DNA of 64,000 nt from Frankia sp. AiPa1 (GTDB lineage Bacteria > Actinomycetota > Actinomycetes > Frankiales > Frankiaceae): the NCBI RefSeq assembly GCF_023243075.1, contig NZ_JALKFZ020000125.1, forward strand, positions 1 through 64,000, written 5' to 3'. The translations under genes were made by a program, and so were the position numbers. Positions 1 through 64,000 of this stretch are shown here, piece after piece. Numbering within the stretch: the first letter of the stretch is position 1; each line of letters opens with the position of its first letter. Below the pieces are notes generated by a model. The model saw nothing but the letters and a program-made list of their open reading frames with translations. It ran no database searches and was not told the DNA's origin.

Positions 1-12499
<12,499 letters not shown>

Positions 12500-12582
12500 G
12501 GTGTATGTCCTTCCGGTGCGCCCACGGCGGGCATGGCTGTCAGCCCGGGTGCGGGAACCGGCCGGGCAGGGTGGGGGTGCGG

Positions 12583-14226
12583 TCAGCCGAAACGGCGGCG
12601 CAGCTCGCGTTTATCGATCTTGCCGATGGCGGTGAGGGGCAGCTCGTCCACCACGGTGAGCAGGTCGGGGAGCATGAACCGGGCCAGGCCCCGCTCCCGC
12701 AGGTAGGTCTTGACGTTCTTCAGCTTGATCGACTCTCCGGCGCCCAGCACCACCACGGCCCGCACGCTCTCGCCGAGCTGTTCGTCGGCGGCCGCGATGA
12801 CGGCGGCCTGCACGATCGCCCGATGGGCGAGCAGATGCTCCTCGAGCTCCGTGGCGGAGACGTTCTCCCCGCTCCGGTTGATCACGTCCTTGATCCGCCC
12901 TTCGACGACGAGGTTGCCCTCGGCGGTGCGCCGGACCAGGTCACCGGTGCGGTAGTAGCCGTCGGGGGTGAACGCGGTCGCGTTGTGCTCGGCGGCGCGG
13001 TAGTAGCCGCGGATGGTGTACGGCCCGCGGGTCCACAGTTCGCCGGTGGCCCCGGCCGGGACGTCGAGTCCGTCCTCGTCGACGACGCGGATCTCGTCGG
13101 CGGCGGCCAGCGGCCGGCCCTGCGAGGTGCAGGCGAGCTCGTCGCCGTCGTCCAGGCGGGTGTAGTTGAGCAGGCCCTCGGCCATCCCGAACACCTGCTG
13201 GACGGCGGCGCCCAGCACCGGGCGGATCTGGCGGGCCAGCGCCTCGTCCAGCTTCGCCCCACCCACCTGCAGCAGGCGCAGGCTGGTGGTGTCCGGACCC
13301 TCCCAGCCGGCGGCGGTCACCCAGATCCGGGCAAGTGCCGGGACGAGGGCCGTCACCGTCACCCGTTCGCGGGCGATCAGCTCGAAGGCGATCTCCGGGC
13401 TCGGCGCACAGGCCAGCACCACCGTCGCCCCGACGCCGAACGCGCCGAGCAGCCCCGGGCAGGCCAGCGGGAAATTGTGGGCCGCGGGCAACGCCACCAG
13501 GTAGACATCGCTGCCGCTCAGCCCACACAGCCGGGCGCTCGCCGCCGCGTTGTACGCATAGTCCCAGTGGGTACGCGCGATGAGCTTGGGCTTGCCGGTC
13601 GTCCCCCCCGAGATGAGCAGCACCGCGACCCCGGCCGGGTCGACCGGCTCGGGACTGGTCACGGGCCGCCCGCCCCGCGCGGCGGCCCCGGCCGCGGCCA
13701 GCCCGGCCAGCCCGGTGAACGCGGTTGACGCCCCGGCATCGCCGGCGACCAGCACGTGCCGGATGGACGGGACGGCCGCCACGATCTCCCCGGCGAGCAC
13801 CCGGTGGTCGAAGCCCTCGTGCCGGTCCGGGATCGCGTACGCCACGGCGCCGGAGAGCCGGGCCAGATGCTCGATCTCGACCCGGCGGTGCGCGGGCAGT
13901 GTCAGGACCGGGATCGCGCCGAGGCGCAGCAGCGCGAACAGCAGCGTCACGAACTCGATCCGGTTCGGCAGATGCAGGACGACCCGGTCGCCCGCGCCGA
14001 GTCCAAGCCCGGCCAGACCGGCGGCCAGGTCGTCGACGGCCTCGTCGAGCTCGGCGTAGCTGCGCCGCACGGGCGCCCCGGGCGGCCCGCCGACGAGCGC
14101 GGTGGCCGCGCCGTACCGCTGCGCCCAGTCCCGCAGCCGGTCCGCCAGCGGCCCGCCTTCCCAGTACCCGGCCTCGCGGTAGCGATCGGCGAACTCCGCC
14201 GGCCAGGGAACGAATCCCTCGCCCAT
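12583..14226 (-). CDS. Salicylate-AMP ligase (stand-alone aryl adenylation enzyme)
   Basis: This 547-residue stand-alone adenylation enzyme of the EntE/DhbE/MbtA/PchD family should activate an aryl acid with ATP and load it on the ArCP of the NRPS encoded just upstream. Visible motifs are SGGTTGKPK near the middle, the TGD-type loop (YRTGDL) and the C-terminal GKIDKREL lysine motif. The substrate pocket reads HNFPLACPG. In this family Asn followed five residues later by Cys is the salicylate pattern, whereas 2,3-dihydroxybenzoate enzymes carry Ser there. That fits the salicylate synthase next door and the absence of entA/entB-like genes. Its ATG overlaps the previous stop by one base (TGATG), implying translational coupling. 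Confidence 0.93.
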
Positions 14227-17200
14227 CAGACGTCTCCCAGCCGGGACTCGATCTCGTCGTCGGACATCCCGGCGATCTCCCAGGCGATCGACGCGACCCG
14301 GTCGAGCCGGCCCGGCATACGCTCGGCCGCGCGCATGGCGTCGGCGAGCCCGGCCACCGTCGGCGTCCCGAACAGCATCCGCACCGAGACGTCCGTCGTG
14401 TCGAGCTCGTCACGCAGGCGGGTGACAACCGAGGTGGCCAGCACCGAGTCCCCACCCACGGTGAAGAACTCGTCGGTCACCCCGCATTCGGCACCCAGCA
14501 CGTCCCGCCAGACCAGCAGGATCATCCGTTCCAGGTCGCTGCCCGGCGGTGTCGTCGGGCGCGTCCCGTCCCGCTCCCGGCCCAGCAGCGCGGCCACCGC
14601 GGCCCGGTCGATCTTCCCGTTGACGCTCAGTGGCAGCGCGGGCACGACGACGACCCGGTCCGGCACCATGTGGGGCGGCAGCAGACCGCGCAGCCGCTCC
14701 CGCGACGTCACCGCGGCGGCCTCCTCGGCGATGGCGTCCGCATCCGGGTCGAGGACGACCGCGGCGCCGAGCGTCACCGCCGGCCCGCCGCCGGTCAGCG
14801 TGGCGACGGCCCCGTTCACCCCCGGCAGGCCGCGCAGCGCGTGCTCGACCTCGCCGAGCTCCACCCGGAAACCGCGGATCTTGACCTGATGGTCGCGGCG
14901 GCCGAGGAACTCCACCGTCCCGTCAGGCAGGTAGCGGGCCAGATCCCCGGTGCGGTACCAACGGGAACCGTCCTGGGTGACGAACCGGTCGGCGGTCCGC
15001 TCGGGATCGCCGCGATAGCCGAGCGCGACACCGTCCCCGCCGATCCACAGCTCGCCGGTGACCTGGTCGGGACAGTCCCGGCCCCGCGGGTCGACGACCC
15101 GTAGCCGCACGTTGCGCAGCGGCGTCCCGTAAGGGATCGCACTCCAGCCGGCCGGCACCGGAGCGCCGCCGACGACCTCGCACACCGTGGAGTGGATGGC
15201 CGTCTCGGTCGTCCCGCCCAGGCCCAGGAAGCGGCAGCCCGGCGAGGCCTGCGCGAGCCGCCCCGGCAGGTCGACGCCGATCCGGTCCCCGCCCAGCAGC
15301 ACCGCCCGCAGGCTGGTGAGGCTGCCCGCCGCCGCCGACGATGCCGTCGTCAGGAGCAGGTCGAGGACGGCGGGAACGCAGTTGAGGAGGGTGACGCCGT
15401 GCGCGGCGACCAGCTCCACCCAGCCGGTGGCCTCCCGCCGGGAGGCCTCGTCGACGAGCACGACCGCGCCGCCCACGGACAGCGGCGCGAAGAGGTCGAA
15501 CACGGACAGGTCGAAGTCGAGCGCGGAGACGGCCAGCGTCCGGTCACCCGGACCGATTCCCAGCCGTTCGACCAGGTCATCGAGGGTGTTCATCGCCGCC
15601 CGGTGCGACACCTCGACCCCCTTGGGCTCACCGGTGGACCCGGAGGTGAACAGCACGTAGGCCGGCGCGTCCAGCCGATCCGGGTCATCCGCGGCGGCCA
15701 GCACCGACCCACCACCAGACCCGACCGGCCCAGTGAGCTCGGTCAGGGTCTGCTCGGTCAGGGTCTGGGTGAACCCGGCCGTGCCCGCGATCCGGGCGAC
15801 CCGCGCCGGCGGCTGGTCGATCCCGACCGGCACGTAGGTGGCACCCGCCGCCAGCACGCCGAGAACCGCGACGACCTGCTCCGGCCCCTTGGGCAGGCTG
15901 ACGCCCACCAGGTCACCCGGCCGCGTCCCCCGGGCGGCCAACGCCCCGGCCACCTCCCGGGCCCGCGCCGCGAGCTGTCCGTAGGTCAGCGTCCCGGTCC
16001 GCCCGGCCGCCGCATCCGCCGTCCACAGCAACGCCGGGGCGTCAGGTTCGCGGGCGGCTCGGGCGAAGAATCCCTCGTGCAGCAACCGCGTCGACCGCGG
16101 GCCCGCGACATCCCCGACCCGGTCCCGCACCGCCCGCGTCGCGTCGTCGAGCAGCGCGTCAACCGGCCGGTCCCAGCGATCAAGGTGTTCCGCGGAACCG
16201 GCGAGTTCGCGGACGAGCCGCTCGAAGGCAGCGAACATCGCGTCGACGACGCCGGGGGCGAAGGCGCCCTCGCGGACGTCCCAGTTGAGCAGCAGACCGC
16301 CGTCCAACTCGGTGACCTGCGCGTCGAGCAGGACCTGCGGCCCCTGCGAAATGATCCACTCCGGCCGGCCGAACGCCTCTCGCACTGCCGGATCGAACAG
16401 TTCACCGAGCCCGAGGGCGCTGGTGAACACGACCGGAGCGAGCATTCGCTCGCCGCGGGCGCGGCCGGCGTCGCGCAGCACCTCCACGCCGGAGTAGGCG
16501 GCGTGAGCGGCGTCGGCGTGCAGCCGGGACTGAATCCGACGGGCCCGCTCGACGAACGGAACCGCTCCGGTGAGATCGACCTCGAGCAGCACCGAACTGG
16601 TGAAGTCACCCACCACCCGGTCGATGTCCAGATGCACCTGCTCACGATCGAACAGCGGTACGTTCAGCGCGAACCGTTCCTGGGCGCTCCAGGCGCCGAT
16701 CACCTCGGCGAACGCGGTCGCCACCGCCACCGCCGGGGTGACCCCATGCCGGTGCGCCGAGCGGCCGAGCTCCTCGCGGGCCTCGCGCGGCAGCCGGACG
16801 TGCCGGCGGGTCACCCGGGTCGAGGTCTCGTGGGTCGAGGTCTCGTGGGTCGAGGTCTCGCCACCGGAGGCGAGCGGCAGCTCGGGCGCCCCGGGCAGGC
16901 TCGGCAACCGGTCGTGCCAGGCCTGCCGGGACCGCTCGGCCGCCGCCCGCCGGGCCGCCGCCCGTTCGGCCCGGTACTGCCGGTAGGTGTAGGCCGGCGC
17001 CGGCGCGAGCGCGCCGTCCGGCTGGGCGTACAGCTGCGCGAGATCGGCCAGCAGGACGCGGTAGCTCACCGCGTCGGCGGCGACCATGTCGACGTCGAGA
17101 TGGAACCGGGTCGCCCCGCCGGGCAGCAGGCTCAGGGCGGTGGAGAACACCTCGCCACGCTCGATGTCGAGCATCTGATGGGACAGCGCGTCCCGCACCT

Positions 17201-19097
17201 CGCCGAGCCGGGCCTGGACCGTGGCCTGGTCGAACCCCCGCAGGTCATGGATGGTCAGCCCGCGCCAGCCCGACGACGCCTCGACGCGCTGGGAGCCGTT
17301 GTCGGTGATCCTGGTCCGCAGCGCCTCGTGCCGGGCCACGAGCTGCCCGAGCGCCGTGGCGAGCCGGTCCGGGTGAATGTTCCGGCCATCGAATTCGGTG
17401 TGGTCGAATTCGGTGTACAGGTGGGCGGCGACCCCGCCCAGCGGCTGCCCGCGGTCCCGGCCCACCCAGTAGGCGTGCTGCATGAGGGCGAGCGGGAACT
17501 CCGCGGGTGCCGGCTGGACCGCCGGGCCGGGCGCCGGGCCGACTGCCGGCCGGGCGAGGATCTTGGCCCAGCCATCGAGGGTCGGGTTCTCCGCCAGCTC
17601 GCCGAACGTGACCTCGAGGCCGTCGCGGCGCCAGGCGCCGACCGTCTGGATCAGGGCGATCGACTCCAGGCCCAGCTCGAACAGGTTGTCCTCGTCGCCG
17701 ACGTTGGCGGGATCCTCCTCGATCAGCTCGGCGACCTGGCGCCGCAGCGCCTCTCGGTCCAGCCCCGGCGCGGCGACCAGAAAGCGGCTGACGCTGCGTA
17801 GCTTCTCCCGCGTCTCCTCGAGTTCACGCTCCGGACTGGACGCACCGACGATGCCGGCACCGGCCCGCAGCCAGGTGCGTCCGTCGCGCTGGAACGCCGA
17901 GCGCAGCACGAGGGCCGCGTCGAGCGAACCGTCCGCGTCGACGCTGAGTACCGCGCCGCTGTACACCCCGCGCGGCGCCGCCTCGTACCGGCGGATCGCG
18001 GCGAGCGCGTCGGCCTTCGGGATGCCGGTGGCGGTGATGGACGGGAAGACGGCCCCCAGCGCGTCCCAGCAGTCATGGCCGGACGCGAGGCGCCCACTGA
18101 CCCGGGAGGCCAGATGTTGCACGCTGCCGCGATCGAGCACGGACATGAACTCGTCAACGACCAGGGATCCCGGCCGGCACAGCGGGCGCAGCTCCTCCTG
18201 CGCGGCCTGTACCGACACGGCGTGCTCGTAGATCTCCTTCGGGTCGGTGAGCAGCGCCGCCCGGCGGGCCTGGTCGGCGGCGCCGCCGTCGCGGGCGGTG
18301 GTTCCGGCCAGCGGCTGGGTGGAGACCCGGCCGTCCGCGGCGACCTCGACAACGGTCTCGGGGCTGAAGCCGGCCAGACGCAGATCGCCGAGATCCAGTA
18401 GGAACGAGCGGGCCGGTGTGTTGCCGCGCCGCCCCCGCTCGTAGGTGGCGGCCAGGTCGATCGACGCGTCCACCGGGACCAGCCGAGACATGATCACCTT
18501 GCGAAACCGGCCGGCCTGGATGTCGGCGACGACCCGGGCGACGTTCGCCAGGTAGTCGTCACCGCCGTGCTCCAGGTCCGCGGCAGCGACCTCGGTGACG
18601 GCAGCGACCTCGGTGACGGCAGCGAGCTCGGTGACAGCAGCGAGCTGCCGGGCCAGCGCGTCGAGCTCGGCGGGGTCGAGCGCACGCAGCAGCGCCCCGG
18701 ACGCCGTCAGCCGCACCTCACGGGCCGGAATGACCAGGTGCACCAGCGGCTCGCCGGACACGGGGCCGGGCAGTCCGGCAAGCCTGGGCCCCAGTTCGAA
18801 GGCAGCCACGCCGTATGCCCGCCAGCCGGCGATCGGCAGCCACGCCAGCACCCGGGCCAGCGCCCGCAGCGGGTCCCCACCCACCGGCTCGCCCCGCCAG
18901 GCCCCGCCGCCGCGGTAGCGGATCTCGTCCCAGTACGCGACGATCTCCCCCGCCGCACCCGTGCCGACGCTCCACTCGCCGTCGCGCTCGTAGACGGTGA
19001 ACGGTGCCTCGGCGGCGCGCGCCAGGCCCACCGCGGTGGCGAGCGGGTCAAGGCCGAGCGTGAGGGCGCGCTCGTGGTAGGCCCGCGGCGCGCTCAT
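14226..19097 (-). CDS. Salicylate synthase fused to NRPS loading module (SalS-ArCP-Cy-A-PCP)
   Basis: This 1623-residue fusion makes salicylate and builds the first part of the siderophore. Residues 1 to about 440 match MbtI/Irp9-type salicylate synthases ([41 protein letters not shown]). An aryl carrier domain follows (LGLESI near 472), then a heterocyclisation domain at about 530-950 with the diagnostic DxxxxD (DMVAAD near 670). An adenylation domain at about 1010-1500 carries hand-read code DLFNLGLIH, between the Cys-type siderophore code and the Thr code. A carrier domain follows ([10 protein letters not shown] near 1549). The start is the ATG at 19097, which overlaps the MbtH stop as ATGA; a longer reading would cover the MbtH gene. 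Synthase and MbtB-like NRPS are normally separate proteins. The residue cyclised (Ser, Thr or Cys) is uncertain; Ser/Thr giving an oxazoline is favoured. Confidence 0.95.
16176..16199. repeat. 24-bp sequence shared, inverted, with 37198-37221
   Basis: These 24 bases inside the NRPS gene are the exact reverse complement of 37198-37221, downstream of recR. Both copies contain the 12-bp palindrome GTTCCGCGGAAC, which also occurs at 31841-31858 and 60137-60152. Confidence 0.8.
16817..16860. repeat. 15-bp tandem repeat, three copies, in Cy domain region
   Basis: Three near-complete 15-bp units (16817-16831, 16832-16846, 16847-16860) encode repeated THETS pentapeptides in a surface loop of the heterocyclisation domain. 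The reading frame is preserved. Confidence 0.9.
18582..18650. repeat. 18-bp tandem repeat in the salicylate synthase domain
   Basis: About three and a half copies of an 18-bp unit encode AAVTEV-like hexapeptides. They sit between the N-terminal part and the conserved core of the salicylate synthase domain, probably a tolerated loop. Confidence 0.88.
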
Positions 19098-19354
19098 CGG
19101 GACGCGCCGGAACCCGCGCCGTCGGGCTGCCGGGCAGCGTCCTGCTCTGCCATCCGGGCGACGAGGCTGGCCGGACGCAGATCTGTCCAGTGGGTCTCGA
19201 CGTAGTCGAGGCAGGACGCCCGGTCGGCCGCTCCGTGCACGATCCGCCAGCCCGCCGGAACCGGAACGAACGTCGGCCACAGCGAGTGCTGCTCCTCGAC
19301 GTTCACAAGGACATAGAAGCTGCCGTTCTCGTCATCGAACGGGTTCGTCGACAT
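19094..19354 (-). CDS. MbtH-like protein
   Basis: This 86-residue protein is a typical MbtH-like partner that binds and stabilises NRPS adenylation domains. It begins [18 protein letters not shown] and has the three conserved Trp contexts ([22 protein letters not shown]). It is the first gene of the biosynthetic operon, directly behind an iron box, and its TGA overlaps the ATG of the salicylate synthase/NRPS fusion (ATGA). A GAGGAG lies about 11 bases upstream of the ATG. Confidence 0.97.
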
Positions 19355-19405
19355 GCGGATCCCGGCTCCTCGGGTCTCAGCTCACAGCGATGACAAACAA
19401 ACTAT

Positions 19406-19424
19406 ATAGGTAAGCTTTACTTAA
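19406..19424. promoter_or_regulatory. IdeR/DmdR-like iron box, mbtH-NRPS operon
   Basis: The 19-mer ATAGGTAAGCTTTACTTAA is an imperfect palindrome. Read on the minus strand it matches the 19-bp IdeR/DmdR consensus (TTAGGTTAGGCTAACCTAA) at 14 positions. It lies about 52 bases upstream of the mbtH start, where a repressor would block transcription of the biosynthetic operon in iron-replete cells. Repression by iron is inferred from the motif. Confidence 0.75.
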
Positions 19425-19452
19425 GTTGCGGGGATGAGTCCAGCCCTGCGGA

Positions 19453-19476
19453 GGAAAAATTCCCGCACGATGCGGG
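19453..19476 (-). terminator. Intrinsic terminator of the transport operon
   Basis: On the minus strand a perfect 6-bp stem, CCCGCA-TCG-TGCGGG, is followed at once by AATTTTTCC, the layout of a Rho-independent terminator. It sits 15 bases beyond the last ABC transporter gene and before the mbtH promoter, so it separates the transport and biosynthesis operons. Confidence 0.8.
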
Positions 19477-19490
19477 CCGGGAATGCCGTG

Positions 19491-21173
19491 CTAACTCAGA
19501 CGGCCGGCTTCTACCCGGACAGTGCGCGGAAGGCGCTCGATTGTTGTCGGACGGTGTGCGATGACAAGCAGTGTGCGTCCGGGCCGCAGGCGTTCCACGG
19601 CGTCCTCGAGGCGCCGCGCCGCCTGCGGGTCGAGGTCGGCGGTCGCCTCGTCGAGCACCAGCACCGGTGGATCCACCAACGCCGCCCGCAACAGACCGAC
19701 GATCTGCCGCTCCCCGGCGGACAGCCGGGAGCCACGGGCCCCGAGGTCGGCGTCGAGCCCGCCGTCGAGCCCGTCGACCCAGTCGGACAGGCCCAGCTGC
19801 TCGACGGCTCGTTCCATCGCCGCCCGGTCCGGCGCGCCCGGGGTGAGCGCGAGGTTCTCGGCCAGCGTGCCGGTGATCAGATGCACCTGCTGCGGGATGA
19901 GCACGATGCGCTCGCGCACCTGCGCCGGGTGCACGCCGCGCAGGTCCACCCCGCCGAAGCGGACCGCGCCGGCGTCCGGTTCGTAGAGCCCGGTGAGCAG
20001 CTTGGCCAGCGTCGTCTTGCCGGATCCGGTGACGCCGATCAGACCGGCCCGGTCGCCTTCCGCGAAGGCGACCGAGACGTCCCGCACGATGTCGGCGCCG
20101 TCGTAGGCGAACCGCAGCCCGTCGGCGACCAGATCCCCGCGCGCCGGCAGGCCGCCGGTGCGGTCGGGTGGGCGCGGCTCGACCGGGGGCAGCGTGGCCA
20201 GCAGGTCGACCAGACGGGCGAGGCCGACCCGGGCGACCTGGGCCTCCCCGGCGATCCCGGACAGCGTCAGCAGGTTCTCGAACAGGTTGCGGGTGGCGAG
20301 GACGAACACGACGACCGCGCCGACCCCGAGATGATCTCCCCGCACGAGCCAGACGCCGAGCAGCAGCAGCGCCGCCGTGGCCAGGCCCTCGAGCGCGCTG
20401 AACAGCTCCAGGCGGCTCTGCACGTCGATGGCCCGCGTGTTCGCCGCGTGCAGCTCGTCGTTGTCCCGGCGGAAGCGGCGCACCCACTCGTCCGGGCGTC
20501 CCGGCGCGACCAGCGCCTCGTGCGCGGTGAGGGTCTCGGTGAAGGTCGCGGTCATCGCCGCGTCCGCGGCGGCCTGCCGGCCGAACGCCCCGCCCGCACC
20601 CCGGTTGAACCAGGCCAGCACGCCGATGGCGAGCGGCAGGAACAGCGCGATGAGCAGCAGTGTGAGCAGCCACGAGTACACCAGCAGCAGGCCGGTCGTC
20701 AGGAAGACGGTGAGAGTGACGCCGACCAGGTTCGGCAGCTGGTCGCGCAGGAACAGGGTCAGGTCGGCGATCTCGCCGGTGGAGCGGCGCAGCAGGTCAC
20801 CGGTGCGGTGCGCCTCGATGAAGCGCAGCGGCGCGGCGGCGAGCCGTTCGACGACGAGATCCCGCAGGCCACGGATGGTCCGCTCGCCGGCCTGCGACAT
20901 GAGGACCTCGGACTGGCGCAGCATCAGCATCCGCGCCACGACCACGGCCACGAGGACGGCGACCGCCCACCACAGCCGGGACCGGTCGTGCTCGGTCACC
21001 GCGTCCACACCCCAGCCGATCACCGGCGCGATCGCCACCACCGCGGCGGTGCTCGCGAGACTGGCCAGCAGCGCACCGAACACGATCGCCCGGTGCGGGC
21101 GCAGGTACGGCCAGAAGCGCCGGAACACGCCTTTCGTCGTCGGCTCCTCGGCCAACGTGCGGGTCTCAGCCAC
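19491..21173 (-). CDS. ABC half-transporter, TMD-NBD (IrtB-like)
   Basis: This 560-residue half-transporter has an N-terminal six-helix membrane domain (about 1-310) and a C-terminal ATPase (about 340-560). The ATPase shows Walker A GVTGSGKTT, signature LSAGERQ and Walker B VLVLDEATADLD. It starts at GTG 21173 and overlaps the end of its partner half-transporter by 8 bases, so the two probably form a heterodimer. Such pairs beside actinobacterial siderophore genes resemble mycobacterial IrtAB (siderophore uptake) or siderophore exporters. The sequence alone does not decide the direction of transport. It is the last gene of the operon. Confidence 0.92.
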   Translation of the reverse strand: MAETRTLAEEPTTKGVFRRFWPYLRPHRAIVFGALLASLASTAAVVAIAPVIGWGVDAVTEHDRSRLWWAVAVLVAVVVARMLMLRQSEVLMSQAGERTIRGLRDLVVERLAAAPLRFIEAHRTGDLLRRSTGEIADLTLFLRDQLPNLVGVTLTVFLTTGLLLVYSWLLTLLLIALFLPLAIGVLAWFNRGAGGAFGRQAAADAAMTATFTETLTAHEALVAPGRPDEWVRRFRRDNDELHAANTRAIDVQSRLELFSALEGLATAALLLLGVWLVRGDHLGVGAVVVFVLATRNLFENLLTLSGIAGEAQVARVGLARLVDLLATLPPVEPRPPDRTGGLPARGDLVADGLRFAYDGADIVRDVSVAFAEGDRAGLIGVTGSGKTTLAKLLTGLYEPDAGAVRFGGVDLRGVHPAQVRERIVLIPQQVHLITGTLAENLALTPGAPDRAAMERAVEQLGLSDWVDGLDGGLDADLGARGSRLSAGERQIVGLLRAALVDPPVLVLDEATADLDPQAARRLEDAVERLRPGRTLLVIAHRPTTIERLPRTVRVEAGRLS

Positions 21174-22827
21174 GGCTGCCTCCGGTCTGCGCGCCGACGA
21201 CGTCCAGGTACAGCACCCGGTCGGCGGCGGCCAGCACCGACGGGCGGTGCGAGATGACGACCAGCGCGGTCCGCGGCGCCCAAGCCCGCAGCCGGGCGAG
21301 GATCGTGGCCTCGGTCGCCGCGTCCACCGCGGCGGTGACGTCGTCGAGGATCAGCACGTCGGGCCGGCCGAGCAGCCCCCGGGCCAGCGCCAGTCGCTGG
21401 CCCTGACCGCCGGAGACGGTCGCGCCGCGCTCGCCGAGCGAGGTGTCGTAACCGTCGGGCAGGTTCGAGACGAAGTCGTCGACCGCGGCGACCTCGGCGG
21501 CGGCGCGCAGCGCCCCGAGATCGAACTCCCGGCCGACGCGCAGGTTGTCCGCCACGGTGCCGGCGAGAATGAGCGGGCGCTGCGGCACCAGACCGATCCG
21601 GCTGGACAGCTCCACCCGGGCGACGCGGCGCAGATCCACCCCGCCGAGGCTGACCGTGCCGGCCTGCGGGTCCTCCAGCCGGCACAGCAGGCGGGCAAGC
21701 GTCGTCTTGCCGCTGCCGGTCGGCCCGGTCACCGCGACGAACTCCCCGGCGGCGACGCGCAGGTCGACCGGCCCGAGCACCGGGCGGCCGTCGTGCACGG
21801 CGGTGATGCCCCGCGCGACCAGCTCACCGCCCGGCGGCGGAACCTCGGCGTCGGCCGGATCGTCGGCGCTGACCGGCGTGTCGAGGATCTCGGCGATCCG
21901 GGTGGCGGCGACCCGGGCCTGTCCGCGCGAGGCCAGCAGGTCCACCGCGATCGTGACGGCCAGCGTCAGCGTGGTCATCCAGGACGTGAACGCGACCAGA
22001 CCACCGATGGTGAGATCGCCGTGCAGGGCGGCGGTGCCGCCGATGGCGAGGCCCGCCGCGATCGCCAGGCGCGGCACCGCCGGTGGGATCGCCGTCCACG
22101 ACGCCGAGATGCGCGCGGCGGCCATCGTGTGCCCGGTCTGCGCCGCGCTGCGTTCGTGATGGCGACGCACGAGCTCCGCCTCGCCGCCGATACCGCGCAC
22201 CGCGGCGCTCGCCGTCAGCAGGTCGTCGACGGCGTCGGCCCGGGCGCCGAACGCCTCCGAGAGCTGGTCGTTGGCCACGTCGAACCGGCCGGGGAAGAAG
22301 GCGTTGGCAAGCGCCACCAGCGGGATCGTCACGACCCCGACCACCAGCAGCAGCGGGTCGAGCAGGGCGAAGGCAGGCAGCACCACGACGATCGTCACCG
22401 CGATGCGGATCCAGATCGACAGGCTCTGCACCCACAGCCGGACCAGGTCGACGTCGCGGGTGGCGCGCATCGCCAGGTCACCGTGACCGTAGCGGGCGAG
22501 CGCCGGTCGGTCGAAGGCGGCGACCCGCTCGACGATCGAGGCCCGCAGCCCGTGGGCGACCCGGGCCGCGGCCCGGCCCGACCAGCGCAGACCCGCCATC
22601 CCACCGAGGCTGAACGCGACGGCGACCAACGCCGCGGGGATTGCCCACCGCACCGTCTCGTCCACCGAACCCGGGGTGATCCCCCGGTCCAGGGCCCGCT
22701 GGATGCACCAGGGCAGCGCGAGCATCGCGACCTGCTGGACGATCGTGGCCAGCGCGCCGAACGTCAGCTCGCGCCGCCGCGGGCGCAGCCGCTCCCGCAG
22801 CAGCCGTCTGCCCGTCGAGCTGTTCAC
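21166..22827 (-). CDS. ABC half-transporter, TMD-NBD (IrtA-like partner)
   Basis: This 553-residue TMD-NBD half-transporter has membrane helices in residues 1-300 and an ATPase from about 330, with Walker A GPTGSGKTT, signature VSGGQGQR and Walker B VLILDDVTAAVD. The Asp-Asp in Walker B replaces the usual Asp-Glu, so this ATP site may be degenerate, as in one half of many heterodimeric ABC proteins. The partner keeps Asp-Glu. The start is GTG at 22827, overlapping the previous stop as GTGA. No N-terminal siderophore-interaction domain like that of IrtA is present. Confidence 0.9.
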   Translation of the reverse strand: MNSSTGRRLLRERLRPRRRELTFGALATIVQQVAMLALPWCIQRALDRGITPGSVDETVRWAIPAALVAVAFSLGGMAGLRWSGRAAARVAHGLRASIVERVAAFDRPALARYGHGDLAMRATRDVDLVRLWVQSLSIWIRIAVTIVVVLPAFALLDPLLLVVGVVTIPLVALANAFFPGRFDVANDQLSEAFGARADAVDDLLTASAAVRGIGGEAELVRRHHERSAAQTGHTMAAARISASWTAIPPAVPRLAIAAGLAIGGTAALHGDLTIGGLVAFTSWMTTLTLAVTIAVDLLASRGQARVAATRIAEILDTPVSADDPADAEVPPPGGELVARGITAVHDGRPVLGPVDLRVAAGEFVAVTGPTGSGKTTLARLLCRLEDPQAGTVSLGGVDLRRVARVELSSRIGLVPQRPLILAGTVADNLRVGREFDLGALRAAAEVAAVDDFVSNLPDGYDTSLGERGATVSGGQGQRLALARGLLGRPDVLILDDVTAAVDAATEATILARLRAWAPRTALVVISHRPSVLAAADRVLYLDVVGAQTGGSRG

Positions 22828-23633
22828 AGCGACGCCGGGGCCGGGGCCGGGGCCTGCGAGCGCAGCGGGATGACCAGCGGTGTGCCGGATTCCGGGTCGG
22901 TGATGACCCGGCAGGCCAGACCGAAGACCTCGCGCACCAGCTCGGCGGTGACGATCTCGTTCGGCGGCCCCTGGGCGATGATCCGCCCGTCGCGCATCGC
23001 CACGAGGTGCCCCGCGTACCGGCTGGCCTGGTTGAGGTCGTGCAGCACCGCCACCAGCGTGTGCCCGCCGTCCGCCAGCAGTCCGGCGCACAGGTCGAGC
23101 ACCTCGATCTGGTGGGCGATGTCGAGGAAGGTCGTCGGCTCGTCCAGCAGCAGGATCGGGGTCTGCTGGGCGAGCACCATGGCCAGCCACACCCGCTGAC
23201 GCTGCCCGCCGGACAGCTCGTCGACCGGACGATCGACGAGCTCGGTGAGGTGGGTGCGCTCCATCACCTCGGCGACGACCTGCTCGTCCTGGCGGGACCA
23301 CTGGCGCAGCAGCCGCTGGTGCGGGTAGCGGCCGCGGGCGACCAGATCCGCCACGGTGATCCCGGCGGGCGCGGTCGCCGACTGGGCGAGCAGCCCCAGC
23401 CGGCGCGCGACCTCCTTCGTCGGATAGGACGAGATCAGCTCCCCGTCGAGGTGGACGGCGCCGGCCTTCGGCCGCAGCAACCGGACCAGCGCGCGCAACA
23501 GCGTCGACTTGCCACAGGCGTTCGGCCCGACGATGACGGTGAACGCCCCGTCCGGGATCTCGATGCCGAGTCCGCTGGCCACGACCCGCCGGTCGTACGC
23601 CAGAGTGAGATCATGCGCGCTCAGCCGCGTCAT
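22824..23633 (-). CDS. Fe(III)-siderophore ABC importer ATPase (FepC-like)
   Basis: This ATPase of 269 residues belongs to the FepC/FecE family and powers uptake of ferric siderophores through the two FecCD permeases encoded just upstream. It shows Walker A GPNACGKST, signature LSGGQRQR, Walker B ILLLDEPTTFLD and the switch His (LHDLNQ). The start is the ATG at 23633; the reading frame stays open further upstream only as an overlap with the permease gene. No substrate-binding lipoprotein gene lies in the window. Confidence 0.95.
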   Translation of the reverse strand: MTRLSAHDLTLAYDRRVVASGLGIEIPDGAFTVIVGPNACGKSTLLRALVRLLRPKAGAVHLDGELISSYPTKEVARRLGLLAQSATAPAGITVADLVARGRYPHQRLLRQWSRQDEQVVAEVMERTHLTELVDRPVDELSGGQRQRVWLAMVLAQQTPILLLDEPTTFLDIAHQIEVLDLCAGLLADGGHTLVAVLHDLNQASRYAGHLVAMRDGRIIAQGPPNEIVTAELVREVFGLACRVITDPESGTPLVIPLRSQAPAPAPASL

Positions 23634-23649
23634 CGCCCCTCGCCTCCCA

Positions 23650-24651
23650 TCATCCCTGCCGCTGCTGCCGGACGAGCAGAATCGCGAGGTAGAGCCCGCC
23701 GACGACGGCGGTTGCCACTCCCACCGGCAGTTGGGTCGGCGCGAACACCCGCTGCGCCGCGAAATCGCTGACGGCGACCAGGGTGGCGCCGGCGAACGCG
23801 GTGGCGACCAGCGGCGGTGCCGACGCCCGGCACAGCCAGCGGGCCAACGGTGGCGCGGTGAGCGCGACGAACCCGATCGGCCCCGCGGCGGCGGTCGCGA
23901 CGGCCGCCAGCGCCGCACCGACGGCGATGAGCGCGGCCCGGCTGCGACCGACACCCACCCCGAGCGCCTGCGCGGTGTCGTCGCCGAGCTCCAGATAGGC
24001 CAGGCGCCGCCCCAGCCACAGGGCCAGCGGAATCAGGATGGCCAGCGCGATCGCGAGCGGCCGGACCTGGGCCCAGCCCCGGCTGTTCAGGCTGCCGATC
24101 AGCCAGACCTGCGCGGCGACCGCGTCCGCGAGGTCCGTTCGGGTGATCAGATAGGAGTTGACGGACGACAACAGCGCGCCCATCGCGATCCCGATCAGCA
24201 CCAGACGCGGCCCGGCCACCCCACGCTTGTAGGCAAGCGTGTAGACCGCCATGCCGGTCAGCACGCCGCCGACGACCGCGCCGAGCGTCGCCTGCCCCGC
24301 GCTGCCATGCAGCACCAGCAGGACGATGATCGCCCCGGTGGCGGAGCCGAACGTGAAGCCGAGCAGGTCCGGGCTGCCCAGCAGGTTTCCCGACACACTC
24401 TGGAAGATCGCTCCGGACAGCGCGAGCCCCGCCCCGACCAGCAGGCCGGTCAGCAGCCGCGGCAGGCGCAGCGAGTTGATGACGAAGTCGTTGCCGCCGC
24501 TGCCCTGACCGAACAGGGTGCGCAGCACGTCGGAGACCGGGATCTGGTAGTCGCCGGTGGTCAGCGCGGCCACGCCGACCGCCACGACCGCCACCGCGAA
24601 CCCGGCGCTGACGAGAATCGCCCGCGGCGAGACGCGCCCGGGGGCCGTCAC
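23650..24651 (-). CDS. FecCD-family siderophore permease (second subunit)
   Basis: This integral membrane permease of 333 residues is hydrophobic along most of its length. FecCD-family features include LRLPRLLTGLLVGAGLALSG near the N-terminus and AAAGPIGFVALTAPPLAR near residue 240. It should pair with the permease at 24648-25754 and the ATPase at 22824-23633. The GTG at 24651 overlaps the previous stop as GTGA and is preferred over an in-frame start nine codons upstream. Confidence 0.94.
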   Translation of the reverse strand: MTAPGRVSPRAILVSAGFAVAVVAVGVAALTTGDYQIPVSDVLRTLFGQGSGGNDFVINSLRLPRLLTGLLVGAGLALSGAIFQSVSGNLLGSPDLLGFTFGSATGAIIVLLVLHGSAGQATLGAVVGGVLTGMAVYTLAYKRGVAGPRLVLIGIAMGALLSSVNSYLITRTDLADAVAAQVWLIGSLNSRGWAQVRPLAIALAILIPLALWLGRRLAYLELGDDTAQALGVGVGRSRAALIAVGAALAAVATAAAGPIGFVALTAPPLARWLCRASAPPLVATAFAGATLVAVSDFAAQRVFAPTQLPVGVATAVVGGLYLAILLVRQQRQG

Positions 24652-25754
24652 GCGTGGGCCAGCCGGGCACGTCGGCACAGGGCGATGAACACCGGCGCCC
24701 CGACCACGGCCGTGACCACCCCGACCCGCAGCTCACCCGGAGCGATGATCAGCCGGCCGATGAGATCCGAGCCGATCAGCAGAATCGCGGCGAGCACCGC
24801 CGAGTAGGGCAGGACCCAGCGCTGGTCCGTCCCCGCGATCGCCCGGGCGGCGTGCGGGACGGCGAGGCCGACGAAGGTGATCGGCCCGGCGGCGGCGGTG
24901 GCCGCGCCGCACAGCAACACGACCGCGAGGGCGCCGAGCGCCCGCGCCCGGTTCAGGTGGACGCCAAGCCCCCGGGCGGCCTGCTCGCCGAGGGCCAACG
25001 CGTTCAGGGACCGGGCCTGACTGAGCGCCAGCAGCAGGCCGACGACGATGAAGGGCCAGGTCGCCGACAGGGTGGGGGCGCCCGGCGCGGCCAGCGAGCC
25101 GACGTCCCAGAACCGGTACCGGTCGAACGCGGTGGGGTCCAGGATCAGGATCGCGTTGACGAACGCGCCGAGCAGCGCCACCGCGGCAGCGCCGGCGACC
25201 ACGAGGTTCGCGGGTGTGTCCGCGCCGCGCCCGGCCGTGCCGATCAGGAAGACGGCGACGGAGGTGAGCGCCGCCCCGCCGAACGCGAACCAGACGTAGC
25301 CGGCGGTGCTCGTCACCCCGAACACCGCGATGCCCAGGGCGACCGCCGCGGAGGAGCCCATGCTGATGCCGAGCAGCCCCGGCTCCGCCAGGTCGTTGCG
25401 CGTCAGTGCCTGGGTGACCGCGCCGGACACCCCCAGGGCCGCGCCGACCACGAGCGCGAGCAGCGTCCGCGGGATCCGCAGGTCGTGCACGACCAGGGCC
25501 GCGGTGGACCCGTCGTTGTGCCGCAGCACCCGCCAGACCGTGCCGAACGGCACGTGGTTGGCCCCCGCCCACAGACTCAGCAGGCACATCGCGGCCAGCA
25601 CCGCGACGGCGGCGGCGAGACCCGCCGCACGCGGCGACGCACCGTGGCGTCGCACACCGTGGGTTCGCACGCCGTGGGTTCGCACATCAGGGGGTCGCGC
25701 CTCGGGGACGGCCGGGACTGTCCCGGTTGGTCCGTCCCGCGTAGGAGCTCGCAC
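24648..25754 (-). CDS. FecCD-family siderophore permease (first subunit)
   Basis: This 368-residue FecCD-family permease is the first gene of the transport operon. Family blocks include LRIPRTLLALVVGAALGVSG and AAAGPITFVGLAVPHAAR. The soluble N-terminus (about 40 residues) contains a short repeat of RTHGV encoded by a 15-bp tandem duplication, so a slightly later start is possible. The first usable codon is GTG at 25754. A weak iron box lies 24 bases upstream. Confidence 0.93.
   Translation of the reverse strand: MRAPTRDGPTGTVPAVPEARPPDVRTHGVRTHGVRRHGASPRAAGLAAAVAVLAAMCLLSLWAGANHVPFGTVWRVLRHNDGSTAALVVHDLRIPRTLLALVVGAALGVSGAVTQALTRNDLAEPGLLGISMGSSAAVALGIAVFGVTSTAGYVWFAFGGAALTSVAVFLIGTAGRGADTPANLVVAGAAAVALLGAFVNAILILDPTAFDRYRFWDVGSLAAPGAPTLSATWPFIVVGLLLALSQARSLNALALGEQAARGLGVHLNRARALGALAVVLLCGAATAAAGPITFVGLAVPHAARAIAGTDQRWVLPYSAVLAAILLIGSDLIGRLIIAPGELRVGVVTAVVGAPVFIALCRRARLAHA
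25651..25689. repeat. 15-bp tandem repeat in permease 5' end
   Basis: Two exact-frame 15-bp copies (25651-25665, 25666-25680, one change) and the start of a third encode the RTHGV repeat at the N-terminus of the FecCD permease. A degenerate copy lies just before at 25638. Confidence 0.8.
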
Positions 25755-25777
25755 CGACGTGCCTCACAATCCACCCT

Positions 25778-25796
25778 TGAGGTAAAGATAGGTTAA
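25778..25796. promoter_or_regulatory. Weak IdeR/DmdR-like iron box, transport operon
   Basis: The 19-mer TGAGGTAAAGATAGGTTAA matches the IdeR/DmdR consensus at 12 of 19 positions. A good half-site, TAGGTTAA, recurs at its right end. It lies 24 bases before the first permease start. It is weaker than the boxes at 19406 and 25929, so the operon may be controlled by both intergenic boxes together. Confidence 0.5.
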
Positions 25797-25928
25797 CTTT
25801 CTGATCAGCGACAGTATCCGCGAAGCCACCATCACGTCCAGAGGACGGACCGCTCCGGCAGAGTCACTACCAGCTACCCGAACCCCGCCGGAGGACCTCC
25901 CTTGACACACCACCAGGTCAACCCGAAG

Positions 25929-25947
25929 ATAGGTTAGCTTACCCTAA
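25929..25947. promoter_or_regulatory. IdeR/DmdR-like iron box, ornithine monooxygenase
   Basis: ATAGGTTAGCTTACCCTAA matches the 19-bp IdeR/DmdR consensus at 15 positions and is the best iron box in the window. It ends 22 bases before the proposed start of the ornithine N5-monooxygenase gene, so it probably overlaps the transcription start. Confidence 0.8.
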
Positions 25948-25969
25948 GCAAATGACCGGAGGATCGGCT

Positions 25970-27304
25970 GTGGCAAGCATCGGCATCCAGGACATCGTCG
26001 GAGTCGGCTTCGGCCCCTCGAACCTGGCTCTGGCGATCGCCGTCGAGGAACACAACGCACAGGTTCCCGCGCGGGATGCCCTGCGGGTGTCGTTCCTTGA
26101 GCGGCAGGCGAATTTCGGCTGGCACCGCGGCATGCTGCTCGAGGGCGCGACCATGCAGGTCTCCTATCTCAAGGACCTGGTGACCCTGCGAAACCCGGCC
26201 AGCGGCTTCAGTTTCCTGTCGTTCCTGCACGAGCAGGAGCGCCTGGTCGACTTCATCAACCACAAGACGCAGTTCCCGTTGCGCCAGGAGTTCCACGACT
26301 ATCTGGCGTGGGCCGCCCGCCGCCTCGATCATCTGGTGGACTACGACCTGCGGGTGGTCGACCTGCGGCCGGTTCTCGCCGACGGCGAGATCGCCCTGGT
26401 CGACGTGGTCGCGGTGCGTGGCGACACCGGCGAGACCGTCATCCGCCGCGCCCGCAACGTCGTGCTCGCCGTGGGGCTCGAGCCGAAGCTGCCCGCGGGC
26501 ATCAACCTCGGTGAACGGGTGTGGCACAACAACGATCTGCTGGCGAGGGTGGCCAGTCTCCCGCCGGCGACCCGTGACCGGTTCGTCGTCGTCGGCGCCG
26601 GCCAGAGTGCGGCCGAGGTCACCGAGTTCCTGCATACCCGCTATCCCACGGCGCAGGTCGTCGCCCTCTTCGCCCGGTACGGATACAGCCCGGCTGACAA
26701 CAGTGCGTTCGCCAACCAGATCTTCGACCCGTCCGCCGTCGACGACTTCTACACCGCCCCGCCCGCCGTGAAGGACATGCTCGGCGCCTACCACCGCAGC
26801 ACCAACTACTCGGTGGTCGACATCGACCTGATCGACGAGCTGTACCGCCGGGTCTACCAGGAAAAGGTGCACGGCCAGGAACGCCTGCGGATGATGCGTG
26901 CCTCGCGTCTGCTCGATCTACGCACCCTGGCCGACGGTGTCTGCCTCGACGTGGAGTTCCTGCCCACCGGCACGCGGGAGACCATCGAGTCAGACATTGT
27001 GGTGTTCGCCACCGGCTACCGTTCCCGCGACCCGCGCCTGCTGCTGGGCGCCATGGCCGAGCACTGCGAGACCGACCCCGCCGATCCGTCCGATCCGCAT
27101 GGTCCGGCCGGCCGCCCCCGCATCGGCCGCGACTACCGGTTGCACACCGGCTCCGGCACCAGCGCCGGGGTGTACGTGCTCGGCGCCACCGAGCACTCGC
27201 ACGGCATCTCCTCGACCCTGCTGTCCAACGTCGCGGTCCGTGCCGGCGAGCTCATACAGTCGATCACCAGGCCCGCCTCCGGTCTTCTTGTCGGCCGAAG
27301 GTGA
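25970..27304 (+). CDS. L-ornithine N5-monooxygenase (SidA/PvdA family)
   Basis: This flavin monooxygenase of 444 residues should hydroxylate the side-chain nitrogen of ornithine with NADPH and O2, giving the hydroxamate building block. It has an N-terminal FAD motif (GVGFGPSNLALA), the family block MQVSYLKDLVTLRNP, an NADPH-binding motif (VVVGAGQSAAEV) and the late ATGYRSRDP motif. The GTG at 25970 is preferred over the in-frame ATG at 25952, because CGGAGGA lies 6 bases before it and the earlier ATG has no ribosome site and abuts the iron box. Its product suits the third NRPS adenylation domain, whose code is hydroxyornithine-like. No formyl- or acetyltransferase for hydroxyornithine is seen. 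Confidence 0.95.
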   Translation: MASIGIQDIVGVGFGPSNLALAIAVEEHNAQVPARDALRVSFLERQANFGWHRGMLLEGATMQVSYLKDLVTLRNPASGFSFLSFLHEQERLVDFINHKTQFPLRQEFHDYLAWAARRLDHLVDYDLRVVDLRPVLADGEIALVDVVAVRGDTGETVIRRARNVVLAVGLEPKLPAGINLGERVWHNNDLLARVASLPPATRDRFVVVGAGQSAAEVTEFLHTRYPTAQVVALFARYGYSPADNSAFANQIFDPSAVDDFYTAPPAVKDMLGAYHRSTNYSVVDIDLIDELYRRVYQEKVHGQERLRMMRASRLLDLRTLADGVCLDVEFLPTGTRETIESDIVVFATGYRSRDPRLLLGAMAEHCETDPADPSDPHGPAGRPRIGRDYRLHTGSGTSAGVYVLGATEHSHGISSTLLSNVAVRAGELIQSITRPASGLLVGRR

Positions 27305-27836
27305 AAAGATGGGAACGGCGGGTCTCGATGTGGCCGAGCCAGAATCGGCGGGGCGGCTCGCCCCATCCGGACGCCCGGTACACCCGGTCGGTATAACCGT
27401 CGAGGTCGTATCCGTCGCTGTCCTCGGTGCGCCATCCGTAACCGAACCGGCCAGCGCGCACGCCGGTGGAGGGCACGAACATCAGCACCAGGTCGGCCTG
27501 CAGACGCGACAGGGCGGCGAACTGGGTGGCCAGGGCGTGCACCATCTCGTCTACCGGCCCGGCCACGGCTAGCTCCGCGAGCCGCTCGTCCCCGGTCAGC
27601 TCGAACACGGCGGCCCGCATCGCCATCGTCCGCACCGCCTCGACGAACAGCCCTGGGGCGTCGACATGCACGTCCCACTCGGCGAGCAGCGGGAAGCCGG
27701 TGAACGTCACCCAGCGTTCCGCGTAGGCGAGCGTCCCCGTGCGGAGCCGGCCGAACTGCGGGTGCGCCTCGATCGCGTCGAGGATGACCGCGGCGCGCTC
27801 CCCAGCAGTGTGCGGACCGGGCGGTTCAGTCCGCAC
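27264..27836 (-). CDS. Hypothetical protein, 190 aa
   Basis: I do not recognise this 190-residue protein. It is soluble-looking, with no signal peptide or membrane segment, and is rich in aromatic residues and Arg near its C-terminus (RFGYGWRTEDSDGYDLDGY). It runs opposite to the monooxygenase gene and the two 3' ends overlap by 41 bases. No iron box is seen before it. Confidence 0.6.
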   Translation of the reverse strand: MRTEPPGPHTAGERAAVILDAIEAHPQFGRLRTGTLAYAERWVTFTGFPLLAEWDVHVDAPGLFVEAVRTMAMRAAVFELTGDERLAELAVAGPVDEMVHALATQFAALSRLQADLVLMFVPSTGVRAGRFGYGWRTEDSDGYDLDGYTDRVYRASGWGEPPRRFWLGHIETRRSHLFTFGRQEDRRRAW

Positions 27837-28084
27837 AGCGCCTCCTTGAGATACAGATAGCTGCCACTTGTGCGCCTGTATCGGGGAAACCCGCGGTAGG
27901 CACGTGTCCCCCCGGGAAATCAGACGGATGACGCGGCAGGCCGGCTACCTTGCCGACAAGCACAGTCTGCGAATGTGGCGCGAAGAATGCCAGAGGTGCG
28001 CATGTTCCGCGCTGTGCTGTGCAATGTGCCGTGCTGTGCGGGTCGCGCGCCGCACGGCGGGCGAAACGGGGAGGGGCACCGGCG

Positions 28085-29332
28085 GTGAGCGAGAATGAGA
28101 CCAGTGCCGCAGCACTCGGCCGGCGAATCCGACAGCTTCGTGGGCGAATGAGCCAGGACGCTCTCAGCAGGCGGATCGGCTTTCACCGTACCCGGATATC
28201 CAAGGCGGAGAACGGGGAACTTCCGTCCGTGGACCTGTGTGCGGCGCTCGACGAGCACTGGCAGACCGGCGGCGAACTGGCCAGCTACCACGCGAGTCTG
28301 GACCCGTCCGGCCACAGCCAGCACAGCCAGCACGACCAGAAGGAGGATCCGACGGACAGGCGCAGGCTCGTCCAGCTCGCGGCGCTGTCCGCCCTCGCCT
28401 TCGAGACGACCAGCCGCATCGACGCCTGCGCGAGCGCTCCCACCCTCAGTGAGCTCGAGGACGACGTCACGGACATCGCCTCTGGCTTCGACGCGACGCC
28501 ACGGCCGGCGCTCATCGCGGAGGTCGCGGGGCGCTGGCACCAGGTCGAGACGATGCTGGAACGTCGCCTGAACGTGACCGACAGCCATCGAGCCACCCTC
28601 CTCGCCGGCCAGCTGAGCTACTACCTCGGCCGGCTGGCCTTCACCGGTGGCCACTACCGGGACGCACGCCGGTTCGCGGACCTGTCCGACCGGTACGCCG
28701 CGCAGGTCGGCGACGCGGCGCTGGTCGGTTCCCTGGCCGCGCTGCGCTCGAGCATCGCCTACTACACCCAACGGTGGGACGAGGCCGCCATCACCGCCGC
28801 CCGAGCGCGCCTGGACGCGCCACCCCATCTCACCGCGCGTCTCGCGGCCTATGAGGCGCGCAGCCACGCGCGGCTCGGACGGATCCGCGAGACCCAGCGG
28901 GCACTGGCGGACATGAACGCCGCGCGGCAGACGAGCACCATCACGCGGCCGGGCTCGTCTCCGTTCACCGCCGGATCTGCCGCCATGTTCGACGCGGTGT
29001 GTGCCGTCGAGCTCGGTGACGGCGCACAGGCCCGACGTCAGGCCAGCCAGGCCGTTGATCTCACCGACCCGTGCTCCCACGAGGAGCGTGGCCACGCCTA
29101 CCTGTGCCTTGCCGCCGGCTACCTCCTGCAGGACCAGCCGGACCCGGCCGCCGCCGCGGCTGCGGGCCGCGCGGCCGTGACAGTTCCGGACGGGCATCTG
29201 TCGGCCACAGTCGTATCAGCGGTAAGCAGGCTCGTCCGGGATCTGGGCCCCTGGTCATCCGATCCCGACGTGCGTGCCCTTGGCGCGTTGGTCCACCAGT
29301 CCCGCCTTGCCCTGCCAGGGAGTGCCCCATGA
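28085..29332 (+). CDS. XRE-family regulator with helical repeat C-terminus
   Basis: This 415-residue protein has an N-terminal helix-turn-helix of the XRE type (about residues 7-60: GRRIRQLRGRMSQDALSRRI, then HRTRISKAENG). A long Ala/Arg-rich, TPR-like helical region follows, as in many actinobacterial XRE regulators. The start is GTG at 28085 with GGGGAGGGG upstream; a longer in-frame opening at 27950 encodes a Cys/Arg-rich stretch unlike protein. The stop overlaps the acetyltransferase start (ATGA), so the two are co-translated. The target is unknown. A short 9-bp duplication gives a HSQHSQH motif. Confidence 0.85.
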   Translation: MSENETSAAALGRRIRQLRGRMSQDALSRRIGFHRTRISKAENGELPSVDLCAALDEHWQTGGELASYHASLDPSGHSQHSQHDQKEDPTDRRRLVQLAALSALAFETTSRIDACASAPTLSELEDDVTDIASGFDATPRPALIAEVAGRWHQVETMLERRLNVTDSHRATLLAGQLSYYLGRLAFTGGHYRDARRFADLSDRYAAQVGDAALVGSLAALRSSIAYYTQRWDEAAITAARARLDAPPHLTARLAAYEARSHARLGRIRETQRALADMNAARQTSTITRPGSSPFTAGSAAMFDAVCAVELGDGAQARRQASQAVDLTDPCSHEERGHAYLCLAAGYLLQDQPDPAAAAAAGRAAVTVPDGHLSATVVSAVSRLVRDLGPWSSDPDVRALGALVHQSRLALPGSAP

Positions 29333-29892
29333 CGCTGACCTTCGGACGTCCCGACACCGTCACCATTCCCACTGTGGTCACCGAACGGCTGGTGCTGCGC
29401 GGCTGGCGCCGCTCGGACGTCCAGCCCTACCTCGCCATGGCGTCGCATCCGGACATGTCCCGGTACACAAGATCCCCGTCCCGGGAAAGCAGCGTGTGGA
29501 ACATGACCGCCTTCCAGATCGGCCACTGGGCGCTCAACCAGTTCGGCATGTGGATCATCGAGGAACTCCGGACCGGCGACTTCCTGGGCCGGGTCGGTCT
29601 GTACGAGGAGCCGGGCTGGCCGGGCTGCGAGGTCGCCTGGACCGTGCGTCGCGACCGTTGGGGCGAAGGCATCGCCACCGAGGGCGCCCGCGCCGCCGTC
29701 GAGTTCGCCTTCACCGAAATCGGCCGCGACCGCCTGATCTCCATCATCCATCCCGAGAACCGGGCGTCGATCCGCGTCGCCGAGAAACTCGGCCTCGGCC
29801 TGGCCGAAGGCCCCGTCGACCGCGACGGCCAGCCCAGAAACATCTATGCCCTCGCCCGCACGGACTGGGAAAAAAATCAGGCAGTACTTTAG
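29329..29892 (+). CDS. GNAT acetyltransferase, RimJ/RimL type
   Basis: This 187-residue GNAT acetyltransferase begins with the RimJ/RimL signature TERLVLRGWRRSD. The acetyl-CoA region is RRDRWGEGIATEGARAAVEF and the C-terminal block is HPENRASIRVAEKLGL. It would acetylate an amine on a protein N-terminus or a small molecule using acetyl-CoA; the substrate is unknown. It is coupled to the XRE regulator upstream. Its TAG overlaps the end of a VOC remnant on the other strand. Confidence 0.88.
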   Translation: MTLTFGRPDTVTIPTVVTERLVLRGWRRSDVQPYLAMASHPDMSRYTRSPSRESSVWNMTAFQIGHWALNQFGMWIIEELRTGDFLGRVGLYEEPGWPGCEVAWTVRRDRWGEGIATEGARAAVEFAFTEIGRDRLISIIHPENRASIRVAEKLGLGLAEGPVDRDGQPRNIYALARTDWEKNQAVL

Positions 29893-29954
29893 GCGGGCTG
29901 CCAGAGCTCGATCCGGTTACCCTCCGGATCGGTCACCCAGCCGAGCCGGGACCC
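29889..29954 (-). pseudogene. C-terminal remnant of a VOC/glyoxalase-like gene
   Basis: Directly after the stop of the GGDEF gene, in the same frame, 21 codons read GSRLGWVTDPEGNRIELWQP followed by Ala and TAA. The block WVTDPEGNRIELWQP is the classic C-terminal end of VOC/glyoxalase-fold proteins. Nothing else of such a gene is present, so this is a truncated relic left by a deletion or insertion that brought the GGDEF gene here. Confidence 0.75.
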
Positions 29955-31493
29955 TCAGCTGCGCATGCTCTCCTCGTACAGGACGTACCGCCCCCGGCCC
30001 TGGCGCTTGGCGGCGTACATCGCGATATCGGCGGCGTCGAGCAGTTCCCCCGGGTCGACCAGCCCCGGGCCGGACAGCGCGACGCCGACGCTGGCGGTGG
30101 CCGTGAGCCCACCGCCGCGCCCGGGCAGCCGGAGCGCCTCCACCACGTGACCGGCGATCGTCTCGACCTCGCCCATCGTCGTCATCCGCTTGCAGAGCAC
30201 CGCGAACTCGTCACCGGCGAACCGCGACACGACATCGGCGGGCCGGACGGTGGGCCGCAGCCGGGTCGCCACCTCGCGGAGAAGATCGTCACCTGCGCGG
30301 TGGCCCAGGGCGTCGTTCACCGCCTTGAAGCCGTCGAGGTCGATGAACAGGACGGCCACCCGTTCGGCCCCGCGCTGGGACCGGATCAGTGCCCGCCCGA
30401 GACTGCCCAGGAACGAGGCCCGGTTCGGCAGCCCGGTGAGAGCGTCGTGCAGCGAGCTGTGCCGGGCGGAGGCCGCATGCGCGCGTTCGGCCTCACGTGC
30501 CCGCGCCAGCATCAGACCAAGCGAGATCTGACCGCCGATCGTTTCGACGAAGTCCTGGTAGTCCTGATCCAGCGCGAGCAGGTCGCTGGCGCCGACGAGG
30601 AGGAGTCCGACGGGCATGGCGCTTGTACGGTTTCTCAACGACACCGCCACCGCGGTCGACGGTGCGGGGGATCCGCCGGCCAACAGTACGGTCTCCCATC
30701 CCGGCAGCCGCGAGACGACCCGCCCGCCCCCGAGCGAGGTCGCCTGTACCACCTCGGGAACGACGCGGCCACGGTCGAGTGCCGCGAGGGCGGCGCGGGT
30801 CATCTGCCGTCCGCCCAGCCCTGATGCCGCGACCAGCCGCGGAGCCGCCAGGGACGGAGCTCGGCCCCAGAGCACCACCAGGCTGTACGGGACATCTTCC
30901 GGGTATCTTCCCAGCACGGTGGGAGCCCGGGAGCAGATGGACCGCTGCGTCCGCAGCCGCGCGAGGGCGGCGGTGAGTTCTCGTTGGCAGGCCAGTCGCC
31001 GGGACCGGATCACCTCCCGGGTGGTCTCCTGGTAGGTCGACAGAACCCCCGCTATCCGGCCACCGTCGGACATCTCCCGGATGGGACCGAACGAGAAGGT
31101 GAAGTAGGCCTCCTCCAGATAGCCATGCCGGCGGATCAGGAGGCGCTTGTTCGCCGACCACGTCGCGCCGTTCCCGGCCATCACCTGAGCGGACAACGGA
31201 CCTAGCTCGTCCCAGATCTCGGGCCAGACCCACCGCAGTGGCATACCCATGGCATCTGGATGCTTGTCGCCGAGGTTGGGAATGCACGGCTCGTTGTAGA
31301 GATAGGCGAGTTCCGGTCCCCACATGACGATCATCGGGAACCGCGACTCCAGACACGTGCAGACCGCCGTGCGCAGGCTCGGGCTCCAGTCCCCCGGCGC
31401 CCGCAGGGTGGTGGTGGACCAGTCCTTGGTTGCCAGCACCCGACCGGCTGCCCCGCCGGCCGCGAACAGCGGCCCCATGTCCAGCGGCCCCAT
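29955..31493 (-). CDS. Diguanylate cyclase-like protein (PAS/GAF-like + GGDEF)
   Basis: This 512-residue protein has an N-terminal PAS-like region (about 20-165, ending FGPIREMSDGGRIAGVLSTY), a GAF-like middle and a C-terminal GGDEF domain (about 345-505). The signature loop is RFAGDEFAVL, so the first Gly of GGDEF is Ala; AGDEF forms are sometimes active. The metal-binding FIDLDGFKAVND block is intact, which supports c-di-GMP synthesis. No membrane segments are obvious. The N-terminus starts in a 15-bp tandem repeat encoding MGPLD and has no clear ribosome site, so the start is uncertain. Confidence 0.85.
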   Translation of the reverse strand: MGPLDMGPLFAAGGAAGRVLATKDWSTTTLRAPGDWSPSLRTAVCTCLESRFPMIVMWGPELAYLYNEPCIPNLGDKHPDAMGMPLRWVWPEIWDELGPLSAQVMAGNGATWSANKRLLIRRHGYLEEAYFTFSFGPIREMSDGGRIAGVLSTYQETTREVIRSRRLACQRELTAALARLRTQRSICSRAPTVLGRYPEDVPYSLVVLWGRAPSLAAPRLVAASGLGGRQMTRAALAALDRGRVVPEVVQATSLGGGRVVSRLPGWETVLLAGGSPAPSTAVAVSLRNRTSAMPVGLLLVGASDLLALDQDYQDFVETIGGQISLGLMLARAREAERAHAASARHSSLHDALTGLPNRASFLGSLGRALIRSQRGAERVAVLFIDLDGFKAVNDALGHRAGDDLLREVATRLRPTVRPADVVSRFAGDEFAVLCKRMTTMGEVETIAGHVVEALRLPGRGGGLTATASVGVALSGPGLVDPGELLDAADIAMYAAKRQGRGRYVLYEESMRS

Positions 31494-31506
31494 GTCCAGC
31501 GGCCCA
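31468..31506. repeat. 15-bp tandem repeat at GGDEF gene start
   Basis: Two exact 15-bp copies (31468-31482, 31483-31497) and a partial third encode the repeated MGPLD at the N-terminus of the GGDEF protein. The number of possible start codons depends on the copy number. Confidence 0.85.
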
Positions 31507-32007
31507 GAGCCGGAACCAGACCCGCGGCTCGGCCCAAGGTCGCGCCCGACAGTCCGCGACGGAACAGGGCGTACCTGGCGCGTCTGAGATCGTTTCGTCG
31601 TTCACCGCCCCCATTGGCCATCGCCCGGCTCCCGCCGGCCACCCGTCACCGAGGCGCCCAACGTCCGCAGCGCCCTGCATGTGCCCCCCGCGCCGGGGCG
31701 ACAAACCCGCCGCAATGATCACCAGCTGGTCGGCGGGTGCGTGCGGGCCGCGGCGACCCTGCCGGCGAGTTCGAGCGGCGCTGTGTCGAGAACGGGCAGG
31801 TCGACTCCACGCCGGCGCAGGGGCTTCGGCTCGGCCGCGGACGGTTCCGCGGAACCGTCTGACGCCGACGGCCGGCCGGGGTCTCGGCAAGGCGCTGACG
31901 GCAAGGCGCTGATCGCGAGTCATGGGGGGAAGTCGCATGAACGAGCGACTGCGCGGCCCGGCGATCTTCGGATCGCTGGCCTCGGCGCAGGTCGAGGGCG
32001 CCGTCTA
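31494..32007. other. Stretch without a supported gene
   Basis: About 510 bases have no convincing gene. Reading frames are open but Arg/Pro-rich and look like antisense shadow. On the minus strand a short segment reads VDLPVLDTAPLELAGRVAAA, perhaps a relic of a longer protein, and 31944-32006 (+) is a 20-codon frame ending QVEGAV. The stretch contains the 18-bp palindrome at 31841-31858. Confidence 0.5.
31841..31858. repeat. Perfect 18-bp palindrome ACGGTTCCGCGGAACCGT
   Basis: This perfect palindrome contains the 12-bp core GTTCCGCGGAAC, also found at 16187-16198, 37199-37210 and 60139-60150. Three of the four copies are outside genes. Confidence 0.8.
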
Positions 32008-32391
32008 GTGGCAGGCAAGCAGGTTCGGCTCTTTCTGGTCGATGGCACGCCCGGCGGGTTGATGACCGCGGAGATCATGAACTGGACCGGTCACGTCCTG
32101 AAGGGCAAGCGTGAGCGGCTGGGCGACATCCGTGCCAGGCCCGCTACCTCGAGTCGAGACTGGTGAAGCTGGCGAGCTCGCTCGGGCGTGTTCAGACGTT
32201 CCCCACCGAGGGCACCGCGAAGCAGTACGCGGCTCGCCGGGCCAGGCACGCGGCACTACAAAGACGTGCCCTTCTCGTCACCCTCCGCCGCCGCGGCCAT
32301 CTCGTTGGGGCGCGCATCGTCGAATGGACGCACCGCCTGGATTACCGACGCGGGGCAGACCTACGGGCAGTGGGAGAGCACGAAGATCTGA
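32008..32391 (+). pseudogene. Broken GIY-YIG nuclease / DUF4357 gene
   Basis: Pieces of one protein occur in order but in different frames. First comes an N-terminal block VRLFLVDGTPGGLMTAEIMN then WTGHVL, typical of actinobacterial GIY-YIG family proteins. Next is QARYLESRLVKLASSLGRV, the conserved helix after the GIY-YIG core. Last is PSAAAAISLGRASSNGRTAW, typical of DUF4357, which often ends such proteins. The catalytic middle with GIY and YIG is deleted, and at least two frameshifts separate the blocks. The family identity comes from recalled sequence patterns. Confidence 0.75.
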
Positions 32392-32517
32392 GAATCGCCG
32401 AGCCATGAACTGGCCCGCTCGCCGCGTCATCTTGGAGCAGCGAGCCGTAATAGTCCGGCGTGCGCCTCACGCTCAGTTATCCCCGCCTGCCCGGCTGGCC
32501 TGGGGCGCCCGGGGAGA

Positions 32518-33015
32518 TCACGGGTCGGTGTACTTCTTCGACCGCAACATCACCTGCGAGTCGGTGCCGATGACCGTTCCCCCTGCCGGGCTCTGGGAGA
32601 CGACATGCCAGTTTCGATCAAGAACCAGGAATCGCCCCTGGCCGGTGGCGTCCTGTTCGGCGAGGTTGTAGAAGCCGGCGGCCTGGAGGGTGTCCTGGGC
32701 GGTCTGGTGGTTCATCCCGACAACGTTCGGCACCGCCTTCTGCACGGCCGGCGCTGACGTCGCTACTGCCGCCGCTGCTGCCGGCGCCGCAGCGGCTGGC
32801 GCAGCAGCTGCGTCTGTGACCACGGCGGCGGGAGAGCCCGGGACACCGGCGGAGGAGGCGGTAGAAGCTCCATTGCCTCCTCCGCCAGCAGCGATACCGA
32901 TCACCAGGAGCAGAAACGCGACGCCCGCACCGATTCCGATCTTCGCGTTACGGGAAAGCCCCCGGTCGCCATAGCCTTCGGGCCGATAGCCCCGCTTGTC
33001 GTACTCGTAGCTCAT
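32518..33015 (-). CDS. Small membrane-anchored PASTA-domain protein
   Basis: This 165-residue protein has a short, charged cytoplasmic N-terminus (MSYEYDKRGYRPEGYGDRG) and one membrane helix at about 28-44. An Ala/Pro-rich linker leads to a single PASTA-type domain at about 95-165 (VPNVVGMNHQTAQDTLQAAG ... SQSPAGGTVIGTDSQVML). PASTA domains bind peptidoglycan or lipid II fragments in kinases and PBPs; here there is no kinase domain. The ATG at 33015 has GGGGGAACG upstream. It stands alone between two gene remnants. Confidence 0.85.
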   Translation of the reverse strand: MSYEYDKRGYRPEGYGDRGLSRNAKIGIGAGVAFLLLVIGIAAGGGGNGASTASSAGVPGSPAAVVTDAAAAPAAAAPAAAAAVATSAPAVQKAVPNVVGMNHQTAQDTLQAAGFYNLAEQDATGQGRFLVLDRNWHVVSQSPAGGTVIGTDSQVMLRSKKYTDP

Positions 33016-33117
33016 CGTGCGTTCCCCCGTTTGATACGTGTGACCGCGCATACTAGCGATCAGCCCCATCGCGGATGCACACGGCATTCAGGGATTGACG
33101 GTGCGTTGACGGTCCCG

Positions 33118-33430
33118 CGAGAGCTGGGCGAACCGCACTGGCACTCTTCCCGCGCCGAGACCCTGCTCGGCAGGGGTGGCTCCGCGCCGGTCGCCGGGTC
33201 AGGTCGTGCGGTCCTACCTGGCCGAGACCGTGCGCCTGATCGAGCGGTTCGACGCGTTCGAGATCTTGGCGCACTCGAAGTCAACACCAGGGTTCCGCTA
33301 CACCGCCAAATGCTGGCATGGTGGCGTGAGGAGGGTGACCAGGCCATCACTTTCGTCAGCGACGCTCACGACCCCGGCACCCTCGCCCGAGGCTTCCGCG
33401 ACGCCGTGCGCATAGCTGAGGCACCGCCTC
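33118..33430 (+). pseudogene. Broken PHP-domain (histidinol-phosphatase-like) gene
   Basis: Fragments of a PHP-domain phosphoesterase follow each other in two frames. LGEPHWHSSRAETLL is near 33124. VVRSYLAETVRLIERFDAFE then ILAHSK is at about 33203-33280 in the next frame. LEVNTRVPLHRQMLAWWREE then GDQAITFVSDAHDPGTLARG returns to the first frame, and the gene ends near 33430. The metal-binding H, D and SDAH-type residues are recognisable, but the N-terminus and the segment after AH are missing. Two frameshifts and deletions make it nonfunctional. Confidence 0.75.
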
Positions 33431-33463
33431 TGCCGTTACCGGGTAGAAGGACATCCCCGCTCA

Positions 33464-33514
33464 TTGGCAGCGGTGTGTCGTTGGCAGCGGTGTGTCGTTG
33501 GCAGCGGTGTGTCG
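33464..33514. repeat. 17-bp tandem repeat, three exact copies
   Basis: TTGGCAGCGGTGTGTCG occurs three times head to tail (33464-33480, 33481-33497, 33498-33514) in noncoding DNA between the PHP remnant and tRNA-Ser. The unit is not a multiple of three, unlike the repeats inside genes. There are no spacers, so it is not CRISPR. Confidence 0.92.
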
Positions 33515-33617
33515 CGCGTCGGGCAGCCGGGCATCACGCAGGCCGGCGGCTGGACCGGGAGCCCACCTGTACATGCATCTGCTGCGGTCGTCCGGGGCGC
33601 AGACCGCGGAAACGAGA

Positions 33618-33705
33618 TGGCGGAGGATGAGAGATTCGAACTCTCGAGGGGTTGCCCCCAACACGCTTTCCAAGCGTGCGCCCTAGGCCACTAGGCGAAT
33701 CCTCC
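33618..33705 (-). tRNA. tRNA-Ser (anticodon GGA)
   Basis: On the minus strand an 88-nt class II tRNA folds with acceptor stem GGAGGAT/ATCCTCC and discriminator G. The anticodon arm is ACGCTTGGAAAGCGT (anticodon GGA, reading UCC/UCU). It has a long variable arm, the T-arm GAGAGTTCGAATCTCTC and an encoded CCA at 33620-33618. The long variable arm and anticodon fix it as serine. Confidence 0.96.
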
Positions 33706-33804
33706 GTCGATGAGACTATCTGATCGTCAGCCGCCCGTGGGCGGCGGGGTGCCCCAGGGGCCTCGATGCTCATGATCGCCCGGGGCCAGCTAGACTGCAC
33801 AGCA

Positions 33805-33892
33805 GACCCCTCGTGCGGCGTTACCCTCGTGAACTCCCCCAGGGCCGGAAGGCAGCAAGGGTAAGCGGGCTCTGACGGGTGTGCGGGGGGTC
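33805..33892 (+). ncRNA. ffs: Signal recognition particle RNA, small bacterial type
   Basis: The apical loop signature GGCCGGAAGGCAGCAAGGG lies in the middle. The ends pair (GACCCC at 33805-33810 with GGGGTC at 33887-33892), giving the long hairpin of 4.5S-type SRP RNA. It binds Ffh for co-translational membrane targeting. In many actinobacteria this gene lies right before dnaX, as here. The exact ends are estimated from pairing. Confidence 0.9.
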
Positions 33893-33928
33893 CCCTCGTT
33901 TCGCATGCCAGTCGAGCGGAGCAGGCCA

Positions 33929-36085
33929 GTGAGCGCAGCGCTGTACAACCGGTACCGTCCCGCGACGTTTGCCCAGGTCGTGGGCCAGGGGCACGTGACC
34001 GACGCGCTGCGCAAGGCCCTGTCCACCGGCCGCCTGCACCACGCCTACCTGTTCAGCGGGCCGCGCGGCTGCGGCAAGACGTCCTCGGCCCGCATCCTCG
34101 CAGCCTCGCTGAACTGTGTTCACGGGCCGACGCCGGAGCCGTGCGGGGTCTGCGACGAGTGCGTCGGCATCCGCACCGGGTCGTCGATGGACGTCACCGA
34201 GATCGACGCCGCCTCTCACGGGCTCGTCGACGATGCCCGTGACCTGCGGGAACGGGCGTTCTTCGCGCCGGCGTCGGCCCGGTTCAAGGTGTTCGTGGTC
34301 GACGAGGCGCACATGGTGACGGCCGCGGCGTTCAACGCGCTGCTGAAGGTCGTCGAGGAGCCACCGCCGTACCTGAAGTTCGTGTTCGCCACCACCGAGC
34401 CGGACAAGGTCCTGGCCACGATCCGCTCGCGCACGCACCATTACGCCTTCCGGCTCGTCCCGCCGGGGGTGTTGCGCGAGCATCTGGCGTCCATCTGCGA
34501 GCGCGAGGGCGTACCGGTCGACCCGTCGGTGCTGCCGTTGGTGGTGCGGGCGGGCGCCGGCTCGGTGCGGGACTCGCTGTCGGTGCTCGACCAGCTGCTC
34601 GCCGGCGCCGACGACGACGGCCTGCATTACGACCGGGCGGTGACGCTGCTCGGCATGACCGACGGCGTCCTGCTCGACGAGACGGTCGAGGCCCTCGCGA
34701 AGCAGGACGGCGCGGGCCTGTTCACCGTGGTCGACAAGGTGGTCTCCGCCGGGCATGATCCTCGCCGCTTCGCCCTCGACCTGCTCGACCGGTTCCGCGA
34801 CCTGATCGTGATGGCGGCCGTTCCAGACGCCGCCGACCGCGGCCTGCTCGAGTCCTTCTCCCCCGACCAGGTCGACCGGATGCGCATCCAGGCCGCCTCG
34901 GTCGGCCCGGCGGAGCTCTCCCGCACGGCGGACGTGCTGCACGCCGGCCTCGTCGAGATGCGCGGCACGACGAGCCCGCGTCTCATGCTCGAGCTCATCC
35001 TCGCCCGTGCCCTGCTTCCCGCCGCCGCCAGTGACCCCGCGGCCCTGTTGACCCGGCTGGAACGACTTGAACGACGCTCCGCGGTCGACGGGCCCGCGCC
35101 AGCCACCCCAGCCTTCTCGCCAGCCCCGCCCGGTCCACGCCATCCGGCCGGTGCGGCTCCTCCCGCCGGTCCCATCGGTGGTAGCCCAGCGGGCTGGGCT
35201 CCCTCCGGCGACACGCCCGGTGCTCAGGCACCGGCGCGGGGAGTCGCACCCGGGCCGGCGGGTGGCGGCGAGCGGATCGACGCTGCCGGCCTGCGGATGT
35301 TGTGGGAAGAGGTACTCGCCCTCGCCGCGCGACGCAGCCGTAAGACCCACGCGATTCTCAAGGACCACGCGAGCGTCGCGGACGTCCGCGGCGACGAGGT
35401 CGTTCTCGCGTTCGCCAGCACGCCGATGGGCCGGATGTTCGGTCAGGGCAACAACGCGGAGGTGTTCTGCGCCGCCCTCGCGGAACGCGTCGGCGGCACC
35501 TGGCGGGTGACAGTCGCCCCGGCCGGCGGTTCGGCCCCCGGTCGCGGCGGGCGCCCAGGCGGCTCGTCACCCCCGCCGTTGCCGTCCGCGCCGCCCCCCG
35601 GCGGTGATTGGGGCAGTCCGCAGCCGCATCCCGGCCCGCCTTCAGGCGGTGGGATGGCACCGTCGGCAACAACGTACGGTGACGCCCGTCCGGCGGCTCC
35701 GCCGTCGCCGTCCGGCCCCGGTCAGGTCACCCGTTCCGGATGGAACCAGAACACCGGCCAGAGCCACGAGTTCGGGCAGCGGGACGGGGCCGTCCAGGTC
35801 GTCGACCGAGTCGCGCCGGCAGGCCGCCCAGACGAGGGCAGCACCGTCCCCGCAGGCACCATCCCCGCAAGCACCGTCCCCGCTGCCAGAAGTGCCGTTC
35901 CCACCGGCGTCGACACGGCACCCCGCGTCGACGGTAAAGGCGTCAGGACAACGGACGAGCCGTCCCTCGATGACGAGGACGCCCCGCAGCAGATGGACGG
36001 CGCCCGCGGTGGCGAGGAGGCCGCGATGTCGCTGCTCCGCACGGGTCTCGGTGCCACGATCATCGAACAGAACCCGGCGACCTGA
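33929..36085 (+). CDS. dnaX: DNA polymerase III subunit gamma/tau
   Basis: This 718-residue clamp-loader ATPase assembles the beta clamp in replication. The AAA+ region has Walker A SGPRGCGKTSS, four zinc-binding Cys (NCVHGPTPEPCGVCDEC), Walker B VFVVDEAHM and sensor FATTEPDK. A collar domain follows, then a C-terminal region interrupted by Pro/Gly-rich linkers. The GTG at 33929 (VSAALYNRYRP) has GGAGCAGG 8 bases upstream; an earlier in-frame start falls inside the SRP RNA. No A-rich slippery site for a gamma frameshift was seen. A 15-bp tandem repeat lies in the linker at 35841-35884. Confidence 0.97.
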   Translation: MSAALYNRYRPATFAQVVGQGHVTDALRKALSTGRLHHAYLFSGPRGCGKTSSARILAASLNCVHGPTPEPCGVCDECVGIRTGSSMDVTEIDAASHGLVDDARDLRERAFFAPASARFKVFVVDEAHMVTAAAFNALLKVVEEPPPYLKFVFATTEPDKVLATIRSRTHHYAFRLVPPGVLREHLASICEREGVPVDPSVLPLVVRAGAGSVRDSLSVLDQLLAGADDDGLHYDRAVTLLGMTDGVLLDETVEALAKQDGAGLFTVVDKVVSAGHDPRRFALDLLDRFRDLIVMAAVPDAADRGLLESFSPDQVDRMRIQAASVGPAELSRTADVLHAGLVEMRGTTSPRLMLELILARALLPAAASDPAALLTRLERLERRSAVDGPAPATPAFSPAPPGPRHPAGAAPPAGPIGGSPAGWAPSGDTPGAQAPARGVAPGPAGGGERIDAAGLRMLWEEVLALAARRSRKTHAILKDHASVADVRGDEVVLAFASTPMGRMFGQGNNAEVFCAALAERVGGTWRVTVAPAGGSAPGRGGRPGGSSPPPLPSAPPPGGDWGSPQPHPGPPSGGGMAPSATTYGDARPAAPPSPSGPGQVTRSGWNQNTGQSHEFGQRDGAVQVVDRVAPAGRPDEGSTVPAGTIPASTVPAARSAVPTGVDTAPRVDGKGVRTTDEPSLDDEDAPQQMDGARGGEEAAMSLLRTGLGATIIEQNPAT
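35841..35884. repeat. 15-bp tandem repeat in dnaX linker
   Basis: Three 15-bp units (35841-35855, 35856-35870, 35871-35884, small changes) encode STVPA/GTIPA-type pentapeptides in the disordered C-terminal linker of the tau subunit. Confidence 0.85.
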
Positions 36086-36106
36086 CAGAACAGTAGGCTC
36101 GTCGAT

Positions 36107-36514
36107 ATGTCGAACCCGCAGATCCCCGCTGGCGGCACAGGTGGCGCGGACGCCGCCGGAGGTGCCCCGCTCGGCCAGATCCTCCAGCAGGCGCAGCGGA
36201 TGCAGGCCGCGATGCTGTCCGCGCAGGAGAAACTCGCTGATGCCCGGGTGAACGGGACGTCCGGCGGTGGCCTGGTCACGGCCACCGTCAACGGCGGTGG
36301 CGAGCTCGTCGACCTGACGATCAGCCGTGCGGCGATCGACCCGGACGACACCGACACCCTCGCAGATCTGGTCCTCGCCGCGGTGCGGGACGCGACGACC
36401 AACGCCCATCGGCTTGCCGCCGAACGGATGGGGTCGATCACGGGTGGCCTGAGCGGTCTGGGCGGTCTGGGCGAGCTGTTCGGCGGCGCTGCCGGAACCC
36501 CGCACTCACGCTGA
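36107..36514 (+). CDS. YbaB/EbfC family nucleoid-associated protein
   Basis: This 135-residue YbaB/EbfC DNA-binding protein has the family core LQQAQRMQAAMLSAQEKLAD, ATVNGGGELVDLTISRAAID and LVLAAVRDATTNAHRLAAER. A Gly-rich tail follows. It forms dimers that bind DNA and lies in the conserved order dnaX-ybaB-recR. It starts 21 bases after dnaX, so the three genes are probably one transcript. Confidence 0.95.
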   Translation: MSNPQIPAGGTGGADAAGGAPLGQILQQAQRMQAAMLSAQEKLADARVNGTSGGGLVTATVNGGGELVDLTISRAAIDPDDTDTLADLVLAAVRDATTNAHRLAAERMGSITGGLSGLGGLGELFGGAAGTPHSR

Positions 36515-36544
36515 CGGCGCTCGCACTGACGGACAGGAGCACCG

Positions 36545-37144
36545 ATGTACGAGGGCATCGTCCAGGACCTCATCGACGAGCTTGGGCGACTGCCCGGCAT
36601 CGGGCCGAAGAGCGCCCAGCGGATCGCGTTCCACCTGCTGTCCGCCGACCCTGTGGACGTGCGCCGGCTGGCGACGGTGCTCACCGAGGTGAAGGAGAAG
36701 GTCCGGTTCTGCCGGACCTGCTTCAATGTCGCGCAAGCCGAACTGTGCAGGATCTGCGCCGATCCGCGCCGCGACCAGAGCCTGATCTGCGTCGTGGAGG
36801 AGCCCAAGGACGTCGTCGCGATCGAGCGCACCCGCGAGTTCCGCGGCCGGTACCACGTGCTCGGCGGAGCGATTAACCCGATCGGCGGCGTCGGCCCGGA
36901 CGACCTGCACATCCGTGAACTCATCGCCCGGCTCGCCGACGGCTCCGTGACAGAGCTCATCCTCGCCACTGACCCGAACACCGAGGGCGAGGTGACGGCG
37001 TCCTACCTCGCCCGCCAGATCGGCCCGATGGGCCTGCGGGTCACCCGGCTCGCCAGCGGCCTGCCCATGGGCGGCGACCTGGAATGGGCCGACGAGGTGA
37101 CACTCGGCCGAGCCTTCGAGGGCCGCCGCGTCGTCGGCGCCTGA
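36545..37144 (+). CDS. recR: Recombination mediator RecR
   Basis: This 199-residue RecR acts with RecF/RecO to load RecA at gaps. It has the helix-hairpin-helix [17 protein letters not shown], a four-Cys zinc finger ([16 protein letters not shown]) and a Toprim domain ([16 protein letters not shown] ... [19 protein letters not shown]). The length is typical. CAGGAG lies just upstream of the ATG. It is the third gene of the dnaX operon. Confidence 0.98.
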
Positions 37145-37197
37145 CCCCGGCGCCTGGACCTGGCGCCTGGACCTGGCCCGCTAGCCAGACTGCCGCA

Positions 37198-37221
37198 CGG
37201 TTCCGCGGAACACCTTGATCG
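37198..37221. repeat. 24-bp inverted copy of 16176-16199
   Basis: This intergenic 24-mer is the exact reverse complement of a stretch inside the salicylate synthase/NRPS gene and includes GTTCCGCGGAAC. A 13-bp tandem duplication (37149-37161, 37162-37174) lies just before it. Confidence 0.8.
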
Positions 37222-37249
37222 TTCGCAACACGCCAAGGCGGGTCGTGAT

Positions 37250-37265
37250 TCGAAAATTTGTTCGA
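37250..37265. promoter_or_regulatory. LexA/SOS box before the DUF222-HNH gene
   Basis: TCGAAAATTTGTTCGA matches the actinobacterial/Bacillus-type SOS box TCGAACnnnnGTTCGA at every fixed position but one (A for C at position 6). It lies 37 bases before the proposed ATG. 13E12-type genes in Mycobacterium tuberculosis are known to have LexA sites, so DNA-damage induction is expected. Confidence 0.75.
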
Positions 37266-37302
37266 AAAAGTCGGCGTGAGCCGCAGACAGGACCGGCCCG
37301 GG

Positions 37303-38715
37303 ATGGGACACTCGATCTGCAAGGTCGAACTGTCCCTCACCCCTGAACCGGTGATGACCATGACAACCGCAACCCCGTGCAACCCGAATGAGCTCGACGC
37401 CGAGCACGCTCCTCTGGAGCAGGTTGAGGAAACGATCTGCCGGTGGGCCGCGCGACTGGCCTCCGCCACCTGCACCTGGCTCGCGATGATTGCGGCCTTT
37501 GACCGGCGCCAGGGTTGGGCCGGCCTCGGTATGTCCTCCTGCGCGCACTGGCTGGCCTGGCGCTGCGGTCTGGATCTGCGCACTGCCCGCGAGCATCTCA
37601 CCACCGCTCACGCCCTGGAGAGTCTGCCAACGATCCGGGCCGCGTTCGCCTCCGGCGAACTGTCCTTTTCCAAGGTCCGGGCTATCACCCGGATCGCCGG
37701 TCCGAACGACGAGCATGACTGGCTCGACCACGCCCGCCGCATGTCCGCCGGCAAGCTGGAACAGCACATCCGCGGCCAACGTCAGCGTGACGCGGATCCG
37801 GCCAAGCTGCGCGCCGCGCGCAAGCTCGCGATTCGCTCGACCAACGACGGCATGGTCCAGATCGTCGCCACTCTTGCCCCGGACGATGCCGTGATTCTGC
37901 TTGCTGCCCTCGACGCCGCCCGCACCAGCCTTGAGACCGGGCAGCGCACCGTTCCAGGCGAACGTCCCAGTCAGGACCCGGCGCCCGCCCCGTCCGGTCC
38001 GCCCGAGGACGGTGAGATCGTCCACGCCCCACGTGGGCAGGCACGCGACGCCGACGCTCTCATTGCCCTCGCCGAGGCCTTCTTCCATTACCAGGCGCCC
38101 CACCTGCAGAACTCCCCCCATACCCTCACCTTCCACATCACCGCACCCGGCGAGGTCGAGGGTCCGCACGAGTCCCAGGCGGGGGACGGCTCCGAGGCGC
38201 ATGACGAGCCGGTCGAGCGGCCGAACAAGCTGCCATCCGGCATCGCTTCCGTCGGCAGGTGGAATCTCGGACTTCCCGCCGGCATGGTCGCGCGCCTCGG
38301 CTGCGACGCCCTCATCCGCGCACTCCTCACCGACGGGCAGAACAACCCGCTGCGCCTCGGGCGACGTCACCGCCTGCCCAGCGGCCGGCTACGCGACTCC
38401 GTCTACGCCCGCGACCAGGGGACCTGCCAGTTCCCTGGCTGCGATCACACTGAATGGCTTCAGATCCACCACTGCGACGAGTGGGCGGCCGGCAACGGCC
38501 GCACGGACGTCGAGGTCCTGCTGCTCATCTGCGGCACGCATCACCGGGCGATCCATGATCAGTATCTCACCGTTAGCCGCCACAACGACGGCTCGGTCAC
38601 CGTCCGAGCCCCGGACGGACAGGCCATCACCAGCATGCCTGGGCCCATCCTCTTCCCCACCATCGACCGTAATGCCATCCCCGACCTCGACAAAACGTAC
38701 GGCCTCATCGCATAG
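37303..38715 (+). CDS. DUF222/HNH endonuclease-like protein (13E12 repeat family)
   Basis: This protein of about 470 residues has an N-terminal helical DUF222 domain (TAREHLTTAHALESLPTI, FSKVRAITRIAG) and a C-terminal HNH domain (RDQGTCQFPGCDHT, IHHCDEWAAGNGRTD, LLICGTHHRAIHD). The zinc Cys and HH residues are intact, so it may cut or nick DNA. The family is multicopy and often mobile in actinobacteria. An in-frame opening at 37258 starts inside the SOS box and is rejected. The ATG at 37303 is used here, but ATG 37354 or a leaderless GTG at 37276 are possible. It stands alone downstream of recR. Confidence 0.88.
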   Translation: MGHSICKVELSLTPEPVMTMTTATPCNPNELDAEHAPLEQVEETICRWAARLASATCTWLAMIAAFDRRQGWAGLGMSSCAHWLAWRCGLDLRTAREHLTTAHALESLPTIRAAFASGELSFSKVRAITRIAGPNDEHDWLDHARRMSAGKLEQHIRGQRQRDADPAKLRAARKLAIRSTNDGMVQIVATLAPDDAVILLAALDAARTSLETGQRTVPGERPSQDPAPAPSGPPEDGEIVHAPRGQARDADALIALAEAFFHYQAPHLQNSPHTLTFHITAPGEVEGPHESQAGDGSEAHDEPVERPNKLPSGIASVGRWNLGLPAGMVARLGCDALIRALLTDGQNNPLRLGRRHRLPSGRLRDSVYARDQGTCQFPGCDHTEWLQIHHCDEWAAGNGRTDVEVLLLICGTHHRAIHDQYLTVSRHNDGSVTVRAPDGQAITSMPGPILFPTIDRNAIPDLDKTYGLIA

Positions 38716-38734
38716 CTTGACGGTGGAAGGCTGG

Positions 38735-39397
38735 TCAGAAGCCCAGGATCGGCGCGTAGGCGGAGCTGGGGATCGACCCCAGGGTCAGCAGCACCACGCT
38801 GACGTCCAGATGATCGGCTTCAGCGCTGAACACCGCCTGGTGGCCGCCAGAGGTGTGGTAGACGCCCACGCCGTGGTCGCGGATCACCCGCACCCCGAAC
38901 ATTCGCGTCGCACGGATCCACCAGATCCGCCCGCCGGCCCGGATCCGGATCTGCCGCGCGTCCCGACGCAGGCCGGCGATCAGGCGTGCCCGCCCGTCCG
39001 TGGGCAGGCCTGGCTGGTCGACAAGGCCAGGAATGTCATGCAGCGGGCTGTGGACGACGATGCGCGCCGGCCCGGTGTCAGCGCTCGGTTCCACCAGATC
39101 AAGCTCCTCGGTGAGCTCCCGGTCCGACGGATACATTTCCGCTGGCCAGACGCCTTCACCGCGTAGGACGCGTTTTCCCCACGCCCCGCCGTGGGGATGG
39201 CCGCGGGGCAGCGACCCCCCGATGATCCGGCCAGCTCCGTCCAGGCGCCAGGCCACGGAGACGACCGCTCCCGGCGGGAGATCCGGCGCGAAATCCGCGG
39301 CGGTGAGCACCTGTTCCGGGCGTAGGTCACGGATCCGCCGATCCATCCAGGCCGCTAGCTGCCGTGGCCGCGTGGTGCGAAATCCGTCATCTGGCAT
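38735..39397 (-). CDS. Hypothetical protein, 220 aa
   Basis: I do not recognise this 220-residue protein. It is soluble-looking, with no signal peptide or membrane segment. It begins with an Arg-rich helical part (RQLAAWMDRRIRDLRPEQ), has a central PRGHPHGGAWGKRVLRGEG region and ends hydrophobic. It is convergent with the DUF222/HNH gene, the stops 20 bases apart. Annotated with moderate confidence because the opposite-strand frames look like shadow. Confidence 0.6.
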   Translation of the reverse strand: MPDDGFRTTRPRQLAAWMDRRIRDLRPEQVLTAADFAPDLPPGAVVSVAWRLDGAGRIIGGSLPRGHPHGGAWGKRVLRGEGVWPAEMYPSDRELTEELDLVEPSADTGPARIVVHSPLHDIPGLVDQPGLPTDGRARLIAGLRRDARQIRIRAGGRIWWIRATRMFGVRVIRDHGVGVYHTSGGHQAVFSAEADHLDVSVVLLTLGSIPSSAYAPILGF

Positions 39398-39677
39398 CCC
39401 TCCTAGCCTCGATCACCCTCCGCAAGATTGATTACTTTGTGTACTCAACCTCGGTGCGAGGCGGCGCTACATCCAGCATTAAGCACCAGGTCGATGCGCT
39501 ACGCACCCAGATGCTACGCCCTGCGGCCAAATGTCCATCATGCGCACGCGCTCACGCAGGTGCGTGCGCGTCGGCGCGCGCACCTGCACGACACTCGGCC
39601 CGACGCGGCCCCCCCGCGCTCGGTGTCTCGAGGCGGAGGCGGCAAGCTAGGCGGCAAGCACTCGGGAGGTAGACCGA

Positions 39678-40121
39678 ATGATCATCAGTTCGCATGTTCC
39701 CGCGGGTGCGTTCGTGGGAATGGCGATCCGTCATCCCGTGGGGGCGCTGGCGGCGGGCTTCGTCTCGCATCTCGCCATGGACGCACTGCCGCACTGGGGA
39801 ACGGGCCCGAACACAGAGCCGGAGTGGTTGCCGATCGCACGCCGGGACGGGGTGGCCGGACTTGCGGCGATGGCGCTGCTGACCGCGGCGGCCCCGTCCG
39901 GGCGTCGCCTCGCGGTGCTCGCGGGGATGACCGGCGCCTGCCTGCCCGATACCGACAAGGTCGGTCGGTACTTCGTCGGCACCAGCCCGTGGCCGAGCCG
40001 GTTCGACCGCTTCCACGAGCGGATCCAGAACGAGGCTCGCGACCGGCTGCCCCGCGAGGTGGCCACCGCGGCGACGCTCACCGCGGCTGGCGCCCTACTG
40101 CTACGCCGCCTCGCCGGCTAG
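39678..40121 (+). CDS. Hypothetical protein with HxxxDxxPH motif
   Basis: This 147-residue, partly hydrophobic protein starts MIISSHVPAGAFVGMAIRHP after a GGGAGG ribosome site. It has a SHLAMDALPHW motif and a PDTDKVGRYF motif. The His/Asp pattern resembles small membrane-associated, metal-dependent hydrolases of the YdjM kind, but this is only a resemblance. Two or three weak membrane helices are possible. Confidence 0.7.
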   Translation: MIISSHVPAGAFVGMAIRHPVGALAAGFVSHLAMDALPHWGTGPNTEPEWLPIARRDGVAGLAAMALLTAAAPSGRRLAVLAGMTGACLPDTDKVGRYFVGTSPWPSRFDRFHERIQNEARDRLPREVATAATLTAAGALLLRRLAG

Positions 40122-40153
40122 GGGGCTAGAGGCGGGGCGGTTCTCGGTCTGGG

Positions 40154-40738
40154 TCAGACGCTGACGCCGTGGTCGCGGGCCAGACCGCCCAGGTCGTTGT
40201 GACCCTGGCCGACAGCCCGGAACTTCCACTCGGCGCCGTTGCGGTACACCTCGCCGAAGATGACCACGGTCTCGGTGGAGTAGTCCTCGGACAGGTCGTA
40301 GCGGACCAGTTCGTTGCCGGTCTGGTCGACGACGCGGATATACGCGTTGCGCACCTGGCCGAAGTTCTGCGACCGGTTTGTCGCGTCGTAGATGGACACC
40401 GGCACGACGATCCGGTCGATGTCGGCCGGGACCGCCGGCAGGTTTATGATCAACGACTCGTCGTCGCCCTCGCCCTCACCGGTCGTGTTGTCGCCGGTCA
40501 GCGTGATCGCTCCGTCCGGCGAGGCCAGGTTGTTGTAGAAGATGAAGTAGCTGTCGTTGAGCGCCTTGCCGTCCGGCTTGAGGCCGATCGCCGAGGCATC
40601 GAGGTCGAAATCCGTTCCGGTGGTGGTGCGCGCATCCCAGCCCAGGCCGACGTTCAGCGAGGTGAGCTGGGTGTTTCCGGCCTGCGCCGCCTGCTTCGTG
40701 AGGCTGACGTTGCCACCCTTGGCAAGGCTGACTGCCAT
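40154..40738 (-). CDS. terD: TerD-family stress protein
   Basis: This 194-residue TerD-family protein is of the calcium-binding, tellurite/stress-resistance type. Motifs are MAVSLAKGGNVSLTK at the start, LNVGLGWDAR, FDLDASAIGL and the acidic GDNTTGEGEGDDE loop that binds calcium in this family. The ATG at 40738 has AGGAAGGA 9 bases upstream. It stands alone, divergent from lysC; no other ter genes are in the window. Confidence 0.95.
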   Translation of the reverse strand: MAVSLAKGGNVSLTKQAAQAGNTQLTSLNVGLGWDARTTTGTDFDLDASAIGLKPDGKALNDSYFIFYNNLASPDGAITLTGDNTTGEGEGDDESLIINLPAVPADIDRIVVPVSIYDATNRSQNFGQVRNAYIRVVDQTGNELVRYDLSEDYSTETVVIFGEVYRNGAEWKFRAVGQGHNDLGGLARDHGVSV

Positions 40739-40867
40739 TGTTGATCGTCCTTCCTGGGGGTATACCTGCTCTCCGTCACCCTGGCACAACCAGTCGGATC
40801 CGCCCAGCCTGCCGTCGCCGGGACGACACGGGCGACGTCCACCTGGCTGCTCGGTAACCTGGCTGCC

Positions 40868-42136
40868 ATGGCGCTCCTGGTCGCGAAGTTCGGTGGGTCC
40901 TCCGTTGCTGACGCGGACCGCATCAAACGAGTCGCGGAGCGGGTCGTGGAGGCGCGCCGGGCCGGCAACGACGTCGTCGTCGTGGTGAGCGCGATGGGCG
41001 ACACCACCGATGAGCTCCTGGACCTGGCCGAACAGGTCTCGCCGCTGCCGCCGGCCCGTGAGCTCGACATGCTGCTGACCGCCGGCGAGCGGATCTCGAT
41101 GGCACTGCTGGCAATGGCGATCGCGACGCTGGGGGCGGAGGCCCGTTCGTTCACCGGGTCCCAGGCCGGTGTGATCACCGACTCATCCCATGGCAAGGCA
41201 CGGATCATCGACGTCACCCCGGGGCGGATCCGCGCCGCGCTGGACGAGGGCGCGATCGCGATCGTCGCCGGCTTCCAGGGCGTCAGCCAGGACACCAAGG
41301 ACATCACCACCCTGGGCCGCGGCGGGTCGGACACGACCGCCGTCGCGCTCGCCGCGGCGCTGTCGGCCGATGCCTGCGAGATCTACACCGACGTGGACGG
41401 CGTGTTCAGCGCCGATCCGCGCATTGTCCCGGACGCCCGCCGCATCGACCGGATCTCCTACGAGGAGATGCTGGAGATGGCGGCCTGTGGCGCCAAGATC
41501 CTCATGCTGAGGTGCGTCGAGTACGCCCGCCGTTACAACGTCCCCGTGCATGTCCGCTCGTCCTTCTCCTCGAAGCCGGGCACGTGGGTCATCGAGATTC
41601 CGGAGGCACAGCTGGTGGAGCAGGCCATCATCCGCGGCGTCGCGCACGATCTCTCCGAGGCGAAGGTGACGGTCGTCGGCTGCCCGGACAAGCCCGGCGT
41701 GGCTGCGGCGGTGTTCCGGGCGGTCGCCGACGCGGACGTCAACCTCGACATGATCGTCCAGGTGGGCTCGGTGGCCGGGTCGGGGCGCACGGACATCTCC
41801 TTCACGCTCCCCAAGGCCGACGGGCGCACGGCGCTCACCGCGCTCGCCAAGGTGCAGGGTGAGATCGGCTTCGAACGGACCCTCTACGACGACCACATCG
41901 GCAAGCTGTCGCTGATCGGCGCCGGTATGAAGTCGCATCCGGGGGTTTCGGCCCGGTTCTTCGGCTCGCTCGCCGACGCCGGCATCAACGTCGAGATCAT
42001 CTCCACCTCGGAGATCCGGATCTCGGTGGTGGTTCGCGACAATGACCTGCCCGCCGCGGTGCGCGCCGTGCACGGCGCCTTCGAGCTGGGCGACCCCGAC
42101 GGCGGGGCTGTGGTGTACGCCGGCTCAGGACGATAG
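40868..42136 (+). CDS. lysC: Aspartokinase, alpha subunit
   Basis: This 422-residue aspartokinase phosphorylates L-aspartate, the first step to lysine, threonine, methionine and diaminopimelate. It begins with [14 protein letters not shown]; the kinase domain runs to about 245 ([32 protein letters not shown]), followed by two ACT domains that bind lysine/threonine. Length and layout match Corynebacterium LysC, including an internal start for a beta subunit. asd follows 30 bases later. No riboswitch is recognisable in the 129-base gap to terD. Confidence 0.97.
41615..42136 (+). other. lysC: Probable internal start for aspartokinase beta subunit
   Basis: Codon 250 of lysC is GTG, preceded by GGAGG at 41602-41606 with an 8-base spacer. 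Translation from it would give 173 residues, the two ACT domains. In Corynebacterium glutamicum the regulatory beta subunit starts inside lysC at the equivalent place, and alpha and beta form an alpha2beta2 enzyme. Confidence 0.7.
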
Positions 42137-42166
42137 GGCCGGTTCAGGATGAACAGGAGCAATCTG

Positions 42167-43246
42167 ATGGCAGGCGACGGCGCGGCCAGGCCCACGCTCG
42201 CGGTGGTGGGCGCGACGGGGGCGGTGGGCACTGTGATGCTGTCGCTGCTCGCCGAGCGTGCGGACGTCTGGGGGGAGATCCGGCCGGTCGCGTCGGCCCG
42301 CTCCGCCGGGCGGACGGTACGGGTCCGCGGCGAGGATGTTGTCGTGCGGGCGCTGGCGCCGGAGGTCTTCGACGGGGTGGACGTCGCGGTGTTCGATGTC
42401 CCGGACGAGGTGTCGGCCGCGTGGGCGCCGGTCGCGGCCGCCCGCGGCGCGGTGGCCGTCGACAACTCGGGTGCCTTCCGGATGGACGACGACGTTCCGC
42501 TGGTGGTGCCCGAGGTCAACGCCGAGCAGATCGCGCAGCGGCCGCGGGGCATCATCGCCAACCCGAACTGCACGACCCTGTCGATGATCGTCGCTCTCGG
42601 CGCGTTGCACCGGGCATTCGGCCTCGAGTCGATGTTCGCCGCGTCCTACCAGGCTGCCAGCGGCGCCGGACAGGCCGGCATTGACGCCTTGTACGACCAG
42701 CTCGCCACGGTCGGCGGCACCCGGGAGCTCGGTCAGAGCGCCGGGGACGTACGCAAGGCGGTGGGCGAGAACGGGCTCGGACCGTTCCCGGCGCCGCTGG
42801 CGCTCAACGTCGTGCCGTGGGCGGGGTCGCTCAAGGATGGAGGGTGGTCGTCGGAGGAGCTCAAGGTCCGCAATGAGTCTCGCAAGATCCTTGGGCTGCC
42901 GGGACTGCGGGTCTCGGCCACCTGCGTCCGGGTACCGGTGATCACCACGCATGCGGTCGCGGTCCATGCCCGCTTCGCCCGGCCGGTGACTGCCGACGAG
43001 GCCCGCCAGGTGCTACTCACCGCGCCCGGCGTCGAGGTGGTCGACAATCCGTCGGCCGGCGAGTACCCGACTCCGTCGGACGTGGTCGGCACGGATCCCA
43101 CCTGGGTAGGCCGTATCCGTCAGTCCCCGGACGATCCGAACGAGATCGCACTGTTCCTCTGCGGCGACAACCTGCGCAAAGGCGCGGCTTTGAACACACT
43201 GCAGATCGCCGAGCTGCTCGTCGGACGCCTTTCGGGGCTTTCTTAG
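42167..43246 (+). CDS. asd: Aspartate-semialdehyde dehydrogenase
   Basis: This 359-residue enzyme reduces aspartyl phosphate to the semialdehyde with NADPH. It shows the Rossmann motif VVGATGAVG, the catalytic Cys in GIIANPNCTT, and a late His (VITTHAVAVH). The ATG at 42167 is chosen because AGGAG lies 7 bases before it; the in-frame ATG at 42149 lacks a ribosome site. It is co-transcribed with lysC and followed by a strong hairpin. Confidence 0.96.
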   Translation: MAGDGAARPTLAVVGATGAVGTVMLSLLAERADVWGEIRPVASARSAGRTVRVRGEDVVVRALAPEVFDGVDVAVFDVPDEVSAAWAPVAAARGAVAVDNSGAFRMDDDVPLVVPEVNAEQIAQRPRGIIANPNCTTLSMIVALGALHRAFGLESMFAASYQAASGAGQAGIDALYDQLATVGGTRELGQSAGDVRKAVGENGLGPFPAPLALNVVPWAGSLKDGGWSSEELKVRNESRKILGLPGLRVSATCVRVPVITTHAVAVHARFARPVTADEARQVLLTAPGVEVVDNPSAGEYPTPSDVVGTDPTWVGRIRQSPDDPNEIALFLCGDNLRKGAALNTLQIAELLVGRLSGLS

Positions 43247-43274
43247 GAATCTTTAAGCAATTCAGGTCCGGAAT

Positions 43275-43319
43275 ATAACCAGCCCGCCCAGCAGAGTACC
43301 CGTTGGGCGGGCTGGTTAT
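43275..43319. terminator. Bidirectional terminator between asd and the cold-shock gene
   Basis: A 16-bp perfect stem (ATAACCAGCCCGCCCA with its complement) around a 13-base loop lies between the convergent ends of asd and the cold-shock gene. No long T tract follows, as is common in high-GC actinobacteria. It can serve both directions. Confidence 0.85.
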
Positions 43320-43334
43320 GAAGTCTCTCGTGGC

Positions 43335-43538
43335 TCAGACGACGCGGACGGCGTCGGCCTGCGGACCCTTCTGACCCTGGGTCACCTGGAACTCGACCCG
43401 CTGGCCCTCCTCAAGTGCCTTGTAGCCGTCCATCTGGATGGCGCTGTAGTGAACGAAGACGTCGGAGCCGCCGCCGTCCACGGAGATGAAGCCGAAGCCC
43501 TTCTCCGAGTTGAACCACTTCACCGTGCCCTGAGCCAC
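43335..43538 (-). CDS. Cold-shock protein, CspA family
   Basis: This 67-residue single cold-shock domain begins [19 protein letters not shown] (RNP1) and contains DVFVHYSAI (RNP2). It binds single-stranded RNA and DNA as an RNA chaperone. The length is typical. A 380-base noncoding stretch lies upstream, which could hold a long 5' leader. Confidence 0.98.
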
Positions 43539-43919
43539 GTGCCGTTCTCCTTGCTGGTGCAGTCAGGACCCACACCGCGCGGGCCCCGGGCCGAATGCCG
43601 GGAAGCCACAAGAGTTCCTGGCGAACTTCGGCCAGGGATGACGCTACACGGATGGAGGCCTTCGCGGGAGTCCTCCGAGCAAGGAAGTCCACTTCATGCC
43701 CCGGTAACAGAACAACGCCGCTGGTCGGCCCGCGGCCGGGTCGGGCAACGTCATCCCGCAATCCTGCGGGCTGGCAGGGCATTTCCCAGGGTCACCGGTT
43801 CGCGGCCGGCCTAGGGGGCGTAGTGGCCCAGACGTGGCACCCAAACAGGTGATCTCTTGAAGACTTTCCCGTCGACCACAGTCGAGGCCACACCCGCGCG
43901 AGGGTCGCGCCAGGCTCCC
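43539..43919. other. Noncoding stretch upstream of the cold-shock gene
   Basis: I see no gene in these 381 bases. A small hairpin, CCCGCA-ATCC-TGCGGG, lies at 43755-43770; on the minus strand it would be in a long cspA leader or before its promoter. Confidence 0.6.
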
Positions 43920-45488
43920 CTACTGCAGCCAGCGGCGGTGCCGGGGCGCGGAGATCTGCGGCCAGGCATCGAAGAAGTCACGCTCGGCCATCCGGCCACG
44001 ACATTCCTCCAGGCCCAGCAGCACCCCGAGGGTGAAGGCCGTCGCATCGCCCTCCGCCTGGGCCGCGACTCCCCAGTCGCGCAGCAGGTCGCGGGCAACC
44101 GTGGCGTCCTGATGGATGCCCAGCAGCTCCTGGGCCTGCGCGGCGGCGTCGGCGAGGTCGCTGGCCTTCGCGCCGTAGAGCGGGCTCACGATCTCGGCGG
44201 CATAGCGCAGCCGCTTGGCCTGCTTGCGTGCGGTGTGCAACAGCTCGTCCCGATCGGGCCCGACCGGGAGCCGCGCGGCCGCGCCCACCCTGCGGGCGAG
44301 TCCACGATCAGCCCGGCCGACGAGTACCGGCAGCGCCGTGCCGGCGGGCTTGCGCGCCGCTTTGGTCAGCGGCGCCCGGACCAGCTCGATCAGGCTGTCG
44401 ACGAGCGCGAGGTAGCGGTCGCTGCGCAGCATCTCCAGGGCCTGTTCCCGCCCGGCGGCCATGCCCGCGTCGAGATGGGCGCGGACCACCGCGTGCACGG
44501 GCCCGGCGACGAGGGCAGCCGGCAGGTCGGCGACCCGGCCGTCGAAGTAGGCGAGCTGGACCTCGGCGTCCCGAGCGCCGGACAGCGCTGCGGCGAGATC
44601 ACGCAGTTCGGTGTCGAGATGGGTGATCGTCTGGGCCGGGAACAGCGGTGCGAAGATCCGCAGTGCGCTGCGAGCCCGCCGGCAGGCCACCCGCATCCGG
44701 TGAACGGCCTCGGGCTCGTCCAGACGTACCCGGGGGTCGGCGGCAAGCAGGGCACGCACCTGTTCGACCAGGTAGGCCTGCACCACCTCGCCCGCGGGCC
44801 GTTTGCGCCGCAGCCGGCGGGGCGCGGTGGGCAGGTCGGGCCCGGGGCCGGCAGCCAGCGCCGGGCCGAGCAGCCGGGCGAGCTTGGAGGAGTCGGCGGC
44901 GGCCCGCGCGCCGGCCGCCAGCAGCAGCTCGCCGACCGAGTCGAGCACCTCGGGCCCGCCATCGACGAGTTCCACCTCGATCTCCCGCCAGCTGCTCACC
45001 GTCGTGGACGCGCCGAGGGTCTGCGCGGAGACCTGATCGTCGACGACCTCGGCGAGATCCGCGCCGCCGGCATCCCGCAGCCGGCGGGCGGTGCGCAGCG
45101 TGCGCAGCCGGGCCACCGGTCGCAGCTGGGCTCCACGTGCGTAGACGGCGACCAGGTCGACGAACTCGGCCGGCGGAGTGGGCCGTGTGCCCAGGGCGGG
45201 CTCGATCTGGCCGCCGCCGGCGTCCAGCGGAAGCTGCAGTTCGTCCCGCTGGCCGACCCGGACCGGCAGCTTCAGGTGCCAGCCGGCGTCGGAGCCGCCC
45301 GTGCGCCGACGCAGTGTGATCCGATTGCGGGCCAGGCGCAGGTCGTCCGTGTCGTAGTAAGTGGCCTCGAGCGTCACCGTGCGGCGGGTCCGGGCGGTGG
45401 CCACACCGCTGACCGCGCCCAGCTTCGGCAGGACGAACGACGGTGTGACGGCGTACTTACGTTCGATCTCCCGGACGGCGACCGCCAT
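43920..45488 (-). CDS. CYTH-CHAD domain protein
   Basis: This 522-residue protein has an N-terminal CYTH domain (about 1-205), recognised by EIERKY, the ExExK motif that binds triphosphate or metal. A C-terminal CHAD domain follows (about 230-515), with conserved His/Arg helices (HRMRVACRRARSALRIF, HTARKQAKRLRYAAE). CYTH hydrolyses inorganic triphosphate or related compounds in several members; CHAD binds polyphosphate. It is probably involved in polyphosphate metabolism or granule association. It stands alone behind a cold-shock gene on the same strand. Confidence 0.93.
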   Translation of the reverse strand: MAVAVREIERKYAVTPSFVLPKLGAVSGVATARTRRTVTLEATYYDTDDLRLARNRITLRRRTGGSDAGWHLKLPVRVGQRDELQLPLDAGGGQIEPALGTRPTPPAEFVDLVAVYARGAQLRPVARLRTLRTARRLRDAGGADLAEVVDDQVSAQTLGASTTVSSWREIEVELVDGGPEVLDSVGELLLAAGARAAADSSKLARLLGPALAAGPGPDLPTAPRRLRRKRPAGEVVQAYLVEQVRALLAADPRVRLDEPEAVHRMRVACRRARSALRIFAPLFPAQTITHLDTELRDLAAALSGARDAEVQLAYFDGRVADLPAALVAGPVHAVVRAHLDAGMAAGREQALEMLRSDRYLALVDSLIELVRAPLTKAARKPAGTALPVLVGRADRGLARRVGAAARLPVGPDRDELLHTARKQAKRLRYAAEIVSPLYGAKASDLADAAAQAQELLGIHQDATVARDLLRDWGVAAQAEGDATAFTLGVLLGLEECRGRMAERDFFDAWPQISAPRHRRWLQ

Positions 45489-45520
45489 GGCCAGCCCCTT
45501 TCGTTTTCCTTTCGTTCACC

Positions 45521-46342
45521 TTAACGTGGCACTGGGATCCAGGAGACCTTCCCGACGAGCAGCACATAGCCGACGAAGGCGACGGTGTCGATGAGCGAGT
45601 GCGCCACGACGAGCGGCAACACCCGGCCGCGGCGCTGGAACAACCGGCCGAACAGCAGGCCCATCGCCAGGTTGCCGAAGAAGCCGCCGAGTCCCTGGTA
45701 GAGGTGGTAGGAGCCACGCAGCACGGCGCTTGCCATCAGCGCCCCTCGCGGGGCCACCTCCAGCTCCCGCAGCCGGACCAGCAGGTAACCGGTGACGACC
45801 ACCTCCTCAGCCAGACCGTTCTGCCAGGCGCTGAGCGCCAGGACGGGGATCCGCCACCACACGTCCGGCAGGCCGGACGGCGCGACGGTGAGATTCGCGC
45901 CGCTGTGCCAGGCCAGCAGGTAGAAGCCAAGGCCCACACCGCCGACCCCGGCAGCGATCAGCGCCCCCCAGGCGACGTCCGAGCCGGGGCGTCGCCCGTC
46001 CAGCCCGATCGCCCGCCGCCCGCCGCCATGCCGGGACAGCAGATACAGCGCGAGCAGGACCGGCATCACCCCGGTGAGCACATCGGCCAGTTGCAGGGCA
46101 AGATCCAGCCAGGGCCGCCCAGGCGCCGCCGAGCCGTTGAGCTGGGCCACCTGGGACCGCACCGGCCCGGGGCGGGTCAGCACGCCGACATAGCGGATGA
46201 TCGCGTAGAGCGCCGAGGCCGCGAACGACATCCCCAGCATGACGCCGATCTCGGCGGTGAGCTGCCGTCTCGTGGGCGGCCCGTCCGCACCGGCGACGAC
46301 CGGCATCGTCGCGGCGTCCGTCACCGTTTGACGGTAGCCCAC
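45521..46342 (-). CDS. CPBP/Abi-family intramembrane metalloprotease-like protein
   Basis: This 273-residue membrane protein has about eight hydrophobic segments and the CPBP/Abi motifs. These are EEVVVTGYLLVRL (the Glu-Glu pair with Gly where Arg is usual), a HLYQGLGGFFGN segment and HSLIDTVAF. The family resembles the CAAX protease Rce1. Replacement of the usual Arg may affect activity. The start is GTG at 46342, though a later GTG is possible. Confidence 0.85.
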   Translation of the reverse strand: MGYRQTVTDAATMPVVAGADGPPTRRQLTAEIGVMLGMSFAASALYAIIRYVGVLTRPGPVRSQVAQLNGSAAPGRPWLDLALQLADVLTGVMPVLLALYLLSRHGGGRRAIGLDGRRPGSDVAWGALIAAGVGGVGLGFYLLAWHSGANLTVAPSGLPDVWWRIPVLALSAWQNGLAEEVVVTGYLLVRLRELEVAPRGALMASAVLRGSYHLYQGLGGFFGNLAMGLLFGRLFQRRGRVLPLVVAHSLIDTVAFVGYVLLVGKVSWIPVPR

Positions 46343-46426
46343 GCTGGAGGCGACGCCGCCGGCCGGCCTGACGGCTGGTGACGCCAGGCCGGCCGCGTCG
46401 CGGATCAGACGGGGATCAGACGGGGT

Positions 46427-47419
46427 TCACTCGACCGGTTCAGGCCGAGTGAACAGGCGATACAGGACAATCATTGGTGGCAGGACGATCGCCAGACCAC
46501 CGGCGACGGCGTAGAGCATCGCGTGGATGTTCGTCGACGGCGCCGCGGCGTCGTCGACGGTGACCTGCCCGACGATCAGGTCCGGGTACTGGGCGATCGC
46601 CCAGCCCCAGAGCATCCCGCCGACGGCGAGTCCGGCAGCGATCCGGGCCGCGACGAACTGGTTCCGGCCAAGGGCCACCAGCGCGGCGACCCCGCCGCAC
46701 GCCGACAGCGCGACCAGCGGCACCGACCGGTCACCGAACCGGTGGGCGACCACCGGCGCCTCGTGCGCGAACAGCGGCAGCAGGATCAGCGCGAGCACCC
46801 CGCAGACGACCGCGCCGCCGAACGCCCGGCGGCGGAACACCGGCACCAGATGTGCCGAGACCGGGGAGGCGCTTGCGTCCTTGCACAGGTACACGGCGGC
46901 GAGGAACGCGGTCGCGGCCACGGCGAACAGGCCGCAGCCCAGCCCGAAGACGCTGCGCAGCGGTGCCATCGGGTCGGAGGCCGACATCTTCCCCGTGGCC
47001 AGCGCCGCGCCGGTCACGCCCAGCGCGAACGGAGTGATCGTCGAGGAGACCGCGAAGACATGCCCCCACCAGTGGTCGGGACCCGCCGCGCCCGCGCCGT
47101 ACGCGCGGTAGACGTAGGCGGCGCCGCGCAGCACGATGCCGACCAGCGCGGCCGCGAGCGGGATCTCCAGCGACGAACCGACCACGCCGTAGGCCGGGGG
47201 AAAGCCGCTGAACAGCGCGACGACGATGAAGACCAGCCAGACGTGGTTGGCCTCCCACACCGGCCCGATCGAGTGGGAGATCAGCCGGCGCTGCGACCGG
47301 GCGTCCGGGCCACGGGCCAGCAGATCCCAGACGCCGCCGCCGAAGTCGGCACCGCCGAGCAGCGCATAGGCGGTCAGCCCGATCACCATGACGACGAGGA
47401 GCAGGTCGGCGGACGTCAT
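46427..47419 (-). CDS. cydB: Cytochrome bd oxidase subunit II
   Basis: This 330-residue CydB is very hydrophobic, with about nine membrane segments. Its N-terminal block GGADFGGGVWDLLARGP and WEANHVWLVFIVVALFSGFP are diagnostic. With CydA it forms the bd-type quinol oxidase, which has high oxygen affinity and resists cyanide and NO. The ATG overlaps the cydA stop (ATGA). The cydDC assembly genes are not in the window. Confidence 0.95.
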   Translation of the reverse strand: MTSADLLLVVMVIGLTAYALLGGADFGGGVWDLLARGPDARSQRRLISHSIGPVWEANHVWLVFIVVALFSGFPPAYGVVGSSLEIPLAAALVGIVLRGAAYVYRAYGAGAAGPDHWWGHVFAVSSTITPFALGVTGAALATGKMSASDPMAPLRSVFGLGCGLFAVAATAFLAAVYLCKDASASPVSAHLVPVFRRRAFGGAVVCGVLALILLPLFAHEAPVVAHRFGDRSVPLVALSACGGVAALVALGRNQFVAARIAAGLAVGGMLWGWAIAQYPDLIVGQVTVDDAAAPSTNIHAMLYAVAGGLAIVLPPMIVLYRLFTRPEPVE

Positions 47420-49158
47420 CGGGACTCTCCGTCAGTCGAGCGGCCGGAGGCCGCGTGGCGTCCGGCCGGTCGGCCGAACAAACGGAGTCCGGTGTGGTGG
47501 GCCTCATGCCGCGGGCGTGGGATGGCCGACGTCCTCGCCGGCTGGTCCTTCCCGCCGGACCCGCCGGACCCGCCGGACGCACTCGGCCTGGCGGTGGGAG
47601 CGGGCGCACCGGCAGGGGTGAGGGCGTACCGGGCGGCGTGTTCGGCAGCGGGGTCGTACTCGGCAGCGGGAGCGGACTCCTTGGAGCCGCGGCGCCCGTC
47701 GTCCTCGCCACCCTTGCCGGTGCCTTCGCCGCCGTCGCGATCCGGACGTCCGGAGCCACCCTGGCCGCCGTCGCGCGGGCGCGGGGCGCTGGGTGTCGTC
47801 GGCCCGCCGGAGCGGCCCGGTACCAGCTGCTCGCCACTGGCGCCGCCGCTGGCCATCCGGCGCAGGATCAGGATGAGGGCACCGGCCAAGCCAAGGTAGA
47901 GCGTCAAGGTACCGGCAAAGATCGGAGCCGCACCGTTGCTGCCCGTGACGGCGTCGGCGACCTTCATCCGGCCGCCGACGATCCACGGCTGCCGGCCGCC
48001 CTCGGTGACCTCCCAGCCGGTAAGCATGGCGAGCATCGCTGCCGGGCCGGTACAGGCCGCGGCCAGCAGCCAGAGCCGGCCGGTCGGCAGCAGCGGTGTC
48101 TCCGCCCGGCGCCGGCGCCGTAGGACGGCGGTCCCGGTCGCCAGCGACAGCATGATCAGCGCCGAACCGGCAACAATCATCACCGTGAACGCGCCGTGCA
48201 CGAGTGCGCCATCGGGCCGCTTGTCGGGCGGGGCGGAGTCAAGGCCCGTGACGACGTGATTCGTACTGAAGCCCTCGATCAGCGAGAGCATCCCCGGAAT
48301 CTCCAGGCCGTGGCGGACCTCGCCGGTCTTGTCGTCGTAGATCCCACCGATCGTGAACGGGGCGTTCGACCCGGTGTGGTAGAGCCCTTCCATCGCGGCG
48401 AGCTTGAGCGGCTGGTGGTCGGCGGCGTTGCGGCCGGCCCAGTCACCGGCGATGAGCTGCAGTGGGGCGGCGACCAGCACCGCCGTGAGCCCGATGGCAA
48501 GGCCGTGACGGTGGTATGCGTCCCGGCGCCCGCGCAGCATGCCGACCGCGTAGATCGCAGCGACCATCCCACCGGCGCACATGAACGCGGCGAGCAGCAT
48601 GTGGACGAGCTGCGGACCGAACGACGGGCTGGTGAACGGGGCGAACGGTTTCTCGGCGATGACGTGGCCGTTCCGCTCGGTGATGCCCCGCGGGGTGTTC
48701 ATCCAGGCGTTGACCGTGATGATGAACAGCGTCGACATCGTCCCGGAGATCGCGATCGGCCACAACGTCAGCCAGTGCGCGCGGGCCGAGAGACGTTTCC
48801 AGCCGTACAGGTACATCCCGACGAAGATCGCCTCCGTGAAGAACGCGAATCCCTCCATGGTGAACGACAGCCCGAGGGCACCGCCGTACTTGGACATGAA
48901 AGCGGGCCACAGCAGCCCGAACTCGAACGACAACACTGTTCCCGAGACGGCGCCCACCGCGAAGAGCACGGCGAAAGCACGGGACCACTTCTTCGTCAAT
49001 GCCAGCCATACCGGATCGCCGGTACGCAGCCAGCGCCACTCGGTGTAGAGCAGCATCCAGGGCAGGCCGACACCGAACACGGCGAAGCAGATGTGGAACG
49101 CGAGGGAGAACGCCGTCTGGGCACGAGCAAGGTCGATGGCGTCGGCGGCGAGAACCAT
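47416..49158 (-). CDS. cydA: Cytochrome bd oxidase subunit I with long disordered tail
   Basis: This CydA of about 580 residues oxidises quinol and reduces O2. Heme and quinone features include AFHICFAVFG (heme His near residue 22), a short Q-loop and EGGRQPWIVGG. After about residue 435 comes a tail of some 145 residues rich in Gly, Ser, Pro and charge, with no membrane segment; this is much longer than usual. ATG 49158 is preferred over GTG 49164, because AAGGAG then lies 8 bases upstream. It is first in the cydAB operon, behind an inverted repeat matching one before blaI. Confidence 0.94.
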   Translation of the reverse strand: MVLAADAIDLARAQTAFSLAFHICFAVFGVGLPWMLLYTEWRWLRTGDPVWLALTKKWSRAFAVLFAVGAVSGTVLSFEFGLLWPAFMSKYGGALGLSFTMEGFAFFTEAIFVGMYLYGWKRLSARAHWLTLWPIAISGTMSTLFIITVNAWMNTPRGITERNGHVIAEKPFAPFTSPSFGPQLVHMLLAAFMCAGGMVAAIYAVGMLRGRRDAYHRHGLAIGLTAVLVAAPLQLIAGDWAGRNAADHQPLKLAAMEGLYHTGSNAPFTIGGIYDDKTGEVRHGLEIPGMLSLIEGFSTNHVVTGLDSAPPDKRPDGALVHGAFTVMIVAGSALIMLSLATGTAVLRRRRRAETPLLPTGRLWLLAAACTGPAAMLAMLTGWEVTEGGRQPWIVGGRMKVADAVTGSNGAAPIFAGTLTLYLGLAGALILILRRMASGGASGEQLVPGRSGGPTTPSAPRPRDGGQGGSGRPDRDGGEGTGKGGEDDGRRGSKESAPAAEYDPAAEHAARYALTPAGAPAPTARPSASGGSGGSGGKDQPARTSAIPRPRHEAHHTGLRLFGRPAGRHAASGRSTDGESR

Positions 49159-49211
49159 GCGCACGGCTCCTTCGAAGGACCGCGGGGAGAAATCGACCGG
49201 GAATCAGCCGA

Positions 49212-49232
49212 CCTTCTACCCAACGTAGAAGG
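49212..49232. promoter_or_regulatory. Inverted repeat upstream of cydA, candidate BlaI operator
   Basis: CCTTCTAC-N5-GTAGAAGG is a perfect 8-bp inverted repeat 54 bases before cydA. Its core TTCTAC-N5-GTAGAA recurs before the blaI-like gene at 49782. The TAC...GTA layout is that of BlaI/MecI operators. The rest of the 640-base gap 49159-49805 shows no gene. Confidence 0.7.
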
Positions 49233-49781
49233 TCCCAAGGTACGTATCGGGTGATCCGGTCGGCCCGACGCGCCGCAGTGAGGTCCACAACAGGGTCGAC
49301 GCCGACCGGCGGGACGGCGCATCGCACGCCCCCACCACTGGCATACGCGACCGGGACGACATTTCCAGGCCGAGCCGGGTGTGATTCCTTCGAACCTGGG
49401 TGAACCTGGTCGATTTCCACCGGTCGGGCGGCACCAAAGAGTGTTTCGCGCGAACCTCGCGCATGGGCCAGATGGCCCGGCCGGTTGTATTACTTTTCTG
49501 TAAAGAAATCCCACTTCCCGGCGAATTCAAGCCCCCAGCGAGCGGGCGGAGCGAATGGCCGGACCGGCCGGATGGGCCGGATGGGCCGGGCCGGGGCTGG
49601 CGCGGCCAGACCTTCGGGCCATGCGGACCGGGTGACCTCGCCTACGGACGTGGACCCGACCCCGGGCCGCCACGGGCTGCCACGGTCCGGTCGCCGTGCC
49701 GTTCCATCCGTCAGACGCCGAGGTCAGCACCGCTGTGACGCAACCTTCGCCCACGAGGTTCGGTGTTTCGCGACGGCAAAC

Positions 49782-49798
49782 TTCTACGCGACGTAGGA
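49782..49798. promoter_or_regulatory. Inverted repeat upstream of blaI-like gene, candidate operator
   Basis: TTCTAC-N5-GTAGGA, one mismatch from perfect, ends 7 bases before the ATG of the BlaI-like repressor. It has the same core and spacing as the perfect repeat before cydA, which suggests autoregulation and joint control. Confidence 0.7.
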
Positions 49799-49805
49799 TT
49801 GACCC

Positions 49806-50252
49806 ATGGCGCGACTGGGTGAACTGGAACGCTCGGTCATGGACGTGTTGTGGTCCAGCGACGGGTGGTTGACGGCTCGTGAAGTAGCCGCCCGGCTCGA
49901 CCACGAGCGCGATCTCGCGTACACCACCGTGCTGACCGTTCTCGAGAGGCTCGAACGCAAGGGTTTCGTGCGCCGGCAGCGGGCCGCGCGGGCCCACCGC
50001 TACGCGGCCGCCGACAGCCGGGAGGCCGTCGTCGCCGAAGCGATGATGGAGGCGCTCGGCACGGCGGATGACCGGGGTTCGGCCCTCGTCCGCTTCGTCG
50101 GGTCCGTCTCCGCCGAGGAGGCGGAGATTCTCCGGCGGGCGCTGGAAGCTGATCCCCTGAGCGTGGTCCCGCCGACGGCGGAGCCCATCGGGACCAGCCC
50201 GACGCCAGGTGCTGCCGAGGGCCGCGACGTGGGCTCAACCACCCCGAAGTAA
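49806..50252 (+). CDS. BlaI/MecI/CopY-family repressor
   Basis: This 148-residue protein has the BlaI winged helix at residues 1-80 (LGELERSVMDVLW, YTTVLTVLERLERKGFVRRQ) and a helical dimerisation part (RFVGSVSAEEAEILRRAL). Such repressors release DNA when cleaved or when a ligand is sensed. The M56-type peptidase gene follows 31 bases later. The same pair (Rv1846c-Rv1845c) is known in Mycobacterium tuberculosis, where BlaI also controls respiratory genes. Matching operators here suggest control of itself and cydAB. Confidence 0.93.
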   Translation: MARLGELERSVMDVLWSSDGWLTAREVAARLDHERDLAYTTVLTVLERLERKGFVRRQRAARAHRYAAADSREAVVAEAMMEALGTADDRGSALVRFVGSVSAEEAEILRRALEADPLSVVPPTAEPIGTSPTPGAAEGRDVGSTTPK

Positions 50253-50283
50253 ACAGTTCAGCTTCGGCCGGTGCGGGGGTAGC

Positions 50284-51312
50284 GTGGCGCGAGATATGAC
50301 GATCGCGGCACTCCTCGCCTTGTTCGCGGGCGTACTGGCCTGGCCGGTACCACGCCTGCTGGCTGCCGCGCGTTGGCCGCACCGATGCCCGCGGTCGGCG
50401 ATCATGCTCTGGCAGGCGATCGGGCTGGCCGGTGGCGTCTCAGCCCTGCTGGCGGCCATCGCGTTCACCGTCTCGCCACTGGCCAGCCGCACCCCGTCCG
50501 CGATCGCCGACCATGTCACCAACGTCGCCGCGGGCGAGCCGCTCGCGGGGCTGCGCTGGACCAACCTCGTCGGGCTCGCGCTCGCCACGGCGCTCGCCGG
50601 CCGGCTGTTCGGTGTGCTCGGCGCCTCCACGGCTGCCACTCTGCGCGAACGTCATCGGCACCGGCATCTCGTCGACCTGGCCGGCCGCCGGCACCGCCGC
50701 CATGGCCATCCGGCATCCTGTTGCCTGTGTGAGCATCGCGATCGGGCCGGCATCGGGCTGCGGATCCTCGATCACCCGGTCGCGGTCGCGTACTGCGTAC
50801 CAGGGGTGCGTCAGGCCCGGGTCGTGGTGTCCCGCGGCCTGCTCAACACCCTGGACGCAGCCGAGCTCGACGCGGTGCTCGCCCACGAGGCGGCGCACGT
50901 CGCCGGCCGGCACGACCTGGTGATCCAGCCGTTCGTCGCCTGGGAACGCACCTTCCCGTTCCTGCGACCGGCCCGGGAGGCCACGGCGGCCGTCTCGCTG
51001 CTCGTCGAGATGCTCGCCGACGACGCGGCTGGGCGGCAGACCAGTCGGCACACGCTGGCCCGCGCCCTGGCCCGCATCGGCGTCACCCGGACGCCGGTAC
51101 CCGCCGGCGCGCTGGGCGTTCTCGGCCATCCGATCAGTTCCAGCGTCGGGCCGGTCGGGGTCAGCTCGTCCCGTGGGGTCACCAACCCGGTGGTCTCCCG
51201 GATCGCCCGGCTACTCGACCCGCCGCGGGTGCGCTGGTGGCAGCCGCTCGCCGGCTACCTCGCCGCACTCGTGGTGCTCGCGACCCCATCGCTGATCGTT
51301 CTGATCGGCTGA
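50284..51312 (+). CDS. M56/M48-type membrane metallopeptidase
   Basis: This peptidase of about 342 residues has several N-terminal membrane helices, a HEAAH zinc motif (LAHEAAHVAGRHD), a downstream Glu (VEMLADDAAG) and a C-terminal helix. It lacks a penicillin-binding sensor domain, unlike classic BlaR1. It is paired with the BlaI-like repressor and may cleave it or set its activity. The GTG at 50284 has GGGGG five bases upstream; ATG 50296 is an alternative. Confidence 0.88.
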   Translation: MARDMTIAALLALFAGVLAWPVPRLLAAARWPHRCPRSAIMLWQAIGLAGGVSALLAAIAFTVSPLASRTPSAIADHVTNVAAGEPLAGLRWTNLVGLALATALAGRLFGVLGASTAATLRERHRHRHLVDLAGRRHRRHGHPASCCLCEHRDRAGIGLRILDHPVAVAYCVPGVRQARVVVSRGLLNTLDAAELDAVLAHEAAHVAGRHDLVIQPFVAWERTFPFLRPAREATAAVSLLVEMLADDAAGRQTSRHTLARALARIGVTRTPVPAGALGVLGHPISSSVGPVGVSSSRGVTNPVVSRIARLLDPPRVRWWQPLAGYLAALVVLATPSLIVLIG

Positions 51313-51364
51313 CTTGCCGAGACAGGCTCACGACATCCGAACGACCCATTTCGGAGGCGGTGTG

Positions 51365-54187
51365 ATGGCCGATCAGAATACGGCAGCCCTGGACGAACGA
51401 GACTCGGATCCGGGCGCCTTCGCCGGCGGCGTCTCCACCGATGCGCGGCACGCCGCCGTGCGCGCCGGGGTGCGCCGCCTCGGTGACCTGCTCGGGCAGG
51501 CACTGACCCGCCACGAGGGCGCCGAGACGCTCGCGCTGGTCGAGCAGGTGCGGGCACTGGCCCGCAGGCCCGACAACGGCACCGAACTCGCCCGCCTGCT
51601 GGCGACGGTGGACGACCCGACGGCCATCGTGCTGGCCCGGGCTTTCACCGCCTACTTCCAGCTCGCCAACATCACCGAGCAGCTCTACCGGTCCCGGGAG
51701 CTGTCCGACCGGGCCCAGGGCCCGCTGGCCGAGACGTTCGGGCGGATGAGCGAGGCGCTGGAGGCGGGCCTGCTCGACCGGGAGCTCGTCGGCTCCATCG
51801 CCGGGCGCCTGGAGCTGCGTCCGGTGTTCACCGCGCATCCGACCGAGGCCAGCCGCCGTTCGGTGCTCGACACGTTGCGCCGCATCGCGGACCTGCTGGA
51901 CGCCGACAGCCCGGATGTCGGCGCGCCCCGCCCCGCGGACCGCGACCGGCTCGGCCGCCGGCTCGCCGAGATGGTCGACGTCCTGTGGCAGACCGACGAG
52001 CTGCGGGTGGAACGACCCAAGCCCGCCGATGAGGCCCGCTCCGCGGCCTACTACCTGGAGCTGATCGCCACCGAGGTGCTGCCCGACCTGCTCGAGGAGC
52101 TGGAGCTCGCTTTCGCCCGGGTGGGGATCCGGCTGCCGGACGACGCCCGGCCGCTGCGGTTCGGCTCCTGGGCGGGCGGCGACCGCGACGGAAATCCCAA
52201 CGTCACCCCCATGGTCACCCTCGAGGTGCTCACCCTCCAGCACGAGTTCGGCATCCGTCTGCTCACCTCGTCCGTCGAGCAGCTGATCAAGGAGCTCACC
52301 GCGTCGACGCGGGTGGTGGGCGTCAACGACGAGCTGCTCGTCTCCCTGGCCGCCGACCGCGAGTCGCTCCCTGAGGTGTACGACCGGTTCGTCCGCCTCA
52401 ACGCGGCGGAGCCATACCGGCTCAAGTGCAGCTACATCCTGGCCCGGCTCGCGGCGACCCGGGAGCGCCTGGCCGCCGGCCGCCCGCACGTCGCGGGGCG
52501 CGACTACGCGGGCCTGGCCGAGGTCCTCGGCGATCTGACGGTGATGCGCACCTCGCTCGCGGCGAAGGACGGCGGCCTCGTCGCCGACGGTCCCCTGCTC
52601 CGGGTCATCCGCACCGCCACCGCGATGGGCCTGGCGCTCGCCACCCTGGACATCCGCGAGCACGCGGACAAGCACCACGGCGCGCTCGGCGCCGTCTACG
52701 ACCTGCTCGGCGAGCTGGACGTGCCCTATGCCCAGCTCGACCGGGCCGGGCGGCGCGCCCTGCTCTCCGGTGAGCTCGCGAAGCGCCGCCCGCTGCTGGG
52801 CAGCGCGCCGCCGCCGCTGCCCCCGCAGGCGCTCGGCGCGCTCGAGCTGATGCGCACGATCCGGGTCGCGCTCGACCGGTTCGGCGGCGACGTCATCGAG
52901 AGCTACATCGTCTCGATGACCCGGGACGTCGACGACGTCCTCGCCGTGGCCGTGCTCGCGCGGGAGGCGGGGCTGGTCGGGGTGGGGCTGGCCGGGCAGC
53001 CGGCCTGGGCCCGCATCGGGTTCGTCCCGCTGTTCGAGACCGTGACGGAGCTGCGGTCCGCGGGGGGGCTGCTGGACGGGATGCTGTCCGACCCGTCGTA
53101 CCGGGCACTCGTCGGCGCGCGCGGGGACGTGCAGGAGGTCATGCTCGGCTATTCGGACTCGTCCAAGGATGCCGGGATCACCGCTTCCCAGTGGGAAATC
53201 CACAAGGCCCAGCGGGAGCTGCGTGACGTGGCGCGGCGCCACGGCGTCGTGCTGCGGCTGTTCCACGGCCGCGGCGGCTCGGTCGGCCGCGGCGGCGGCC
53301 CGAGCGGTGAGGCGATCATGGCCCAGCCGTTCGGCACCCTGGACGGCACGATCAAGGTGACCGAGCAGGGCGAAGTCATCTCGGACAAATACACCCTGCC
53401 GCAGCTCGCCCGGCACAACCTCGAGACCGCCCTGTCGGCGGTCGTGGAGGCCTCGATCCTGCACCGGTCGTCCCGGCTCTCCCCGGCGGTGCTCGCCGGC
53501 TGGGACGCCACGATGCAGGCCGTCGCCGACTCCGCCCGACACACCTACCAGGCGTTCGTCGGCGACCCGGCGCTGGTGCCGTTCTTCCTCGCCGCCACCC
53601 CGGTGGAGGAACTCGGCAACCTCAACATCGGCTCCCGGCCGTCGCGGCGGCCCGGTGGGTCTGGTGGCCTCGCCGACCTGCGGGCCATCCCCTGGGTGTT
53701 CGGCTGGACGCAGTCCCGGATCATCCTGCCCGGCTGGTTCGGGGTGGGCACCGGCCTTGCCGCCGCGCGCGCCGCGGGTGCCAGCGACACGCTGGCCGAG
53801 ATGTACCGGTCGTGGCACTTCTTCCGCACGTTCCTCGGCAATGTCCAGATGACGTTGGCCAAGTCCGACCTCGCCATCGCGCAGCGCTATGTCGCCACCC
53901 TGGCCGGCGGCTCCGGCGAAGCCATCTTCGCGACGATCCGGGCCGAGCATGCCCGGACCGTCCATGAGGTCCTGGCGGTCACCGGGCAGCGGGAGCTGCT
54001 GGAACACGCGCCCACACTGCGGCACACCCTCGAGGTCCGCGACGCCTACCTCGCGCCGCTGCACGCGCTGCAGATCTCGTTGCTGGCCCGCGCCCGCGCC
54101 GCCGGTCCGCACGCCGATCCCCAGCTTCGCCGCGCCCTGCTGCTCACCATCAACGGCATCGCTGCCGGGCTCCGCAACACCGGCTGA
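51365..54187 (+). CDS. ppc: Phosphoenolpyruvate carboxylase
   Basis: This 940-residue enzyme carboxylates PEP to oxaloacetate to refill the TCA cycle. The catalytic His block VFTAHPTEASRRSVLD, the loop GYSDSSKDAGITASQWE, FHGRGGSVGRGGGP and the C-terminal ending GIAAGLRNTG are all intact. The ATG at 51365 has GGAGG 8 bases upstream. It begins about 50 bases after the M56 gene and could be read from its own promoter. Confidence 0.98.
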   Translation: MADQNTAALDERDSDPGAFAGGVSTDARHAAVRAGVRRLGDLLGQALTRHEGAETLALVEQVRALARRPDNGTELARLLATVDDPTAIVLARAFTAYFQLANITEQLYRSRELSDRAQGPLAETFGRMSEALEAGLLDRELVGSIAGRLELRPVFTAHPTEASRRSVLDTLRRIADLLDADSPDVGAPRPADRDRLGRRLAEMVDVLWQTDELRVERPKPADEARSAAYYLELIATEVLPDLLEELELAFARVGIRLPDDARPLRFGSWAGGDRDGNPNVTPMVTLEVLTLQHEFGIRLLTSSVEQLIKELTASTRVVGVNDELLVSLAADRESLPEVYDRFVRLNAAEPYRLKCSYILARLAATRERLAAGRPHVAGRDYAGLAEVLGDLTVMRTSLAAKDGGLVADGPLLRVIRTATAMGLALATLDIREHADKHHGALGAVYDLLGELDVPYAQLDRAGRRALLSGELAKRRPLLGSAPPPLPPQALGALELMRTIRVALDRFGGDVIESYIVSMTRDVDDVLAVAVLAREAGLVGVGLAGQPAWARIGFVPLFETVTELRSAGGLLDGMLSDPSYRALVGARGDVQEVMLGYSDSSKDAGITASQWEIHKAQRELRDVARRHGVVLRLFHGRGGSVGRGGGPSGEAIMAQPFGTLDGTIKVTEQGEVISDKYTLPQLARHNLETALSAVVEASILHRSSRLSPAVLAGWDATMQAVADSARHTYQAFVGDPALVPFFLAATPVEELGNLNIGSRPSRRPGGSGGLADLRAIPWVFGWTQSRIILPGWFGVGTGLAAARAAGASDTLAEMYRSWHFFRTFLGNVQMTLAKSDLAIAQRYVATLAGGSGEAIFATIRAEHARTVHEVLAVTGQRELLEHAPTLRHTLEVRDAYLAPLHALQISLLARARAAGPHADPQLRRALLLTINGIAAGLRNTG

Positions 54188-54371
54188 GCCCTGAATCCAC
54201 GTCACGCTGGGTACCTGGCGCTTTCACCGACGGCGCGAGCGGGTATGTCACGGGTTCAGAGCGACAAGGGCGACCGGAGAGGAGCACGGCCCGGCCCGGC
54301 GGAGCGCGAGCCGAGAAGGGGGTCCATCACGTTATGTCAGGATACTTTCCGACAGGTCGCTGTCCTGCTGA

Positions 54372-54412
54372 CGGTCCGTGCAGATAATCGCAGCGAGCGC
54401 CAGCACGGACCG
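54372..54412. other. 10-bp inverted repeat hairpin downstream of ppc
   Basis: CGGTCCGTGC and its perfect complement GCACGGACCG flank a 21-base loop, 185 bases after ppc. There is no T tract, so it may be a terminator, an RNA structure or a protein site. The rest of 54188-54592 shows no gene; degenerate direct repeats of CAGGTAAC-GGCTCA type lie at 54500-54545. Confidence 0.6.
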
Positions 54413-54592
54413 CCTGTAACGGATAGTTAACACGAGATTGATGTCGAGAAAACAGACATGCGTCAACGTGGAGCAACGCGTTCGATCCGGCTTCGCACGC
54501 AGGCTCAGCAGGTAACAGGCTCACAGGTAACGGGCTCAGCAGAAAACTGCGCCGGACCGACCGAAACGACCAACCGGCAGGTGGTGGACGCC

Positions 54593-54775
54593 ATGGAGAC
54601 GATCGTCAAGATTGCGGCTTCAATCGACGACATTCCCACCGTCGAGGAAACCGACGCGATGCTGGACGAGCTGCGACGCTGTCCGCGCGATCCGGCGACC
54701 CTCAAAATGATCGACGAGCTGCTCGAGATCCGGATGCTACTCGGCGCGGCCTACGAGACCACCCGCGCCGAGTAG
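54593..54775 (+). CDS. Small hypothetical acidic protein, 60 aa
   Basis: I do not recognise this 60-residue acidic, helical protein (METIVKIAASIDDIPTVEET ... LEIRMLLGAAYETTRAE). The frame stays open further upstream, but that part reads through repeated noncoding DNA. A GGCAGGTGG sequence lies about 10 bases before the ATG. It converges on the CsbD-like gene. Confidence 0.55.
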   Translation: METIVKIAASIDDIPTVEETDAMLDELRRCPRDPATLKMIDELLEIRMLLGAAYETTRAE

Positions 54776-54788
54776 CCGGACGAGCTTC

Positions 54789-55091
54789 TTACTGCTGCGA
54801 GCCAAACGGCTGGTTGCGCTGGCTCTGGCTGCCCTGCGAGGCGCCGAAACGCTCGCCCTGACCGGCGCCCTGGTCGGCACCGACGCCGACCAGCTCTCGC
54901 AGGCGGTTCTCGACGTACCGCTCGCTGTGGTGCGTGCGGTCCGCAATGCGGGCGACCAGGTCGTTAACGCTGGTCGCGTTGTCGACGTCCGAGGCGCTGA
55001 CCTGTCCGAACTGGTCGAGAATGCGGTAACGAAGCTGCTGCCAATTCTGCCGGAGGTGCTGCTCGATCTGCTGCTCCTGCTGCTGGGCCAT
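54789..55091 (-). CDS. CsbD/YjbJ-like small stress protein
   Basis: This 100-residue hydrophilic protein starts MAQQQEQQIEQHLRQNWQQL. The order NWQQL...ILDQFG...DV...LVARI...E resembles CsbD/YjbJ general stress proteins (NWxQxKGK ... LxxxIxxxYG ... ExE), but the match is loose. The tail is Gln/Ser/Gly-rich. An in-frame GTG six codons earlier could also be used. Confidence 0.6.
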   Translation of the reverse strand: MAQQQEQQIEQHLRQNWQQLRYRILDQFGQVSASDVDNATSVNDLVARIADRTHHSERYVENRLRELVGVGADQGAGQGERFGASQGSQSQRNQPFGSQQ

Positions 55092-55399
55092 TCCTGGGAT
55101 CCTCTCCACTGATGTTCAGGGACTGCGCTGGGCGCGCGGCGAGAGGTTACCGCGATGTATTCGGTCGCCGTCAAGCTGGGGCGCCAACAGGCATGTATCC
55201 GGCTTTTAGCGAATGCAGGATTTTCCCTGCGTGCCGGACATCCGACATCGATCGCGATCCCCGCACACTATTCCGCGCGCACCGGAAAGTGCGATTCTCC
55301 CGCCGGCTGCCCATTTTCGGTGGGAGGCACACGAACGACCGCCGGAACCATAATGCCGGCGCGGGCGCGAGCGCATATCACCGCGCCCTCGGCCATGCC

Positions 55400-55540
55400 G
55401 GTCGCCGAGGCCGAGCCCGCCGTCATGACGGCGCCGGCGACACGACGGGCGTGGTCGATCGCCTCGATCGACAGGTCGACTCCGGTGACCCGATGACCAC
55501 GCGCGGCCAGCGCAAGGCTGTGCGGACGAGATGTGCTCGC
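55400..55540 (-). pseudogene. Fragment of a SAM-dependent methyltransferase gene
   Basis: On the minus strand a short segment reads SLALAARGHRVTGVDLSIEA then IDHARRVAG, the motif I-II region of class I methyltransferases. The Gly-rich loop before it is out of frame and the rest of the domain is absent on both sides. It is a decayed fragment in a 650-base stretch (55092-55743) that holds no other gene. Confidence 0.6.
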
Positions 55541-55743
55541 CAGCCGACAGGCCGACCGGTCTACCGATGACCCGGGTGGCAACCCGGGCCAGGCACGAGG
55601 CATCCTCCAGAGCAGGCCGCCGGCGACCACCGACGGAAACAACCAGCACGCTAGGCGACCAGGGTCCACCCATCTGGCCCACCGTATTCTGGGCAGCCAG
55701 CGAGTTTCTGGACAGATCGAGCCAGACCGGGAGGACGTCGGCG

Positions 55744-57399
55744 GTGGAGGCTCTACGGCCCGACGATCCTGAGTCGATCGGTGACTACCGGCTGCTGGCC
55801 CGGCTCGGGGCCGGTGGCATGGGCCGGGTCTACCTCGGGCGCAGCAGCGGCGGGCGGACGGTAGCCATCAAGGTCATCCGGGCCGAGTTCGCCGAGGAAC
55901 CCCAGTTCCGCTACCGGTTCCGGCGGGAGGTGGACGCCGCCCGCCGCGTCGCAGGGATGTGGACGGCTCCGGTGCTCGACGCCGACCCGGACGCCGAGCA
56001 GCCGTGGCTGGTGACCACCTTCGTCCCGGGCCCGTCGTTGCACGACGCGGTGCGGGAGCACGGCCCCCTCCCAGTCGGGACCGTGCGGGCGCTCGGCGCG
56101 GGCCTGGCCGAGGCACTCATGGCGGTGCACGGCGCGGGCCTCGTCCACCGTGATCTGAAACCGTCCAACGTGCTGCTGAGCCTGGACGGTCCGAAGGTGA
56201 TCGACTTCGGCATCTCCCGGGCCGTCGACGCGACCGTCCTCACTCACACCGGCGCGGCGGTCGGCTCGCCGGCCTACATGGCACCGGAACAGATCGGCAC
56301 CGGCGAGATCGGACCGGCCACCGATGTCTTCGCGCTCGGCATCGTCCTCGCCTATGCCGCGACCGGCGAGCCGCCGTTTCGCGCGCCGAGCCTGCCGGCG
56401 CTGATGTACGCGATCCTGTCTCACGAGCCGGATCTGTCCCAGGTACCCGATGAGCTCGCTGACCTGGTCGCCCGCTGCCTGCATAAGGATCCCGGCCAGC
56501 GGCCGGCTCCGGCGCAGGTGCTGGCCCGCTTGGCGCCTGCCACCCCGGCCGCAGGCGGAGCGGCAGCGTTGGTGGCCGCCGGCTGGTTACCTCCGGACCT
56601 GGTCACGGCCCTGAGCCGCAGCGCGCTCGCCCTCCTCGATCTCGACGCCCCGACCCGTAGCCAGCCCGTGCCGTCCACGTTCGTCGTCCACTCCCCCCCG
56701 GGCAGCCTCCCTGCACCACCCCCAATGCCGGTCGCCGCGCCGTCGCCATCGCAGCCGCGGTCGCGCCGGACTGGTCTGGCGTTCGCCGGTGCAACGGTCC
56801 CGGTCCTGGCGCTGGTATTGACGATCTTACTCATCGGCCTCCGATCCGGCGACCATGACAGAACAGCGGGCGCCGGTGCGAGCGCCACCTCAGGCACCTC
56901 CGGGTCTGATCGCTTCGTGGTCTCGGGCCCGGCCTCGCCGCCCCGGTCGACCCCGGGATCCGCGGCAACCGCACCTGGCGACTCGGGTGGCACGTCCCGT
57001 ACGGGTGAGGACGCCGTCCCGGACGCCTACCTGGGAACCTGGCAGGGCGTGATCAGCGACAGCTCCAGCCTGTCGCAGAATGTGAATATGACGGTGCGCG
57101 CCGGACGCATCGGCGAGACGATCGTCCATTCGGAGGTCAGCACCGACGCCTTTGTCGCCACCACCGGGCAGAAGGTGACCTGCCTCTCCGACATGCGCCT
57201 GACCTCGGCATCGGACGGGATCACCCTGGTGGACGTCCCGGGCAGCGGCGGCACCAGCGAGCCGACCCTGCTGGGCCTGCCCCTGTGCACCCACGGCGGC
57301 CAGGTGACGTTGCAGGTGCAGCCTGGCGGCACGGTGCGCTACACCTCCGCGATCCCCGGAACCGCGAATCCCACCGGGATCCTGGCCCGAACCCGCTGA
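55744..57399 (+). CDS. Transmembrane Ser/Thr protein kinase (PknB type)
   Basis: This 551-residue Hanks-type kinase has its catalytic domain at about 10-265: LGAGGMGRVYLG, VAIKVI (catalytic Lys), HRDLKPSN, DFGISR and GSPAYMAPE. A Pro/Ala linker follows, then one membrane helix near 345-365 (VPVLALVLTILLIGL). The extracellular C-terminal domain of about 140 residues (YLGTWQGVISD ... two Cys) is not PASTA; it may be a sensor. The GTG at 55744 has GGGAGGA upstream and the open frame before it is not gene-like. No substrate gene is adjacent. Confidence 0.93.
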   Translation: MEALRPDDPESIGDYRLLARLGAGGMGRVYLGRSSGGRTVAIKVIRAEFAEEPQFRYRFRREVDAARRVAGMWTAPVLDADPDAEQPWLVTTFVPGPSLHDAVREHGPLPVGTVRALGAGLAEALMAVHGAGLVHRDLKPSNVLLSLDGPKVIDFGISRAVDATVLTHTGAAVGSPAYMAPEQIGTGEIGPATDVFALGIVLAYAATGEPPFRAPSLPALMYAILSHEPDLSQVPDELADLVARCLHKDPGQRPAPAQVLARLAPATPAAGGAAALVAAGWLPPDLVTALSRSALALLDLDAPTRSQPVPSTFVVHSPPGSLPAPPPMPVAAPSPSQPRSRRTGLAFAGATVPVLALVLTILLIGLRSGDHDRTAGAGASATSGTSGSDRFVVSGPASPPRSTPGSAATAPGDSGGTSRTGEDAVPDAYLGTWQGVISDSSSLSQNVNMTVRAGRIGETIVHSEVSTDAFVATTGQKVTCLSDMRLTSASDGITLVDVPGSGGTSEPTLLGLPLCTHGGQVTLQVQPGGTVRYTSAIPGTANPTGILARTR

Positions 57400-57404
57400 G
57401 GATC

Positions 57405-59099
57405 TCAGCTCGCCCGGCCGCCGACCCGATGCTCCGGGCCGCGCACAGCGTCAGTCAGAGCGGCGGCGTCGGCGCGGGCGGCCTCGATGCCGGAGACGGT
57501 GCGCAGCGGGATCTCACGCACGAAGAAGGCGAGAACCAGGCCGATCACGACCACAGCCGCGCCGACGATGAAGACCAGGCCCATCGCGTCCGAGAATCCG
57601 ACCATGAACGGGTGGGTCAGGGTCTTCTCGATCGACTGCAGGAAGGCGGTGTCGTTCAGCGAGGTGCTGGACGTGATCTGGCGGAGCTGGTCGGGATGCG
57701 CGGCCGCGGCGGCGGCGAACCCAGGGTCACCGGCTGCGGTCTGGTAGGCGTCACTGATCTTCGCGGGAGCACCGCCGAACAGGATCGACAGGAACACCGC
57801 CGTGCCCAGTGTGCCGCCCATCTGGCGGAAGAACGTGCCGGACGCGGTCGCCACGCCGATGTCCCGCGGTGACACGGCGTTCTGCATCGCCAGCTGGATG
57901 GTCTGCATGTTCAGGCCGAGCCCGACGCCGAACATGAGCATGTACACGTCGGCCTTCCACAGCGGGGTGTCCGCGCCAAGGAACGAGAGCAGCACAAGGG
58001 CCGCGACCAGCAGGAAGCTCCCGACGATCGGGAACTTGCGGTAGTGCCCGGTCCGCGACGTCCACCGCCCGGCGGCCAGGGAGGCGCCCATCATGCCGAG
58101 CATCAGCGGCAGCATCAGCAGACCCGCGCGGGTCGGCGACGCCCCCTTGACGATCTGCAGGTAGAGCGGAATGGCGGCCAGCCCGCCGAACATACCGATG
58201 CCGAGAACCATGCTGATCGCGGAGCCGAGCGAGAAGGTGCGGTTACGAAACAGCCGCAGCGGGATCAGGGCGTCGTCGCCCATCCGCCGTTCGGCGAGCA
58301 GGAAGGCGACCAGGCCGACCGCACCGAGCACGAAACAGCCCAGCGACCAGGCCGACGTCCAGCCCCATTCCCGGCCCCGCTCGGCCACCAGCAGCAGCGG
58401 GACGACGGCGGTCACGATCGCGACGGTGCCCCATGAGTCGATGCGCACCTGCTGCGCCCGCCGGGTCGGCATGCGCAGGACCCGATTGACGACGATCAGC
58501 GCGACGATACCGATCGGGACATTGATCCAGAAGATCCACCGCCAGCCGGCGATGCCGAGAATCGCGTCCTGGCCGGAGAAGAATCCGCCGACGAGCGGGC
58601 CGAGCACGCTGGAGGTGGCGAACGTCGCCATGAAGTACCCCATGTACCGGGGGCGCTCCTGCGGCGAGAGGATGTCCGCGGTGATCGCCATGGCGACCGA
58701 GACCAGGCCGCCAGCGCCCAGCCCCTGCAGGGCACGGAACCCGGCCAGCATGTACATGTCGGTCGCCAGTCCGCACAGCGCCGAACCCGACACGAAGATC
58801 GAGATGGCGATCATGAAGAGCTGCTTGCGGCCGAAGATGTCGGAGAGCTTCCCGTACAGCGGCGTCGTGATCGTCGAGGTGATCAGGAAGGCGGTGGTGA
58901 CCCACGCCTGGGCTGACAGGCCGTGCAGGTCGTCGCCGATGCGGCGGATCGAGGTGCTCACCACGGTCTGGTCGAGCGCCGCGAGGAACATGCCGAGCAG
59001 CAGCGCAGTGATGATCGCCAGAATCTGCCGGTGGGTGAGCGGCCCGGTGGGTGCCGGGGTGGTCCTGGTGCCGGCGCGGCCGGCTGTTCGCATGGTCAT
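57405..59099 (-). CDS. MFS drug exporter, DHA2/EmrB-QacA type
   Basis: This 564-residue exporter has about 14 membrane helices, as expected for the DHA2 family. It shows LDQTVVSTSIRRI near helix 1, the loop GKLSDIFGRKQLF between helices 2 and 3, and a long hydrophilic segment near residue 450. It should export a toxic compound using the proton gradient. Its ATG overlaps the MarR gene stop (ATGA), so both form one operon repressed by that regulator. Confidence 0.95.
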   Translation of the reverse strand: MTMRTAGRAGTRTTPAPTGPLTHRQILAIITALLLGMFLAALDQTVVSTSIRRIGDDLHGLSAQAWVTTAFLITSTITTPLYGKLSDIFGRKQLFMIAISIFVSGSALCGLATDMYMLAGFRALQGLGAGGLVSVAMAITADILSPQERPRYMGYFMATFATSSVLGPLVGGFFSGQDAILGIAGWRWIFWINVPIGIVALIVVNRVLRMPTRRAQQVRIDSWGTVAIVTAVVPLLLVAERGREWGWTSAWSLGCFVLGAVGLVAFLLAERRMGDDALIPLRLFRNRTFSLGSAISMVLGIGMFGGLAAIPLYLQIVKGASPTRAGLLMLPLMLGMMGASLAAGRWTSRTGHYRKFPIVGSFLLVAALVLLSFLGADTPLWKADVYMLMFGVGLGLNMQTIQLAMQNAVSPRDIGVATASGTFFRQMGGTLGTAVFLSILFGGAPAKISDAYQTAAGDPGFAAAAAAHPDQLRQITSSTSLNDTAFLQSIEKTLTHPFMVGFSDAMGLVFIVGAAVVVIGLVLAFFVREIPLRTVSGIEAARADAAALTDAVRGPEHRVGGRAS

Positions 59100-59593
59100 C
59101 TGCCGCCGTCCATGAGTCGGGTCTCGATCTCGTCGTCCAACCGGTGTAGCAGGGTGGCCAGGGTCTCGACGTCCTCGGTGCTCCAGCCGGCGAGGAGGCC
59201 GGCATAGCGTTCGGCGCGCATGCGCACGTGGTCCTGATAGGCCCGCTCGCCCGCCTCGGTCACCGCCAGGACCACGGCCCGGCGATCGTCAGGATCCGGG
59301 CGGCGCTCGACGTAACCGTCGCGGACCAGCCCGGCCACCTGCCGGCTGACCGTGGACGGGTCGGACTGAACCGCGGTCGCGAGCGCGCCGAGCCGCATCG
59401 GGCCGCCACCGGCCAGATATGTGATCAGAATCTGGGACGCCTGCTCCACGTCCTCGCGGGCCTTGCGGAGGATCTGACCGCGGGCCCGCCCCAAAGTCCG
59501 CTGTAGCCGGGCGACCCCTTCGGCGAGCTGGGCGATTCGCTGATCCCGTCGCCCCGGGTCCGCTCGATCCTCCCGGGAACTTGTTTGCAGCAT
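59096..59593 (-). CDS. MarR-family regulator of the MFS exporter
   Basis: This 165-residue MarR protein has the winged helix at about 60-120 (MRLGALATAVQSDPSTVSRQ, then VERRPDPDDRRAVVLAVTEAG, with the DxR wing motif) and flanking dimer helices. ATG 59593 lies inside a palindrome that is probably its own operator. An earlier in-frame start at 59614 is less likely because it lies upstream of that site. It is co-transcribed with the exporter. Confidence 0.93.
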   Translation of the reverse strand: MLQTSSREDRADPGRRDQRIAQLAEGVARLQRTLGRARGQILRKAREDVEQASQILITYLAGGGPMRLGALATAVQSDPSTVSRQVAGLVRDGYVERRPDPDDRRAVVLAVTEAGERAYQDHVRMRAERYAGLLAGWSTEDVETLATLLHRLDDEIETRLMDGGR

Positions 59594-59598
59594 ACAAG
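59580..59598. promoter_or_regulatory. Candidate MarR operator over the marR start codon
   Basis: CTTGTTTGCAGCATACAAG is an imperfect palindrome (CTTGT-N-TGC-N-GCA-N-ACAAG), the typical size of a MarR site. It overlaps the start codon, where binding would block transcription of the marR-MFS operon. Confidence 0.65.
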
Positions 59599-59740
59599 TA
59601 TTAAGCCACGGCACGGACGGCGCATGCCCACATTCGCGGGTGTCCTACAGCACAACCGGTGGCATGTGAGCCAGGCCATGCGGACACGCCTCCGACGAGT
59701 GGACACATCCCGCCACCAGGAGCTATCAGGCCAAAGGGAG

Positions 59741-60088
59741 TTACCAGGCCAGCGGGCCGTCCGCATCGACGTAGCTGCCGGTCGGGCCGTCCGGGCCGAG
59801 CCGCGCCATCCGGACGATGATCTCGGCACCCTGCTCGACCGTCTGGTGAAGACAGTGCGGACGAGGTCGGCGGAGGTCTCGGCGGGCGGGGGGACCTGCC
59901 CGTCCGCGCCGCGAGCCTCGATACCGGCATTGTTGACCAGGACGTCCAGCCCACCGTCGGTCTCGATCGTCTTCGCCGCGGCCCCCACCGACGCGTCGTC
60001 GGTGACGTCCAACTGGACGAAGTGGGCCTGCGCCCCAAGCCGCCCGGCCGCCCGACGGCCCCGCTCCGGTGATGAGCGTCGTCGTCAT
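59741..60088 (-). pseudogene. Broken short-chain dehydrogenase (SDR) gene
   Basis: The pieces are in SDR order but in different frames: MTTTLITGA at the start, LDVTDDASVGAAAKTIETDG with LDVLVNNAG (the NNAG motif), and the end GAEIIVRMARLGPDGPTGSY then VDADGPLAW-stop. The middle with the catalytic Ser-Tyr-Lys is deleted. It is a decayed gene in the 600-base gap between marR and the RHH gene. Confidence 0.82.
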
Positions 60089-60136
60089 GCTCCGGATTTT
60101 CCCCGTCGCGTATCGCCGGACCGGCTGACGGCCCCC

Positions 60137-60152
60137 CGGTTCCGCGGAACCG
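60137..60152. repeat. Palindrome CGGTTCCGCGGAACCG
   Basis: This perfect 16-bp palindrome contains the core GTTCCGCGGAAC shared with 16187, 31844 and 37199. It lies upstream of the RHH-VOC-methyltransferase operon. Confidence 0.8.
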
Positions 60153-60177
60153 CCCGCACCGGGCGGATGTTAGATTG

Positions 60178-60189
60178 CTAGCATGCTAG
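60178..60189. promoter_or_regulatory. Candidate RHH operator CTAGCATGCTAG
   Basis: This perfect 12-bp palindrome lies 9 bases before the RHH gene start. Short palindromes in this place are typical autoregulatory sites of ribbon-helix-helix repressors. Confidence 0.65.
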
Positions 60190-60198
60190 AGTCGAGGT

Positions 60199-60393
60199 GT
60201 GGGCGATGAGGATGTGAAGCAGTTCAACGTCTATCTGCCGATCGGGCTGATCAAGCAGGTCAAGCACCAGGCGATCGAGTCCGGCCAGTCCCTGTCGGCA
60301 CTGGTCGCCGAGGCGCTGCGGTCCTACCTCGGCACCGCTCGCGCAGAGGGCGCCCACGAGCGGCAACCACCGTCATCCGGATCGGAGACCTGA
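60199..60393 (+). CDS. Ribbon-helix-helix (CopG-like) regulator
   Basis: This 64-residue protein has the RHH pattern: strand [11 protein letters not shown], helix [12 protein letters not shown] and helix [14 protein letters not shown]. It starts at GTG 60199 after GTCGAGGT. It is followed within 2 bases by a VOC gene and then a methyltransferase, so it probably regulates this operon through the palindrome at 60178. It resembles an antitoxin in size, but no toxin gene follows. Confidence 0.85.
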
Positions 60394-60395
60394 CA

Positions 60396-60740
60396 ATGAC
60401 GACCGACGGCGTCGAGGCCGTGTTCCTGGAGACCCACAACTGGGGCCGGGCCGCACGCTTCTTCCAGGCACTCGGGTTCACCCTCGAGTTCGAGACCGAC
60501 CACAGTTCGGGTCAGTTCCGGGCCAGCGACGGACCGTACGTGTTCATCGCCGAGGTTCCCGAGGACAAGCCGACCACGACCCAGCTCGTCCTCAAGGTGC
60601 CAGACGAGGATGCTTTTCATCCCGGCCCGGACGTCGAGATCGTGACACCGTTCGAGGACACCCACTACGGCACGCGGGAGATGACCGTGCGCGATCCCGA
60701 CGGTCGGCTCTGGAGCCTGCAGGCAGGGGGGAAATCATGA
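60396..60740 (+). CDS. VOC/glyoxalase-fold protein
   Basis: This 114-residue VOC-fold protein runs GVEAVFLETHNWGRAARFFQ, ALGFTLEFETDHSSG and ends TVRDPDGRLWSLQAG. A His and a Glu at expected metal positions are present. It may be a small-molecule isomerase, dioxygenase or antibiotic-binding resistance protein; the substrate is unknown. Its stop overlaps the methyltransferase start (ATGA). Confidence 0.88.
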   Translation: MTTDGVEAVFLETHNWGRAARFFQALGFTLEFETDHSSGQFRASDGPYVFIAEVPEDKPTTTQLVLKVPDEDAFHPGPDVEIVTPFEDTHYGTREMTVRDPDGRLWSLQAGGKS

Positions 60741-61621
60741 TGGCCGCCGTACCGGACAAAACCTCTGCGCCAGCCAACACCGCGGTACCGGACGGCACCG
60801 CGGTGCGGGTCGCGCTGTGGCGGGCGCTACACCTCGCGGTCGACGCGCCGCCGCACGTGCTCGCCGACGAGATCGGCCTGCGCCTGGCCGCGCCGCCGCA
60901 GGACTGGCGGGACCGGCCGGACATGGACCCGGCGTTCACCCGCGGATTCCGGGCCTCGATGGTGGCCCGCGCCCGCTTCGTCGAGGATCTCGTCGCCCGG
61001 GAGGTGGAACGCGGTGTCGGCCAGTACGTCATTCTCGGCGCGGGTCTGGACACCTTCGCCCAGCGGCGGCCGGAGTTCGGCGGCCGGCTCACGGTGTTCG
61101 AGGTCGACCAGCCCGCCACCCAGGCTTGGAAGCGAGAGCGGCTGATCGAGCTCGGCTACGGCGTGCCCGCCTGGCTGCGCCTGGTACCGGTCGATTTCGA
61201 GGCGGATGGAGGCTGGTGGAAACAGCTGGCCGCCGCCGGTTTCGATCCGGGCCGTCCGGCGGTCATCGCCGCCACCGGCGTCACCATGTACCTGACCCGG
61301 GAGGCCACCGCCACCACCCTGCGCCAGATCGCCGAGCTCGCGCCCGGATCGCGCGTCGCGCTGACGTTCCTGCTGCCAGCCGAGCTCGTCGACGAGGCCG
61401 ACCGGGCCGGCCTTGCGGCCTCGGCCCAGGGCGCGAATGCGTCGGGCACCCCGTTCGTCAGCTTCTACACCCCGGACGACCTGGCCGCCCTCGCCCGCGA
61501 GTCCGGGTTCACCGACATCAACCACGTCCGCGGCACCGACCTCGCCCACCGCTACTTCGCCGGCCGCCCCGACGCCCTGCGCCCCTCCTCCGGCGAGGAC
61601 TTCCTCCTCGCGACCGTGTGA
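60737..61621 (+). CDS. SAM-dependent methyltransferase, leucine carboxyl MT-like family
   Basis: This 294-residue enzyme belongs to the TIGR00027-type class I methyltransferases common in actinobacteria. It has RARFVEDLVAREVERGVGQY, the SAM-binding VILGAGLDTFAQR, VFEVDQPATQAWKRE and AATGVTMYLTREA. Substrates of this family are mostly unknown. It is the last gene of the RHH operon. Its 3' end overlaps the convergent fic gene by 70 bases. Confidence 0.92.
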   Translation: MMAAVPDKTSAPANTAVPDGTAVRVALWRALHLAVDAPPHVLADEIGLRLAAPPQDWRDRPDMDPAFTRGFRASMVARARFVEDLVAREVERGVGQYVILGAGLDTFAQRRPEFGGRLTVFEVDQPATQAWKRERLIELGYGVPAWLRLVPVDFEADGGWWKQLAAAGFDPGRPAVIAATGVTMYLTREATATTLRQIAELAPGSRVALTFLLPAELVDEADRAGLAASAQGANASGTPFVSFYTPDDLAALARESGFTDINHVRGTDLAHRYFAGRPDALRPSSGEDFLLATV

Positions 61622-62934
61622 ACGGACTGGGCCTGCGGTGCGGGTGCGGGTGCGGCCGGAGTGGGCCGGCGTGGCGAGGCCTCGCGCGTGTCCCAGCGGG
61701 TGCTGGCGAGTCGTCGTTCGGTGACAGTGAGCAGGTCAAAAATCTCGCCGGCCAGATAGCTGGTGGTGTTGCGTTCCACCTTGCGGGTGGAAAGGACACC
61801 GGCGGCGACGAGCTCTTCCAGTGCTTTGCTGGCTGCGGGAAACGAGATTCCCAAGAGCCGTTCGACGGTCCGGGCGGTCATCACCGGCGCCTCCGGAAGG
61901 AGATCGAGAAGGCGAAGCACTGTTGAGCCGGCTCGGGCCTGTGGCATCCGGCCCGAGGCCTGCCGGTGTGAGATCAGCCGTTGCGCCCACCGCTGTTCAA
62001 GCACGCTGATGTCATCACTGAACGCCCGAGCCTGCCCAGCCGCCAGGTCGACCGCACGTAGGAATCCGGTAAGCCAAGCGCCGACGCCCGCCTGCGCCGC
62101 ATCGCTATCGGGCGGGCCGTCATACCGAAACGCGGTCAGGCCGGCGACATAGGCGTCGGATCGCGTGAGCAGAACCAGGCTGACCGGCAGGACCCCCGTG
62201 CGGATGAGCCCCCGCCGGGTCAGCACGGTGTGAATCAGGGCTCGGCCCACTCGGCCGTTGCCGTCGGTGAACGGATGGATGGTCTCGAACTGGGCATGCA
62301 CCAGGCCGGCCTGGACCAGCGGCGCGTGCCCGGCCCCCGAGGCATACCGAGCGAGATCGTCGACCAGATCCGGCACCCGTTCCGGCGGCGGTGGCACGAA
62401 CTCGGCGTCCAACGGATGCCAGTATCCACCGCCCAGCCAGTTCTGACTCACGCGCGGACCCGGCGGGTCCTGGTCAGGAAGCAGGGCCCGGTAGAGGCCC
62501 ACGATCCCGTCGCTGGTCACCGCTGGTGCGGACGCGAGCGCGCCGCCGGCCTCGCGTAACGCGTTCACGTTGTTCGCGACCAACCGGGCGTTCGCCGAAA
62601 ACCCACCCAAGGGCAGGCCCTCGACCTCGGCCAGCTCGACGAGCGCGAGCTGCTGCGGTGAAACCTGAAGGCCCTCGATCCGCGAGGAGGCGAGCGCCTC
62701 GGAACGCAGGAGGAAGCGGGCGAGCCCCTCCAGCCCACGCGCGCCAGGACTGTCCGCAAGCGCACGCACGGACGCCTCCACCTGCGCGCACTGCGCGTCC
62801 AGGTCCGCGTCTACCATCAGCGGCCGGCCCACCAGCGGATCGGGAAGATACGACCGATAGCTGCCCCCGCGGCGGTCCTGCCGGCCAGGAGCGCCCAGCA
62901 CCGGCTCCCAGCGGCGCTCCTCGTAGCGGGCCAC
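61552..62934 (-). CDS. Fic protein with inhibitory motif and C-terminal winged helix
   Basis: This 460-residue Fic enzyme has catalytic motif HPFTDGNGRVGRA near residue 220. An N-terminal inhibitory helix carries SSRIEG near residue 80 (S/TxxxE-G, class II), so AMP transfer to target proteins is self-restrained. Residues about 345-410 form a winged helix (MTARTVERLLGISFPAASKA, LEELVAAGVL), typical of Fic proteins that bind DNA. A perfect 34-bp palindrome lies 32 bases before the GTG start, probably its operator. The C-terminus beyond 425 is disordered and encoded by DNA shared with the convergent methyltransferase. Confidence 0.93.
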   Translation of the reverse strand: MARYEERRWEPVLGAPGRQDRRGGSYRSYLPDPLVGRPLMVDADLDAQCAQVEASVRALADSPGARGLEGLARFLLRSEALASSRIEGLQVSPQQLALVELAEVEGLPLGGFSANARLVANNVNALREAGGALASAPAVTSDGIVGLYRALLPDQDPPGPRVSQNWLGGGYWHPLDAEFVPPPPERVPDLVDDLARYASGAGHAPLVQAGLVHAQFETIHPFTDGNGRVGRALIHTVLTRRGLIRTGVLPVSLVLLTRSDAYVAGLTAFRYDGPPDSDAAQAGVGAWLTGFLRAVDLAAGQARAFSDDISVLEQRWAQRLISHRQASGRMPQARAGSTVLRLLDLLPEAPVMTARTVERLLGISFPAASKALEELVAAGVLSTRKVERNTTSYLAGEIFDLLTVTERRLASTRWDTREASPRRPTPAAPAPAPQAQSVHTVARRKSSPEEGRRASGRPAK

Positions 62935-62966
62935 GCGTAAGCTCCCAACCTTTAACGATCAAGGCT

Positions 62967-63000
62967 GCCGTTAAACTCTAGGCACCTAGAGTTTAACGGC
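62967..63000. promoter_or_regulatory. Perfect 34-bp palindrome before fic
   Basis: Two perfect 16-bp arms (GCCGTTAAACTCTAGG and its complement) flank CA. It is AT-richer than its surroundings and lies between the fic start and the SnoaL-like gene end. It may be a self-regulatory operator for the winged-helix Fic protein; as RNA it could also form a strong hairpin ending the SnoaL transcript's opposite strand. Confidence 0.75.
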
Positions 63001-63010
63001 GTGGCGGCGG

Positions 63011-63424
63011 TCAGCCGGACAGAACGCCACCGAGTGGAGCCTGACGTGCCGTGATCTTCCGGTGGCTTATGCGCCAGCCGTGGTCGTCGCGGACGACGAC
63101 GTCGTCGTGTGTGACGCTGACGGTGGTGCCGTCGGCGTGGACTCCGATGCCCTTCGAGCGGGCGTGCACCTCGCCGCCGGGCTGTTCGTCCAGGACGAGG
63201 TTCGTGACGTGGTGCCCGACCGGATTGGCCTCGCCCACGGCGAGCGCGGCGGCCCGGATCGCCGCCACGCCGACCAGCGTCCCGTACCCGAAGTCGGAGA
63301 CGTCGTAGGTGACATCCGCGGTGAACAGGTCCACGATGCCCGCCAGGTCACCGGCGTCGATCAGGTGGCCGTACCGGTGGATCAGATCCGCGATGGCGAT
63401 CCGGTCGTCGGTGCTCAGGGTCAT
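63011..63424 (-). CDS. SnoaL-like (NTF2-fold) protein
   Basis: This 137-residue protein has an NTF2/SnoaL-like fold: DRIAIADLIHRYGHLIDAGD, LAGIVDLFTADVTYD, VGHHVTNLVLDE and GWRISHRKI. Such proteins are small isomerases, hydratases or ligand-binding domains. The start at ATG 63424 is preferred because GGGAGAG lies upstream; a longer frame would cross the palindrome at 63450. It is divergent from a TetR gene that probably regulates it. Confidence 0.9.
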   Translation of the reverse strand: MTLSTDDRIAIADLIHRYGHLIDAGDLAGIVDLFTADVTYDVSDFGYGTLVGVAAIRAAALAVGEANPVGHHVTNLVLDEQPGGEVHARSKGIGVHADGTTVSVTHDDVVVRDDHGWRISHRKITARQAPLGGVLSG

Positions 63425-63449
63425 CTGCTGACTCTCCCATCCCGCGGCC

Positions 63450-63473
63450 ATAAGTGGGGAGTTCCCCATTTAT
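63450..63473. promoter_or_regulatory. Candidate TetR operator between divergent genes
   Basis: ATAA-N-TGGGGA-GT-TCCCCA-N-TTAT is a near-perfect 24-bp palindrome in the gap between the SnoaL-like gene and the TetR gene. It is placed to control both. Confidence 0.8.
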
Positions 63474-63543
63474 AGCTCGCACCATAATGGACGACGCATC
63501 CGGTCGGCAAGGATCCGGGAGCACCGCGAGGAGGTGAGTGACC

Positions 63544-64000
63544 GTGGCGCGTCCGCCCACAGCCGCGGCCGCCCCCGGCACCGGACGCCGGTTGCGGGCG
63601 GATGCCGCGCGCAACGCCGAGCTTCTGCTTCGGGCCGCGCGGGAGCTCTTCGACGAGCGAGGTCCGGAGGTGCCACTGGATGAGATCGCTCGCCGTGCCG
63701 GTGTCGGCAACGCCACGCTCTACCGGAACTTTCCCAGCCGCGGCGATCTGCTCATCGCCGTCTACTCCGACGAGGTCGACGAGCTGTGCGCGCAGGGGGC
63801 GGCCCTCCTCGACGCCTCGGCGCCCGAGGACGGCCTGTACGCCTGGCTGGACCTGTTCGCCGAGCATGTCGCGTCCAGGCGGCCACTCGCCGAGGCGGCG
63901 ATCGCGCAGGAGCCCGCCGAGCGGCGTGGGCAGTCCGCGCGGCACTGGCACGCCCGGATGCGCGCGACCACCGCGGCTCATCTGGCCCGTGCCCGCGAGG
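63544..64000 (+). CDS. TetR-family regulator, cut by right edge
   Basis: The first 152 residues of a TetR regulator are visible. The DNA-binding domain is at about 20-65 (NAELLLRAARELFDERG, VPLDEIARRAGVGNATLYRN, FPSRGDLLIAVY), followed by the start of the ligand domain. The GTG at 63544 follows GAGGTGAGTGACC. It is divergent from the SnoaL-like gene, with a good palindrome between. Confidence 0.92.
   Translation, partial: MARPPTAAAAPGTGRRLRADAARNAELLLRAARELFDERGPEVPLDEIARRAGVGNATLYRNFPSRGDLLIAVYSDEVDELCAQGAALLDASAPEDGLYAWLDLFAEHVASRRPLAEAAIAQEPAERRGQSARHWHARMRATTAAHLARARE

Follow-up and report, generated by a model that had tools for sequence, protein, structure and literature searches.

The 64,000-nucleotide stretch of Frankia sp. 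AiPa1 DNA that we analysed (the window) carries, on the minus strand at 14226..19097, a gene that fuses a salicylate synthase to a nonribosomal peptide synthetase (NRPS) module; one 1623-aa protein contains synthase, aryl carrier protein (ArCP), Cy-type condensation, adenylation (A) and peptidyl carrier protein (PCP) domains. This fusion is usual in Frankiaceae and rarer in the other groups sampled. We consider it highly probable that the protein is the five-domain starter of an NRPS for a salicyl-capped, hydroxamate-containing metallophore, and that the fusion arose by gene merger. Frankia is a plant-root symbiont, and the assignment traces the chelating cap predicted for a metallophore cluster of this genus back to one gene, which could be deleted or expressed.

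The fused gene, its domains and its neighbours

The minus strand at 14226-19280 is a single open frame when counted from a GTG codon. Translation of the fused gene very probably begins at position 19097, with an ATG overlapping the stop codon of an MbtH-like gene (ATGA), and the frame ends with the TGA at 14228-14226. The sequence-only reading had proposed a single polypeptide with these five domains at 14226..19097, and both the coordinates and the domain order were confirmed, the latter by Pfam and TIGR03494 searches. In the plus strand of the same interval, the first frame is interrupted by stops. The interval also holds a plus-strand open frame of 869 aa (15192-17801); long frames of this kind on the opposite strand are expected because the coding DNA is GC-rich. 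Pfam searches of the 1623-aa protein located a chorismate-binding enzyme domain (residues 180-432), a Condensation domain (573-966), an AMP-binding domain (1010-1361) and two PP-binding domains.

The salicylate synthase domain (residues 1-445, 17763..19097, minus strand) was identified by TIGR03494 and by alignment with MbtI. TIGR03494 matched residues 22-442 with 440.1 bits, above the curated salicylate synthase cut-off of 325.15. Because the enzymes that form salicylate, isochorismate and anthranilate are homologous, the domain could in principle yield isochorismate or anthranilate, or be inactive, and the structures of TrpE and EntC do match it. However, they score lower than the closest solved structures, which are MbtI (2g5f, E 2.9e-87), Irp9 and salicylate synthetases. 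Residues K200, E247, T266, E288, E291 and H328 align with K205, E252, T271, E294, E297 and H334 of MbtI, and Y379, R399, E425, E428 and K432 align with its Y385, R405, E431, E434 and K438. All eleven residues, which we take to be the catalytic and Mg-binding residues of MbtI, are present and are invariant in 22 aligned synthases. The neighbouring gene, moreover, encodes a ligase closest to a solved salicylate-AMP ligase. We therefore regard an inactive synthase domain, or one with a different product, as very improbable; the sequence gave no sign of the inactivity that the earlier reading had named as a reason to abandon its proposal. No second synthase locus above the TIGR03494 cut-off was found in the host genome, which is 88.5% complete.

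The remaining domains follow in the order of a salicyl-initiating module, all on the minus strand. The ArCP (residues 449-528, 17514..17753; Pfam PP-binding), with its phosphopantetheine serine S479 in the motif LGLES, is joined to the synthase by a linker of 9 residues. The Cy-type condensation domain (residues 536-990, 16128..17492; Pfam Condensation) carries DMVAADAVS, which conforms to DxxxxDxxS, presumably the Cy-domain motif. The adenylation domain (residues 1006-1510, 14568..16082; Pfam AMP-binding) has the ten-residue code DLFNLGLIHK, extracted at what we assume to be the anchor positions; this code is not a textbook one and is compatible with Cys, Ser or Thr. The PCP (residues 1516-1600, 14298..14552; Pfam PP-binding) completes the module.

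Directly downstream lies the predicted stand-alone salicyl-AMP ligase (547 aa, 12583..14226, minus strand), whose ATG shares one base with the fused-gene stop (TGATG). It scored 601 bits against TIGR02275, below the cut-off of 723.55, and its best solved match was PDB 5wm2, 'Salicylate-AMP ligase', at 624 bits. The earlier claim that a separate ligase acts besides the fused protein is thus in agreement with the gene content. Judged by similarity, its substrate would be salicylate and it would be the partner of the ArCP-Cy-A-PCP module.

We infer the following route from these assignments. The N-terminal MbtI-type domain would convert chorismate to salicylate, which would be released, adenylated by the ligase that the separate, coupled gene encodes, and loaded by the ligase onto the adjacent ArCP. 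The Cy domain would then couple salicylate to PCP-held Cys, Ser or Thr and cyclise the product to a hydroxyphenyl-oxazoline or -thiazoline, and the cyclised unit would be handed to the large downstream NRPS. The gene for the latter (2..12499, minus strand) is cut by the contig end and encodes at least C-A-T / C-A-T-E / C-A-MT-T, with three Pfam PP-binding stretches. On the other side of the fused gene, also on the minus strand, are the MbtH-like protein (86 aa, 19094..19354; Pfam MbtH, 97 bits), two ABC transporter halves, each with membrane and ATPase parts (19491..21173 and 21166..23301), and two FecCD-type permeases of the siderophore-transporter kind (23650..24678 and 24648..25754). An L-lysine/L-ornithine N-monooxygenase on the plus strand (25952..27304; Pfam Lys_Orn_oxgnase, E 2e-106) would supply the hydroxamate arm. 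By its gene content, this is a predicted mixed phenolate/hydroxamate metallophore cluster, and it is possibly frankobactin-like.

Occurrence of the fused frame

Of the 26 salicylate synthase loci in Frankiaceae, 20 have synthase, ArCP and Cy together in a single frame; TIGR03494 had no match in 12 of the 35 Frankiaceae genomes. The culturable relative F. torreyi CpI1 also carries the fused gene. Another family of the same class yielded a full-length fused frame at one of 52 loci, and the class sample had none among its 33 loci outside Frankiaceae; the three domains shared a frame at 9 of 80 named loci. In the Frankiaceae and class-sample searches, TIGR03494 matched two of 14 control genomes, Escherichia coli and Thermotoga maritima, with one match over the cut-off; in the search of the other family, the only match among the control genomes was in E. 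coli, and it was over the cut-off. The sequence-only reading had presented the fusion as a departure from known systems and had named a common architecture as grounds for refuting the claim. The architecture is indeed common inside Frankiaceae but not in the two other samples, and the fusion remains unusual when set against the mycobactin, yersiniabactin, pyochelin and other systems compared.

Several loci depart from the simple pattern. The frame shifts between ArCP and Cy in G003, and the frames of G265, G307 and G475 (831, 802 and 931 aa) are below the length of the full protein. Two frames considered as further fusions, in G217 (1153 aa) and G576 (1165 aa), have the synthase at the frame end, and ten domain queries found no match elsewhere in them; both were counted as unfused. 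G005 and G022 each have a second synthase locus, judged unfused by frame length, alongside the fused one, which gives these genomes another possible source besides the fused domain.

The host assembly is a GC-rich draft in 198 contigs, and a sequencing or assembly error might have merged two genes, as the earlier reading had cautioned. The arrangement is shared, however, by many independently sequenced genomes, including the single-contig assemblies G005, G017 and G024. Its frequency among the Frankiaceae loci rules out both a chance occurrence and a join made in assembly, and we give such an error practically no weight.

Comparison with known salicylate-loading systems

In the mycobactin, yersiniabactin and pyochelin systems, the salicylate synthase is a separate protein. 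MbtI and Irp9 (YbtS) belong to the same family as the Frankia domain and have the aligned catalytic residues; unlike that domain, which opens an NRPS, they are separate proteins with solved chains of approximately 430-470 aa. A bifunctional salicylate synthase/adenylation protein, PxbJ of Xenorhabdus, is described for photoxenobactin/piscibactin in PMC9396620. PxbJ resembles the Frankia protein in that a salicylate synthase is fused to another initiation enzyme, but its partner is a salicylate-specific A domain (ligase), whereas the Frankia partner is ArCP-Cy-A-PCP and the window's ligase has its own gene. Frames with ligase followed by synthase occurred in 12 of the 80 named loci, all from proteobacteria, with the ArCP-Cy module outside those frames. 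The synthase-ligase fusion is therefore already published, and the fusion of synthase with ArCP-Cy-A-PCP is a different one. In the systems compared, salicylate supply and loading are on separate proteins, or the synthase is joined to the ligase.

According to PMC10951976 and PMC10779116, the madurastatin starter consists of three separate proteins, Mad31, Mad60 and Mad63. The madurastatin system shares with the one predicted for Frankia a synthase, a ligase, a carrier/Cy module for hydroxyphenyl-oxazoline, hydroxamates and an N-methylating module, yet its starter is split where synthase and carrier/Cy are fused in Frankia. Kineochelin, amychelin and gobichelin have a salicyl-oxazoline starter with a Cy domain, as is predicted for Frankia, but their salicylate synthase KinL, for which AmcL is named as a homologue, is described as a free-standing protein (PMC13238742). 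Frankobactin, like the product predicted for the window, is a metallophore of a Frankia. It has a hydroxyphenyl-oxazoline core and five amino acids, and its MIBiG entries are BGC0002409 and BGC0002410. The frankobactin cluster of Frankia sp. CH37 was termed 'bipartite' in its original paper, as cited in PMC12701797. Among the literature matches listed, whose coverage leaves out most subscription journals, no description of a synthase-ArCP-Cy-A-PCP architecture was found in the text available.

Origin and possible benefit of the fusion

Three relatives (L045, L087 and L112) encode the synthase and ArCP-Cy in two neighbouring genes whose stop and start overlap by 4 bases (ATGA, ATGA and GTGA, respectively); the fusion is therefore likely to have originated when a boundary of this kind was lost. 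The fused gene would thus be a merger of two adjacent overlapping genes, the synthase followed by ArCP-Cy-A-PCP. In the tree, the unfused L112 is nested within a clade of fused forms. A single clade of all fused synthases was rejected for the 23 rows on their own (p-AU 0.003), and a clade of the fused forms plus L112, a group defined after inspection of the tree, was not rejected (p-AU 0.22).

The merger may have been a neutral operon accident in which two translationally coupled genes lost the boundary separating them, with function unchanged. The overlapping pairs in the three relatives fit this explanation, as does the position of L112, which argues that fused and unfused states may interconvert. 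Against it, the fusion is retained at most Frankiaceae loci, with synthase and ArCP both conserved; we take neutrality seriously, while leaning somewhat away from it. If the fusion has an effect, the likeliest is that it fixes the stoichiometry at 1:1 and keeps salicylate locally concentrated; true channelling is less likely. Channelling, in which salicylate would be passed on within a complex of the fused protein and the ligase without mixing with the cell pool, seems unlikely to us. Consecutive steps have been fused repeatedly, which fits a benefit of proximity: in the proteobacterial loci the ligase is fused to the synthase at its opposite end, and in a Frankia metagenome-assembled genome (MAG), L044, it lies in the same open frame as the other domains, so that a single chain would cover every step between chorismate and the ring held on the PCP. 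However, the linker between synthase and ArCP ranges from 9 to 53 residues, which suggests a plain tether and is unlike a fixed channel. The ligase frame is also separate in the window and in seven of the nine named fused loci (L042 ends before the ligase, and in L044 it is fused). An AlphaFold model of synthase plus ArCP from a nine-row alignment was poor (mean pLDDT 60.7, pTM 0.35), was uninformative on domain contacts and lent channelling no support.

The fused starter, the unfused relatives with the same gene order and the six-domain MAG form make a matched set in which the benefit of fusion, whether stoichiometry, proximity or channelling, could be measured. The frame in L044 reads synthase-ArCP-Cy-A-PCP-ligase and is at least 2195 aa long. 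It raises the prospect, which we think doubtful, that Frankiaceae are part-way to a single-chain aryl-azoline synthetase with real transfer of intermediates between domains, the window's fusion having come first and the ligase having been added next.

The fused gene and its neighbours

The frame at 14226-19280 on the minus strand was open throughout. An MbtH-like gene (19094-19354, Pfam MbtH) stops in an ATGA overlap at 19097, which makes the ATG there the likely start of the fused gene. The 1623-residue product matched the salicylate synthase profile TIGR03494 in its N-terminal part (440 bits; cut-off, 325), and the Pfam search detected in the same frame an aryl carrier protein (ArCP), a condensation domain with the cyclising (Cy) motif, an adenylation domain and a PCP. 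The sequence-only reading, that a single gene at 14226-19097 encodes all five domains in one polypeptide, is borne out. The last base of its stop codon is the first of the start codon of the downstream gene (TGATG) on the same strand, a predicted salicyl-AMP ligase (12583-14226) whose best solved match was PDB 5wm2, 'Salicylate-AMP ligase' (624 bits), and which fell below the cut-off of the DHB-ligase model TIGR02275. The stand-alone ligase invoked in the sequence-only reading is present as a separate gene.

Further downstream on the same strand lies a large NRPS (2-12499) with the order C-A-T, C-A-T-E, C-A-MT-T, every domain of which was detected directly in the window except the second T, which was read from two relatives (L161, L166) and agrees with three Pfam PP-binding stretches. 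The codes of its second and third adenylation domains, DFWNIGMVHK and DMENMGLI, which we take to specify Thr and N-hydroxyornithine, suggest these two residues as substrates. The gene is severed by the contig start, and relatives' versions carry more modules; the long NRPS in G003 (the genome of L161) and in G011 (apparently F. torreyi CpI1, L039) reaches at least about 6540 residues, with no stop by the end of the sequence examined there. Upstream of the fused gene lie genes for a pair of ABC half-transporters and a pair of FecCD permeases, with an ornithine/lysine N-monooxygenase gene on the opposite strand. Judged by gene content, the cluster looks like a mixed phenolate/hydroxamate metallophore type. 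The most evident candidate for its family is frankobactin, a metallophore of another Frankia that consists of a hydroxyphenyl-oxazoline and five amino acids. Elsewhere in the window, adjacent genes for cytochrome bd oxidase subunits I and II (46427-49164, minus strand) are ordinary.

Synthase integrity and a putative route to the carrier

The synthase domain matched the structures of MbtI (2g5f, E 2.9e-87) and Irp9 (2fn0, E 7.4e-83). In the alignment with MbtI, residues K205, E252, T271, E294, E297, H334, Y385, R405, E431, E434 and K438, the catalytic and Mg-binding ones, correspond to Frankia K200, E247, T266, E288, E291, H328, Y379, R399, E425, E428 and K432, and all eleven are invariant across 22 aligned synthases. 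These comparisons gave no sign of an inactive domain. In the 6.98 Mb host assembly, which is 88.5% complete, the fused gene was the one locus above the TIGR03494 cut-off.

Most likely, the first domain would make salicylate and let it go, the ligase would activate the freed molecule and return it to the ArCP, a few residues from the synthase, and the bound salicylate would be cyclised with the next residue. The fusion had been proposed to channel salicylate; however, the synthase-ArCP linker, often Ala/Pro-rich, ranges from 9 residues (the window, the shortest) to 53 in 26 rows from 20 distinct loci (the linker pattern failed to match L010, L018, L022 and L029), a spread in length that fits a tether better than a fixed channel. 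An AlphaFold model of synthase plus ArCP was poor (mean pLDDT 60.7).

In a Frankia MAG (L044, 3646-10231) there is no stop after the PCP, and the open frame enters a ligase domain (66% identity to the window ligase) and reaches the contig end, giving the six-domain order synthase-ArCP-Cy-A-PCP-ligase. If real, this frame would place every step from chorismate to a carrier-bound ring on one chain; as the frame comes from a single MAG contig of 10,232 bases, the boundary may be misassembled.

Distribution of the fusion

Among 35 Frankiaceae genomes, 23 carried a synthase above the TIGR03494 cut-off, at 26 loci. Synthase, ArCP and Cy shared one frame at 20 of these, 19 from the domain survey (G001 and G007 cut or partial) plus contig C75 of G032. 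At one locus (G028) the contig ends inside the linker. In G003, a single-contig genome, synthase-ArCP occupies one frame and Cy-A-PCP another, overlapping one (L161:610-5683), and this change between ArCP and Cy could reflect a true split of the gene or an error in sequencing. Four loci were classed as stand-alone synthases: those of G029 and G009, by the domain survey, and one additional locus each in G005 and G022, with open frames of 674 and 481 aa, respectively, a length that was the sole basis for calling them unfused. Those two (G005:C1:5042664 and G022:C169:68002) lie in genomes that also carry a fused synthase.

In the class sample, 55 of 393 genomes exceeded the cut-off, 32 of them non-Frankiaceae (33 loci). 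None of the 33 held a full-length fusion, the longest frame (1153 aa, with the synthase forming its end) being too short; this length test leaves room for shorter synthase-carrier fusions. In a second family of the class, 49 of 297 genomes carried 52 loci between them; one of these (G470) is a full fusion, and the others were classed by frame length, with G576 additionally inspected. The fusion, common inside Frankiaceae, is not so among the non-Frankiaceae loci of the class sample or in the second family.

Among named genomes, synthase-ArCP-Cy stood in one frame at 9 of the 80 best among at least 539 relatives: five Frankiaceae loci (L039, L040, L042, L044, L099) and one each in Kineosporia (L041), Actinokineospora (L047), Actinosynnema (L048) and Pseudonocardia (L049). 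Seven named loci seem to recur among the genome-sample loci, so the two sets of counts overlap. The frame of L043 leaves its contig. Twelve of the same 80, all proteobacteria, had ligase then synthase in one frame. In Streptomyces niveiscabiei (L095, 9001-10515) the synthase forms a didomain with a carrier (PP-binding in Pfam, 31.7 bits against a cut-off of 20.8), and the frame lacks Cy, A and PCP.

Known systems and origin of the fusion

The sequence-only reading set the fusion against mycobactin, yersiniabactin and pyochelin, where the synthase is a separate protein; published descriptions also give separate synthases for madurastatin (PMC10951976, PMC10779116), kineochelin (PMC13238742), sorangibactin, lusichelin and fatuamide. 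PxbJ is described as a synthase fused to the ligase (PMC9396620), whereas the partner in the window is an ArCP-Cy module. A literature search, judged mostly from listings, met no description of a synthase-ArCP-Cy fusion; the original frankobactin paper may well describe the same one, and the genome announcement of the frankobactin strain, Frankia sp. CH37 (PMC7729416), in the part seen, mentions metallophore clusters without describing a starter gene. The fusion is real and conserved, though its components are standard and Frankiaceae usually have it; it would be a useful case for testing why consecutive biosynthetic steps become joined.

Synthase and ArCP-Cy are adjacent separate genes in Streptomyces inusitatus (L045), Pseudonocardia lacus (L087) and Actinokineospora diospyrosa (L112), with four-base stop/start overlaps (ATGA, ATGA and GTGA, respectively). 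The ligase follows the ArCP-Cy gene in L045 and L112, as in the window; none was found within the stretch examined for L087. One slight shift at a junction of this kind would be enough to produce the fused gene.

Synthase-domain trees were computed for 95 rows (leaving out eight duplicates and the partial L026 and L029) and for a subset of 46, made up of 23 fused rows and 23 of the other 72; 'fused' here also covers L043 (cut in the linker) and L010 (G003, where the frame changes). Two fused groups were supported, one of 19 rows (Frankiaceae and Kineosporia) and one of four fused rows enclosing the unfused L112. A clade of fused forms alone was rejected (p-AU 0.003), and one of fused forms plus L112 was not (p-AU 0.22); the trees fit a single origin with a later split as well as two separate origins. 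The fused synthase of F. gtarii (L099) clustered with Pseudonocardiaceae rows, apart from other Frankiaceae, which suggests transfer between families.
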